Program-made: the position numbers and the translations under genes
Notes under the pieces: generated by a model
Database searches by the model: none
The model's input: the letters and a program-made list of their open reading frames with translations, nothing else
What the model was told of the DNA's origin: nothing
Assembly (NCBI GenBank): GCA_016218705.1
Contig: JACRDC010000048.1
Coordinates: 1 to 39,553, forward strand
From: Desulfarculus sp.
GTDB taxonomy: Bacteria > Desulfobacterota > Desulfarculia > Desulfarculales > Desulfarculaceae
Direction of reading: 5' to 3'
Length of the DNA: 39,553 nucleotides
Part shown: piece by piece, positions 1 through 39,553 of the stretch
Layout: every line of letters begins with the position of its first letter
How positions within the stretch are numbered: position 1 is the first letter of the stretch

Positions 1-57
1 CGCCCTGGCGTGGGCAGGGGCCGCAGGTATCCCGTATTCCTTGCCGGGTTGGATCAT
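1..57 (-). CDS. Possible 5' end of an unrecognised gene, cut by the window edge
   Basis: On the minus strand an ATG at 57 opens a frame (MIQPGKEYGIPAAPAHARA) that runs off the left edge without a stop. A purine-rich run (GCAGGGGGCT) lies just upstream and could be a ribosome binding site. Nineteen codons are too few to recognise a family, and in DNA this GC-rich an open stretch of this length can occur by chance. I see nothing else between 58 and 230 that can be assigned. Confidence 0.2.
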   Translation of the reverse strand, partial: MIQPGKEYGIPAAPAHARA

Positions 58-230
58 AGCAGCCCCCTGCCGGTGCCCTAAGAATGGCCGGGCTAAGAGC
101 GGGACACGGGGCTTGGGCGGCCAGAAAACCAAAGCTCGCCGACCAGAGGATGCCCAGATCAAGGGGCAACAACCTAATACTGTATGATTGTCATTAAATT
201 GGTATAAGGCCCAGCCTCCAAAAATCGAAA

Positions 231-255
231 AGCTTAGGCCGTTAAGCCTAAGCCT
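231..255 (-). terminator. Intrinsic terminator of tRNA-Pro
   Basis: An 8-bp perfect stem (gcttaggc / gcctaagc, 232-239 and 246-253) with a 6-nt loop. On the minus strand it is followed by a T-rich tract (CTTTTCGATTTTT). It lies 14 nt beyond the tRNA CCA end, as expected for a monocistronic tRNA unit. Confidence 0.75.
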
Positions 256-266
256 TTTGATTGATG

Positions 267-343
267 TGGTCGGGACGACTGGATTTGAACCAGCGACCCC
301 CTGAACCCCATTCAGGTGCGCTACCAGGCTGCGCCACGTCCCG
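267..343 (-). tRNA. tRNA-Pro (anticodon GGG), CCA encoded
   Basis: The reverse complement folds into a cloverleaf. The acceptor stem is CGGGACG (343-337) pairing with CGTCCCG (277-271), the D-arm carries GCGCAGCCTGGTAGCGC, and the T-arm carries GGTTCAAATCC. The anticodon stem is CCTGA/TCAGG around the loop ATGGGGT. Loop position 33 is T and the anticodon is GGG, which reads the proline codon CCC (and CCU). The discriminator A and an encoded CCA end are at 270-267. The anticodon fits the C-ending codon preference of the surrounding genes. It has its own promoter and terminator and so appears independent of the downstream ABC-F gene. Confidence 0.95.
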
Positions 344-355
344 TCGGCGAGTGTG

Positions 356-384
356 TTTTTACCACCCGCCCCCCGCCTTGTCAA
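356..384 (-). promoter_or_regulatory. Sigma-70 type promoter of tRNA-Pro
   Basis: On the minus strand there is a perfect -35 box TTGACA (384-379), a 17-nt spacer and a -10-like TAAAAA (361-356). Transcription would start near 349, a few bases before the mature tRNA 5' end at 343. Confidence 0.65.
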
Positions 385-415
385 TCAAGGACATAGCCCG
401 GCCCGGCCTGCCCCT

Positions 416-2428
416 TTAGGCGCTGGCCTTTTCCTGGGCCGTGAGGGTCTCCAGCTTGAGCGCCAGTTCCTCCCAGTGGGCCGAGACCTTGTCCAGGCGC
501 TCCTTGGCCCGGCCGTGGCGGCGTGACAGGTCCTGCCAGCGCTCTGAATCGGCGTATGCCGCCGGGTCCACCATCTCCTGCACGATGGCGTCCAACTCGG
601 CGGCGGCCTGGTCCACCTGCTTTTCCACCTTGGCCAGCTCGTCCCGCAGGGGTTTCAGCTTCTGGTATAGGGTGTTGCGGGCCTGGGCCTCCTGGCGCTT
701 CTGGGCCGCTGATTTGGGGCCGCTGACCGCGGCGTCGGGATCGGCGGCCAAGTCCGGGGCCGGCGCGCCGGCCGTTGGGGACGCCTGGGCCGCCTTTTTG
801 GCCGGTTCGGGGGGATGGGGCTCCAGGTGGCGCTTCCACAGGCGGTGGAAGTCTTCGTAATTGCCGGGGAAAAGCGTGACCTGCCCTTGCTCCACGTAGG
901 CAACTTTGTTGGCCACGGCGTTGATGAGGTGGCGGTCGTGACTGATGAGCACGATGGTGCCCTGATACTTGCTTAGCGCCATCTCCAGAACCTGGCGAGA
1001 TTGCAGGTCCAGGTGGTTGGTGGGCTCGTCCAGCAAGAGCACGTTGGGGCCGCTGAGTAAAAGCTTGGCCAGCACCAGGCGGCTCTTCTCGCCGCCGCTG
1101 AGCACGCGCACCTTCTTGAACACATCGTCGCCCTTGAACAAGAAGGCCCCCAGCGTGCTGCGCAGGCGGCTTACGGCCATGAGCCCCGCTACCGTGGACA
1201 GCTCGCCCAGCACGTCCAGGTCGGGGTTGAGGTCCTGCAGGGCGTGCTGGCTGAAGATGCCCAGGTTCACCCGGCCGCCCACCAGGCGCCGGCCCCGGCT
1301 GGGGCGCACCTGGCCGGAGAGCATCTTCAAGAGCGAGGACTTGCCGGCGCCGTTGCGCCCCAACAGCGCCAGGCGGTCGCCGCGCTGCACCGCGAAGTCC
1401 AGGCCCTGGTAGACCGGCTTGCCGTCGTAGGACAGGTCCACGCCAAGCAGTTCCACCACCACCTTGGCCGAGCGGTCCACCTCGGGCAGCTCGAAGGACA
1501 TGGCCTCCTCGCTGGCGGGCGGCGAGAGCTTCTCCATGGTCTCCAGCATCTTGAGCCGGCTCTGCACCTGCTTGGCCCGGTCCTTGCGCGAGCGGTTGCG
1601 CTCAATGAAGTTCTTTATCTCGCGGATGCGCTCCTGCTGGTTGTCAAAGGCCGCCTGCTGGGCCTTGCGGCGGGTCTCGCGCAGGGCCTCGTAGTCGCTG
1701 TAGTTGCCGCCGTAGGTGAAGACCTGGCCCTGCTCCACCTCCACGATGCGGTTGACAACCTTGTCCAGAAAGACCCGGTCGTGGCTGACCAGCACCAGGG
1801 AGGCCGGGCTGGCCACCAAATGCCCCTCCAGCCAGAGCAAAGACTCCAGGTCCAGGTGGTTGGTGGGCTCGTCCAGCAGGATAAGGTCGGGGTTGCTGAG
1901 CAGTATGCGGGCCAGGGCGGCGCGCATGAGCCAGCCGCCGGAGAGCGTGCTGACGTCGCGGCCCAGTTGCTCCTGGCTAAACCCCAGCCCGGCCAGGACC
2001 TTGCCGGCGCGGGCCTCCAGGTCGTAGCCACCCATTCCCTCGAAGATGCTCTGCAATTGGCCCTGGCGCGCCAACAGCTCGGCGGCCGTGGCCGGGTCCG
2101 GGTCCTTGGCCAGGTCCTGGTGCACCTCCCACAGCTCGGCCTCCACCTCGGCCAGGCGGTCGCCGGTGTCCATGGCCAGCTCCAGCACCGTCTGGCCGGA
2201 TAGGGCCAGGAGGTCCTGGGGCAGGTAGCCCAGGCGCAGGTTCTTGGACCTGAAGACCTGGCCCTTGTCGGGCTCCACGCTGCCCAGCATCAGCCCCAGG
2301 ATGGTGGACTTGCCGGCCCCGTTGGGACCCACCAGGCCGATGCGCTCCCCAGGCCCCACGTGCAGGCCCACGCCCCTGAGCACGTCCTGGCGGCCATAGA
2401 ACTTGTGAACTTGGTGCAGGGTTATCAT
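416..2428 (-). CDS. ABC-F family ATPase (Uup/YheS-like ribosome-associated)
   Basis: A 670-residue soluble protein with two ABC ATPase domains and no membrane segments, the hallmark of ABC-F proteins. These act on the ribosome (translation factors or antibiotic protection) rather than in transport. Domain 1 has Walker A GPNGAGKS at 34-41, signature LSGGW and Walker [14 protein letters not shown] charged linker (P-site tRNA-interaction motif region) follows, then domain 2 with [18 protein letters not shown] and [12 protein letters not shown]. The last ~90 residues form a charged, Ala-rich helical extension like the coiled-coil tail of Uup. The LSGGW first signature also fits YheS, so the subgroup is open. 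The start MITLHQ at 2428 was chosen because family homology begins there; an in-frame ATG at 2500 would add 24 unlikely residues. No strong Shine-Dalgarno is seen. Confidence 0.9.
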
Positions 2429-2599
2429 GGGGCCATTGATACCACCCGGCGTGGCGCGCTTCAAGGCACCGGCGCCGGCCTGGCAAAAAACCCGGGCCAT
2501 TCCATGGGGCTGTACCAGGCCTCGACATTGGCCCCGGCTTTTTGCTAAGGTTGTATGGTCCGGCGAGCAAAAACATCTCTAGCCCAAGCTAGGTCACCG

Positions 2600-4171
2600 A
2601 TGCCAGAAGATACCCCGACCCCCCAGAACGGAATGCCCGCACCCGAAGGCGAAGTTGACCTGTCGGGGATCAACGTGTGGCTCACCCTGGGCGAAGGCAA
2701 CATGGCCGCCGCCCTGTCGGGACGGGTGGACCCGGGCATCGAGCGCCGCCTTGTGCAGCAGGCCGTGACCAAGCTTCTGCGCGACAAGGGGCTCAAGCAC
2801 GGTCTGTCGGCCAGCGAGATGCGTCAGGCCATCGAGCTGTTGTGCCAGGGCCAGGAACTGGACAAGACGGTCATCGCCGTGGGCAGCTCGCCCGAGCCCG
2901 GCCAGGACGCCTCCATAGACATCCTGGTGGCCACCAACGAGGCCCAGGCTGGCGGCCAGGCCGCCTCGGGCAGCGTGGACTTCCGCGACCGCGGCTCCCT
3001 GCCGGTGGTGGAGGCCGGCACCCCTCTGGCCGCCCTGAGGCCGGCGGTGCCGGGCAAGCCCGGCCGCAACGTGCTGGGCCAGGTGGTCAAGGCCCCGCCG
3101 GTGCGCCTGCTGCGCTTGCAAGCCGGCCGCGGCGTCTCTCTTGAGGACGACGGCCGCGTGGCCGTGGCCAACGTCAAGGGCATCCTGAACCATCCCGAGA
3201 CCGAGAAGTTCGAGGTCCTGGACATCCTGATCATCAACGGCGACGTGGACTTCAAGGTGGGGCACATCAACTTTCCTGGCCTGGTGCGGGTATCCGGGGC
3301 GGTGCTGCCCGACTTTAGGGTACGCGCCCACAGCCTGGAGGTGGAGGCCCTGGAAACCCGCAGCCGCGTGGAGCTGACCGGCGACCTCAAGGTGCTGGGG
3401 GGCATCATGGGCGCCGAGGTGATCGCCGGCGGCAAGGTGCAGGCCCGCTACGTGCGTCAGAGCAAGATCACCTGCGGCGGCGACTTTCTGGTTGAGAGCG
3501 AGATCGTCTCCTCGGAGATCGTCAGCAACGGCAAGGTGGTGGTGGTGGCCTCCGAGGGGCGCATCGTCAACAGCCAGGTGGCGGCCATAAGGGGCGTGGT
3601 CACTGGCGACCTGATATGCAGCGCCCGGGGGGCCACGGTGGTGCGCCTGGGCCTGCGCCCCGACTTTGAGCGCCGCCTCTTGAACGCCCGCCGCCAGGTC
3701 TCGGCCCTGGCCAAGGAGCGCGAGCAGATCGAGGAGGCCATGGTGGCCCAGGAGCAGGAGCTGGAGGCCACCGAGGACGAGCTCAGGGGCATCCTGGCCG
3801 CGCTCAACGACCCGGCCCAGCAGGGCAACCGCGAAAACTTCATCACCCAGGTGCAGATGATTAAGCCCCTGCGCCAGGCCCTCAAGGAGGGCGTGACCGG
3901 CGGCAAGGCCCGCCTGGAGGAGATCGAGTACCAGACCCAGCGCCTGAACGAAAAGATCGCCGAGATGGAGAAGATTCTGCCCGTGGGCGCGGTGTGGCTG
4001 GACGTGCGCGGCCGGGCCGAGTCCCTGTGCGAGATCAGGGGACCCCGGGCCTCCCTGGTGCTGGACAACTCCACCGACCGCTTCTCGGCCCGGGAGGTGG
4101 AGCTGACCGACAAGTCCACCGGCACCACCGGCTTCGCCATCAAGGAGGCCCGCCTGCGCGCCTCGGCCTGA
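2600..4171 (+). CDS. DUF342 / FapA family protein
   Basis: A 523-residue protein with the DUF342 (flagellar assembly protein A, FapA) architecture. It has an N-terminal region, a central run of short Gly/Val-rich beta repeats of beta-helix type (for example VEVEALETRSRVELTGDLKVLGG), a long charged coiled coil at roughly residues 370-465, and a short C-terminal beta segment. In Vibrio, FapA affects flagellar assembly and polar localisation. Many Deltaproteobacteria carry such proteins away from flagellar genes, and no flagellar gene is present here, so the role is unknown. ATG 2600 was chosen because AGGTC sits a few bases upstream; an earlier in-frame start at 2555 is possible. The gene is divergent from the ABC-F gene and ends at a strong terminator. 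Confidence 0.85.
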   Translation: MPEDTPTPQNGMPAPEGEVDLSGINVWLTLGEGNMAAALSGRVDPGIERRLVQQAVTKLLRDKGLKHGLSASEMRQAIELLCQGQELDKTVIAVGSSPEPGQDASIDILVATNEAQAGGQAASGSVDFRDRGSLPVVEAGTPLAALRPAVPGKPGRNVLGQVVKAPPVRLLRLQAGRGVSLEDDGRVAVANVKGILNHPETEKFEVLDILIINGDVDFKVGHINFPGLVRVSGAVLPDFRVRAHSLEVEALETRSRVELTGDLKVLGGIMGAEVIAGGKVQARYVRQSKITCGGDFLVESEIVSSEIVSNGKVVVVASEGRIVNSQVAAIRGVVTGDLICSARGATVVRLGLRPDFERRLLNARRQVSALAKEREQIEEAMVAQEQELEATEDELRGILAALNDPAQQGNRENFITQVQMIKPLRQALKEGVTGGKARLEEIEYQTQRLNEKIAEMEKILPVGAVWLDVRGRAESLCEIRGPRASLVLDNSTDRFSAREVELTDKSTGTTGFAIKEARLRASA

Positions 4172-4212
4172 GCAGGGTTTAACGTCGGATGCAATGTTTG
4201 GACTTTTGCAAG

Positions 4213-4246
4213 ACGGGCGGGGTTTATCCCCGCCCGTTTTTTTTTT
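4213..4246 (+). terminator. Strong intrinsic terminator after the DUF342 gene
   Basis: A perfect 10-bp stem acgggcgggg/ccccgcccgt (4213-4222, 4228-4237) with a 5-nt loop, followed by a run of ten T (4237-4246). The stem shares its sequence with the dispersed repeat family seen at 5914, 11002, 28459 and 35713, so a repeat copy may have been adopted as a terminator. Confidence 0.85.
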
Positions 4247-4260
4247 GGGGGGGCTTGAGC

Positions 4261-4446
4261 GTTCAACAAGGTCAGTACGGAAGCCGACCAGGCCCGTCAG
4301 GGGAGAACGCCACCCGACCCGCATGGGGAGTCGCGGCACTCGACCCCCGCCCCTTGTATGTTCGACAAGGCCAGTACGGGAGCCGACCAGGCCCGCCAAA
4401 GGAGAGCGCCGCCCGACCCGCATTGGGAGTCGAGGCACTCGACCCC
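4261..4446. repeat. 99-bp tandem direct repeat, two diverged copies
   Basis: Copy 1 begins at 4261 and copy 2 at 4360, a period of 99 bp. Both contain, in order, gttc(a/g)acaagg, cagtacgg, agccgaccaggcccg, acccgacccgcat or cccgacccgcatt, and gcactcgacccc. They differ by scattered substitutions. The unit lies between the FapA terminator and the convergent gene ending at 4506 and has no convincing coding capacity. A more diverged relative may lie at 12828-12890. Nothing else is seen in the 4247-4505 gap. Confidence 0.8.
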
Positions 4447-4505
4447 AAAACGCGGCCAGCCGCCGAGGAGACCCCGGCGGCTGGGCGGCAGGCGGCCCGC
4501 TTGGT

Positions 4506-4925
4506 CTAGCGGATCAGGCGGCCGACCTCCTGATTGACCACGTTGTATATCTCTTCATCGGTGCCGTAGACGTCCACCACCTTGGGGTGGTTTATCAGGC
4601 GCTCGATGACAAAGGCCGTGACGTAGAGGCTGATGCGGTTGGGCCGTTGCACCAGGTTGCGCAGGGGGGCGATGGCGTACTGGATGTCGAAGTCCTCGGC
4701 CTGCAACAACTCGCCCAGGGCGCCGGCCAGTTGCTCCTCCACGTCGCGCTGGCTGGTGGTCTCGATCAGCTTGCTGTCCACCAGCTTGAGCGCCAGCCGC
4801 TGGGCCAGTTCGTCGGCGCAGTCGCCCAACTGCATCAACTGGCGCCCCCAGGCCGACTGGCGGGAGCTCTCCAGCCGGGAGATGAGGGTCTCCTCGCGGT
4901 AGTTGGTATGAAAATCACCGCCCAT
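4506..4925 (-). CDS. Uncharacterised 139-residue protein
   Basis: The predicted 139-residue protein is mostly helical, soluble and lacks a signal peptide or membrane segment. I do not recognise a family. Visible traits are an acidic, charged helical core (QLGDCADELAQRLALKLVDSK) and the C-terminal segment VVDVYGTDEEIYNVVNQEV. ATG 4925 was chosen because AGGAAGG lies 7 nt upstream; an earlier in-frame start at 4970 lacks one. The gene is divergent from the gene at 5139 and convergent with the FapA gene. Codon use resembles its neighbours, so it is very likely real. Confidence 0.65.
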   Translation of the reverse strand: MGGDFHTNYREETLISRLESSRQSAWGRQLMQLGDCADELAQRLALKLVDSKLIETTSQRDVEEQLAGALGELLQAEDFDIQYAIAPLRNLVQRPNRISLYVTAFVIERLINHPKVVDVYGTDEEIYNVVNQEVGRLIR

Positions 4926-5138
4926 GGTGTTGCCTTCCTGCTCAGGACCGGACGCGGGTCCACGGTCCATTTGGGGTCTGTCGCGCGGGCTCCCCTGGCG
5001 CGGGCGAGGCTGGCCAAGTATAAAGTGAACTCACCTGGCCGCCCACGGGGCCGCCGGGGCAACCGTAGGAACTATCCAGCTTTCTTAACATCCGCTGGCA
5101 CGGTTGGCAACGGCAACTTGCATTTTGGAAGAAAATAA

Positions 5139-5879
5139 ATGGCCGCCAACCATCTAAAAATCGTCTGTCCCTCCTGGCTGGAGGACGAGTGCTTAATGAT
5201 CGAAACCAGCGGCGAAATGCCCGAGGTGGCCATGCAGGAATCGCTGACCCACCTGCCGCCCTTGAGCCCGACCGAGCTGGACTGCCTGCGGGCGGCGGTG
5301 GTGCTGGGCTACCTGCGCATCATCGGCCGCGACCTGGACCACGCCAACCTGGGCCAAGCCCACTTTAGGGGGCTGGAGCGGGCCAGGGACAACCTGGCGC
5401 GGCTCATGGCCTTCCTGGGCCGGGTGGGCTGGGAGCTGCCGGCGGCTACCCGCCAGCAGTTGGGCGCCGGCCTGCGGGCCTTCCTGGCCGCCGAGGAGGG
5501 CTGCCTGGCCGCCGGCCGGGCCTACGCCAGCAGCCAGGCCCAGCCGCTCTTGACCCTCCTGGCCGAGCTGGGCCTGGACAGCCAACCCTGGCGAGGGCTC
5601 TTGAGACGCATGGAGAGGCTACCGGTGCCCGACTTCAAGGGCCTGGCGGCCCTGGGACGCCTGAACGTGGCCGGGGCCACCGCCAAGCGCCGCCGCCGCC
5701 AGGAGGGCTCCCTGGTCCTGGAGGCGCTGGGGCCGGGGGCCGGCGCGCCCCTGGCCCAGGTGACCCTGGCGCTCTTGGACCCCCGCCAGCAGGAAGACCC
5801 CGCGGCCCTGGCCCGGGCCGAGCTGGTGTGGGCACTGCTGGACCTACCCGAGGTCCAGGAGGACGCGGGGCAAGCCTAG
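5139..5879 (+). CDS. Uncharacterised 246-residue protein
   Basis: I do not recognise this protein. It has a 246-residue frame with normal codon bias and a good start (GGAAG just upstream of ATG 5139). The N-terminus carries two cysteines (VCPSWLEDEC). The middle is Ala/Leu-rich and helical, with a conserved-looking stretch VVLGYLRIIGRDLDHANLG. A short basic patch (AKRRRRQEG, about residue 180) precedes a more beta-like C-terminus. No signal peptide or membrane segment is visible. It is followed by a palindromic repeat pair rather than another gene. Confidence 0.65.
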   Translation: MAANHLKIVCPSWLEDECLMIETSGEMPEVAMQESLTHLPPLSPTELDCLRAAVVLGYLRIIGRDLDHANLGQAHFRGLERARDNLARLMAFLGRVGWELPAATRQQLGAGLRAFLAAEEGCLAAGRAYASSQAQPLLTLLAELGLDSQPWRGLLRRMERLPVPDFKGLAALGRLNVAGATAKRRRRQEGSLVLEALGPGAGAPLAQVTLALLDPRQQEDPAALARAELVWALLDLPEVQEDAGQA

Positions 5880-5913
5880 CGGCGAGGCAAGCCTTGTGGT
5901 TTTTTTAAACGAA

Positions 5914-6002
5914 GGCGGGCGGGGATAAACCACGCCCCTACATCGAGAAAAGGCAATTACCACGTTGCCTTCATGTAGGGGCGGGGGTTATTCCCGCCCG
6001 CG
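5914..6002. repeat. Inverted pair of REP-like palindromes (REPIN-like)
   Basis: The left unit at 5914-5943 reads ggcgggcggggataaacc... ending ctacat. The right unit at 5973-6002 is its inverted copy (atgtaggggcggg...). Between them is an extra hairpin, aaggcaa/ttgcctt (5950-5971). The whole block can fold into one long structure. The same two-unit layout recurs at 11002-11087. It lies between the convergent genes ending at 5879 and 6042 and may also stop transcription. Confidence 0.8.
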
Positions 6003-6041
6003 TCTTTAACTGGCCCGTTATGCCCGCCGGGGCACCCGGCC

Positions 6042-7454
6042 CTACTTGCGGTGGGGGGCCAGCTTTTGCATCAGCACGTCGGCCACGGGCACCCCCAGCT
6101 TGACCGCCAGATCGGCGTGCTGGATGGCCTTGCCCCACTCTTCCTTCATGGCAAAGGCCGTGGCCAGGTTGTTGTGGGCGAAGCCCAGGTTGGGGTCCAA
6201 GGCCAGGGCCTTGTTGAACTCGTCTATGCCCTGATTGACGCGCCCGCCGCTGGCGTAGAGTATGCCCAGGTTGATGTGGGCGGTGGGAAACTCGGGGTTG
6301 AGCTCCAAGGCCTTCTTGTAGGCCTTCTCGGCCTCCTGGGGGCGTCCGCTGGCACCGAAGACCAGGCCCAGGTCGTTGTAGGCCTCCTCCTTGAAGGGGT
6401 CGGCGGCCAGGGTGGCCTTGAGCGCGGCCTCGGCCTCGTCCCAGCGGCCCTGGGCCAGGGCCAGGTTGCCCAGACGGTAGTGGGCCTCGGCCAGCTCGGG
6501 GTCCACGGCCAGGGCCTTTTTGAATTCCTCGGCCGCCTGGTCCAGTTGGCGCTGGTCCTGGTATATCATGCCCAGGGTAAGGTGCGGACGGGCCAGACCG
6601 GGGTTTTCCTTGAGTATCTGCTGCAAGAGCGCCGTGGCCTCGGCTACCCTGCCACTGCCGGCCAGCAGGTTGGCCTCGAACAGGGCGGCCTGCCACAGCC
6701 TGGGATCAAGCTTTTTGGCCTGGCCGAACAGAGACAGGGCCTCGGCCCCCTGGTTGTTGAACATCCTGATAAAGCCCTCGGCAAAGGCGCTGGCCGCCTC
6801 GGGCTTGACCTTGCCCGCCAGGGCCGCCCGGGCCACCTCCAGCAGGAAGGCGGCGCTGTCCTCGCGGGGGTTGAGCCCCAGGGCCTTGGACAGGTGGCCC
6901 TCGCCCACCTTGATCCTGCCGGCGGTCATCTGCTCCAGGCCGGCCATGACCTCCAGGCGGGCGGCCAACTGGGGCGAGTCCAGGGCCTGGCCGGCCCGGG
7001 CCGGGGCCGGCGGGGCGGGGGCCGAGGGCCGGGCCGTGGCGCCGGTGGCGGGCGGGGCCGTGGCGGGGGCCTTGGCCGTGGCGGGGGCCGGGGCCGCCGG
7101 TGGGGCCTGATCGAAGCGCACCAGGACGTTGTAGCCCTCCTCGGTGGCCACCACGGCGCTGGGTTGGCCCGGCTTGAGGCCCTTGAGGGCCTGGCGGTAC
7201 TCGCTGCGCAGGCGTTCCTCGGGCACCAGGCCCAGCCGGCCACCCCGCTGGGCGGTGGCCCCCACGGAATGGGCCTTGGCCAGGCCCTCGAAGCCCTCGC
7301 CCTTGGTCAGGCGCTGGCGGATGCTCTCGGCCAGGGCCTTGTCCTTGACCGTTATGACGCCCAGGTCCACGTTGTCGGCCCAGGCCGGCGCGGGCGCGGC
7401 CAGCCAGCAGGCCAGGGTCAGAGCCAAGCCCAGGATGCGCAACGAAAGGGTCAT
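6042..7454 (-). CDS. Exported parvulin-like PPIase / TPR repeat protein
   Basis: A 470-residue protein with an N-terminal signal peptide (hydrophobic LGLALTLACWLAAPAPAWA, cleavage after AWA around residue 27). Next comes a segment resembling a parvulin (PpiC) peptidyl-prolyl isomerase core (about 28-115: KALAESIRQRLTKGEGFEGLAKAHS and GGRLGLV). A Pro/Ala-rich linker follows (about 118-155), then a long array of tetratricopeptide repeats to the C-terminus (units such as [22 protein letters not shown]). PPIases of this class help fold exported proteins, while TPR arrays bind partners, so a periplasmic assembly role is plausible. The parvulin half is short and may be catalytically reduced. ATG 7454 was chosen over the in-frame 7475 because AGGAG lies 6-7 nt upstream. 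The stop at 6042 sits inside a repeated downstream motif. Confidence 0.8.
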   Translation of the reverse strand: MTLSLRILGLALTLACWLAAPAPAWADNVDLGVITVKDKALAESIRQRLTKGEGFEGLAKAHSVGATAQRGGRLGLVPEERLRSEYRQALKGLKPGQPSAVVATEEGYNVLVRFDQAPPAAPAPATAKAPATAPPATGATARPSAPAPPAPARAGQALDSPQLAARLEVMAGLEQMTAGRIKVGEGHLSKALGLNPREDSAAFLLEVARAALAGKVKPEAASAFAEGFIRMFNNQGAEALSLFGQAKKLDPRLWQAALFEANLLAGSGRVAEATALLQQILKENPGLARPHLTLGMIYQDQRQLDQAAEEFKKALAVDPELAEAHYRLGNLALAQGRWDEAEAALKATLAADPFKEEAYNDLGLVFGASGRPQEAEKAYKKALELNPEFPTAHINLGILYASGGRVNQGIDEFNKALALDPNLGFAHNNLATAFAMKEEWGKAIQHADLAVKLGVPVADVLMQKLAPHRK

Positions 7455-7511
7455 GTCTTTCTCCTGACGTTTCAACCCACGCCACGGGGGCGATTTTTCT
7501 TTCAGCGTGCT

Positions 7512-7540
7512 AGTTAACCGGCCCTGGCCCAGGCTGTCAA
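7512..7540 (-). promoter_or_regulatory. Candidate promoter of the PPIase/TPR gene
   Basis: On the minus strand there is a perfect TTGACA (7540-7535), a 17-nt spacer and TTAACT (7517-7512, a weak -10). The -35 box overlaps the stop codon of the upstream gene (7537-7539). The leader to ATG 7454 would be about 50 nt. Confidence 0.45.
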
Positions 7541-8766
7541 CCGCTTTCCCGCCAGACCCCGGGCTGGCCCTCCAGGCGCAAGAGCGCCAGCTCCAACAGG
7601 GCCAGGCCCCGGGCCAGGGGGCCGGCCAACTGGCGGGGTGCCGGGAACCAGGCCCGCTCCAGGCCGGCCGCCCCTGGGGAAGGCTCCTGGCCGGCCAGAC
7701 GGGCCGCCTGGGCGGCTAGCACCCGCGGCCCTTCTTGCCACACCGGCCCCAGGACCGCGGCCAACTCCGCCAACAGGGCCTGATGGGCCGCGCCGGGTTC
7801 GGTGGCCCGGGCCACGGCCTGGCTCAAACGATACAGCCCCCAGAACTCCAATCCCCGCGCCCCCCGGCGCCACAGGGGCATCTGGGGGTGCCGGGGCCGC
7901 CACAGGCCCAGGTCCAGCCCCTGCCGCCATAGGGCCTGGGCCTGCCCGGCCAGGGCCTGGGCCAGGGGGTGGGGCGGCCTCTCCGCCGCCGGGTCAGCCG
8001 GCGGGGCCGAGGCCCCCGGCCCCAACCAGGCCAGCCACAGGTTCTTGAGCGCCTGGCCGGCGGCCGCCTCGCCGGGGGTGTCCAGGTGGGGATAGCTCAG
8101 AAAGACCAGCCCCCGCCCCCGCCGGGCCTGGAGCATGGCTGGCCGCCCCGCCAGGCAGGCCGGGTCCAGGCGCTGGCCATAGGCCGCCTCATGGGCCGGC
8201 CAGTCCGCAGGGTCCACCTGGTCCACGCGCAGATCGGCGGTGCACAGGCCCGGCGCCGGCGGCCCGTAGGTGGCGATGACCTCCAGACCGGCGGCCTGGG
8301 GCTGGGCGAACTGGGCCGGCCACCACACGGGCAGGCTCACAGGCCGCGTCAGTCCTTGCCACAGGGGGTGGTCGTGGCCCTGGGGACCGGGACCCACCCA
8401 CAGGGGGCCACTGAGCCCGGGCAGGCGCTCCTGTCCCCGGGCGCGGCCCAGGTCCAGCAGGCCCAGGCCATCTTCCACACCTAAGGCCAGGCCGGCCCCG
8501 CCACAGAACCCCAGGTAGATGCCGCCGCCGCTCACAAACTCGCGGATGGCCTGGCCGCCGGCCTGGCCCAAGGCCTTCAGCTTGCGCGCCGGCCAACCGC
8601 CGGGCACCAGCAGGAGCCGGGCGCCCTCCAGGCCGCCGGCGGCCAGGCTGGCGGCGCTGATGGGCGCTATGGCCAAGCCCAGGCCCCGGCAGGCCTCCAG
8701 GGCCATCAGCGACCACAGGCCGCCCTGGTCCCACAACAGCCGCGCCGGCGCTGCCTCCCTGACCAC
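7537..8766 (-). CDS. BPL_N domain protein (class I glutamine-amidotransferase-like fold)
   Basis: A 409-residue protein. The N-terminal ~210 residues match the BPL_N / GATase1-like fold: LLVPGG, then GGIYLGFCGGAGLALG with a nucleophile-elbow-like Cys in GFCGGA, and later RGLVFLSYPHLDTPG. The C-terminal ~170 residues are Ala/Leu-rich and helical with no family I know. BPL_N is named for the N-terminal domain of eukaryotic biotin-protein ligases; no ligase domain is present here, so the reaction is unknown. GTG 8766 was chosen because it lies 4 nt past the tldD stop with AGGACTAGG upstream, and the fold begins right after it. The tight spacing implies co-transcription and translational coupling with tldD. 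Confidence 0.7.
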   Translation of the reverse strand: MVREAAPARLLWDQGGLWSLMALEACRGLGLAIAPISAASLAAGGLEGARLLLVPGGWPARKLKALGQAGGQAIREFVSGGGIYLGFCGGAGLALGVEDGLGLLDLGRARGQERLPGLSGPLWVGPGPQGHDHPLWQGLTRPVSLPVWWPAQFAQPQAAGLEVIATYGPPAPGLCTADLRVDQVDPADWPAHEAAYGQRLDPACLAGRPAMLQARRGRGLVFLSYPHLDTPGEAAAGQALKNLWLAWLGPGASAPPADPAAERPPHPLAQALAGQAQALWRQGLDLGLWRPRHPQMPLWRRGARGLEFWGLYRLSQAVARATEPGAAHQALLAELAAVLGPVWQEGPRVLAAQAARLAGQEPSPGAAGLERAWFPAPRQLAGPLARGLALLELALLRLEGQPGVWRESG

Positions 8767-8770
8767 GGGC

Positions 8771-10156
8771 CTAGTCCTGGTGCAGGCCGCCCACCACCAT
8801 GTTGGGGATGCGCAGGGTGGGCTGGGCGTCGGCCACCGGCGAGCCCTGCCCCTCCTTGCCGCAGGTGCCCAGGCCAAAGCCCAGGTCGCTGGCCACGCGG
8901 TCAATCTGCATCAGCACCGCCGGACCGCTGCCGGTGAGCGTGGCCCCGCGCACCGGCTGGCCCACCTGGCCCTTTTCAATGAGGTAGCCCTCGGCCACCT
9001 CGAAGACGAACTCGCCGTTGACCGTGTTCACCTGGCCGCCGCCCATTTTCTTGACCAACAAGCCGCTGGGCGTGTCGCGGATGATGGCCTCGGGGTCGTC
9101 GGAACCGGGGGCGATGATGGTGTTGGTCATGCGGGGAATGGGGCGCTGGCGATAGCTCTCGCGGCGGCCGTTGCCCGTGGGCTCACCGCCCATCTTGAGC
9201 ACCGACAGCCGGTCGTTCATGTAGCCCAGGAGCACGCCGTCCTTGATGAGCACATTGCGCCGGCTGGGGGTGCCCTCGTCGTCAAAGCCCGAGGAGCCGC
9301 GCCGGCCGGCGATGGTGCCGTCGTCAATTACCGTGACCAGCGGGCTGGCCACCTGCTTGCCGATCTTGTCCTGGTAGACGCTCATGCCCTCCAGCACCAG
9401 GTCGGCCTCCAGGCCGTGGCCCACGGCCTCGTGCACCATGGTGCCCCCGGCGCTGCTGAAGAGCACCACGGGCATGGCCCCGCCCGGGGCCGGCCGGGCG
9501 GTGAGCATCATCACCGCCCGCCGGGCGGCGGCGCGGGCCACCTCCTCGGGGCCCACCGCCTCCAGCACCTCCAGCCCGCCCAGGCCGCCGGCGGTCTCGT
9601 AGCCCACCTGCATCAGGCCGTTGTCGCTGGCCACGCAGTGCACGGCCATCACCAAGTGGGCGCGCCGGTCCCAGGCCTCCACGCCCAGGGAGTTGACCAC
9701 CCGCACCTGTTGCACCCGCTCCAGGTACATCACCCGCACCTGGCGCACCCGGGGGTCCACGCCCCGGGCGGCGGCGTTGGCCGCCCGCACCATCTCCACC
9801 TTGTGGGCCGTGGCCACGTCCTGGGGGGCCTTGACCACCTGATAGACCAGGCCCGGCTCCAGGCGCCGGGCGGCCACCGGGGCCTGCCGGGGGCCTGCCG
9901 CCAGGGCCGCCAGGTTCTTGGCCAGGGGTAAAAGCCCCGCCTGGCTCAGGTCGTTGGTGTGGGCGTAGGCCGTGCGCAGGTCGTGGATCAGGCGCAGGCC
10001 GGCCCCCCGGTCCACCCCACCGATGACCTTCTCCACCTTGTTGTCGTCCATGACCACGCTAAGGCCATAGCTCTCTTCCAAGAACAGCTCGGCCATCTGC
10101 CCGGCCTTGGCCAGGGCGGCTTCCAGGACCGGGGCGGCCTCAAGCTCCAGACTCAT
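8771..10156 (-). CDS. tldD: TldD/PmbA family metallopeptidase (TldD type)
   Basis: A 461-residue protein with the TldD layout. The HExxxH zinc-binding motif is HEAVGH at 242-247, and a conserved Cys lies in GLGTCGKEGQ near the C-terminus. TldD pairs with TldE (PmbA) in a heterodimer that degrades unfolded peptides and matures microcin B17 in E. coli; the HExxxH subunit is TldD. No tldE partner lies next to it. ATG 10156 was chosen over a TTG at 10198 because the predicted promoter would start transcription near 10204, leaving almost no leader for the TTG. The gene is divergent from the rhodanese-like gene and followed 4 nt later by the BPL_N gene. Confidence 0.9.
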   Translation of the reverse strand: MSLELEAAPVLEAALAKAGQMAELFLEESYGLSVVMDDNKVEKVIGGVDRGAGLRLIHDLRTAYAHTNDLSQAGLLPLAKNLAALAAGPRQAPVAARRLEPGLVYQVVKAPQDVATAHKVEMVRAANAAARGVDPRVRQVRVMYLERVQQVRVVNSLGVEAWDRRAHLVMAVHCVASDNGLMQVGYETAGGLGGLEVLEAVGPEEVARAAARRAVMMLTARPAPGGAMPVVLFSSAGGTMVHEAVGHGLEADLVLEGMSVYQDKIGKQVASPLVTVIDDGTIAGRRGSSGFDDEGTPSRRNVLIKDGVLLGYMNDRLSVLKMGGEPTGNGRRESYRQRPIPRMTNTIIAPGSDDPEAIIRDTPSGLLVKKMGGGQVNTVNGEFVFEVAEGYLIEKGQVGQPVRGATLTGSGPAVLMQIDRVASDLGFGLGTCGKEGQGSPVADAQPTLRIPNMVVGGLHQD

Positions 10157-10210
10157 GGGATTTTCCAGTGCCGTGCCGGCATAAGTGGTGAATATCAATG
10201 GCTAGTACGA

Positions 10211-10239
10211 ACCATAGCACGCCCGGGGGCCAGGGTCAA
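10211..10239 (-). promoter_or_regulatory. Promoter of the tldD operon
   Basis: On the minus strand TTGACC (10239-10234), a 17-nt spacer and TATGGT (10216-10211) match sigma-70 consensus at 5/6 and 4/6 positions. It lies about 55 nt before ATG 10156. Confidence 0.6.
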
Positions 10240-10254
10240 ATGGGCTGCCACGCG

Positions 10255-10283
10255 TTGACAACCCGGCGGGTCTTGCGTAACAT
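10255..10283 (+). promoter_or_regulatory. Promoter of the rhodanese-like gene
   Basis: A perfect TTGACA (10255-10260), a 17-nt spacer and TAACAT (10278-10283, 4/6). It lies about 40 nt before ATG 10323 and back to back with the tldD promoter, so the -35 boxes are only about 15 nt apart. Confidence 0.65.
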
Positions 10284-10322
10284 CACCTTGAAAATCATGG
10301 GAATTCAACAGGGGAGCCCGCC

Positions 10323-10958
10323 ATGCGCCCAATCCTAGCCAGCCTGACGGCCCTGATTTTGCTCCTAGCGTGCGCCCTGCCCGCGCCGGCCCGCGAGGCC
10401 TCCCGCGCCAGCACCATCGAGGCCCTGGAGGCCTGGGAAATGCTGGGCCAGGACCCCAAGGGCACCTTCCTGATAGACGCCCGCAACCGCGCCGAGTACA
10501 TGCTCCTGGGCCACCCGCCCCAGGCCTACAACGTGCCCTGGCGCTTTATGACCAACGACTTCCAGGTGCAGGACGGCCCCTTCCAGGGCGGCAAGGCCCC
10601 CTACACCGGCTATCAGGTCAGCCTGGAGCCCAACCCCGACTTCGTGGGCGTGGTGCAGTCCCTGTTCAAGCCCGAGGACCGCCTGATCGTGCTCAGCAGC
10701 GACGGCGACGAGGGCGCCGACGCGGCCGACGCCCTGGTCAAGGCCGGCTTCAAGCGGGTGTACAACATCCGCCACGGCTTCTGGGGCGATCCCCTGCGCT
10801 CCAAGGAACAGGACAAGCTGGCCGAGCGGCACTCGCCCCACCACGGCCAGCGCGGCCGGGTCAACGGCTGGGTCTACTGGGGCCTGCCCGTGGTCTACGC
10901 CATGGACCCCCGCTACGTCTACCCGCCGGACCTGAAGCGCATGCAGACCTTCAAGTAA
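10323..10958 (+). CDS. Exported rhodanese-fold protein lacking the catalytic Cys
   Basis: A 211-residue protein with an N-terminal export signal (LTALILLLACALPAPA). Cleavage could be by signal peptidase I after APA, or, less likely, at a lipobox LLAC (Cys17). The rest follows a rhodanese domain: FLIDARNRAEYMLLGH, an AYNVPW turn, and LIVLSSDGDEGADAADALVKAGFKRVYNIRHGFWGD. At the active-site loop, where sulfurtransferases have Cys (usually C-x-x-G-x-R/T), this protein has SSDGDEG, so classical thiosulfate sulfurtransferase chemistry is not expected. It may bind ligands or act as a structural domain. GGGGAG lies 7 nt upstream of ATG 10323. Probably monocistronic; a repeat pair follows. Confidence 0.8.
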   Translation: MRPILASLTALILLLACALPAPAREASRASTIEALEAWEMLGQDPKGTFLIDARNRAEYMLLGHPPQAYNVPWRFMTNDFQVQDGPFQGGKAPYTGYQVSLEPNPDFVGVVQSLFKPEDRLIVLSSDGDEGADAADALVKAGFKRVYNIRHGFWGDPLRSKEQDKLAERHSPHHGQRGRVNGWVYWGLPVVYAMDPRYVYPPDLKRMQTFK

Positions 10959-11001
10959 GGGCCGGCTTCATATAGCGCCGCCGACGTTCTCGCGGAAACC
11001 C

Positions 11002-11087
11002 ACGGGCGGGGAAAAACCCGCCCCTACACCAATAAAAGACTATGAGATCGAGATATTAATGTAGGGGCGGGGTTTATCCCCGCCCGT
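11002..11087. repeat. Inverted pair of REP-like palindromes (REPIN-like)
   Basis: The left unit at 11002-11028 is acgggcggggaaaaacccg... ending ctaca. The right unit at 11059-11087 is atgtaggggcggggtttatc... ending cccgt. The ctacat ends face inwards, as at 5914-6002. A short hairpin tgcccc/ggggca follows at 11104-11120, just before the stop of the minus-strand gene at 11126. The block fills most of the gap between the convergent genes. Confidence 0.8.
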
Positions 11088-11125
11088 CTTGCTTGAGCTT
11101 TTTATGCCCCGTGGGGGGCACCCCC

Positions 11126-12355
11126 CTACCACGCCGCCAGTACCGGGCATGACCCCGCCGGCCAACGGGCCGGCCAGTCCCCCAGGCTGGGCAGACCCTG
11201 GTCGTCGCCGCCGGCCAAGAGGCCCAGGGCCTGGCCGCGCTTCAGCCCCGGCAGGGCCAGGATGCTAAGCCCCCGGCTGGGGGGGCCGGCGGCCACGCCC
11301 AGGGCCTCCAGGTGGCTGGCCAGGGACTGGGAGAGCATGCGCGCCGGGGCGGCCAGTTCGGCGCGCAGACCGGCGGACCAGGGCTCCGTGGCCAGGCGCC
11401 CCAGCAGGTTGGCCAGGCCCTGGCGCATCTGGCTGAGCACGCCATCCTGGTCCAGGGACTCACCCAGTTGGATGAGTTCTTCGCCGGTCAGGTGCCCCAG
11501 GCCGGGCAGCAGCAGGCGGGCCGCCTCCTGGGCCAGGGGGCTGTCGGCGGCGGGCTCGAACCCCTGGGGCGGCCAGGCGGGCATGGTCTCGGCCCCAGCC
11601 GGCGAGCGCCCGGCCTGGTCGGCGGGCAGCAGCCGGCGGTTGGCCGTGGCCAGCAGCCAGCCCACGGCCTCCAGGTCGCCACTGGCCAGCCAGGTTTCCG
11701 CCAGATCGGCCCGCCGGGCCAGATCGGCCCAGGCCCCCAGGCGGCGCGCCAAGTGGCGGTCCACGGCCAGGTCGTAGTCCAAAGGCGGCAGCTTCTGCCA
11801 GAAGGGCTCCTCGTAGTCCGCCGGCAGCACGTCCTCCTCCTCCAGGCCGATGATCTGGGCCAGGCGGTCCTGGCCCTGCTCCACCCTGGCCTGAAGCTCC
11901 TCCATCTGGGCCGCCTCCTGGTCCTTGAGCTGCATCAGGCGCAGGAACAGGTCGCCGCTTAGCCCGGATACGGCCTCCAGGAGGGGCTTGGCCGAGGGCT
12001 GGCCGCCTTTAATGCCCTGGCGCAGCTCGCGGTAGGACTCGCGGTCGGGGCTGGGCAGCTCCAGGCCGGCCTTCAAGGCCTCGGCCAGGCCGCTGCCCTT
12101 GTGCTGGGCGGCCCAGGCCTCCCACTGGCGCAAGGCGCGGTCCAGTTCGCGTGCCTGGGCCCCCTGGCCGGCGGTGGGGTCGGCCGGCGGGCGCAGGACC
12201 TCCACCAGGCCGGCGGCCATCAGCGGCGAGGCCGTTGGCGCGCCCCCCAGGCCGGCGGGCTCCAGGACCCGCACCGGCTGGCACAGGGGCCACAGCATGC
12301 CAAACAGGGAGCGGCGCAGGGCGGTCTGGGGGAACACCAGGACGGGTACTTGCAT
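11126..12355 (-). CDS. Uncharacterised 409-residue helical protein
   Basis: I do not recognise a domain. The frame has normal codon bias over 409 codons. The N-terminus (MQVPVLVFPQTALRRSLFGMLWPL) is weakly hydrophobic but not a clear signal peptide. A central region (about residues 140-185) is charged and likely coiled coil (LMQLKDQEAAQMEELQARVEQGQDRLAQIIG). Motifs such as LLPGLGHLTGEELIQLGESL and LSILALPGLKRGQALGLLAG are visible but unassigned. ATG 12355 follows a weak AGG. A candidate promoter lies at 12440-12467. The stop codon lies in the repeated motif downstream of several minus-strand genes here. Confidence 0.65.
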   Translation of the reverse strand: MQVPVLVFPQTALRRSLFGMLWPLCQPVRVLEPAGLGGAPTASPLMAAGLVEVLRPPADPTAGQGAQARELDRALRQWEAWAAQHKGSGLAEALKAGLELPSPDRESYRELRQGIKGGQPSAKPLLEAVSGLSGDLFLRLMQLKDQEAAQMEELQARVEQGQDRLAQIIGLEEEDVLPADYEEPFWQKLPPLDYDLAVDRHLARRLGAWADLARRADLAETWLASGDLEAVGWLLATANRRLLPADQAGRSPAGAETMPAWPPQGFEPAADSPLAQEAARLLLPGLGHLTGEELIQLGESLDQDGVLSQMRQGLANLLGRLATEPWSAGLRAELAAPARMLSQSLASHLEALGVAAGPPSRGLSILALPGLKRGQALGLLAGGDDQGLPSLGDWPARWPAGSCPVLAAW

Positions 12356-12439
12356 GGGCTGGCCTTTCGGTGGTCCGCCACGCCCGGGGGGCGGCGGGAT
12401 GGCGCTGTCCAGTGCCGGCGGGCGGCGGGGCTTTCTTCA

Positions 12440-12467
12440 TTTCTAGCAAATTCGGCTGGGGCGTCAA
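12440..12467 (-). promoter_or_regulatory. Candidate promoter of the 409-residue protein gene
   Basis: On the minus strand TTGACG (12467-12462), a 16-nt spacer and TAGAAA (12445-12440). Matches are 5/6 and 4/6. The leader to ATG 12355 would be about 78 nt. Confidence 0.45.
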
Positions 12468-12485
12468 GCCCGGGGCGCGGCGGCG

Positions 12486-12514
12486 GTGACTGGCCGGCCG
12501 GGGTGTGCTATGTT
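12486..12514 (+). promoter_or_regulatory. Candidate promoter of the 77-residue protein gene
   Basis: GTGACT (12486-12491), a 17-nt spacer and TATGTT (12509-12514), 4/6 at each box. It is divergent from the promoter at 12440-12467. The leader to ATG 12574 would be about 53 nt. Confidence 0.4.
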
Positions 12515-12573
12515 TTTCGGCACGCCGCTGGGCGGCGGTCAACCATGGGGTTTCGGCCCGACCTGGAGGGGTC

Positions 12574-12807
12574 ATGGAACAGCGTATCTTCGAGATGGGC
12601 CTGTCGGTGCCGGCCACCAGCCTCTATCTGCTGCTGGTGGCGCTCTCCGATGGCGGCGCGACCTTGAACCGCGCCAACGCCCTGAACTTCTGGAACCTGG
12701 CCCCCAAGGACCTGGACCTGGCCTTCACCGAACTGGTGCTGCGCCGCATCGCCGGCGCCGACCCGGACACCACCTGGTTCATCCGTCCCACGGCGGAGTG
12801 GCAGTAG
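12574..12807 (+). CDS. Small uncharacterised protein, 77 residues
   Basis: A 77-residue protein starting MEQRIFEMGLSVPATSLYLL, directly preceded by a good Shine-Dalgarno (GGAGGGG). It has a hydrophobic helix (TSLYLLLVALSDGGA) followed by a charged helix (APKDLDLAFTELVLRRIAG), and reads like a compact helical domain rather than a membrane protein. Family unknown. It ends 104 nt before the convergent DUF493 gene; the gap holds a perfect 16-bp palindrome. Good start and codon use make it likely real. Confidence 0.65.
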   Translation: MEQRIFEMGLSVPATSLYLLLVALSDGGATLNRANALNFWNLAPKDLDLAFTELVLRRIAGADPDTTWFIRPTAEWQ

Positions 12808-12895
12808 CCCTTCTTTGTTGGTTCGCTCGGCAAGCCCTCCACGGGAGCCGGCAAGGCCGGTCAGGACACAACCTATCCCGACCCGTCTATGCCCA

Positions 12896-12911
12896 GCCGG
12901 GGGCCCCCGGC
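12896..12911. terminator. Perfect GC palindrome between convergent genes
   Basis: gccgggggcccccggc is a perfect 16-bp palindrome ending one base before the DUF493 stop at 12912. It could form a hairpin or cruciform and limit read-through from both sides. It lacks a T run, so it is not a classical intrinsic terminator. Confidence 0.4.
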
Positions 12912-13247
12912 CTAGACCAGGACCACCACGCCCTGAACCTGCTTGAGCGCCGCGTAGATGGCCAGCACCTGGGCCGCGCCGCTCACGGCCACCTCCAGGG
13001 TCACGGCCAAATAGCGCCCCCCAGAGGAGGGCCGGCAGCGGGCCTGGACCTGGGCAGCGGCCGTGGCCCCCAGGGCGCCTTGGGCCGCCTGGCACACCTG
13101 GGACTCAAAGTCCGGGCCGGCGAAGCCGATGACCTTGAACATATACTCGCAGGGAAATTGGTGATATCTTTCCAAAAGCTCCCGGGCGTCCTGGCCTTGC
13201 CGGGCGCCGTGGCAGCCGCATGCGCACTCGTCCATGGCGTCAACCAT
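12912..13247 (-). CDS. DUF493 (YbeD-like) family protein with Cys-rich N-terminus
   Basis: A 111-residue protein. The C-terminal ~80 residues fit DUF493/YbeD, an ACT-like alpha/beta fold: YHQFPCEYMFKVIGFAGPDFESQV, then RPSSGGRYLAVTLEVAVSGAAQVLAIYAAL. In E. coli YbeD sits near lipoate genes and its function is unclear. The N-terminus adds DECACGCHG, a cluster of three Cys and a His that is not part of the core family and might bind metal. ATG 13247 is used; ATG 13235 is also possible, and neither has a strong Shine-Dalgarno. It is divergent from the ferredoxin oxidoreductase operon. Confidence 0.75.
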   Translation of the reverse strand: MVDAMDECACGCHGARQGQDARELLERYHQFPCEYMFKVIGFAGPDFESQVCQAAQGALGATAAAQVQARCRPSSGGRYLAVTLEVAVSGAAQVLAIYAALKQVQGVVVLV

Positions 13248-13348
13248 TTTTTAAGTCATGACAATGAGTTCACCAACCGAGGCCCACTGTGCAATGGTAG
13301 CCGGCGGTGGCGGCGCTGTCAAACCATGGCTGTAACGCAGCCGGCGCC

Positions 13349-13377
13349 TTGACATGCCCAGCACCCTCTGTTAGTAA
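13349..13377 (+). promoter_or_regulatory. Candidate promoter of the 2-oxoacid:ferredoxin oxidoreductase operon
   Basis: A perfect -35 TTGACA (13349-13354), a 17-nt spacer and TAGTAA (13372-13377, 3/6). The leader to ATG 13439 would be about 55 nt. It is the only good match upstream of the operon. Confidence 0.45.
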
Positions 13378-13438
13378 GGAATTCTTTTGCGAAACAGCCG
13401 TTGCCGGCCAGGTTAGGCCAAAAAACGCGGAGATGCCC

Positions 13439-13660
13439 ATGGCCAAAGGCGAGATAAAGATCAACCGCGAGAAATGCAAGGGCTGCCAGCTCTGCATGGC
13501 GTTTTGCCCCAAGAAGCGCATCGCGGTGAGCACGGCCCTGAACGAGAAGGGCTATTACCCGGCCGAGTTCTGCCAGGCCGAGGGCAAGGAGGGCTGCACG
13601 GGTTGCACCATGTGCGCCACGGTCTGCCCGGACCTGGCCATAGAGGTGTACCGTGGCTAG
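13439..13660 (+). CDS. vorD: 2-oxoacid:ferredoxin oxidoreductase delta subunit (2[4Fe-4S] ferredoxin)
   Basis: A 73-residue dicluster ferredoxin. Cluster motif I is C13-x2-C16-x2-C19-x3-C23-P; motif II is C53-x2-C56-x2-C59-x3-C63-P. An additional Cys45 lies between them. It passes electrons from the TPP-containing subunit to soluble ferredoxin. ATG 13439 has GGAG six bases upstream; an alternative ATG at 13433 lacks a usable ribosome site. Its stop overlaps the GTG start of the next gene by 8 nt, showing translational coupling. The symbol is given by operon position; a kor (2-oxoglutarate) assignment is also possible. Confidence 0.85.
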   Translation: MAKGEIKINREKCKGCQLCMAFCPKKRIAVSTALNEKGYYPAEFCQAEGKEGCTGCTMCATVCPDLAIEVYRG

Positions 13661-14762
13661 ACAACTGATGCGGGGCAATCATGCGTTGGGCGAGGCGGCG
13701 GTGCGCGCCGGCTGCCGCTACTACTTCGGCTACCCAATCACCCCCCAGAACGAGGTGCCCGAGTACATGTCGGGCCGGCTCTTGGAGGTGGGGGGCACCT
13801 TCGTGCAGGCCGAGAGCGAGCTGGCCAGCATCAACATGGTCATCGGCGCCTCCATGGCCGGCGGCCGGGTGATGACCAGCTCATCTAGCCCGGGCATCAG
13901 CCTCAAGCAGGAGGGCATCAGCTACCTGGCCGGCCTGGAGCTGCCGGCGGTGATCGTCAACATGACCCGTGGCGGCCCCGGCCTGGGCAACATCGCCCCG
14001 GCCCAGAGCGACTATTTCCAGGCCACCCGGGGCGGCGGCCACGGCGACTACCGCTGCATCGTGCTGGCCCCGGCCTCCTGCCAGGAGCTCTGCGACCTGA
14101 CCATCAAGGCCTTCGACCTGGCCGACAAGTACCGCAACCCGGTGATGATCCTGGGCGACGGCATGATCGGCCAGATGATGGAGCCTGTTGAGTTCCCCGA
14201 GATGACCGACCTGGCCAGCCTGCCGGCCAAGGACTGGACGCTCACCGGCGCCGCCGGCCGGCCCCAGCGCACCATCCTCTCGCTCTTGTTGGACCCCAAG
14301 GTCCTGGAGAACCACAACTACAAGCTCGTCCGCAAGTACGACGCCGTGACCCTGGCCGAAACCGACTGGGACACCTACCTCTGCGAGGACGCCCGCCTGG
14401 TCATCGTGGCTTTCGGCACCTCGGCGCGCATCGCCAAGGGCGCCATCAAGCGGGTGCGCGAGATGGGGCTCAAGGTGGGGCTGTTCCGGCCCAAGAGCCT
14501 GTGGCCCTTCCCCACGAAGCCCCTGGAGGAGCTTAGCCGGGTGGTGCGGCATCTGTTGGTCTTCGAGATGAACTCGGGCCAGATGGTGGAGGACGTGCGG
14601 TTGGCGGTCAACGGCCAGGCCCAGGTGCACTTCTACGGCCGGCCCGGCGGCGTGGTGCCCACCCCCGAGGAGATCGCCCACCAGATCAGCCACTACTACT
14701 ACGGCGCCCACCTCAACGAGGACGGCCCCTCTCGCGCGCGCCTGGTGGGAGGACTGTCATGA
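13653..14762 (+). CDS. vorB: 2-oxoacid:ferredoxin oxidoreductase alpha subunit (VorB/KorA-like)
   Basis: A 369-residue subunit of the enzyme that oxidatively decarboxylates a 2-oxoacid (branched-chain 2-oxoisovalerate or 2-oxoglutarate) with CoA, reducing ferredoxin. It carries the pyrimidine-binding domain of the TPP pair ([14 protein letters not shown] at 26-39, with [32 protein letters not shown]). A C-terminal transketolase-like domain follows ([23 protein letters not shown] and [16 protein letters not shown]). Start GTG 13653 has AGAGGTG upstream and overlaps the ferredoxin gene. It overlaps the beta subunit gene by 4 nt (ATGA). The sequence looks most like the VorB group, but substrate cannot be fixed by eye. 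Confidence 0.88.
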
Positions 14763-15526
14763 AGCAGGTATTCAAGACCCCCCAGAGCCTCAAGCCGGCC
14801 ATCTTTCACTACTGCCCCGGCTGCGGCCATTCCATCATCCACCGCCTGGTGGCCGAGGCCATAGACGAACTGGGCATCCGCGAGCGCTGCATCGGCGTGC
14901 CGCCGGCCGGCTGCGCGGTGCTGGCCTACAACTACTTCGACGTGGACATGGGCGAGGCCCCCCACGGCCGGGCCCTGGCCGTGGCCACCGGCATCAAGCG
15001 GGTGCTGCCCGACCGGGTGGTCTTCACCTACCAGGGCGACGGCGACATCGCCGCCATCGGCACCGCCGAGACCATCCACGCCGCCAACCGCGGCGAGAAG
15101 ATCACGGCCATCTTCGTCAACAACGCCACCTACGGCATGACCGGCGGCCAGATGGCCCCCACCACCCTGGTGGGCATGGGCTCCACCACCACCCCCAAGG
15201 GGCGCGTGGCGGCCCGCGACGGGGCGCCCCTGGACCTGACACAGATGCTCGCCGTGGCCAAGGGCAGCGTGTACCTGGAGCGGGTGACGGTCAACTCGCC
15301 CCAGGCCATCAAGAAGGCCGGCAAGGCCATCAAGAAGGCCTTCCAGGTGCAACTTGACGGCCTGGGCTTCGCCCTGGTGGAGGTGCTCTCGCCCTGCCCC
15401 ACCAACTGGAAGATGAGCCCCGTGGACTCCTTCAAGTGGATTGACAGCACCATGGCCCAGGTCTTCCCCCTGGGAGTCATCAAGGACGAGACCGGCTACC
15501 AGGAAGCCAAGGGGGGAGGCGAATAA
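14759..15526 (+). CDS. vorA: 2-oxoacid:ferredoxin oxidoreductase beta subunit (TPP-binding)
   Basis: A 255-residue catalytic beta subunit. It has the Fe-S/TPP region CPGCGH at 19-24, the TPP/Mg motif GDGD (93-96) ending in NN (121-122), and [16 protein letters not shown]. It binds thiamine diphosphate with the alpha subunit and performs decarboxylation. The ATG overlaps the alpha stop by 4 nt and the TAA overlaps the next ATG by 1 nt. Length is normal for the two-subunit-type VorA/KorB. Confidence 0.88.
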
Positions 15527-16098
15527 TGACCATCAAGAGCGTATTCGCCGGCTTCGGCGGCCAAGGCGTGCTGATGATGGGCTACATGCTGGCCCTGACC
15601 GCCATGCGCCAGGGCAAGAACGTCACCTACCTGCCCTCCTACGGGGCCGAGGTGCGCGGCGGCACGGCCAACTGCACGGTGGTGGTCAGCGACGACGAGA
15701 TCGCCAGCCCCGTGGCCAGTAGCCCCGACATCGCCGTGGTGATGAACAACCCCAGCCTCTTGAAGTATGCCAACCTGGTGCGCCCCGGGGGCATCATGCT
15801 GGTCAACAGCACCCTGGTGGGCAGCGTGGTCAACCGCCAGGACCTTAACGTGGTCAAGGTGCCGGCCACCGACCTGGCCCACGAGTTGGGCGAGGACCGT
15901 TCGGCCAACGTGGTGATGATGGGCGCTTTCGCCCAGGCCACCGGGGTCTTGAGCTTGGAGGCCTTCTCCGAGGCCCTGGCCGAGACCAATCTGGGCAAAA
16001 AGCCCAAGGTCCTGGAGTTGAATCGCCACGCCCTGCAAGTCGGCGCCGACAGCGCCCGCCAGGCCCTGGAGGCCGCCAGGAGCGCCGCGTCAAAATAG
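15526..16098 (+). CDS. vorC: 2-oxoacid:ferredoxin oxidoreductase gamma subunit
   Basis: A 190-residue gamma subunit typical of pyruvate/2-oxoacid:ferredoxin oxidoreductases. It has an N-terminal GFGGQGVLMMG loop (9-19), then SYGAEVRGGTANCTVVVSD, both family hallmarks, and the usual C-terminal helices. It contributes to CoA binding and assembly of the complex. It shares one base with the beta gene stop and is the last core gene of the operon; the ACT gene follows after 100 nt. Confidence 0.88.
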   Translation: MTIKSVFAGFGGQGVLMMGYMLALTAMRQGKNVTYLPSYGAEVRGGTANCTVVVSDDEIASPVASSPDIAVVMNNPSLLKYANLVRPGGIMLVNSTLVGSVVNRQDLNVVKVPATDLAHELGEDRSANVVMMGAFAQATGVLSLEAFSEALAETNLGKKPKVLELNRHALQVGADSARQALEAARSAASK

Positions 16099-16198
16099 CG
16101 AGGCACCGCCCAGCGTAGCCGGGACGGCCAGCCCACCGGCAGCGCCACAAGGGGAAAAGGACTTTAGGCTCACAAAGCCCTAGCAAGGAGAAGCCGGC

Positions 16199-16636
16199 AT
16201 GACCGTCAAGCAGATTTGCATAAGCATGGCCAACCAGCCCGGCCAACTGGCCAAGGTCAGCGAGCTCATGGGCGAGGCGGGCGTCAACATCATCGCCCTG
16301 TTCGTCACCACCTCCACCCCGGCCGGCGAGGGCCTTTTGTACTTCGTGCCCGACAACCCGGACAAGGCGGCCAACATTCTGGCCAGCCAGGGCCTGGAGG
16401 CCAAGATCAACGAAGTGATCGCCGCCGAGACCCCCCACCACGCCGGCGGCCTGCTGGCCGTGCTCAACCCCTTGAAGCGCGCCGGGGTCAACCTGGAATA
16501 CCTCTACCCGGCCATCCAGACTGGCGAGGCCACCATTCTCATCCTGGGGGTGGGACCGCAGCAGATCGGCCAGGCCGTGGAGGCCTTGAAGAAAGACTGG
16601 ATCCGTCTCTTCGGCGAAGAACTCTACAACATGTAA
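16199..16636 (+). CDS. Tandem ACT-domain protein, probably amino-acid binding
   Basis: A 145-residue protein with two ACT-type beta-alpha-beta-beta-alpha-beta units. Unit 1 is about 1-70 (VKQICISMANQPGQLAKVSELMGEAGVNIIAL). Unit 2 is about 75-145 (HHAGGLLAVLNPLKRAGVNLEYLYPA). The DQPGxL-like loop (NQPGQLAKV) is where ACT domains bind amino acids. A strong AAGGAG lies upstream of ATG 16199. Stand-alone ACT proteins often sit beside indolepyruvate or 2-oxoacid ferredoxin oxidoreductase genes in anaerobes; sensing a branched-chain or aromatic amino acid is a reasonable inference. It is followed by a terminator. Confidence 0.82.
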   Translation: MTVKQICISMANQPGQLAKVSELMGEAGVNIIALFVTTSTPAGEGLLYFVPDNPDKAANILASQGLEAKINEVIAAETPHHAGGLLAVLNPLKRAGVNLEYLYPAIQTGEATILILGVGPQQIGQAVEALKKDWIRLFGEELYNM

Positions 16637-16661
16637 CCGCACCCGCCGCCGAGACAACCCA

Positions 16662-16692
16662 AAGGGGGCGCCTCCTGCCGGAGCGCCCCCTT
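16662..16692. terminator. Terminator between convergent ACT and CheW/CZB genes
   Basis: The stem aagggggcgc(c)tcc / ggagcgcccccttg (16662-16692) has one bulged C and a short tgcc loop. It lies between convergent genes ending at 16636 and 16712 and could act in both directions. Confidence 0.7.
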
Positions 16693-16711
16693 GCTTTGTC
16701 CGCGCCGCTGG

Positions 16712-17524
16712 CTACAGGTTGGTGGTCTCCTCGAAGAGCCGGCCCAGGTCCAATAGGAGCACCATGGCCCCGCCCTCCTGGCGCCGGCCGATGCGGCAGA
16801 CCAGGTTGGTGGCCAGGCCGGCCAGCCCGCCCCTCATCTCTTCCACGCTGCCTGGCTGCAGTTCCTCAACGGCGTCCACGGCGTCCACGGTCACGGCCAG
16901 GAACCGCCCCTGGCGCTGGGTCACCAGGGCGATCTCGGTTTGGCTGTTGCGCACGATGTCGCGCACCTCGCCGAACAGGGCCACCAACTTGCCCAGGGTG
17001 GTGTCGCGGGTGCGGTCTATGAGGGCCAGGGCGGCCTCGTGTTCCTTGCGGGCCATGAGATCAATAACCTCTTTGCCCACCTGATGAACGCGTTGATGGG
17101 GAGCGTCGAACTTGAGCAGGTGGCCCGACAGGCGCAGGTCGTCGGTCGAGAAGGCGTCATACCATTTGCCAAAGGCGCACTGGTGGGGGTCGGTGGTCAG
17201 GCGGAAGGACCGCCGCTCGCGCACGCTGGCCTCCAGCTCGGCCAGCCAGTTCTTGTGGTCCTGCTCGCGCTGTTCCAGCATACGCACCAGGCTGTCCTTG
17301 TCGGCGCGGGAGGTGGCCATGCCCAGGCGGCTACGCAGGTCCACCAAAGGCATTACCTGGCCGCGCAGGTTTATCATGCCGCGCACGTAGTCCGGGGCCT
17401 GGGGCAGGACGGTGACCTCGGGCACCACCAGCATTTCGTAGGTGTCCTCCACGGGCAGGCCAAAGAACTGGCCTTGCAGTCTGAAGATGACCCAGGAGGT
17501 AGCGGCGGGGGCAGGCTGGGACAT
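16712..17524 (-). CDS. CheW-type chemotaxis coupling protein with inserted CZB zinc domain
   Basis: A 270-residue protein. Residues 9-72 are the first half of a CheW fold (WVIFRLQGQFFGLPVEDTYEM, RGMINLRGQVMPLVDLRSRLG). Residues about 85-165 form a CZB (chemoreceptor zinc-binding) domain with H90 (DHKNWL), C116 in the core motif CAFGKWY (116-122), and H143 and H147 (APHQRVHQVG). Residues about 195-270 complete CheW (TEIALVTQRQGRFLAVTVDAVDAV). CZB domains bind zinc through 3-His/1-Cys and respond to zinc or oxidants such as HOCl. CheW couples receptors to the CheA kinase, so this may be a sensing coupler. No other chemotaxis gene is in the window. Confidence 0.88.
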   Translation of the reverse strand: MSQPAPAATSWVIFRLQGQFFGLPVEDTYEMLVVPEVTVLPQAPDYVRGMINLRGQVMPLVDLRSRLGMATSRADKDSLVRMLEQREQDHKNWLAELEASVRERRSFRLTTDPHQCAFGKWYDAFSTDDLRLSGHLLKFDAPHQRVHQVGKEVIDLMARKEHEAALALIDRTRDTTLGKLVALFGEVRDIVRNSQTEIALVTQRQGRFLAVTVDAVDAVEELQPGSVEEMRGGLAGLATNLVCRIGRRQEGGAMVLLLDLGRLFEETTNL

Positions 17525-17582
17525 GGGTTCCTCGTGTGGGAGGGTGGGGGCTAGCCGCGGCGGGAAGGCGGGCGTCTACCGC

Positions 17583-17753
17583 TCACCACCAGCTTACCAC
17601 CTGTTCATGGCTGAAGATGAGCTCCACCAGCCGGGCGTAGTCCTGGTCCTGGTAAAGGTCATAGCGCGTGACCTCGCGGCCCTGGCCGCAGGCCTCCATC
17701 AAGAGCAGGGTGAGAGCGTCGGGCGGGCTCTTGACTATCTGCAACTGCTTCAT
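17583..17753 (-). CDS. Small DsrH/TusB-like protein, 56 residues
   Basis: A 56-residue protein beginning MKQLQIVKSPPDALTLLLME, with GGGAGGCG just upstream of ATG 17753. The opening (I-V-x-SP...) and position after two DsrE-like proteins suggest a short member of the DsrH/TusB group of sulfur-relay proteins, but it is shorter than the usual ~95 residues and has a single Cys (Cys22). It ends with VVSWW. It is the last gene of the minus-strand operon starting at 20276; 58 nt separate it from the CheW/CZB gene. Confidence 0.5.
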   Translation of the reverse strand: MKQLQIVKSPPDALTLLLMEACGQGREVTRYDLYQDQDYARLVELIFSHEQVVSWW

Positions 17754-17776
17754 CAGGCGCCTCCCGCCGGCCCAGC

Positions 17777-18085
17777 CTAGAAGGGTATCACCAGGCCGTA
17801 GCCTGGCAAGCGCGCGGCCATCCGCTCCAGGCTGGCGTGGGTCAGGAACTGGTAGCGCTCGGCGTCGGCCGGGTTGTCGGTGAAGCATTGGCCATCCAGG
17901 TCGGCCAGCAGCTCCAGGCTGTCCTGGAAGTCCCCGGAGGTCTTGCCAGCGGGCAATTTCACGGGCGCGCCGATGAAATAGCAATCCGCCACAAGGTTCT
18001 CCACCATCAGACCCAGGGCCGAGCGCAGGCCCTCCCAGGCGTCGCTTGGCTCACGTATCAAGACGGCCACCCTGCTCACCCGCAT
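17777..18085 (-). CDS. DsrE/DsrF-like small protein
   Basis: A 102-residue soluble alpha/beta protein of the DsrE/DsrF-like fold: the N-terminal strand VSRVAVLIREPSD, then GLRSALGLMVENLVADCYFIGAPV as in the GLR...LG region of this superfamily. It contains two Cys (DCYF and GQCF), either of which could carry persulfide if it is a sulfur-relay protein. Start ATG 18085 has a strong AGGAGG at 7 nt. It begins 11 nt after the preceding DsrE-like gene stop. Assignment is by pattern only. Confidence 0.6.
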   Translation of the reverse strand: MRVSRVAVLIREPSDAWEGLRSALGLMVENLVADCYFIGAPVKLPAGKTSGDFQDSLELLADLDGQCFTDNPADAERYQFLTHASLERMAARLPGYGLVIPF

Positions 18086-18096
18086 GGCAGGTCCTC

Positions 18097-18402
18097 CTAC
18101 AGCACGATGTAGCGGTCGCAGCCGGCGATCATGGCGGCGTGGCGGGCCTGGCTGGCGAAGTCTTCCTCCGCCACCCCCGGCACGGGGCGCCGAAGCCCCC
18201 AAGCCGAGAAGTTGACCTGGCACAGGCTCACCAGGGCCAGGCCCTCCAGTTGGGCAAAGGCCGGTTCCCGGGTCAGCAGCACCCCCCGGTGGGTGAGGAA
18301 AACCGTCAACTCCTTGCCGGCCTGGTGGGCGGCGCGGGCGATGCCCAGCAGGTGGTCAAGGTGCCGGTCCGAGGAAACGAAGATGCCCAGCTTACCGCTC
18401 AT
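18097..18402 (-). CDS. DsrE-like small protein
   Basis: A 101-residue protein with a DsrE-type fold. The strand KLGIFVSSDRHLDHLLGIARAAHQAGKE leads to LTVFLTHRGVLL, then LEGLALVSLCQVNFSAWGL, where Cys is placed like the conserved persulfide Cys of DsrE/TusD-like proteins. A second Cys is near the end (AGCDRYIVL). Its ATG overlaps the TGA of the heparinase-like gene (ATGA, 4 nt), so the two are translationally coupled. With the next two small genes it makes a DsrE/F/H-like set, unusual because no dsrAB or tus genes are nearby. Confidence 0.65.
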   Translation of the reverse strand: MSGKLGIFVSSDRHLDHLLGIARAAHQAGKELTVFLTHRGVLLTREPAFAQLEGLALVSLCQVNFSAWGLRRPVPGVAEEDFASQARHAAMIAGCDRYIVL

Positions 18403-20276
18403 GCGCACTCCCCCGGCCCCTGAGCCGGGGATGCCAGGGCCAGCATGGTGGTCAGGCGGGCGTTGCCCTCCACCAGGGCCTGGATGCGCACCACCGGCGC
18501 CGGCACCACCTGCCCCAGGCGGGTGGCCAGCCAGCCCAGGGTGGGGTCGCTGCGCCCCAGGAAGAGGCTGACGTGGGCCTTGGGCTCTGGCCGCAGAAAG
18601 GCCCGGCCAAAGCCACCCCGCAAAAGCAGCGATCCGTCGGCCAGGGCCTGCACCTGGCAGTCCACGGGCAGGCGGAAGAACACCTCGCACAGGTGCCGGC
18701 CCTTGGCCTGCACCTGGTCCACGATGTTGACCAAGCCCCGCGCCAGGTCAAGATACACCCGCCGGCGTAGCCGCACGGGGTCCTTTAAGAAGGCGTAGCC
18801 GTCGTGGCTGGCGGCCAGGAAGCGGTAACGGGCGCCGCTTTGCAGGCCCTCCAGGACCACGCTCCCGCCCCGGGGCTCGGCCTCGTCAATGCGCGCGGCG
18901 TTGTGGGCCGCCCGCGCCCGCAGGTGGGGGGCCAGGGGTCCGCTGCCGGCTGGCCCGGGCGGCAGCAGAAAGCCCTGGCCGTCCAGGCAGAGGGACAGGG
19001 ACAGGGCCGCGGCCGGGTCTTGTCCGGCCCCCAGGACCAGGGCCGCGCCCACCTTGTGGCCGGCCATCTCGGCGGCCAGAACCCCCAGGCCAACTCCGGG
19101 GGCCTCCAGGGGGGCCGGGGCCGGCCCGCCGGCCAAGAGACGCAGCTTCTGGCCGGCCTCGGGACCGTGGAGCCAATAGAGACGCTCGTCCACCTGGCGC
19201 GGGCCACGCAGCTCCGGGGCGCTCAATAGCACGGCGGCCAGGTTGGCCGGCCCGCTGAACCATGATTCCGGCGCGGGGTCAAAGCCCAGCACCGCGCCGG
19301 CCGGTCCCTGCCCCCAGTAGGCGCCGGCCCCCCAGGGCGGGGCCAAGGCGCGGCACAGGCCGGCCAGCTTGTGCAGCCCGGCCACCACCCCCGGCATCTC
19401 CAGCTTGAGGTTGGCGCCGGTCCACAGGCCCAGGCCGGCCCACTCGCAGGCCTCCGCGGCCAGGGCGGTGGCCTCCAGGGGGCCATCCTGCCAGGCGGCC
19501 ATGAGGGCCGGCCCCAGGCAGGCCGCGGCCAGGGGCTGCCACTGGGCCACTCCCTCCATGAAGGGCAGGCCGGCGCAGAACATCAAGAGGGCCGCCGCCG
19601 GTCCCACTAGGCCGGCGCCGGGCGCGGCCCGGCCCTGCTCCAGTTCGGCGGCCAGGGCCTGGGCCATGAGCCATAGATGCAGCGCCACCCTGGCGGTCAG
19701 CTCGGGAGCCTGGGTCAGGTCCTCGCCCATGAAGCGCAGGCCCCACAGCCAGTTGGCCAGGCGTAGGGCGATGATCCGGCCACCCTGCCAGCCTGGCCCC
19801 AACAGCGGGGGGTTGGCCGCGATGAAGTCCTCCAGGGACTGCCAGGCGGCGCTGGCCAGGTCATCGCCGGGCGCCAGGAGGTGGGCCCGGGCCAGGCGCA
19901 AAAAGACCTGGCCGCTTATCCAGGGCCAAAGGGCCGCCGTTTCCTCGGGGCTCAAGCGCATTTGGCTGGCCGGCACCGGCCCTCCGGGTGGCGGGGGCAA
20001 CCGCCGGGAGGCCTCCTGGCGGGCCTGCTCCATCAGGGCCGGGGCGTCGCAGAAGCGCGCCAAGGCCCGGCGCTCCCCCGGCCCCAACCGAAGCGGCAAC
20101 CCGCGTTCCAGTTCGCTGGCCAGGCGGCTGGCCAGGCCCTGGGGCTGGCGGGCGTACCCGGTCTGCTTGAGCAGTGATTCCATGGCCTTGGCCCCGCCAA
20201 GTTCCAGGGATACCTGGGCGGCGGTCTTGGCCCCGGCCAGGCGCCAGAGAAGTCCCTTGGGTTCCAAGTTGTCCAT
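18399..20276 (-). CDS. Heparinase II/III-like protein, probably degenerate
   Basis: A 625-residue protein. The N-terminal ~330 residues are helical and Ala/Leu/Trp-rich (NWLWGLRFMGEDL) like the alpha/alpha toroid of heparinase II/III-type lyases. The C-terminal ~280 residues form a beta-rich domain with landmarks of the Hepar_II_III sandwich (GSGPLAPHLRARAAHNAARIDE, about 470-490; GARYRFLAASHDGYAF). Where active lyases usually have GHxHxD, this one has GQDPAAALSLSL, so activity on polysaccharide is doubtful. No signal peptide is seen, unlike most periplasmic lyases. ATG 20276 was chosen; a TTG at 20324 is possible. It overlaps the DsrE-like gene by 4 nt, tying a sugar-lyase fold to sulfur-relay-like proteins. 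Confidence 0.65.
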   Translation of the reverse strand: MDNLEPKGLLWRLAGAKTAAQVSLELGGAKAMESLLKQTGYARQPQGLASRLASELERGLPLRLGPGERRALARFCDAPALMEQARQEASRRLPPPPGGPVPASQMRLSPEETAALWPWISGQVFLRLARAHLLAPGDDLASAAWQSLEDFIAANPPLLGPGWQGGRIIALRLANWLWGLRFMGEDLTQAPELTARVALHLWLMAQALAAELEQGRAAPGAGLVGPAAALLMFCAGLPFMEGVAQWQPLAAACLGPALMAAWQDGPLEATALAAEACEWAGLGLWTGANLKLEMPGVVAGLHKLAGLCRALAPPWGAGAYWGQGPAGAVLGFDPAPESWFSGPANLAAVLLSAPELRGPRQVDERLYWLHGPEAGQKLRLLAGGPAPAPLEAPGVGLGVLAAEMAGHKVGAALVLGAGQDPAAALSLSLCLDGQGFLLPPGPAGSGPLAPHLRARAAHNAARIDEAEPRGGSVVLEGLQSGARYRFLAASHDGYAFLKDPVRLRRRVYLDLARGLVNIVDQVQAKGRHLCEVFFRLPVDCQVQALADGSLLLRGGFGRAFLRPEPKAHVSLFLGRSDPTLGWLATRLGQVVPAPVVRIQALVEGNARLTTMLALASPAQGPGECA

Positions 20277-20284
20277 GACCCTGG

Positions 20285-20313
20285 ATAATAACACAGCGAA
20301 CCGCCCGTACCAA
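20285..20313 (-). promoter_or_regulatory. Candidate promoter of the heparinase-like/DsrE-like operon
   Basis: On the minus strand TTGGTA (20313-20308, 4/6), a 17-nt spacer and TATTAT (20290-20285, 5/6). Transcription would start at about 20278, almost on ATG 20276, so the mRNA may be nearly leaderless. The -35 box overlaps the edge of a dispersed palindrome. Confidence 0.4.
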
Positions 20314-20348
20314 TTTGCGATCAAACTACTCGCTTGAGCGCAAAGCGG
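20308..20348. repeat. Palindrome, copy A of a dispersed hairpin family
   Basis: The stem tttgcg-a-tcaa / ttga-g-cgcaaa (20314-20344) has an 8-9 nt loop. The flanks read accaatttgcg on the left. The same design, with ccaa(tt/aa)tgcg arms and inner tcaa/ttga steps, recurs at 37308-37348 and 39286-39324. It sits between the divergent heparinase-like and ppx-like genes. Confidence 0.6.
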
Positions 20349-20401
20349 AGGACATTAGCCTACTTGCGTATAGCACAGCCACCCGGCGGCGGGCTTGGCC
20401 C

Positions 20402-20430
20402 TTGTCAAGGGGCGCCTGGTCTGCTAGAAA
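20402..20430 (+). promoter_or_regulatory. Promoter of the ppx-like / guaB region
   Basis: TTGTCA (20402-20407, 5/6), a 17-nt spacer and TAGAAA (20425-20430, 4/6). Transcription would start near 20437, which rules out the far-upstream in-frame start of the ppx-like gene at 20315 and leaves a ~64-nt leader to GTG 20501. Confidence 0.5.
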
Positions 20431-20500
20431 AGGGGCAACCGCCGCCACTGGACGCTCGTCATGGGGTGCACCCTGCAACCTGCCGCCATACCTACACATC

Positions 20501-22968
<2,468 letters not shown>

Positions 22969-23042
22969 TCGCCGGCGGCCGGCCGCCAGGACCGCTAAAA
23001 CCAATGGCGGGCACTCGCCGCCTTAAGCCAATGGAGACACCC

Positions 23043-24596
23043 GTGAGCGACATACACGCCGAAAAAGTCCTGGTGCTGGACTTCGGCTCCCAGACCACCC
23101 AGCTCATCGCCCGCCGGGTGCGCGAGGCCAGGGTCTACTGCGAGATACACCCCTGCACCATGCCTCTCAACGAGATCAAGGCCTACAACCCCATGGGCGT
23201 GATCCTCTCCGGCGGGCCGGCATCCGTCTATGCGCCTGGGGCTCCCAGCGTGGACCCGGGCATATTTGACCTGGGCGTGCCGGTCTTGGGCATCTGCTAC
23301 GGCATGCAGATCATCACCCACCTCTTGGGAGGCGTGGTGGCCCGGGGCGAGAAGCGCGAGTACGGGCCGGCCAAGATCGCCATCAAGGCGGCCCACGGCC
23401 CCCTGCGCGACCTGGACCCCACCGAGCCCCACCAGGTGTGGATGAGCCACGGCGACCGCATCGAGAAGATGCCCCACGGCTTCGACATCCTGGCCTTGAG
23501 CGGCAACTCGCCGGTGGCGGCCATGGGCGACGTGCGCCGGCGGTTATACGGCGTGCAGTTCCACCCCGAGGTGGCCCACACCCCCGAGGGCGCGGCCATG
23601 CTGGCGGCCTTCGTGCTGGGCGAGTGCGGCTGCCGGCCCATCTGGACCATGCACAACTTCGTGGAGGCCACCGTGGCCGACCTCCAGGAACGCCTGGCCG
23701 GCCAGAAGGTGATCTGCGCGCTTTCCGGCGGGGTGGACTCCTCGGTGGTGGCGCTTCTGCTGCACCGGGCCGTCGCCGGCAATCTCACCAGCATCTTCGT
23801 GGACAACGGGCTCTTGCGCCAGGGCGAGGTTGCCGAGGTAGCCGGGCTCTTCCGCGACGCCTTCAAGCTCAACCTGATCGTGGTGGACGCCGGCAAGCTC
23901 TTCCTGGACCGTCTGGCCGGCGTCACCGACCCCGAACAAAAGCGGCGCATCATCGGCCACACCTTTATCGAGGTCTTCGAGACCGAGGCGGCCAAGATAG
24001 GCCAAGTGGACTTCCTGGCCCAGGGCACCCTCTACCCCGACGTCATAGAATCAGTCAGCTTCAAGGGCCCCAGCGCGGTCATCAAGAGCCATCACAACGT
24101 GGGCGGCCTGCCCGAGCGCATGAAGCTAAAGCTGGTGGAGCCCCTGCGCGAGCTGTTCAAGGACGAGGGGCGCGAGGTGGGGCGCGAGCTGGGCCTGCCC
24201 GAGACCATCGTCAGCCGCCAGCCTTTCCCCGGGCCGGGCCTGGCCATACGCATCATGGGCGAGGTCACCAAGCCACGGCTAGCCACCCTGCGCGCCGCCG
24301 ACGCCATCGTGCTGGAGGAGATGCGCGCGGCAGGGCTCTACGAGAAGGTCTGGCAGAGCTTCGCGGTGCTGGTGCCGGTCAAGACCGTGGGGGTCATGGG
24401 CGACGAGCGCACCTACGAGGACGTCATCGCCCTGCGCATCGTGGACAGCGTGGACGCCATGACCGCGGACTGGTCCCGCGTGCCCTACGAACTGCTCAGC
24501 CGCATGAGTAGCCGCATCATCAACGAAGTCAAGGGGGTCAACCGCGTGGTGCTGGATATATCCAGCAAGCCGCCGGCCACCATTGAGTGGGAGTAG
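23043..24596 (+). CDS. guaA: GMP synthase (glutamine-hydrolysing)
   Basis: A 517-residue two-domain enzyme that aminates XMP to GMP using glutamine and ATP. The class I amidotransferase domain has nucleophile Cys85 in GICYGMQ and the catalytic His-Glu in QFHPEV. The ATP-pyrophosphatase domain has P-loop [11 protein letters not shown], and the C-terminal dimerisation domain ends KPPATIEWE as in the family. GTG 23043 was chosen because TGGAG lies 6-7 nt upstream; an in-frame ATG at 23031 has none. It ends 1 nt before the dnaE ATG. Confidence 0.97.
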
Positions 24597-24597
24597 C

Positions 24598-27500
24598 ATG
24601 CCCTCCCCCTTTGTCCATCTGCACTGCCACACCGCCTACAGCCTCTTGGACGGCGCCATCCGCCTTAATGACTTGATGGCCCGCGCCAAGGAATTGGGCA
24701 TGGACAGCGTGGCCATCACCGACCACGGCAACATGTTCGGGGCGGTGAACTTCTACCAGTACGCCAAGAAGGCCGGCCTGCACCCGGTGATCGGCTGCGA
24801 GGTCTACGTGGCCCCTGGCGACCGCCGCGAGCGCGAGCACCGGCCCGGCCACGAGGTGGCCAACCATCTGCTGCTCCTGGCCCGCGACCTGGAAGGCTAC
24901 TACAACCTGGTGCGCCTGGTCTCGGCCGGCTATCTGGAGGGCTTCTACTACAAGCCGCGCATAGACCTGGAGCTACTTAGGGAGCACAGCCAGGGGCTGA
25001 TCGCCCTGTCGGCCTGCCTGCACGGCAAGGTGGCCAGCCTCTTGTTGCGCGGGCAGATGGACCTGGCCCAGGCCGCCGCCGAGGAGTTGGCCCGGATCAT
25101 GGGCGAGGGCAACTTCTATATCGAGCTGCAAGACGCCGGCATCCCCGAGCAGAAGCAGGTAAACCCCGGGCTCATCGAGATAGCCCAGCGCCTGGGCCTG
25201 GGCCTGGTGGCCACCAACGACTGCCACTACCTGAAGCGCGAGGACCACGAGGCCCACGACGCGCTTCTGTGCATCCAGACCGGCAAAACCATCTCCGACG
25301 TTGACCGCATGCGCCTACCCCAGGAGCTGTACTACAAGTCGCCCGCCGAGATGGAGATGATCTTCGGCCACCTGCCCGAGGCCCTGGCCAACAGCGTGCA
25401 GATCGCACAGGCCTGCGACTTCGAGCTGCCCCTGGGGCACAACCGCTTCCCTATCTTCCCCCTGGCGGGCGGCGAGACCGCCGAGGGCCGGCTGCGCCAG
25501 GAGGCCCGCGCCGGCCTGGACAAGCGCTACCGCGAGGTGGCCAGCCGAGACCTGGAGATTGACCGAGAGGTCTATGAAAAGCGCCTGGCCTACGAGCTGG
25601 ACGTGCTGGTGCAGATGGGCTTCGCCGGCTACTTCCTGGTGGTGGCCGACTTCATCAACTGGGCCAAGGACCACGACATCCCCGTGGGCCCCGGGCGCGG
25701 CTCGGCCGCCGGCTCCCTGGTGGCCTGGGGCATGCGCATCACCGACCTGGACCCCATACGCTACGGGCTGATCTTCGAGCGCTTTTTGAACACCGAGCGC
25801 GTGTCCATGCCCGACATTGACGTGGACTTTTGCTACAACCGCCGGGGCGAGGTGCTGCAATACGTCAGCGACCGCTACGGCAAGGACCACGTGGCCCAGA
25901 TCATCACCTTCGGCTCCATGCAGGCCCGGGCCGTGCTGCGCGACGTGGGGCGGGTCATGGACATGCCCTACAACGAGGTGGACCAGATCGCCAAGCTGGT
26001 GCCGGCGGTGTTGGGCATCAGCCTGGACAAGGCCATCGAAAGCGAGCCGCGCCTCAAGGAGCGCATGAACTCCGACCCCAAGGTGCACAAGCTCCTGGAG
26101 ATCGCCCGCGCCCTGGAGGGCATGCCCCGCCACGCCTCCACCCACGCCGCCGGGGTGGTCATCGGCGACGTGCCGCTCAATCAGGTGGTGCCGCTCTATA
26201 AAGGCCCCAAGGACGAAACCGTCACCCAGTTCGACATGAAGTGCGTGGAAAAGGCCGGGCTCATCAAGTTCGACTTTTTGGGCCTGCGCACGCTCACCGT
26301 CATTGACGTGGCCGTGCGCATGGTGCGCCAGGGGCGCGATCCGGCCTTCTCCATCGAGAACATCCCCATGGATGACGCCGCCACCTACGCCCTGCTCTCC
26401 CGGGGCGACACCACCGGCGTGTTTCAGTTGGAATCCTCGGGCATGAAGGAGCTTCTTAGCAAGATGCGTCCCGAGTGCTTCGAGGACGTCATCGCCCTGG
26501 TGGCCCTGTACCGGCCCGGCCCCCTGGAGTCGGGCATGGTGGACGACTTCGTGGCCCGCAAGCACGGCGAAAAGAAAACCGCCTACCTGCTGCCCCAGTT
26601 GGCGCCCATACTCAAGGAGACCTACGGCGTCATTGTGTACCAAGAGCAGGTGATGGAGATCGCCCGGGTACTGGCCGGCTACAGCCTGGGCGAGGGCGAC
26701 ATCCTGCGCCGGGCCATGGGCAAGAAAAACCCCGAGGAGATGGCCAGCCAGCGCCAGCGCTTCGCCCAGGGCGCCAAGGACGGCCAGGTTGATCCCAAGA
26801 AGGCCGAGCAGATCTTCGACCTCATGGAGAAGTTCGCGGGCTACGGCTTCAACAAGTCCCACTCCGCGGCCTACGCGCTGATCGCCTACCAGACCGCCTT
26901 TCTCAAGGCCCACTTCCCCCTGGAGTTCATGGCCGCGCTCTTGACCAGCGAGGTTAACAACACCGACGCGGTGATGCGCCACATCGGCGAGTGCCGCGAC
27001 CACGACCTCAAGGTCCTACCGCCGGACATCAACCTTAGCGAGCGCGAGTTCACGGTCAAGGAGGAGGCCATCCGCTTCGGCCTGGCGGCGGTCAAGAACG
27101 TGGGCGAGGGGGCGGTGGAGGCCATCCTGGCCGCCCGCGCCGCCGGCGAGGCCTTCACCGGCCTGCACGACCTTTGCGAGCGCGTGGACCTGCGCAAGGT
27201 CAACAAGCGCGTGCTGGAGAGCCTGGTCAAATGCGGGGCCTTTGATTCCATCGGCGCCCACCGCGCCCAGCTCATGGCCGTGCTGGACGAGGCCATGGAG
27301 CAGGGCCAGAAGCTTTCCCGCGACCGCGAGGGCGGCCAGACCAACATGTTCGCCGCCTTCGGCACCCAAGGTCCACAAGCCACAAGCCACAAGCTGCCCG
27401 ACCTGGCCCCTTGGCGCGAGGCCGACCTGCTGGCCTACGAGAAGGAGGCCCTGGGCTTCTACATCACCGGCCACCCCTTGCAGGCCTACCGCGAGCAGAT

Positions 27501-28065
27501 ACGCCGCCTGGCCACCCTGGATACCGTTACCGTGGCCTCGGCCAGCGACGGCATGACCGTGCGTCTGGCGGGGCTGCCCACCGAGGTCAAGGAGAAGGTG
27601 ACCAAGAAGGGCGACCGCATGGCCTTCGTGCGCCTGGAGGACCTTAAGGGCTCCCTGGAGATGGTGGTCTTCCCCGATTGCTTTGCCGACGGCAGCCGCT
27701 ACCTTAACGGCGAGACGCCGGTGTTGGTCACTGGCACCGTGGACAAGGACGAGCGCGGGGTGAAGATCAAGGCCACCAAGATACTGCCCCTGGACCAGGC
27801 CACCCAGACCATGACCACCCGGTTACGCCTCAAGCTGGAGGCCACGGGGCTGACCCGCGACCGCCTGGTGCTCCTGCGCCAGACGCTCTGCCAGTACCCC
27901 GGCTCCTGCCGGGTGTCGCTGCATCTGAACGTGCCTGGCAAGGGCGAGGCGGTCTTGATGCTGCCGGCCCAGTACCGCGTGGACCCGGCCCCGGAGTTGA
28001 TGGAGCAGGTCAACCGCCTGTTTGGCCACGGCGTGGTGGAGCCGGTACTGGCCGGCGAAATCTAA
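24598..28065 (+). CDS. dnaE: DNA polymerase III alpha subunit
   Basis: The 1155-residue replicative polymerase catalytic subunit. The N-terminal PHP domain (HLHCHTAYSLLDGA, AITDHGNMFGAV) may hold metal. The palm carries the catalytic aspartates D406 and D408 (MPDIDVDF) and a third at about 559 (KFDFLGLRTL). Thumb/fingers follow (SAAGSLVAWG, FQLESSGMKELL, GYGFNKSHSAAYALIAYQTA). An OB fold for single-stranded DNA is near 980-1070 (VRLAGLPTEVKEKVTKKGDRMAF). Length matches DnaE1. ATG 24598 has GGGAG upstream and follows guaA by one base, an unusual coupling of GMP synthesis and replication genes that is probably positional. Confidence 0.97.
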   Translation: MPSPFVHLHCHTAYSLLDGAIRLNDLMARAKELGMDSVAITDHGNMFGAVNFYQYAKKAGLHPVIGCEVYVAPGDRREREHRPGHEVANHLLLLARDLEGYYNLVRLVSAGYLEGFYYKPRIDLELLREHSQGLIALSACLHGKVASLLLRGQMDLAQAAAEELARIMGEGNFYIELQDAGIPEQKQVNPGLIEIAQRLGLGLVATNDCHYLKREDHEAHDALLCIQTGKTISDVDRMRLPQELYYKSPAEMEMIFGHLPEALANSVQIAQACDFELPLGHNRFPIFPLAGGETAEGRLRQEARAGLDKRYREVASRDLEIDREVYEKRLAYELDVLVQMGFAGYFLVVADFINWAKDHDIPVGPGRGSAAGSLVAWGMRITDLDPIRYGLIFERFLNTERVSMPDIDVDFCYNRRGEVLQYVSDRYGKDHVAQIITFGSMQARAVLRDVGRVMDMPYNEVDQIAKLVPAVLGISLDKAIESEPRLKERMNSDPKVHKLLEIARALEGMPRHASTHAAGVVIGDVPLNQVVPLYKGPKDETVTQFDMKCVEKAGLIKFDFLGLRTLTVIDVAVRMVRQGRDPAFSIENIPMDDAATYALLSRGDTTGVFQLESSGMKELLSKMRPECFEDVIALVALYRPGPLESGMVDDFVARKHGEKKTAYLLPQLAPILKETYGVIVYQEQVMEIARVLAGYSLGEGDILRRAMGKKNPEEMASQRQRFAQGAKDGQVDPKKAEQIFDLMEKFAGYGFNKSHSAAYALIAYQTAFLKAHFPLEFMAALLTSEVNNTDAVMRHIGECRDHDLKVLPPDINLSEREFTVKEEAIRFGLAAVKNVGEGAVEAILAARAAGEAFTGLHDLCERVDLRKVNKRVLESLVKCGAFDSIGAHRAQLMAVLDEAMEQGQKLSRDREGGQTNMFAAFGTQGPQATSHKLPDLAPWREADLLAYEKEALGFYITGHPLQAYREQIRRLATLDTVTVASASDGMTVRLAGLPTEVKEKVTKKGDRMAFVRLEDLKGSLEMVVFPDCFADGSRYLNGETPVLVTGTVDKDERGVKIKATKILPLDQATQTMTTRLRLKLEATGLTRDRLVLLRQTLCQYPGSCRVSLHLNVPGKGEAVLMLPAQYRVDPAPELMEQVNRLFGHGVVEPVLAGEI

Positions 28066-28122
28066 ACCCGCCCCGGGGTCCTGGCTGCTTCCTTACGATT
28101 TGGCTTGTACTGGAGTGGTGAG

Positions 28123-28437
28123 ATGAGAACGATCCTCTTGCGCGCCAAGCTGCTGCTGGCCCTGCTGCTGGCCGTCGTGGTCTTGGGCTGCGCCGGCCCC
28201 AGCCGCTTCGGCAATATCGAGCAGATACTGGCCATGGAAGTGGGGCGCATGACCTATGAGCAGGCCCTGGACCGCTGGGGCGAGCCCACCTCCCTGGACA
28301 AGGGCGACCGGCTCTTCACCGCCCTGTGGGAGCGCCAGCGCTCGGGCGGCCTGGTCACCGAGCGGGTCTTTCTCACCTTCGACAACCGTAACCAGGTGAT
28401 GCGCTCCTACCGCTACTACTCCAAGCCTTTCGAATAA
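28123..28437 (+). CDS. Small lipoprotein
   Basis: A 104-residue protein with an export signal (LLRAKLLLALLLAVVVLGC) ending in a lipobox VLGC, Cys24 being the predicted lipidated residue. The mature part is small and charged with the segment MTYEQALDRWGEPTSLDKGDRLFTALWE, reminiscent of SmpA/OmlA-like or YfeY-type outer-membrane lipoproteins (helix then a GxP turn), a resemblance only. ATG 28123 has GGAG upstream; an upstream TTG at 28105 is less likely. It is the last gene of the rightward block, 57 nt after dnaE, and is followed by a hairpin. Confidence 0.75.
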   Translation: MRTILLRAKLLLALLLAVVVLGCAGPSRFGNIEQILAMEVGRMTYEQALDRWGEPTSLDKGDRLFTALWERQRSGGLVTERVFLTFDNRNQVMRSYRYYSKPFE

Positions 28438-28458
28438 GCGGCGGCTAGCGCACAAAAG

Positions 28459-28481
28459 CGGGCGGGGATAAACCCCGCCCG
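28459..28481. terminator. Hairpin of the dispersed repeat family, likely bidirectional terminator
   Basis: A perfect 9-bp stem cgggcgggg/ccccgcccg with loop ataaa, between the convergent lipoprotein and rmlA genes. It is a single unit of the repeat family seen at 5914, 11002 and 35713 but lacks the ctacat tail. There is no T run. Confidence 0.6.
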
Positions 28482-28551
28482 AGTATTTCCCACATCAAGC
28501 CCACAACGAAAGCCGGCGGCCTATGTTTGGGTGATCACTCCGTCGACCCGT

Positions 28552-29442
28552 TTATGCCCGCCGCGGCTCGCGGCCCTCCTCGGCGATGATGCCTTGCAGA
28601 TAGCGCGCGTAGTGGCTGTTCTCGCAGCCGGCCATGCAGGCCAGGGCCTCTTGGGCGCTGATGTAGCCCAGGCGCCAGGCCACCTCCTCCAGGCAGGCTA
28701 TCTTGAGCCCCTGGCGCTCCTCGATGGTCTGCATGAACTGGGCGGCCTGCAACAGGGCCGCCGGTGTACCGGTGTCCAGCCACACGAAGCCGCGCCCCAT
28801 CTTCTGGGCCTTGAGCTTGCCACGGCGCAGATACTCGTTGTTGACGTCGGTTATCTCGTACTCGCCCCGGGCCGATGGGCTAAGCGCGGCGGCGATCTCC
28901 ACCACGTCGGCGTCGTAGAAATACAGGCCGGTCACCGCCCAGTTGCTCTTGGGGGCCTTGGGCTTCTCCACGATGGCGCGGGGCACCCCTAGACTATCCA
29001 ACTCGGCCACGCCGTAGCGCTCGGGGTCCTTGACCTGGTAGAGGAAGATGGTGGCCCCCTGGTGCTCGGCCACCGCCTGGCGCAACAGGCTGGTCATGCC
29101 GTGGCCGTAGAAGATGTTGTCGCCCAGTATCAGGCAAACCTCGTCCCCGGCCAGAAAATCGCGGCCGATGACAAAGGCCTGGGCCAATCCCTCGGGTTTG
29201 GGCTGGGCGGCGTAGGTCAGGTTCAGGCCCCAGCAGGTGCCGTCGCCCAGGAGCTTCTGGAACAGGGCCTGCTCGTGCGGCGTGGTGATGATGAGTATCT
29301 CGCGGATGCCGGCCAGCATCAGGGTGGAGAGCGGGTAGTAGATCATGGGCTTGTCGTAAACCATCATGAGCTGCTTGCTCACCACCTTGGTGGTGGGATA
29401 GAGCCGGCTGCCGCTACCTCCGGCCAGGATGATGCCCTTCAT
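28552..29442 (-). CDS. rmlA: Glucose-1-phosphate thymidylyltransferase
   Basis: A 296-residue sugar nucleotidyltransferase that makes dTDP-glucose from dTTP and glucose-1-phosphate, the first step of the dTDP-rhamnose pathway. Motifs are the N-terminal [17 protein letters not shown] nucleotide loop, [10 protein letters not shown] (metal-binding Asp), [20 protein letters not shown], and [16 protein letters not shown] lies upstream of ATG 29442. It starts 15 nt after an acyl-CoA dehydrogenase gene. rmlB, rmlC and rmlD are absent from the window, so either the rest of the pathway is elsewhere or dTDP-glucose has another use. Confidence 0.95.
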
Positions 29443-29457
29443 TGCCTATCGCTTCCT

Positions 29458-30612
29458 TTAGCGGCGGGTGCCGGGTCCCAGCAGGTTGTTGCTGATGACT
29501 ACCCGCTGAATCTCGCTGGTGCCCTCGTAGATGGTGAAGACCCTGGCATCGCGGTAGTGGCGCTCCACGGGGTACTCGCTGCAATAGCCGTAGCCGCCAT
29601 GCATCTGCAGGGCCTGGCCGGCCACGCGGTTTACCATCTCGCTGGCGAACATCTTGGCCATGGAGGCCTCCATGGTATAGCGCCGGCCCAGGTCCTTGAG
29701 CGAGGCCGCGTTGAGGCACAACAGCCGGCTGGCCTCTATTTCGGTGGCCATCTCGGCCATGCGCCAGCGCAGGCCCTGGAAGTCGCTAAGAAGCTGACCG
29801 AACTGCTCGCGGCCCTTGGTGTAGGCCATGGCCTCGTCCAGGCAGGCCTGGGCCACGCCCACCGATTGGGCGGCGATGCCGATGCGCCCGCAGTCCAGGC
29901 CGGCCATGGCCACCTTGAAGCCCTCTCCGGGCTTGCCCAGCATGGCCTCGCGGGGCACGCGGCAGTCCTCGAAGATCAGCGACACGGTGTCGCTGGCCCT
30001 CAGGCCCAGTTTCTCCTCGGCCTTGCCCACGATGAGCCCCGGGGTGCCCTTGGGCACCAGGAAGGCGCTGATGCCCCGGTGGCGCTTGCTGCGGTCACTG
30101 ACCGCCGTGACGATGGTCACGCCGGCGTTGGCGCCGGTGGTGATGAACTGCTTGGCGCCGTTGATGACCCACTCGTCGCCGTCGGCCACCGCCGTGGTGC
30201 GCTGGCTGGAGGGGTCGGAGCCGGCGTGGGGCTCGGTGAGCGCGAAGGCCCCGATGCACTCGCCGGTACACATCTGGGGCAGCCAGAAACGCTTTTGCTC
30301 CTCGCTGCCGAAGTGCAGGATGGACTCGCAGCAGATGGAGTTGTGCACGCTCATCACCACCGCCGTGGAGGCGCAGGCATAGGCGATCTCGGTGAGCGCC
30401 AGCACGTAACTGACCGCGTCCACGCCGGCGCCGCCGTAGGTGTCGGGCACCATCATGCCCATGAAGCCCAGCTCGCCCATCTGGCGCAGGTTGTCGGCCG
30501 GGAATTCGTGGGTGCGGTCGCGCAGGGCGGCGCCCGGCAAAATCACCTCGCGGGCGAAGTCATGGGCCATGTGCTGAATCATTAGTTGCTCTTCGCTCAA
30601 GACGAAGGCCAT
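29458..30612 (-). CDS. Acyl-CoA dehydrogenase (1)
   Basis: A 384-residue FAD-dependent dehydrogenase forming a 2,3-double bond in an acyl-CoA. It has the N-terminal SEEQLMIQHMAHDFAREVI helix, the FAD-binding GAFALTEPHAGSDPS and KQFITTGANAG segments, and the catalytic base Glu363 in YEGTSEIQ. The size and residues fit short/branched-chain dehydrogenases, substrate not decidable by eye. GGGAGGGACCC lies before ATG 30612. It is paralogous to the dehydrogenase at 33589-34737. It lies between the XRE-cupin regulator gene and rmlA. Confidence 0.93.
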   Translation of the reverse strand: MAFVLSEEQLMIQHMAHDFAREVILPGAALRDRTHEFPADNLRQMGELGFMGMMVPDTYGGAGVDAVSYVLALTEIAYACASTAVVMSVHNSICCESILHFGSEEQKRFWLPQMCTGECIGAFALTEPHAGSDPSSQRTTAVADGDEWVINGAKQFITTGANAGVTIVTAVSDRSKRHRGISAFLVPKGTPGLIVGKAEEKLGLRASDTVSLIFEDCRVPREAMLGKPGEGFKVAMAGLDCGRIGIAAQSVGVAQACLDEAMAYTKGREQFGQLLSDFQGLRWRMAEMATEIEASRLLCLNAASLKDLGRRYTMEASMAKMFASEMVNRVAGQALQMHGGYGYCSEYPVERHYRDARVFTIYEGTSEIQRVVISNNLLGPGTRR

Positions 30613-30634
30613 GGGTCCCTCCCTGGGAAGACGG

Positions 30635-30660
30635 CAAAAAACAGCCGGCCCGGCGGGCGG
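30635..30660 (-). terminator. Terminator after the XRE-cupin gene
   Basis: On the minus strand a GC stem (CCGCCC/GGGcCGG, one bulge, GCC loop) is followed by TG and six T (30641-30636). It lies between the XRE-cupin stop at 30665 and the dehydrogenase start at 30612, suggesting the two genes are partly uncoupled. Confidence 0.5.
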
Positions 30661-30664
30661 CCGC

Positions 30665-31216
30665 CTATGGCGTGTAGAGCACCACCAGCAGCTCGCAAGG
30701 CCGGTCGCCGGTGTTGCGCAGCTTGTGCACCAGGCTGGAGTTGAAATGCAGCGACTGGCCGGCGGCCAGGTCGTTGGGGTTGTCGCCCACGGTCACGCGC
30801 ACCTGGCCCTTGAGGACGTAGACGAACTCCTCGCCCTCGTGCTGGTAGCCCGGCCCCTCCAAGTCGCTGACCGGCTCGATGCTCACCAGGAAGCCCTTGA
30901 GGTGCTTGTGGCGCGACTCTGGCGTGAGCACCTGGTAGGAGTAGTGGCCGGTGCGCTTGGCCACGGCCTGGGCGCGGCGTTCCTGGGCCAGGGCCTCGTC
31001 CTCTTCCTTGAGCAGGTCGGACGAATCTATCTCCATGGCCCGGCTCAGGGTCAGGAGCACGGCCACGGGCGGTTTCATCTCGTCTTCTTCTATGCGCCGG
31101 AGCTGCTCCACGGCCAGGCCGGTCTCGTTGGCCAGGGTCTCCAGGCTGATCTGGCGGCTGGTGCGCAGGCGCTTGATGCGCTGGCCCAGCGAGGCCTTTT
31201 TGACGGTGCGAGCCAC
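30665..31216 (-). CDS. XRE-family transcriptional regulator with C-terminal cupin
   Basis: A 183-residue protein. Residues about 10-65 are an XRE helix-turn-helix (LGQRIKRLRTSRQISLETLANETGLAVEQLRRIEEDEMKPP). Residues about 115-183 form a cupin-2 sensor fold (YQHEGEEFVYVLKGQVRVTVGDN and LAAGQSLHFNSSLVHKLRN). GTG 31216 is used because AAGGAGG lies 8 nt upstream. Such XRE-cupin proteins often control nearby degradation genes, here the acyl-CoA genes, by binding a small metabolite; that is inference. The coding order on the minus strand is meaB, this gene, acyl-CoA dehydrogenase 1. Confidence 0.88.
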   Translation of the reverse strand: MARTVKKASLGQRIKRLRTSRQISLETLANETGLAVEQLRRIEEDEMKPPVAVLLTLSRAMEIDSSDLLKEEDEALAQERRAQAVAKRTGHYSYQVLTPESRHKHLKGFLVSIEPVSDLEGPGYQHEGEEFVYVLKGQVRVTVGDNPNDLAAGQSLHFNSSLVHKLRNTGDRPCELLVVLYTP

Positions 31217-31228
31217 GGCTGTTCCTCC

Positions 31229-32206
31229 TTAATCGTGCAGTGCGGCGTGGGCCATGATCTCCTCGACCACGCTGTAGGGATCGCGCTCCAGGCAGGCCAC
31301 CTGGCCAGCCAACAGGTCCAGGCTCTGGCCGTTCTCCAGGCGTCTTAGCAAAATGGTCATGGCCCGGTTCTTGACCAGTTCCAGTATCTCCATGCGCGCG
31401 CGCGCGCGGCGGCGCTCCTTCAATAGCCGCCCGCCCTCGGCCTGGAGCACGGCCCGGTGGGCGGCCACGGCCTGTATCAGTTCGTCCACGCCACGGCCGT
31501 CGCTGGCGCAGGTCATGAGCACCGGCGGCGTCCAGGTCTCCGGTGCCCCCTCCTTGCGGCCGCGCATGGCGATCATGGCCTGCAACTCGGCTGCGGTGCG
31601 GCCAGCGCCCTCGCGGTCCATTTTGTTGACCACGAAGATGTCGCCGGCCTCCAGTATGCCAGCCTTGATGGCCTGGATGTCGTCACCCAGGCCGGGCACC
31701 ACCACGATCACCGTGGTGTCGGCCATGCGCACGATGTCCACCTCGTCCTGGCCCACGCCCACGGTCTCCACCAGCACCAGGTCCTTGCCCATGGCGTCCA
31801 TGATGGTGACCACGCCCCGGGTGCTGGCCGTGAGCCCGCCGAACTGGCCGCGGGTGGCCAGGGAACGGATGAACACGCCCTCGTCGGTGGCGTGGCGCTG
31901 CATGCGTATGCGGTCGCCCAGGATGGCCCCGCCGGTGAAGGGGCTGGTGGGGTCCACGGCCACCACGCCCACGCTCTGGTGCTGGGCGCGGTAGGCGCCG
32001 ATGACCGCGTCGGTGAGCGTGGACTTGCCCACTCCCGGCGAGCCGGTGAAGCCCAGCACCCAGGCGCGGCCGGTGTGGGGAAACAGGCGCTTGAGCACCT
32101 CCACGGCGCCGGGCAGGTCGTCGTCCACGGCGCGCATGAGCCGCGCGGCGGCGCGCACGTCGCCGGCCAGAATCAGGTCGGCCGTTTTTTGGGCGAGCAA
32201 GGTCAT
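31229..32206 (-). CDS. meaB: MeaB-type GTPase (acyl-CoA mutase chaperone)
   Basis: A 325-residue G3E-family GTPase that protects and reactivates adenosylcobalamin-dependent methylmalonyl-CoA mutase. Motifs: Walker A GSPGVGKS (55-62), VAVDPTSPFTGGAILGDRIRM (86-102) and the GDRIRMQ element typical of MeaB, VETVGVGQDEVDI for Walker B, and NKMD for guanine recognition. CAGGAGC precedes ATG 32206. It lies 37 nt after the CGGC gene and 12 nt before the XRE gene. No mutase gene is present, so the partner is probably elsewhere. A short copy of codons 91-115 lies in the remnant at 32748-32870. Confidence 0.93.
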   Translation of the reverse strand: MTLLAQKTADLILAGDVRAAARLMRAVDDDLPGAVEVLKRLFPHTGRAWVLGFTGSPGVGKSTLTDAVIGAYRAQHQSVGVVAVDPTSPFTGGAILGDRIRMQRHATDEGVFIRSLATRGQFGGLTASTRGVVTIMDAMGKDLVLVETVGVGQDEVDIVRMADTTVIVVVPGLGDDIQAIKAGILEAGDIFVVNKMDREGAGRTAAELQAMIAMRGRKEGAPETWTPPVLMTCASDGRGVDELIQAVAAHRAVLQAEGGRLLKERRRARARMEILELVKNRAMTILLRRLENGQSLDLLAGQVACLERDPYSVVEEIMAHAALHD

Positions 32207-32243
32207 GCTCCTGCCGGCTGCGCGGGTATGGTCATGGGCAACC

Positions 32244-32690
32244 TTATTTGCTGCGGGGCCGGTTGATGTGGTCGTTCATGTCCGGCGTGCGCCCCTGGAC
32301 CGGGCAGAGCAGGCCCTTGACCGCCTGGCGAAACTCGGCCGGGTCCGGGGCCAGGTGGGTGCCCCGCACAATCTCCAGATCAGGGAAGGCGGCCTTGATG
32401 GCCTTCTCGTAGTGGCCCATGAAGGGGCACAGGGCGGTCAGGCAGTAGGACAGGTGCAGGGCGTCTATCTTGGCCACCGCGAAGGCCCCCAGGCGCTTGG
32501 TTATCTTCTCCGGGGCCGCCAGGGTGGGACAGCCCGAGCAATTTATTAGCCCCACCAGGTCCAGGGGTTCGTCCTTGGGGTAGCGCTCAAAAAACCCCCG
32601 GCGCTTGCGCATGTCGCCCAGGCAGACCATGGCCGCGCAGTTCAAGTCCTGGGTGCAGTTGGAGCAGGTCAAGATACCGATGCGGGCCAT
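32244..32690 (-). CDS. CGGC-domain protein, probable metal or cluster binding
   Basis: A 148-residue Cys-rich protein. Cysteines occur in ILTCSNCTQDLNCAAMVC, then GLINCSGCPTLAA (the CGGC-type motif, here CSGC), then HLSYCLTALCPFMGHYE. This fits the CGGC domain family of anaerobes, proposed to bind metal but without known function. GGAGGAAGG precedes ATG 32690. It sits directly before meaB in the same direction, hinting at a cobalamin or metal link, but nothing in the sequence proves it. Confidence 0.75.
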   Translation of the reverse strand: MARIGILTCSNCTQDLNCAAMVCLGDMRKRRGFFERYPKDEPLDLVGLINCSGCPTLAAPEKITKRLGAFAVAKIDALHLSYCLTALCPFMGHYEKAIKAAFPDLEIVRGTHLAPDPAEFRQAVKGLLCPVQGRTPDMNDHINRPRSK

Positions 32691-32708
32691 GCCTTCCTCC
32701 CGTGCCTA

Positions 32709-32733
32709 GGGGCAGGTTCAACCGCCCTGCCCC
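32709..32733. other. Hairpin upstream of the CGGC gene
   Basis: Stem ggggcagg/cctgcccc (32709-32716, 32726-32733) with a 9-nt loop. It would lie in the leader of the CGGC transcript if transcription starts upstream. No T run follows, and its purpose is not clear. Confidence 0.45.
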
Positions 32734-32747
32734 ACTCCCCAGCGTTT

Positions 32748-32870
32748 ACCTGCCCTAGAGCAGGTTGCGCGCGATTACCAGAGAGCGGATGAATACGCCC
32801 TCGTCGGTGGCGTGGCGCTGCATGCTAATGCGGTCGCCCAGAATGACCCCCCCTGTGAAGGGCTGCCGGG
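32748..32870 (-). pseudogene. Chimeric gene remnant: meaB segment fused to acyl-CoA dehydrogenase tail
   Basis: Positions 32781-32840 match meaB at 31861-31920 with 55 of 60 bases identical, ungapped (I aligned them by eye). Similarity continues to about 32870. Positions 32748-32781 match the end of acyl-CoA dehydrogenase 2 at 33591-33624 with 31 of 34 identical. The joint falls at a CCAG shared by both parents (31858-31861, 33621-33624). Read on the minus strand the pieces are in frame: GGVILGDRISMQRHATDEG, then VFIRSL joined to VIARNLL and stop. No start or P-loop remains, so it is a scar rather than a gene. It abuts the stop of the pRiA4b-like gene. Confidence 0.85.
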
Positions 32871-32871
32871 C

Positions 32872-33507
32872 TCATCGAAGCTTGCTCAGCGCCATGTTTA
32901 TACCCTCGAGGTCGAATTCCTCGGGGTCGAACTCGAAGCCCAGCCACTCCGTGATTTCGTCATGCTCTGGGTGGTTGGGGTTGGCGATGGCCTTCACCAA
33001 GTCCATGTAACCCCACGGCCCCCCGCAGTCCTCGGGCGGACCGTTGCGCTTGCCGGCCAGGCAGCGAGGCAGTCGCAATTCCTTGTCCCTGGGCAGAATC
33101 TTTTCCACCACCAGCTCGTGCCGCCAGCCGTCTCCGAAGTCGTATTCATAAAAAAACTTGGCCTTTTCGTCCTTGACCACCTCGTTCAGCCTGAGGCTTT
33201 TTTCATTGATGATCTCATCCAAGGCCGGAAAATCAGGGTCGGGAACGCCGATGTGCTTGCCGCCCACCACGAACTCGTGGAGGTGCCCGCCATGCCAGCC
33301 CATGACCATTTGTATGATCCGCGACAGCTTGAAGAACTTGACGTCGCCGGCCACCTGGAACCTGCGCCAGATGGCGGGCTTCACATCCTTCAAGGTAATT
33401 TTTATCTGGAAGACGCCAGCCTCGCCCTTGGGAGCCGGCTCCACCAAACGCAGTTTAGGTAGCGCGCCTTTCTTTGGCCCGGATGAGCCGGCTGGTTTAG
33501 GGGCCAT
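32872..33507 (-). CDS. Plasmid pRiA4b ORF-3 / IS1096 TnpR-like family protein
   Basis: A 211-residue protein of the pRiA4b ORF-3 family. Motifs: VFQIKITLKDVKPAIWRRFQVAGD at about 32-55, HGGHLHEFVVGGKHIGVPDPDF, and FFYEYDFGDGWRHELVVEKI. The family is often found near mobile elements and as a transposon passenger; function unknown. The N-terminus is basic and Pro/Lys-rich (MAPKPAGSSGPKKGALPK). GAGGAC precedes ATG 33507. Base use is lower in GC than its neighbours (my counts: 34 and 35 of 60 in the 3' end, 29 of 60 at 33181-33240, versus 41 of 60 at 33841-33900), a sign of transfer. It interrupts the acyl-CoA cluster beside the chimeric remnant. Confidence 0.85.
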   Translation of the reverse strand: MAPKPAGSSGPKKGALPKLRLVEPAPKGEAGVFQIKITLKDVKPAIWRRFQVAGDVKFFKLSRIIQMVMGWHGGHLHEFVVGGKHIGVPDPDFPALDEIINEKSLRLNEVVKDEKAKFFYEYDFGDGWRHELVVEKILPRDKELRLPRCLAGKRNGPPEDCGGPWGYMDLVKAIANPNHPEHDEITEWLGFEFDPEEFDLEGINMALSKLR

Positions 33508-33545
33508 GGCCAGATCAGTCCTCTTGGCTGGGAGTGTATTGACAC

Positions 33546-33582
33546 GCGGGAGGGACCTGCCCCTTGGAGCAGGCCCTCCCGC
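33546..33582 (-). terminator. Long hairpin after acyl-CoA dehydrogenase 2
   Basis: Stem gcgggaggg/ccctcccgc (9 bp) continued, after one unpaired A, by cctgc/gcagg. It starts 7 nt past the dehydrogenase stop on the minus strand. No T run, so termination or mRNA 3' protection is inferred. Confidence 0.55.
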
Positions 33583-33588
33583 CTCGTG

Positions 33589-34737
33589 CTACTTGCCCTT
33601 GAGCAGGTTGCGCGCGATGACCAGGCGCATGATCTCGTTGGTGCCCTCGTAGATCTGGGTGATCTTGGCATCGCGCATGTGGCGCTCCATGGCGTATTCC
33701 TTGCTGTAGCCGTAGCCGCCCAGAATCTGCACGCCCTCCACGGCCGCGGCCATGGCGCTGTCGGCGGCGAACATCTTGGCCATGGCCGCCTGCTTCTCGA
33801 AATGCATGTGCTGGTCTTCCATCCAGGCGGCGCGCAGGAGCAGCAATTCCGAGGCGTCCAGGGCGGCGGCCATGTCGGCCAGCTTCCACTGGATGGCCTG
33901 GAAGGCGCTGATGGGCTTGCCGAACTGCTCGCGGGTCTGGGAGTAGGCCAGGGCCTCCTCCAGCACCGCGCGGCCTATGCCCAGCGCCTGGGAGCCGATG
34001 CCAATGCGTCCGCTGTCCAGGGTGGTGAGCATCTGCTTGAGGCCGGCGCCGGGCTGACCCAAGAGGTTCTCCTTGGGGATGCGGGCGTCCTCGAAGACCA
34101 GCTCGGCGGTGCCCGAGGCGCAGATGCCCATCTTCTCCTCGACGCGCCCCACCTTGAAGCCCTTGGTGTTCTCCAGGTCCACCACGAAGCTCGATATGCC
34201 CTTGGGGCCGGCGGCCTTGTCGGTGAGGGCGGCGATGACGGCGTAAGATGCCACGTTGCCGTTGGTGATGAATTTCTTCTCGCCGTTGATGACCCACTCA
34301 TTGCCGTCCAGCACGGCGGTGGTACGCATGGCCCCGGGGTCAGAGCCGGCGCCGGCCTCGGTCAGCCCGTAGCAGCCCAGCTTGGCCCCGCTGGCCACGG
34401 GGGTGAGGAAGGCCTGTTTCTGCTCCTCGGTGCCGAAGGTGAAGACCGGGAAGCAGTAGAGGGAGTTGCACACGCTCATGATGACGCCCACGGACGCGTC
34501 GCCACGGCTGATCTCGCTCAAGGCCAGCACGTAGCTGATGTAGTCCAGGCCGGGTCCGCCGTAGGCCTCGGGGATGGCGATGCCCATGAAGCCCAGCTCG
34601 CCCAGGGCGGCGCAGGCCTCGGCCGGGTGCTCGTGGGTGTGGTCGAAGTGGGCCGCCTGGGGTTTGAGCACCTCGTCGGCGAAACGGGCGGCGGTCTCCT
34701 TGACCATCTTCTGTTCTTCGGTCAGCGCGAAATTCAT
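33589..34737 (-). CDS. Acyl-CoA dehydrogenase (2)
   Basis: A 382-residue FAD acyl-CoA dehydrogenase, paralogous to the one at 29458-30612. Motifs: LTEEQKMVKETAARFADEVL at the start, YGLTEAGAGSDPG for FAD/substrate contact, KKFITNGNVASYAV, and catalytic Glu364 in IYEGTNEIM. The length and base fit short-chain (butyryl-CoA type) enzymes. GAGAGGGG precedes ATG 34737; an upstream ATG at 34752 is possible. It follows the enoyl-CoA hydratase gene in the same direction. No etfAB is in the window. Its last codons are duplicated in the remnant at 32748. Confidence 0.93.
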   Translation of the reverse strand: MNFALTEEQKMVKETAARFADEVLKPQAAHFDHTHEHPAEACAALGELGFMGIAIPEAYGGPGLDYISYVLALSEISRGDASVGVIMSVCNSLYCFPVFTFGTEEQKQAFLTPVASGAKLGCYGLTEAGAGSDPGAMRTTAVLDGNEWVINGEKKFITNGNVASYAVIAALTDKAAGPKGISSFVVDLENTKGFKVGRVEEKMGICASGTAELVFEDARIPKENLLGQPGAGLKQMLTTLDSGRIGIGSQALGIGRAVLEEALAYSQTREQFGKPISAFQAIQWKLADMAAALDASELLLLRAAWMEDQHMHFEKQAAMAKMFAADSAMAAAVEGVQILGGYGYSKEYAMERHMRDAKITQIYEGTNEIMRLVIARNLLKGK

Positions 34738-34806
34738 GGCAACCCCTCTCAAGTCTTGGCGATGGATGGTGCAGCCTGCACGCGGGCCTGGGGAGCTTAA
34801 GGGATA

Positions 34807-34829
34807 GGGGCCCGCCCGCGCCGGGCCCC
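34807..34829 (-). terminator. Hairpin after the enoyl-CoA hydratase gene
   Basis: Perfect 8-bp stem ggggcccg/cgggcccc with a 7-nt loop, 15 nt past the hydratase stop at 34844. It could attenuate transcription between the hydratase and dehydrogenase 2. Confidence 0.5.
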
Positions 34830-34843
34830 GTTTCTCATTGGTC

Positions 34844-35629
34844 CTACTTGCTGCCCTTGAACTCGGCCTTGCGCTTCTCCAGGAAGGCGGTCATGCCCTC
34901 TTTCTGGTCGGGGCTGGCGAAGCAGATGCCAAAGGCGTCGGCCTCCATGCGCAGGGCATGGTCCAGGGGCACGTCGAAGCCAAAGTTGATGAGGTCCTTG
35001 CAGGCCTTGGTGGAAACCCGGCCCTTGCTGGCGATCTTCTTGGCCGTCTTGAGCGCCGCCGGCATCAGTTCCTCGGAGGTGAAGACCCGGTTGACCAGGC
35101 CGATCTCCTTGGCCAGGGCCACGTCAATGATGTCGCCGGTGAGGCACAGTTCCTTGGCCCAGTTCTTGCCCACCAGGCGGCTGAGGCGCTGGGTGCCGCC
35201 GGCCCCGGGGATGACGCCCAGGTTGATCTCGGGCTGGCCGAACTTGCTGGCCTCGGAGGCGTAGATGAAGTCGCAGGCCAAGGCCATCTCGGTGCCGCCG
35301 CCCAGGGCGAAGCCGTCCACCGCGCAGATGATGGGCTTGCCCAGGGCCTCCATGAAGCTGGTGACCTCCTGGAGCTGGCGTGAGAAGTTGCGCGCCTCCA
35401 CGGGGTTCATCACGCTCATGGCCGCGATGTCGGCCCCGGCCACGAAGGCCTTGCCGCCGGCGCCGGTGAGGATGGCCACCTTCACCTCGTCGTCGGCGGC
35501 GACCTCGGCGAAGGCCTGGCCCAGTTCGGCCACCACCTTGGGGTTCAGGGCGTTGAGCACCTTGGGGCGGTTGATGGTCACGGTGGCGACGGCGCCGTCT
35601 TTTGCGTACAGAATGGTCTCGTAAGCCAT
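34844..35629 (-). CDS. Enoyl-CoA hydratase / crotonase family protein
   Basis: A 261-residue crotonase-fold hydratase adding water to 2-enoyl-CoA. The oxyanion-hole segment is AFVAGADIAAM (61-71), with DGFALGGGTE next; the two catalytic glutamates are Glu114 (GGGTE) and Glu134 (GQPEINLG), corresponding to Glu144 and Glu164 of rat crotonase. Both are kept, so hydratase activity is expected, probably on short chains (3-hydroxybutyryl-CoA). AAGGAG precedes ATG 35629. It lies between thiolase 1 and dehydrogenase 2 in one direction; the gap to thiolase 1 holds a repeat pair and hairpins. Confidence 0.93.
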   Translation of the reverse strand: MAYETILYAKDGAVATVTINRPKVLNALNPKVVAELGQAFAEVAADDEVKVAILTGAGGKAFVAGADIAAMSVMNPVEARNFSRQLQEVTSFMEALGKPIICAVDGFALGGGTEMALACDFIYASEASKFGQPEINLGVIPGAGGTQRLSRLVGKNWAKELCLTGDIIDVALAKEIGLVNRVFTSEELMPAALKTAKKIASKGRVSTKACKDLINFGFDVPLDHALRMEADAFGICFASPDQKEGMTAFLEKRKAEFKGSK

Positions 35630-35712
35630 TTTTTTATCTCCTTGGATTTGAGGTCCCCGGTTGCCTTGCACCGGGAACACCTTTAATCGGGAGGCGACGA
35701 TCCCTGGTTTTC

Positions 35713-35787
35713 ATGTAGGGGCGGAGGTTACCCCCGCCCATCTTTTTAGTGCTAGCCCCGCGGGCGGGGATAACCCCGCCCCTACAT
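35713..35787. repeat. Inverted REP-like pair, opposite arrangement
   Basis: Left unit 35713-35740 is atgtaggggcggaggttacc... and right unit 35761-35787 is cgggcggggataacc... ending ctacat. Here the ctacat tails face outwards, the reverse of the pairs at 5914 and 11002. The pair lies upstream of the enoyl-CoA hydratase start at 35629. The rest of the gap to 35928 contains the hairpins listed next. Confidence 0.8.
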
Positions 35788-35829
35788 CAAGAGGGTTTTC
35801 CCTTTGCTCGCGCCAGCCCAGTGATTCGC

Positions 35830-35909
35830 CGCCTTGGCTCGCCGTTCAAGGCGATGGCTTCGATCAAGGATGCCTGTAGGCCCGGCCGCTGGCCATGCCA
35901 GGGGCCAGG
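35830..35909. other. Two hairpins downstream of thiolase 1
   Basis: Hairpin cgccttg/caaggcg (35830-35836, 35847-35853) with a 10-nt loop, and ctggcc/ggccag near 35890-35909. They lie before the thiolase 1 stop (35929) as read on the minus strand, so they would be in its 3' untranslated region. Likely terminators or mRNA-stability elements. Confidence 0.45.
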
Positions 35910-35928
35910 CCAGGTCCCCGGGATTTCG

Positions 35929-37110
35929 CTACCTCTCCACGATCAGGGCCGCGCCCTGGCCGCCGCCGATGCACAGGGTGGCCAGGCCCAGGCCGGCGCC
36001 CCGCTTCTGCATCTCGAACAAGAGCGTCACCAGGATGCGCGCGCCGCTGGCGCCGATGGGGTGCCCCAGGGCGATGGCCCCGCCGTTGACGTTGACGATC
36101 TCGCGCTTGAAATTAAGCTGGCGGATGACCGCCTCGGCCTGGGCCGCGAAGGCCTCGTTGGCCTCGATGAGGTCGAAGTCGGCCGGGGTGCAGCCGCACT
36201 TGGCCATGGCCGCCTTGGTGGCGGCCACCGGGCCGATGCCCATGTAGGCCGGGTCCACGCCGCCCCAGCCATAGGCCTTGATCTTGGCCAGCACCGGCAG
36301 ACCCATGGCCTTGGCCGTTTCGGCGGTGGTGACCACCAGGGCCGCGGCGCCGTCGTTGATGCCGCTGGCGTTGCCGGCCGTGACCGTGCCACCCTTCTTG
36401 AAGGCCGGGGCCACCTTGGCTAAAGACTCCGGCGTGGCGCCGAAGCGGGGGTGCTCGTCGGTGTCGCAGACCTTGGGGTCGCCCTTCTTCTGGGGCACCA
36501 GCACGGGCACGATCTCGTCCTTGAAGCGGCCAGAGGTCACGGCCTTCTCGGCGTTCAACTGGCTGGCCAGCGCCAGGGCGTCCTGGTCGGCGCGGGTGAT
36601 ACCGTACTTCTCGGCCACGTTCTCGGCGGTGATGCCCATGTGGTAGCCGTTGAAGATGTCGGTGAGCCCGTCGAAGACCATGGTGTCCACCATCTTGGTG
36701 TCGCCCATGCGGGCGCCCCAGCGGGCGCTTTTAAGCACGTAGGGGGCCTGGCTCATGTTCTCGGTGCCGCCGGCCACCACGATCTTGCAATCGCCGCACA
36801 TCACGGCCTGGGCGGCCAGCATGACGCTTTTGAGCCCCGAGGCGCAGACCTTGTTGATGGTGAAGGCGCCCGCCTCCACGGGGATGCCCGCGCCCAGCTC
36901 CACCTGACGGGCCACGTTCTGGCCCAGGCCGGCGTTCAGGACGTTGCCGTAGATCAGCTCGTCCACCTGGCCGGGCTCCACCTGGGCCCTTTTCAGGGCC
37001 TCCTTCACCGACGTCACGCCCAAGGTCACGGCCGGGACGTCGCTGTACATGCCGCCGAACCGTCCCACCGCCGTGCGGGCGGCGCCCACGATCACCACTT
37101 CCTTCAACAT
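35929..37110 (-). CDS. Thiolase (acetyl-CoA acetyltransferase) 1
   Basis: A 393-residue thiolase: cleaves 3-ketoacyl-CoA with CoA, or runs the Claisen condensation of two acetyl-CoA. Acylated Cys89 (INKVCASG), His350 ([11 protein letters not shown]) and proton-donor Cys380 (LCIGGGQG) are all present. Other family marks are [11 protein letters not shown] and [18 protein letters not shown] 37110 was chosen because GGAG lies 6 nt upstream; an in-frame ATG at 37122 has no Shine-Dalgarno. It follows thiolase 2, with the five-hairpin array between the genes. Confidence 0.93.
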
Positions 37111-37199
37111 GTCGTTCTCCATATATTGAGGTTCTTGCGAAGAGGATGCCTTCCCAGGGGTAAGGCTCCCTCGCTCGCCCAGGGCAAGCTACTTCCTCT

Positions 37200-37348
37200 G
37201 GCGGTCAAAGCCGTCCTGGCTTTGACCGCCTATCAGCCGGGCAAAAGCGCGGTTTTGCCCGGCCTCCCGGGCGCTTTCGCGCCCGGCGGGCCATCCATGG
37301 CCCGCTCGCCAAAATGCGCTCAAGCTCAATGCTTGACCGCATTTTGGC
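37200..37348. repeat. Array of five consecutive strong hairpins between two thiolase genes
   Basis: In order: ggcggtcaaagcc/ggctttgaccgcc (13 bp, 37200-37230); ccgggcaaaa/ttttgcccgg (10 bp, 37237-37262); ccgggcgc/gcgcccgg (8 bp, 37267-37286); gcgggcca/tggcccgc (8 bp, 37286-37305); gccaaaatgcg...cgcattttggc (37308-37348: 11 bp, one mismatch, then 6 bp). The last ends 1 nt before the thiolase 2 stop. Two weaker hairpins may precede (37148-37166 and 37173-37189). Almost all of the ~150 bp is base-paired. The final unit belongs to the palindrome family at 20308 and 39286. Confidence 0.85.
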
Positions 37349-37349
37349 A

Positions 37350-38531
37350 TTACATGTTCTCCAGGATCAGGGACACCGCCTCGCCGCCGCCCAGGCACAG
37401 GCTGGCCATGCCCAGGGCCGCGCCCCTATCCTTCAGGGCGTGGATCAGGGTGGTGAGCACCCGCGCGCCGGAGCCGCCGATGGGGTGGCCGATGGACAAG
37501 GCCCCGCCAAGGACGTTGACCTTGGCCGGGTCCAGGTCCAGGGTGCGCTGCACCGCCACCGAGGAGGCGGCAAAGGCCTCGTTGACCTCCATCAGGTCAA
37601 TGTCGCGGGGCTTCAATCCCTGCTTGGCGCAGACCTTGGGGATGGAGTTGATGGGCGCCACCAGGACGTACTTGGGGTCAATGCCCGCCGCGCCCTGGGC
37701 GCCGATCTTGACCAGGGGCTTGAGGCCCATGGCGCGGGCCTTGTCGGCGCTCATCACCACCACCGCCGCCGCGCCGTCGTTGAGGCTACTGGCGTTGCCC
37801 GCCGTAACCGTGCCGCCTTCTTTCTTGAACACCGGACGCAGCCGGGCAAGCACCTCGGCCGAGGTGGCGCGGATGCCCTCGTCCTGGGTCACCAGCTTGG
37901 GCTCGCCCTTCTTCTGGGGCACCGGGACGGGCACGATCTGGGCGGTGAAGCGCCCCTCCTCCTGGGCCTTGAGCGCCTTGCCGTAGGATTCCAGGGCGAA
38001 TTGGTCCTGGTCGGCGCGGGTGACGCCGTATTTTTCGGCGCAGAGTTCGGCGCTCATGCCCATGTGAAAATCGTTGAGGTGGTCCCACAGGCCGTCGTGG
38101 ATCATGGAGTCCACGGCCTTGCCGTCGCCCATGCGGTAGCCGCCGCGCTGCTTGAGCAGCAGGTAGGGCGCGTTGGTCATGGACTCCATGCCGCCGGCCA
38201 CCACCACCTGGGCGTCGCCGGTGGCCACGGCCTGGGCGGCCAGCATCACGGCCTTGAGGCCGGAGCCGCAGACCTTGTTGACCGTGATGCAGCCCACGTC
38301 TTGGGGTAGCCCCGCGCGCAGCGAAACCTGGCGGGCCGGGTTCTGGCCCAGGCCGGCGGGCAGCACGTTGCCCATGATAAGCTCGTCCACGTCCTCTTTG
38401 GCCAGCCCCGCCCGGGCGATGGCCTCGTTGACGGCCACCACGCCCAACTCCAGGGCGCTCAGGGAGGCGAAGGCCCCCTGGAAGGCCGCCACCGGGGTGC
38501 GGCAGGCGCTGACGATGACAACTTCCTTCAT
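37350..38531 (-). CDS. Thiolase (acetyl-CoA acetyltransferase) 2
   Basis: A 393-residue thiolase, the same length as thiolase 1 but clearly diverged. Catalytic residues: Cys88 (VNKVCGSG), His349 (LSIGHPIGGSG), Cys379 (LCLGGGEA). It also has NEAFAASSVAVQRTLDL and GNASSLNDGAAAVVV. Paired thiolases in a cluster may serve different chain lengths or directions. ATG 38531 has AAGGAG about 8 nt upstream; a GTG at 38540 is too close to that site. The gene lies 56 nt after the WYL-type regulator. Confidence 0.93.
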   Translation of the reverse strand: MKEVVIVSACRTPVAAFQGAFASLSALELGVVAVNEAIARAGLAKEDVDELIMGNVLPAGLGQNPARQVSLRAGLPQDVGCITVNKVCGSGLKAVMLAAQAVATGDAQVVVAGGMESMTNAPYLLLKQRGGYRMGDGKAVDSMIHDGLWDHLNDFHMGMSAELCAEKYGVTRADQDQFALESYGKALKAQEEGRFTAQIVPVPVPQKKGEPKLVTQDEGIRATSAEVLARLRPVFKKEGGTVTAGNASSLNDGAAAVVVMSADKARAMGLKPLVKIGAQGAAGIDPKYVLVAPINSIPKVCAKQGLKPRDIDLMEVNEAFAASSVAVQRTLDLDPAKVNVLGGALSIGHPIGGSGARVLTTLIHALKDRGAALGMASLCLGGGEAVSLILENM

Positions 38532-38587
38532 GTTATGCACTCCTTGCGGGGATGGGGCCGCTGTCCAAAGCCATTGCCACCCAGGCC

Positions 38588-39250
38588 TCAGCCGCTGGCC
38601 TGGGCCGGCTGGGGCGGCGAAAAGAAGGGCGTGGAGATCACCCGGCGCACCCGGGCCAGGGCCACCAGGCCGGGATTGGCCGACTCCAGGCCCCCAGCCT
38701 CCAGGAACAGGGCGCCCTCGCGCAGAAGCAGGCGCTGGGGGTCCACGGTAAGGTGCTGTTCCACCTCGGCAGCCGACTCCATCACCAGCACCACCCGCCG
38801 GCCCTGCTCAATGGCCGGCAGCAGTTGGTGCAACACCGCCGGCGCGCAGCCGAAGCCGTCGGCCACCACCAGTTCCTCCAGGGCGTCCTGGAACAGGGGA
38901 CGCACCTGCTCGGGCAGGTTGGCCACCAGGCTCTCCAGGCCGGCCAGGGCGCCCATGGCCAGGGCGAAGTCGCTCAGACGCGTGAGCTGGCGCACGGCCA
39001 GGATCAGGGCGAACAAATCCGACAGGCTCATGCCGCCCACGCTGAAGGTCAGCTCCTTGTCCAGCACGAAGCCGCCGTTCTTGCGCGAGTGGTGGAAGGT
39101 GAAGCCCATGGCCGCCAGGCGGTCGCGGTCCTTGTAGAGCTGGCGGCGGGAGATGCGGTAATGCCGGCACATCTGTTCGGGGCTGCGGCGGGGGTGGGCC
39201 TTGATGTCGCAGATCATGCCCATAAGCCTGGCCAGCCGGCGGCTGTTCAT
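38588..39250 (-). CDS. HTH/WYL-like transcriptional regulator
   Basis: A 220-residue protein. The N-terminal winged helix-turn-helix is MNSRRLARLMGMICDIKAHPRRS, CRHYRISRRQLYKDRDRLAAMGF (about 1-60), of the HTH_11 type used by WYL regulators. The rest has the WYL-like pattern (FSVGGMSLSDLFALILAVRQLTR; LTVDPQRLLLREGALFLEAGG), although a literal W-Y-L triad is absent. ATG 39250 has GGGAG five bases upstream. As first gene of the leftward acyl-CoA cluster it may control those genes. Upstream is a copy of the dispersed hairpin. Confidence 0.75.
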   Translation of the reverse strand: MNSRRLARLMGMICDIKAHPRRSPEQMCRHYRISRRQLYKDRDRLAAMGFTFHHSRKNGGFVLDKELTFSVGGMSLSDLFALILAVRQLTRLSDFALAMGALAGLESLVANLPEQVRPLFQDALEELVVADGFGCAPAVLHQLLPAIEQGRRVVLVMESAAEVEQHLTVDPQRLLLREGALFLEAGGLESANPGLVALARVRRVISTPFFSPPQPAQASG

Positions 39251-39285
39251 GGCCACTCCCACCATGGGTGAAACCGGCCCTCCTA

Positions 39286-39356
39286 CCAATTTGCGCTCAG
39301 GCGATCGGTTTGATCGCAAATTGGCAAGCGGACCTTGGATGGCTTTGCGGGCCATC
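39286..39356. repeat. Palindrome, copy C of the dispersed hairpin family, with flanking hairpin
   Basis: Stem ccaatttgcg/cgcaaattgg (10 bp perfect, 39286-39295 and 39315-39324) with an inner tca/tga step and a cgatcg in the loop. It continues with caagcggaccttggatggc and a gatggc/gccatc hairpin (39338-39356). On the opposite strand, the array at 37286-37348 has the same order: hairpin, gagcgggccatggatggcc. So part of the array is homologous to this locus. Confidence 0.65.
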
Positions 39357-39432
39357 TAGCAATAGCCGATACATAGCCGAGAAAACAAGTTAAGTCAAGG
39401 TGCCGCGCCTGAGTGTGTTAGCAACGCAATAG

Positions 39433-39553
39433 TGTCCCCTTCAATTGCAAAGCTAAAATGTCCCCTTCATGGGAGACATAATAAGCATGAGCCAATCGGA
39501 GAGGGGACGGCACCACGCCTTGCGGATGGTGCTTGAGGGCAGGATCAGCCTGA
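39433..39553 (+). mobile_element. Left end of a probable insertion sequence, cut by the window edge
   Basis: Two direct copies of tgtccccttca (39433-39443 and 39459-39469) precede an ORF whose first residues resemble the helix-turn-helix start of ISNCY/IS481-type transposases. AT-richer sequence than the neighbours also begins here. The right end and target duplication lie outside, so the family is a guess. Confidence 0.45.
39487..39553 (+). CDS. 5' end of a probable transposase (partial)
   Basis: ATG 39487 opens 22 codons to the window edge (MSQSERGRHHALRMVLEGRI followed by SL). A start of this kind (short polar N-terminus, then a helix ending in xxGxxS) is common in helix-turn-helix domains of ISNCY-group transposases, where a helix of the form L.LV..G..S..EAA follows. 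Only the first helix is visible. GGGAG lies about 12 nt upstream. The frame is open at the edge. Confidence 0.4.
   Translation, partial: MSQSERGRHHALRMVLEGRISL

Follow-up and report, generated by a model that had tools for sequence, protein, structure and literature searches.

The window, a 39.6-kb contig (39,553 nucleotides) of a 4.2-Mb Desulfarculus sp. genome that is called G000 in our comparisons, carries on its minus strand a gene for a heparinase II/III-like protein followed by three small genes. The features of this unit, with the grounds for each, are the following.

18399..20276, minus strand: heparinase II/III-like protein of 625 aa (PF07940 at 35 bits, PL12 profile matches, catalytic columns, a clade of its own)
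18097..18402, minus strand: probable DsrE subunit of DsrEFH type II, 101 aa, with Cys61 as the likely sulfur-carrying residue (invariant Cys61, PF02635 matches in relatives, model comparison)
17777..18085, minus strand: probable DsrF subunit of DsrEFH type II, 102 aa (position, alignment, a homologue beside DsrE at each of 21 loci outside the family)
17583..17753, minus strand: probable DsrH subunit of DsrEFH type II, 56 aa, with a TusB/DsrH-like C-terminal end (sub-cutoff TIGR03011 match, alignment, a homologue at 20 of those 21 loci)
20285..20313, minus strand: promoter-like site 5' of the heparinase-like gene (a pattern match only: 9 of the 12 consensus positions agree, with an expectation of 0.0 such sites in shuffled sequence)

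The first-pass annotation had described these as four linked genes, the heparinase-like gene and DsrE overlapping by 4 nt and the gaps being 11 nt between DsrE and DsrF and 23 nt between DsrF and DsrH, and this is borne out by the coordinates and by a gene model trained on the codon usage of the window, which picks all four genes. The promoter-like site directly precedes the heparinase-like gene, and the minus strand shows none within the four-gene unit; the heparinase-like gene and the trio are probably under one promoter in this species. Neither TusA nor YeeE adjoins the trio in the window. The surroundings include a CheW protein with a CZB zinc-binding domain (16712-17524), ferredoxin and 2-oxoacid:ferredoxin oxidoreductase genes and then an ACT-domain-pair protein (13439-16636), and a rhodanese-domain protein (10323-10958) about 6.6 kb from the trio.

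By its sequence the 625-aa protein is a member of the PL12/Hepar_II_III fold group. The match to Pfam Hepar_II_III_C (PF07940) is well above the cutoff of 24 bits, and a profile search against PL12 heparinase III structures (4fnv, E 5.6e-9; 5jmd, E 3.1e-8) extended over the helical region as well as the C-terminal sheet domain, in agreement with the fold first proposed for this protein. The predicted model had a pLDDT of 37.6 and was unusable. A search of the genome contigs with the window's heparinase-like protein alone gave one relative. The protein is related to heparinase-like proteins of glycosyltransferase clusters, and four relatives outside the family (G020, G105, G282 and G215) adjoin glycosyltransferase genes. 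It differs from the PL12 enzymes in that it lies outside a glycan locus, has no signal peptide that could be seen by eye, and has lost the catalytic Asn, Tyr and His. To assign these columns we used the number of the catalytic His in 4fnv and the triad numbering of HepIII. The alignment held 17 homologues, ten rows from the clade of the window's protein and seven from outside it; the clade itself had a support of 100/100 in a tree of 15 rows. All seven outside rows keep Asn, Tyr and the HxH motif. Counting only the clade rows that have a letter at the column in question, Tyr is kept in none of nine, the second His of HxH in none of nine, the first His in none of seven, and Asn in one of seven, that of G011. 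The window's protein has Ala and Leu at the Asn and Tyr columns and Gln/Pro at the His columns, which agrees with the degraded catalytic region that had been noticed at first sight. According to PMC11848413, the Tyr is equivalent across PL12, PL21 and PL33, and Asn/Tyr/His make up the catalytic set of PL33. Since the clade is without the catalytic Tyr and His, its heparinase-like protein is very probably not a lyase, as judged from these columns, and calling the neighbour of the trio a heparinase misleads, since it has lost the active site. Between G000 and G003, with 434 codons compared, its dN/dS is 0.255, close to that of Ppx (0.298), and the dead heparinase-like protein is therefore under selection. 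Our guess is that it has a binding or scaffold role.

The three small genes are easily overlooked, because searches with single proteins name them only below threshold. The DsrE gene reached 13.4 bits against PF02635 (cutoff 22.7), the DsrH gene 14.1 bits against TIGR03011, the TusB model (cutoff 49.2), and the DsrF gene had no credible family match in such searches. Among relatives, 17 of 20 DsrE homologues match PF02635 at E<=0.1, the best at 1.6e-4, and Cys61 of DsrE does not vary among the 20 that were aligned. E. coli TusBCD is a three-subunit relay with its catalytic cysteine in the D/E subunit. The trio is alike in both respects, but hhalign comparisons with E. coli TusD, TusC and TusB gave no significant match, and the third subunit has 56 aa against 95. 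Profiles of DsrE, DsrF and DsrH, run against PDB sequences, matched nothing that was both significant and credible; there was a weak row for DsrE (3pnx, E 0.16), and rows for interferon and protein A are taken as chance. Foldseek returned nothing at E<=0.001 for the predicted DsrE model. With VIA-align the same model gave Z 8.0 to 2qs7 and Z 7.7 to 3mc3, both DsrE/F-like, and Z 7.1 to the DsrEFH chain 2hy5_B; two DsrE/DsrF-like chains thus rank first, with unrelated folds scoring close behind, and a Z of 7-8 is also reached by unrelated alpha/beta folds. The predicted fold is compatible with the DsrE family but not decisive. The assignments of DsrE and DsrH, sub-threshold when taken alone, are supported by synteny and alignments, and the earlier description of a DsrE/DsrH-like trio thereby gains the backing that the single-protein scores did not give it. 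No DsrE relatives were found on the viral contigs searched.

The wider neighbourhood of the trio is that of a sulfur relay. DsrE is present in 74 of the 395 genomes of the phylum. Among the loci listed by that phylum-wide search, the 21 outside the family (L137-L157) were examined, and of these DsrF is found in 21, DsrH in 20, TusA in 16 and YeeE in 12; the one locus without DsrH runs off its contig. The order YeeE-TusA-DsrE-DsrF-DsrH occurs at L065 and L067, in two relatives outside the family. In G000, dsrA scores 586 bits, over the cutoff, on contig C10, with a second, weaker match directly after it, DsrC scores 111 bits, and a TusA gene is present; no full-length YeeE was found in G000, G002 or G003. 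The first-pass annotation had remarked that such trios normally go with dsrAB, tus or tRNA thiolation genes and not with polysaccharide lyases. The genome has dsrA and dsrC, and a heparinase lies within 1.5 kb of the trio at none of the 21 loci outside the family.

A sulfur transferase of sulfate-reducing bacteria, named DsrEFH type II, was described in 2026 (PMC13293266). In that paper, TusA of cable bacteria hands sulfur to Cys67 of DsrE, and DsrEFH type II hands sulfur to DsrC in vitro; the complex is reported with a YTD cluster, which also figures in PMC12998232, its features include synteny with tusA and yeeE and co-occurrence with reductive dsrAB and dsrC, and membership is assigned by the HMMs of the authors at a score above 80 bits. 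The trio of the window is alike in having three small syntenic subunits, DsrE-DsrF-DsrH, a conserved cysteine in DsrE, and co-occurrence with dsrA and dsrC, and the homologous trio of relatives adjoins TusA and YeeE. It is unlike in that the trio of G000 lies away from TusA and YeeE, behind a heparinase-like gene, in a genome with no full-length YeeE. The likeness to the complex of the cable bacteria is one of synteny, cysteine and co-occurrence, and Cys61 would be the counterpart of the published Cys67 by its position. We count against the assignment that the curated DsrE and TusB models match below cutoff, and likewise the hhalign comparisons with the E. coli Tus proteins, the Z values of the DsrE model and the missing full-length YeeE of G000, G002 and G003. 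The dN/dS values of the three trio genes between G000 and G003 (0.74, 0.44 and 0.57, from short genes) are above that of the heparinase-like gene, a possible sign of relaxed constraint. On comparative grounds, the best reading of the trio is as a new member of the described sulfur-transfer complex DsrEFH type II. A TusA protein would then take up sulfur that enters the cytoplasm and bring it to Cys61 of DsrE, from where the heterotrimer of DsrEFH type II would hand it to DsrC, the protein that serves dissimilatory sulfite reductase as substrate. The heparinase-fold protein would be separate, cytosolic and catalytically dead, no sugar lyase, and dispensable for the relay. We give this reading as a whole, a DsrEFH type II complex relaying from TusA over DsrE to DsrC beside a dead neighbour that it does not require, a probability of roughly three in four. 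A trio that falls below the Pfam and NCBIfam cutoffs would thus be placed in a described complex, which adds to the evidence for DsrEFH type II in many sulfate reducers.

An acceptor of another kind had also been considered. It was first proposed, as one example, that the trio transfers persulfide to an acceptor yet to be named; the trio matches a described complex with DsrC as its acceptor, and the genome has both dsrA and dsrC. The trio is in the fold group of TusBCD and might accordingly work in tRNA thiolation, or it might serve some other acceptor, for instance a LarE-type enzyme: in the distant genome G036 (L068:7608-8432) a gene that is LarE-like by inspection lies beside a DsrE/DsrF pair, although Pfam finds there only NAD_synthase, Asn_synthase and QueC. 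We regard both as very improbable, since the trio goes with dsrA and dsrC in the family, all of them are missing together in G011, and the type II complex gave its sulfur to DsrC in vitro (PMC13293266).

How tightly the heparinase-like gene belongs to the DsrEFH type II trio can be judged from the 20 genomes of the family sample. Heparinase orthologues occur in 10 and the trio in 18, and they stand side by side in 8 (G000, G002, G003, G006, G007, G009, G010 and G013), always in the order heparinase-like gene, DsrE, DsrF, DsrH, which supports the expectation that the order would be conserved in relatives. These counts combine the output of a simple gene caller with sequence matches. The heparinase of G003 was matched in two pieces in different frames, and those of G004 and G013 each lie on two contigs; G001, G003, G004, G005, G010 and G013 are incomplete (54-86%), which makes absences there weak, and weak heparinase matches in G015 and G017 (E 1e-4 to 1e-5) were left out of the orthologue counts. 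The 4-nt overlap of the window is common only to G000 and its closest relative, G003. In G006 the overlap is 38 nt, and in G002, G007, G009, G010 and G013 heparinase and DsrE are separated by a gap of 97-330 nt, in which G002 has a terminator-like hairpin and G007 a promoter-like site. Ten of the 18 trio genomes have no heparinase beside the trio, among them all eight of genus g4, where the trio lies at the same site between Ppx and guaB without heparinase in seven, and with two other genes intervening in the eighth. Conversely, heparinase is found without an adjoining trio in G004, where YeeE and TusA follow it, and in G011, where the site reads Ppx, heparinase and a CheW-like gene and the trio is missing. 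In G011 neither dsrA, DsrC and TusA nor the trio could be matched, and YeeE has a sub-cutoff match only (a single one to PF04143, E 4.5e-4). We considered whether heparinase in G011 is a pseudogene decaying after the loss of sulfur metabolism and dropped this, its TAA being a natural stop; the TGA in G010 falls outside the gene body. An obligate four-gene system was likewise rejected, because at one and the same locus either heparinase or the trio can be found alone. The linkage is not obligatory. Heparinase adjoins Ppx in 8 of its 10 genomes just as it adjoins the trio in 8 of 10; the neighbourhood of the pseudo-lyase is partly shared history. G009 and G010 carry the heparinase-trio unit intact and away from Ppx, which lies on another contig, and this co-retention away from the ancestral site speaks for some coupling, against pure accident.

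The pattern bears on two further explanations. One is a four-gene system for sulfated sugars, in which the lyase cuts sulfated glycans and the trio takes the released sulfur, as had been suggested from the linkage. Linkage and fold family are all that favour it, and we find it hardly credible: the catalytic Asn, Tyr and His are lost, no signal peptide is seen by eye, Pfam recognises neither a sulfatase nor a sulfotransferase in the window's 37 called genes, and heparinase and trio occur apart at the same site. Relays of the DsrEFH/Tus kind carry sulfane sulfur rather than sulfate esters. The pathway was rejected because the trio is of a described relay type, the active-site residues of the heparinase are lost, and heparinase occurs in only half of the related species. 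Of the undescribed system that the first-pass annotation had envisaged, the sulfur-relay-like trio, the degenerate heparinase-like protein and the conserved order remain, and the novelty of the trio does not, it being DsrEFH type II as best read; what is undescribed is the pseudo-lyase next to it.

The other explanation is that the dead heparinase-like protein is a dedicated, co-transcribed partner of DsrEFH type II in the family, for example a docking scaffold for TusA or DsrC, or a regulator. It adjoins the trio in the same order in 8 of 20 genomes, its gene overlaps DsrE in G000, G003 and G006, G009 and G010 have kept it and the trio together, and in G004 it adjoins YeeE and TusA instead. 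We nevertheless consider such a partnership unlikely, since 10 of 18 trio genomes, including all of genus g4, do without it beside the trio, the gene is intact in G011, which is without trio, dsrA, dsrC, TusA or an over-cutoff YeeE, and its attachment to Ppx is as frequent. The preferred reading keeps the relay and its neighbour separate. It is a rather doubtful hypothesis that an inactive lyase fold was recruited in Desulfarculus-like bacteria to hold, for example, TusA, DsrEFH and DsrC together, having been kept with the trio in at least two genomes off the ancestral site. None of the titles listed in literature searches joined heparinase to this trio. If the dead lyase should prove to be a relay partner, dissimilatory sulfur metabolism would have an accessory protein of a new kind.

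Some minor observations concern other DsrE-like genes and neighbours in the family. In G009 a second DsrE/DsrF pair (L052:7997-8661, contig C222) lies a few kb from dsrAB and adjoins a cysteine-rich (CCG, HdrB-like) gene, and in G001 (L045:2733-5066) a CCG/4Fe-4S (HdrD-like) gene lies immediately 5' of the trio and tusA 3' of it. In G000 itself there is a weak DsrE match (E 3.6e-5) within a 561-aa open frame at G000:C78:71641-71844.

Follow-up and report, generated by a model that had tools for sequence, protein, structure and literature searches.

The five hairpins that lie between two thiolase genes of Desulfarculus sp. are very probably a worn copy of a transposable element, MITE-like and non-autonomous, about 160 bp in length. 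The element consists of a four-hairpin core and a terminal palindrome, is present in more than 100 copies, and has terminal inverted repeats and a 3-bp TNA target duplication. We class it among the MITE-like non-autonomous mobile elements because of these terminal repeats, the TNA duplications, the copy number, and an orthologous site that is empty in one relative and filled in another. The array was found in a stretch of 39,553 nucleotides (positions 1 to 39,553 of contig JACRDC010000048.1, assembly GCA_016218705.1), called the window throughout.

The hairpin array in the window

A preliminary description of the window had placed five adjacent stems at 37200–37348, between two co-directional thiolase genes. 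Reading of positions 36900–37600 and folding of 37140–37350 bore out the stems (Table 1), and both thiolase genes were confirmed, on the minus strand (35929–37122 and 37350–38540). Compared with shuffled sequence, as the description had proposed, the region was far more stable on both strands: it folded at −131.4 kcal/mol (plus) and −139.4 kcal/mol (minus), against means of −85.0 and −89.8 for 200 dinucleotide shuffles (z = −10.2 and −10.5; 0/200 shuffles equally good). The stems differ in sequence, as had been stated, but are partly related: the apical motif CC[A/G]TCCATGG is common to stems 1 and 4, and the terminal repeat of the element is found in stem 1 as well as in stem 5.

Table 1. Features of the element family in the window (stems H1 to H5 from the fold)
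Feature	Position	Strand	Description
Left terminal repeat	37187-37199	+	presumed position, from intact copies; unrecognisable in the window copy
H1	37200-37230	+	13 bp stem, arms GGCGGTCAAAGCC/GGCTTTGACCGCC
H2	37236-37263	+	11 bp stem, arms GCCGGGCAAAA/TTTTGCCCGGC, 6-nt loop
H3	37268-37285	+	7 bp stem, CGGGCGC/GCGCCCG
H4	37286-37305	+	8 bp stem, arms GCGGGCCA/TGGCCCGC, loop TCCA
H5 stem	37308-37348		11+6 bp with one mismatch between
H5 and right terminal repeat	37308-37349	-	minus strand TGCCAAAATGCGGTCAAG, diverged TACCAAnnTGCRATCAAA
TAA	37350-37352	-	upstream thiolase stop codon and right-end TNA target triplet
Solo terminal palindrome	20308-20350	+	decayed, same element family, TACCAATTTGCGATCAAAC...
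Solo terminal palindrome	39284-39326	+	followed by decayed core-like sequence, TACCAATTTGCGCTCAGG...TTTGATCGCAAATTGGCA

Read on the minus strand, the window copy starts with TGCCAAAATGCGG straight after the TAA stop of the upstream thiolase gene. It is worn at its other end, where the left terminal repeat has been lost and the matching TNA triplet has decayed; H1 of other copies runs on into this repeat (TACCAATATGC). Its H2 stem has 11 bp, against 12 bp in other copies. Because the left repeat and left triplet are gone, we infer the transposition of this particular copy from its siblings and from the empty site described below.

The window also holds repeats of other kinds. Palindromes of a second family (GTAGGGGCGGGGTTTATCCCCGCCCG), which begin with GTAG as REP sequences do, occur at 4208–4245, 5912–6000, 11008–11086, 28454–28481 and 35710–35753. 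At 4254–4446 a 94-nt unit with GAGTCGAGGCACTCGACCCC at its end occurs twice in tandem, the two copies being 86% alike, and a piece similar to this unit stands at the start of contig C101.

The element and its insertion sites in the genome

The genome that contains the window is in 126 contigs (4.2 Mb), and copy counts in it are lower bounds, as many contigs end inside copies. A DNA search gave at least 40 scored full or long matches with further candidates, and at least 82 in another listing. Pattern searches placed H2 at at least 104 exact or near-exact sites and H3–H4 at at least 55, while the terminal palindrome H5 gave at least about 190 strand-matches. The preliminary description had left it open whether the stems were five repeat families or one composite unit. 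They form one unit with a fixed order: at least 132 copies or pieces were read and classified, and the core was joined to H5 at 78 of the 132 places, while at 26 more the core either lacked H5 or was truncated where the contig ended. The rest comprised 16 places with H5 and part of the core, 10 solo H5 palindromes and 2 other fragments. Five separate repeat families were dropped as a reading, since the same fixed order was seen across copies.

An intact copy begins with a TNA triplet and TACCAATATGCAATCAAAGCC-ATCC-ATGGCTTTGATTGC, which is H1 with the left terminal repeat. H2, H3 and H4 follow, then H5 (TACCAAGTTGCGATCAAAC-TATTC-GTTTGATCGCAACTTGGTA), whose right arm is the right terminal repeat, and finally the identical TNA. 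The terminal inverted repeats (TACCAAnnTGCRATCAAA, 18 bp) are present at both ends of sibling copies; the window copy keeps only the right one. The modal length of 54 full-length copies was 159 bp, rising to about 200 bp with an extra hairpin, and the same TNA stood on both sides in 50 of the 54, compared with about 28% expected from triplet frequencies. The element is short (159 bp), without coding capacity and dispersed in many copies.

The extra (sixth) hairpin, CCGGGGTCCCCAA...TTGGGGTGG, lay in the H4 loop in 58 copies and in the H2 loop in 6. Nesting of elements had been suggested for the array itself; it holds for these other copies and not for the window copy. Nested hairpins of this kind (CCGGGGTCCCC..GGGGTGG) were found within hairpin loops in 64 copies, including those at L153, L154 and L158.

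Relatives differ at the orthologous thiolase gap. In Desulfarculus sp. NC_groundwater_1546 (L210) the element is absent and the gap reads ATGTAA-CGAGCTTGCCC, while WY2.bin153 (L211) has a diverged copy at the orthologous place, with an H5 that is very different in sequence and still a near-palindrome. Within the window's own genome, 69 copies had predicted genes on both sides (by our own simple codon-usage predictor). None of the 69 lay inside a predicted gene, and 60 adjoined the 3' end of at least one; relative to the element the contexts were 25 convergent, 35 tandem and 9 divergent. In 17 of the 54 full copies the target triplet served as stop codon to an upstream open frame of 80 or more codons, against a stop-codon share of 13% among all TNA triplets in the same sequence blocks, a rough control that includes TNA inside genes.

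A cut-and-paste transposase supplied in trans would recognise the ends of the element and insert it at TNA triplets, in many cases a gene's stop codon (TAA or TGA), and the duplicated stop codon would keep the target gene intact. The ends, the duplications and the empty site speak for this account. The hairpins would persist partly by re-copying of one arm from the other through intrastrand template switching, and partly because the structure may be useful to the element. For the host, the copies would be at most putative 3'-end or intergenic hairpins.

IS5-type insertion sequences make a 3-bp TNA target duplication. The element resembles them in this respect; unlike them, it sits in a genome that gave no match in profile searches with PF01609 (DDE_Tnp_1) and PF13586 (DDE_Tnp_1_2), and assignment to this type is a lead only. 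At PF13586 loci of relatives no terminal-repeat match adjoined the gene, apart from an element copy close by in L371. When terminal repeats standing alone and directed towards a transposase were searched for, only pieces of the element and one chance match came up. One copy of the window's genome (L064, contig C15) is adjoined by an open frame starting MGRRARGREVLERAKKALTTARTVSELR, which may belong to an insertion sequence.

A four-hairpin core common to the order, borne by different ends

The stems recur in relatives as well as elsewhere in the same genome. A covariance model of H1–H4, built from 28 copies of the window's genus, found 109 matches in one genome of that genus (G002) and one each in two incomplete ones (G004 and G005). 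It also matched in six further genera of the Desulfarculales: 23 times in G007, which we take to be the Desulfarculus baarsii genome, 25 in G006, 15 in G010, 7 in G020, 6 in G011 and 5 in G009. G020 belongs to another family of the order. The model had no match in the genomes sampled from a further genus of the family (g4) and from other orders. The G010 matches were considered as an unrelated tandem repeat, and this was ruled out: they are tandem copies of the core, as at L296, with a 119-bp period, and L351.

The ends that carry the core are of at least three kinds. The 3-bp TNA duplication is the type of the window's own genus. In G007 the ends are GAGnnnGCTGCACGG, and 19 of 22 copies have a 5-bp duplication; a pattern search of this genome for such ends gave element-sized pairs and solo palindromes, with no pair at insertion-sequence distance among the places listed. 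The 5-bp type is found in the window's own genome too (C1:11260, flanked by TATTC/TATTC), where it adjoins a copy of the TACCAA type. In G006, 6 of 11 copies lie between direct repeats of 17–36 bp, each a complete, locus-specific intrinsic-terminator hairpin, and these repeats aligned with scores of 24–63, compared with a maximum of 21 for mismatched pairs. The terminator-length duplications, at L293, L301, L308, L345, L347 and L349, are different at each locus. Judged by eye, ends similar to CAGGnTGTTGAAAAAG occur in G009 and G020, a few copies having apparent 3-bp duplications. The copy at L358 (G002:C58) may be a hybrid: its left end is of the TACCAA type and its right end resembles the 5-bp (GGCCTC) type.

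These data show that the four-hairpin core is common to the order and is borne by different ends with different target duplications. A broader reading, which we put forward tentatively and hold to be rather unlikely, is that the core is an exchangeable passenger or structural engine as old as the order, carried by unrelated transposon ends (3-bp TNA, 5-bp, and 17–36-bp terminator duplications), whose insertion regularly spares the host by duplicating the stop codon or terminator that it hits. The terminator-duplicating form may then use an unrecognised integration mechanism.

Covariation, rival explanations and known repeats

When 30 copies drawn from all these genera were aligned, 96.6% of cells paired and 33 of 40 pairs were changed on both sides, figures that are favoured by the fitting of the alignment to the structure. 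Cells changed on both sides numbered 267, compared with 70 in shuffles and 30–55 with slid partners, and covariation of pairs was also seen inside the genus. Single copies across the genera folded with z of −7.8 to −12.6, and the fifth, terminal stem closes the copies of G006, G007, G009, G011 and G020. The apices are the constant part, with CC[A/G]TCCATGG in H4 and often in H1, and GGCAAAA(N6)TTTTGCC in H2. Such order-wide conservation goes deeper than MITEs usually show, which allows for a functional role of the structure.

Could the array be a conserved structured RNA or regulatory element (a terminator, an mRNA 3'-end stabiliser or a processing site) kept for the host, with transposition only a secondary means of spread? 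The order-wide covariation argues for this, as do the preference for gene 3' ends, with convergent gaps outnumbering divergent ones, and the survival of the core while its ends are exchanged. We nevertheless consider it unlikely. Close relatives differ in the positions of their copies and in their number (1 to 109), and one orthologous site is empty. No Rfam family reached its gathering cut-off over the array, the only Rfam family found in the window being tRNA, and at a relaxed threshold the best matches to eight element loci were at chance level, far below cut-off.

Covariation, moreover, can also be yielded by template switching, and intrastrand switching has been reported to create and maintain hairpins (PMC8794818). 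Marks expected of this process are present here: loops are inverted in H1 of one copy (ATGGAT), in H5 of two (GAATA) and in H4 of L051, and the right arm of H1 has been rewritten to match the left arm, that is, the left terminal repeat, at C27:21986 and C36:26568. These marks offer a mutational route to covariation, and covariation by itself is therefore no proof of RNA function.

A REP or BIME array moved as single-stranded hairpins by a RAYT (IS200/IS605-type) transposase is highly improbable; the preliminary description had listed nested REP-like elements as one of several possibilities. The element does share with REP, BIME and REPIN sequences the form of high-copy extragenic palindromes (PMC3733652, PMC3116915), and GTAG-tagged hairpins of the other family lie in the same window. 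However, no GTAG or CGTC tag was present at the palindrome end in the copies read, which end in TACCAA/TTGGTA or decayed forms, and the terminal inverted repeats and target duplications of the element are clear, features that transposition as single strands does not produce. No RAYT gene was found beside copies: the Y1 (PF01797) search of the window's genome gave only two fragments, of 111 and 99 bp, with an element copy beside neither, and G007, with its 23 copies, gave no Y1 match. A chance assembly of five independent hairpins, or an extended thiolase-gene terminator, would fit an array directly after a stop codon between co-directional genes. Both are refuted by the recurrence of these stems, in one fixed order, at scores of loci and also in other genera, which leaves them a negligible probability.

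The MITE-like element remains the preferred reading. Bacterial MITEs such as Correia/NEMIS, ERIC, RUP, YPAL and Nezha are non-coding, about 100–200 bp long and present in tens to hundreds of copies, and the element resembles them in its terminal inverted repeats, target duplications, strong stem-loops and intergenic position (PMC2229807, PMC3733652). It departs from them in its four internal hairpins, arranged in a fixed order and covarying throughout the Desulfarculales, in having no fewer than three kinds of end and target duplication round one core, in being G+C-rich, and in that no partner insertion sequence was found. In the Bacillus cereus group the bcr1-type repeats, associated with a TTTAT motif and numbering up to 130 integral copies in a genome, are likewise interspersed repeats with mobile features (PMC6542083), but their sequences, host group and target motif are different. 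The CIR repeats found in Caulobacter and Brucella are intergenic and only partly MITE-like, with a multi-arm secondary structure that is conserved phylogenetically (PMC2229807); they have two arms and a GANTC loop, whereas the element has five stems, terminal repeats and target duplications.

A literature search, limited in subscription journals, found no report of this repeat family, and it is apparently a so far undescribed structured mobile repeat family spanning an order of sulfate reducers. RNA genes are called on covariation as strong as this, but here it is accompanied by the marks of template switching, and the family thereby offers a natural test of whether covariation signals function or mere copying from arm to arm. 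The exchange of ends round one core, together with duplications that preserve stop codons or terminators, is relevant to how small elements can spread while costing the host little.
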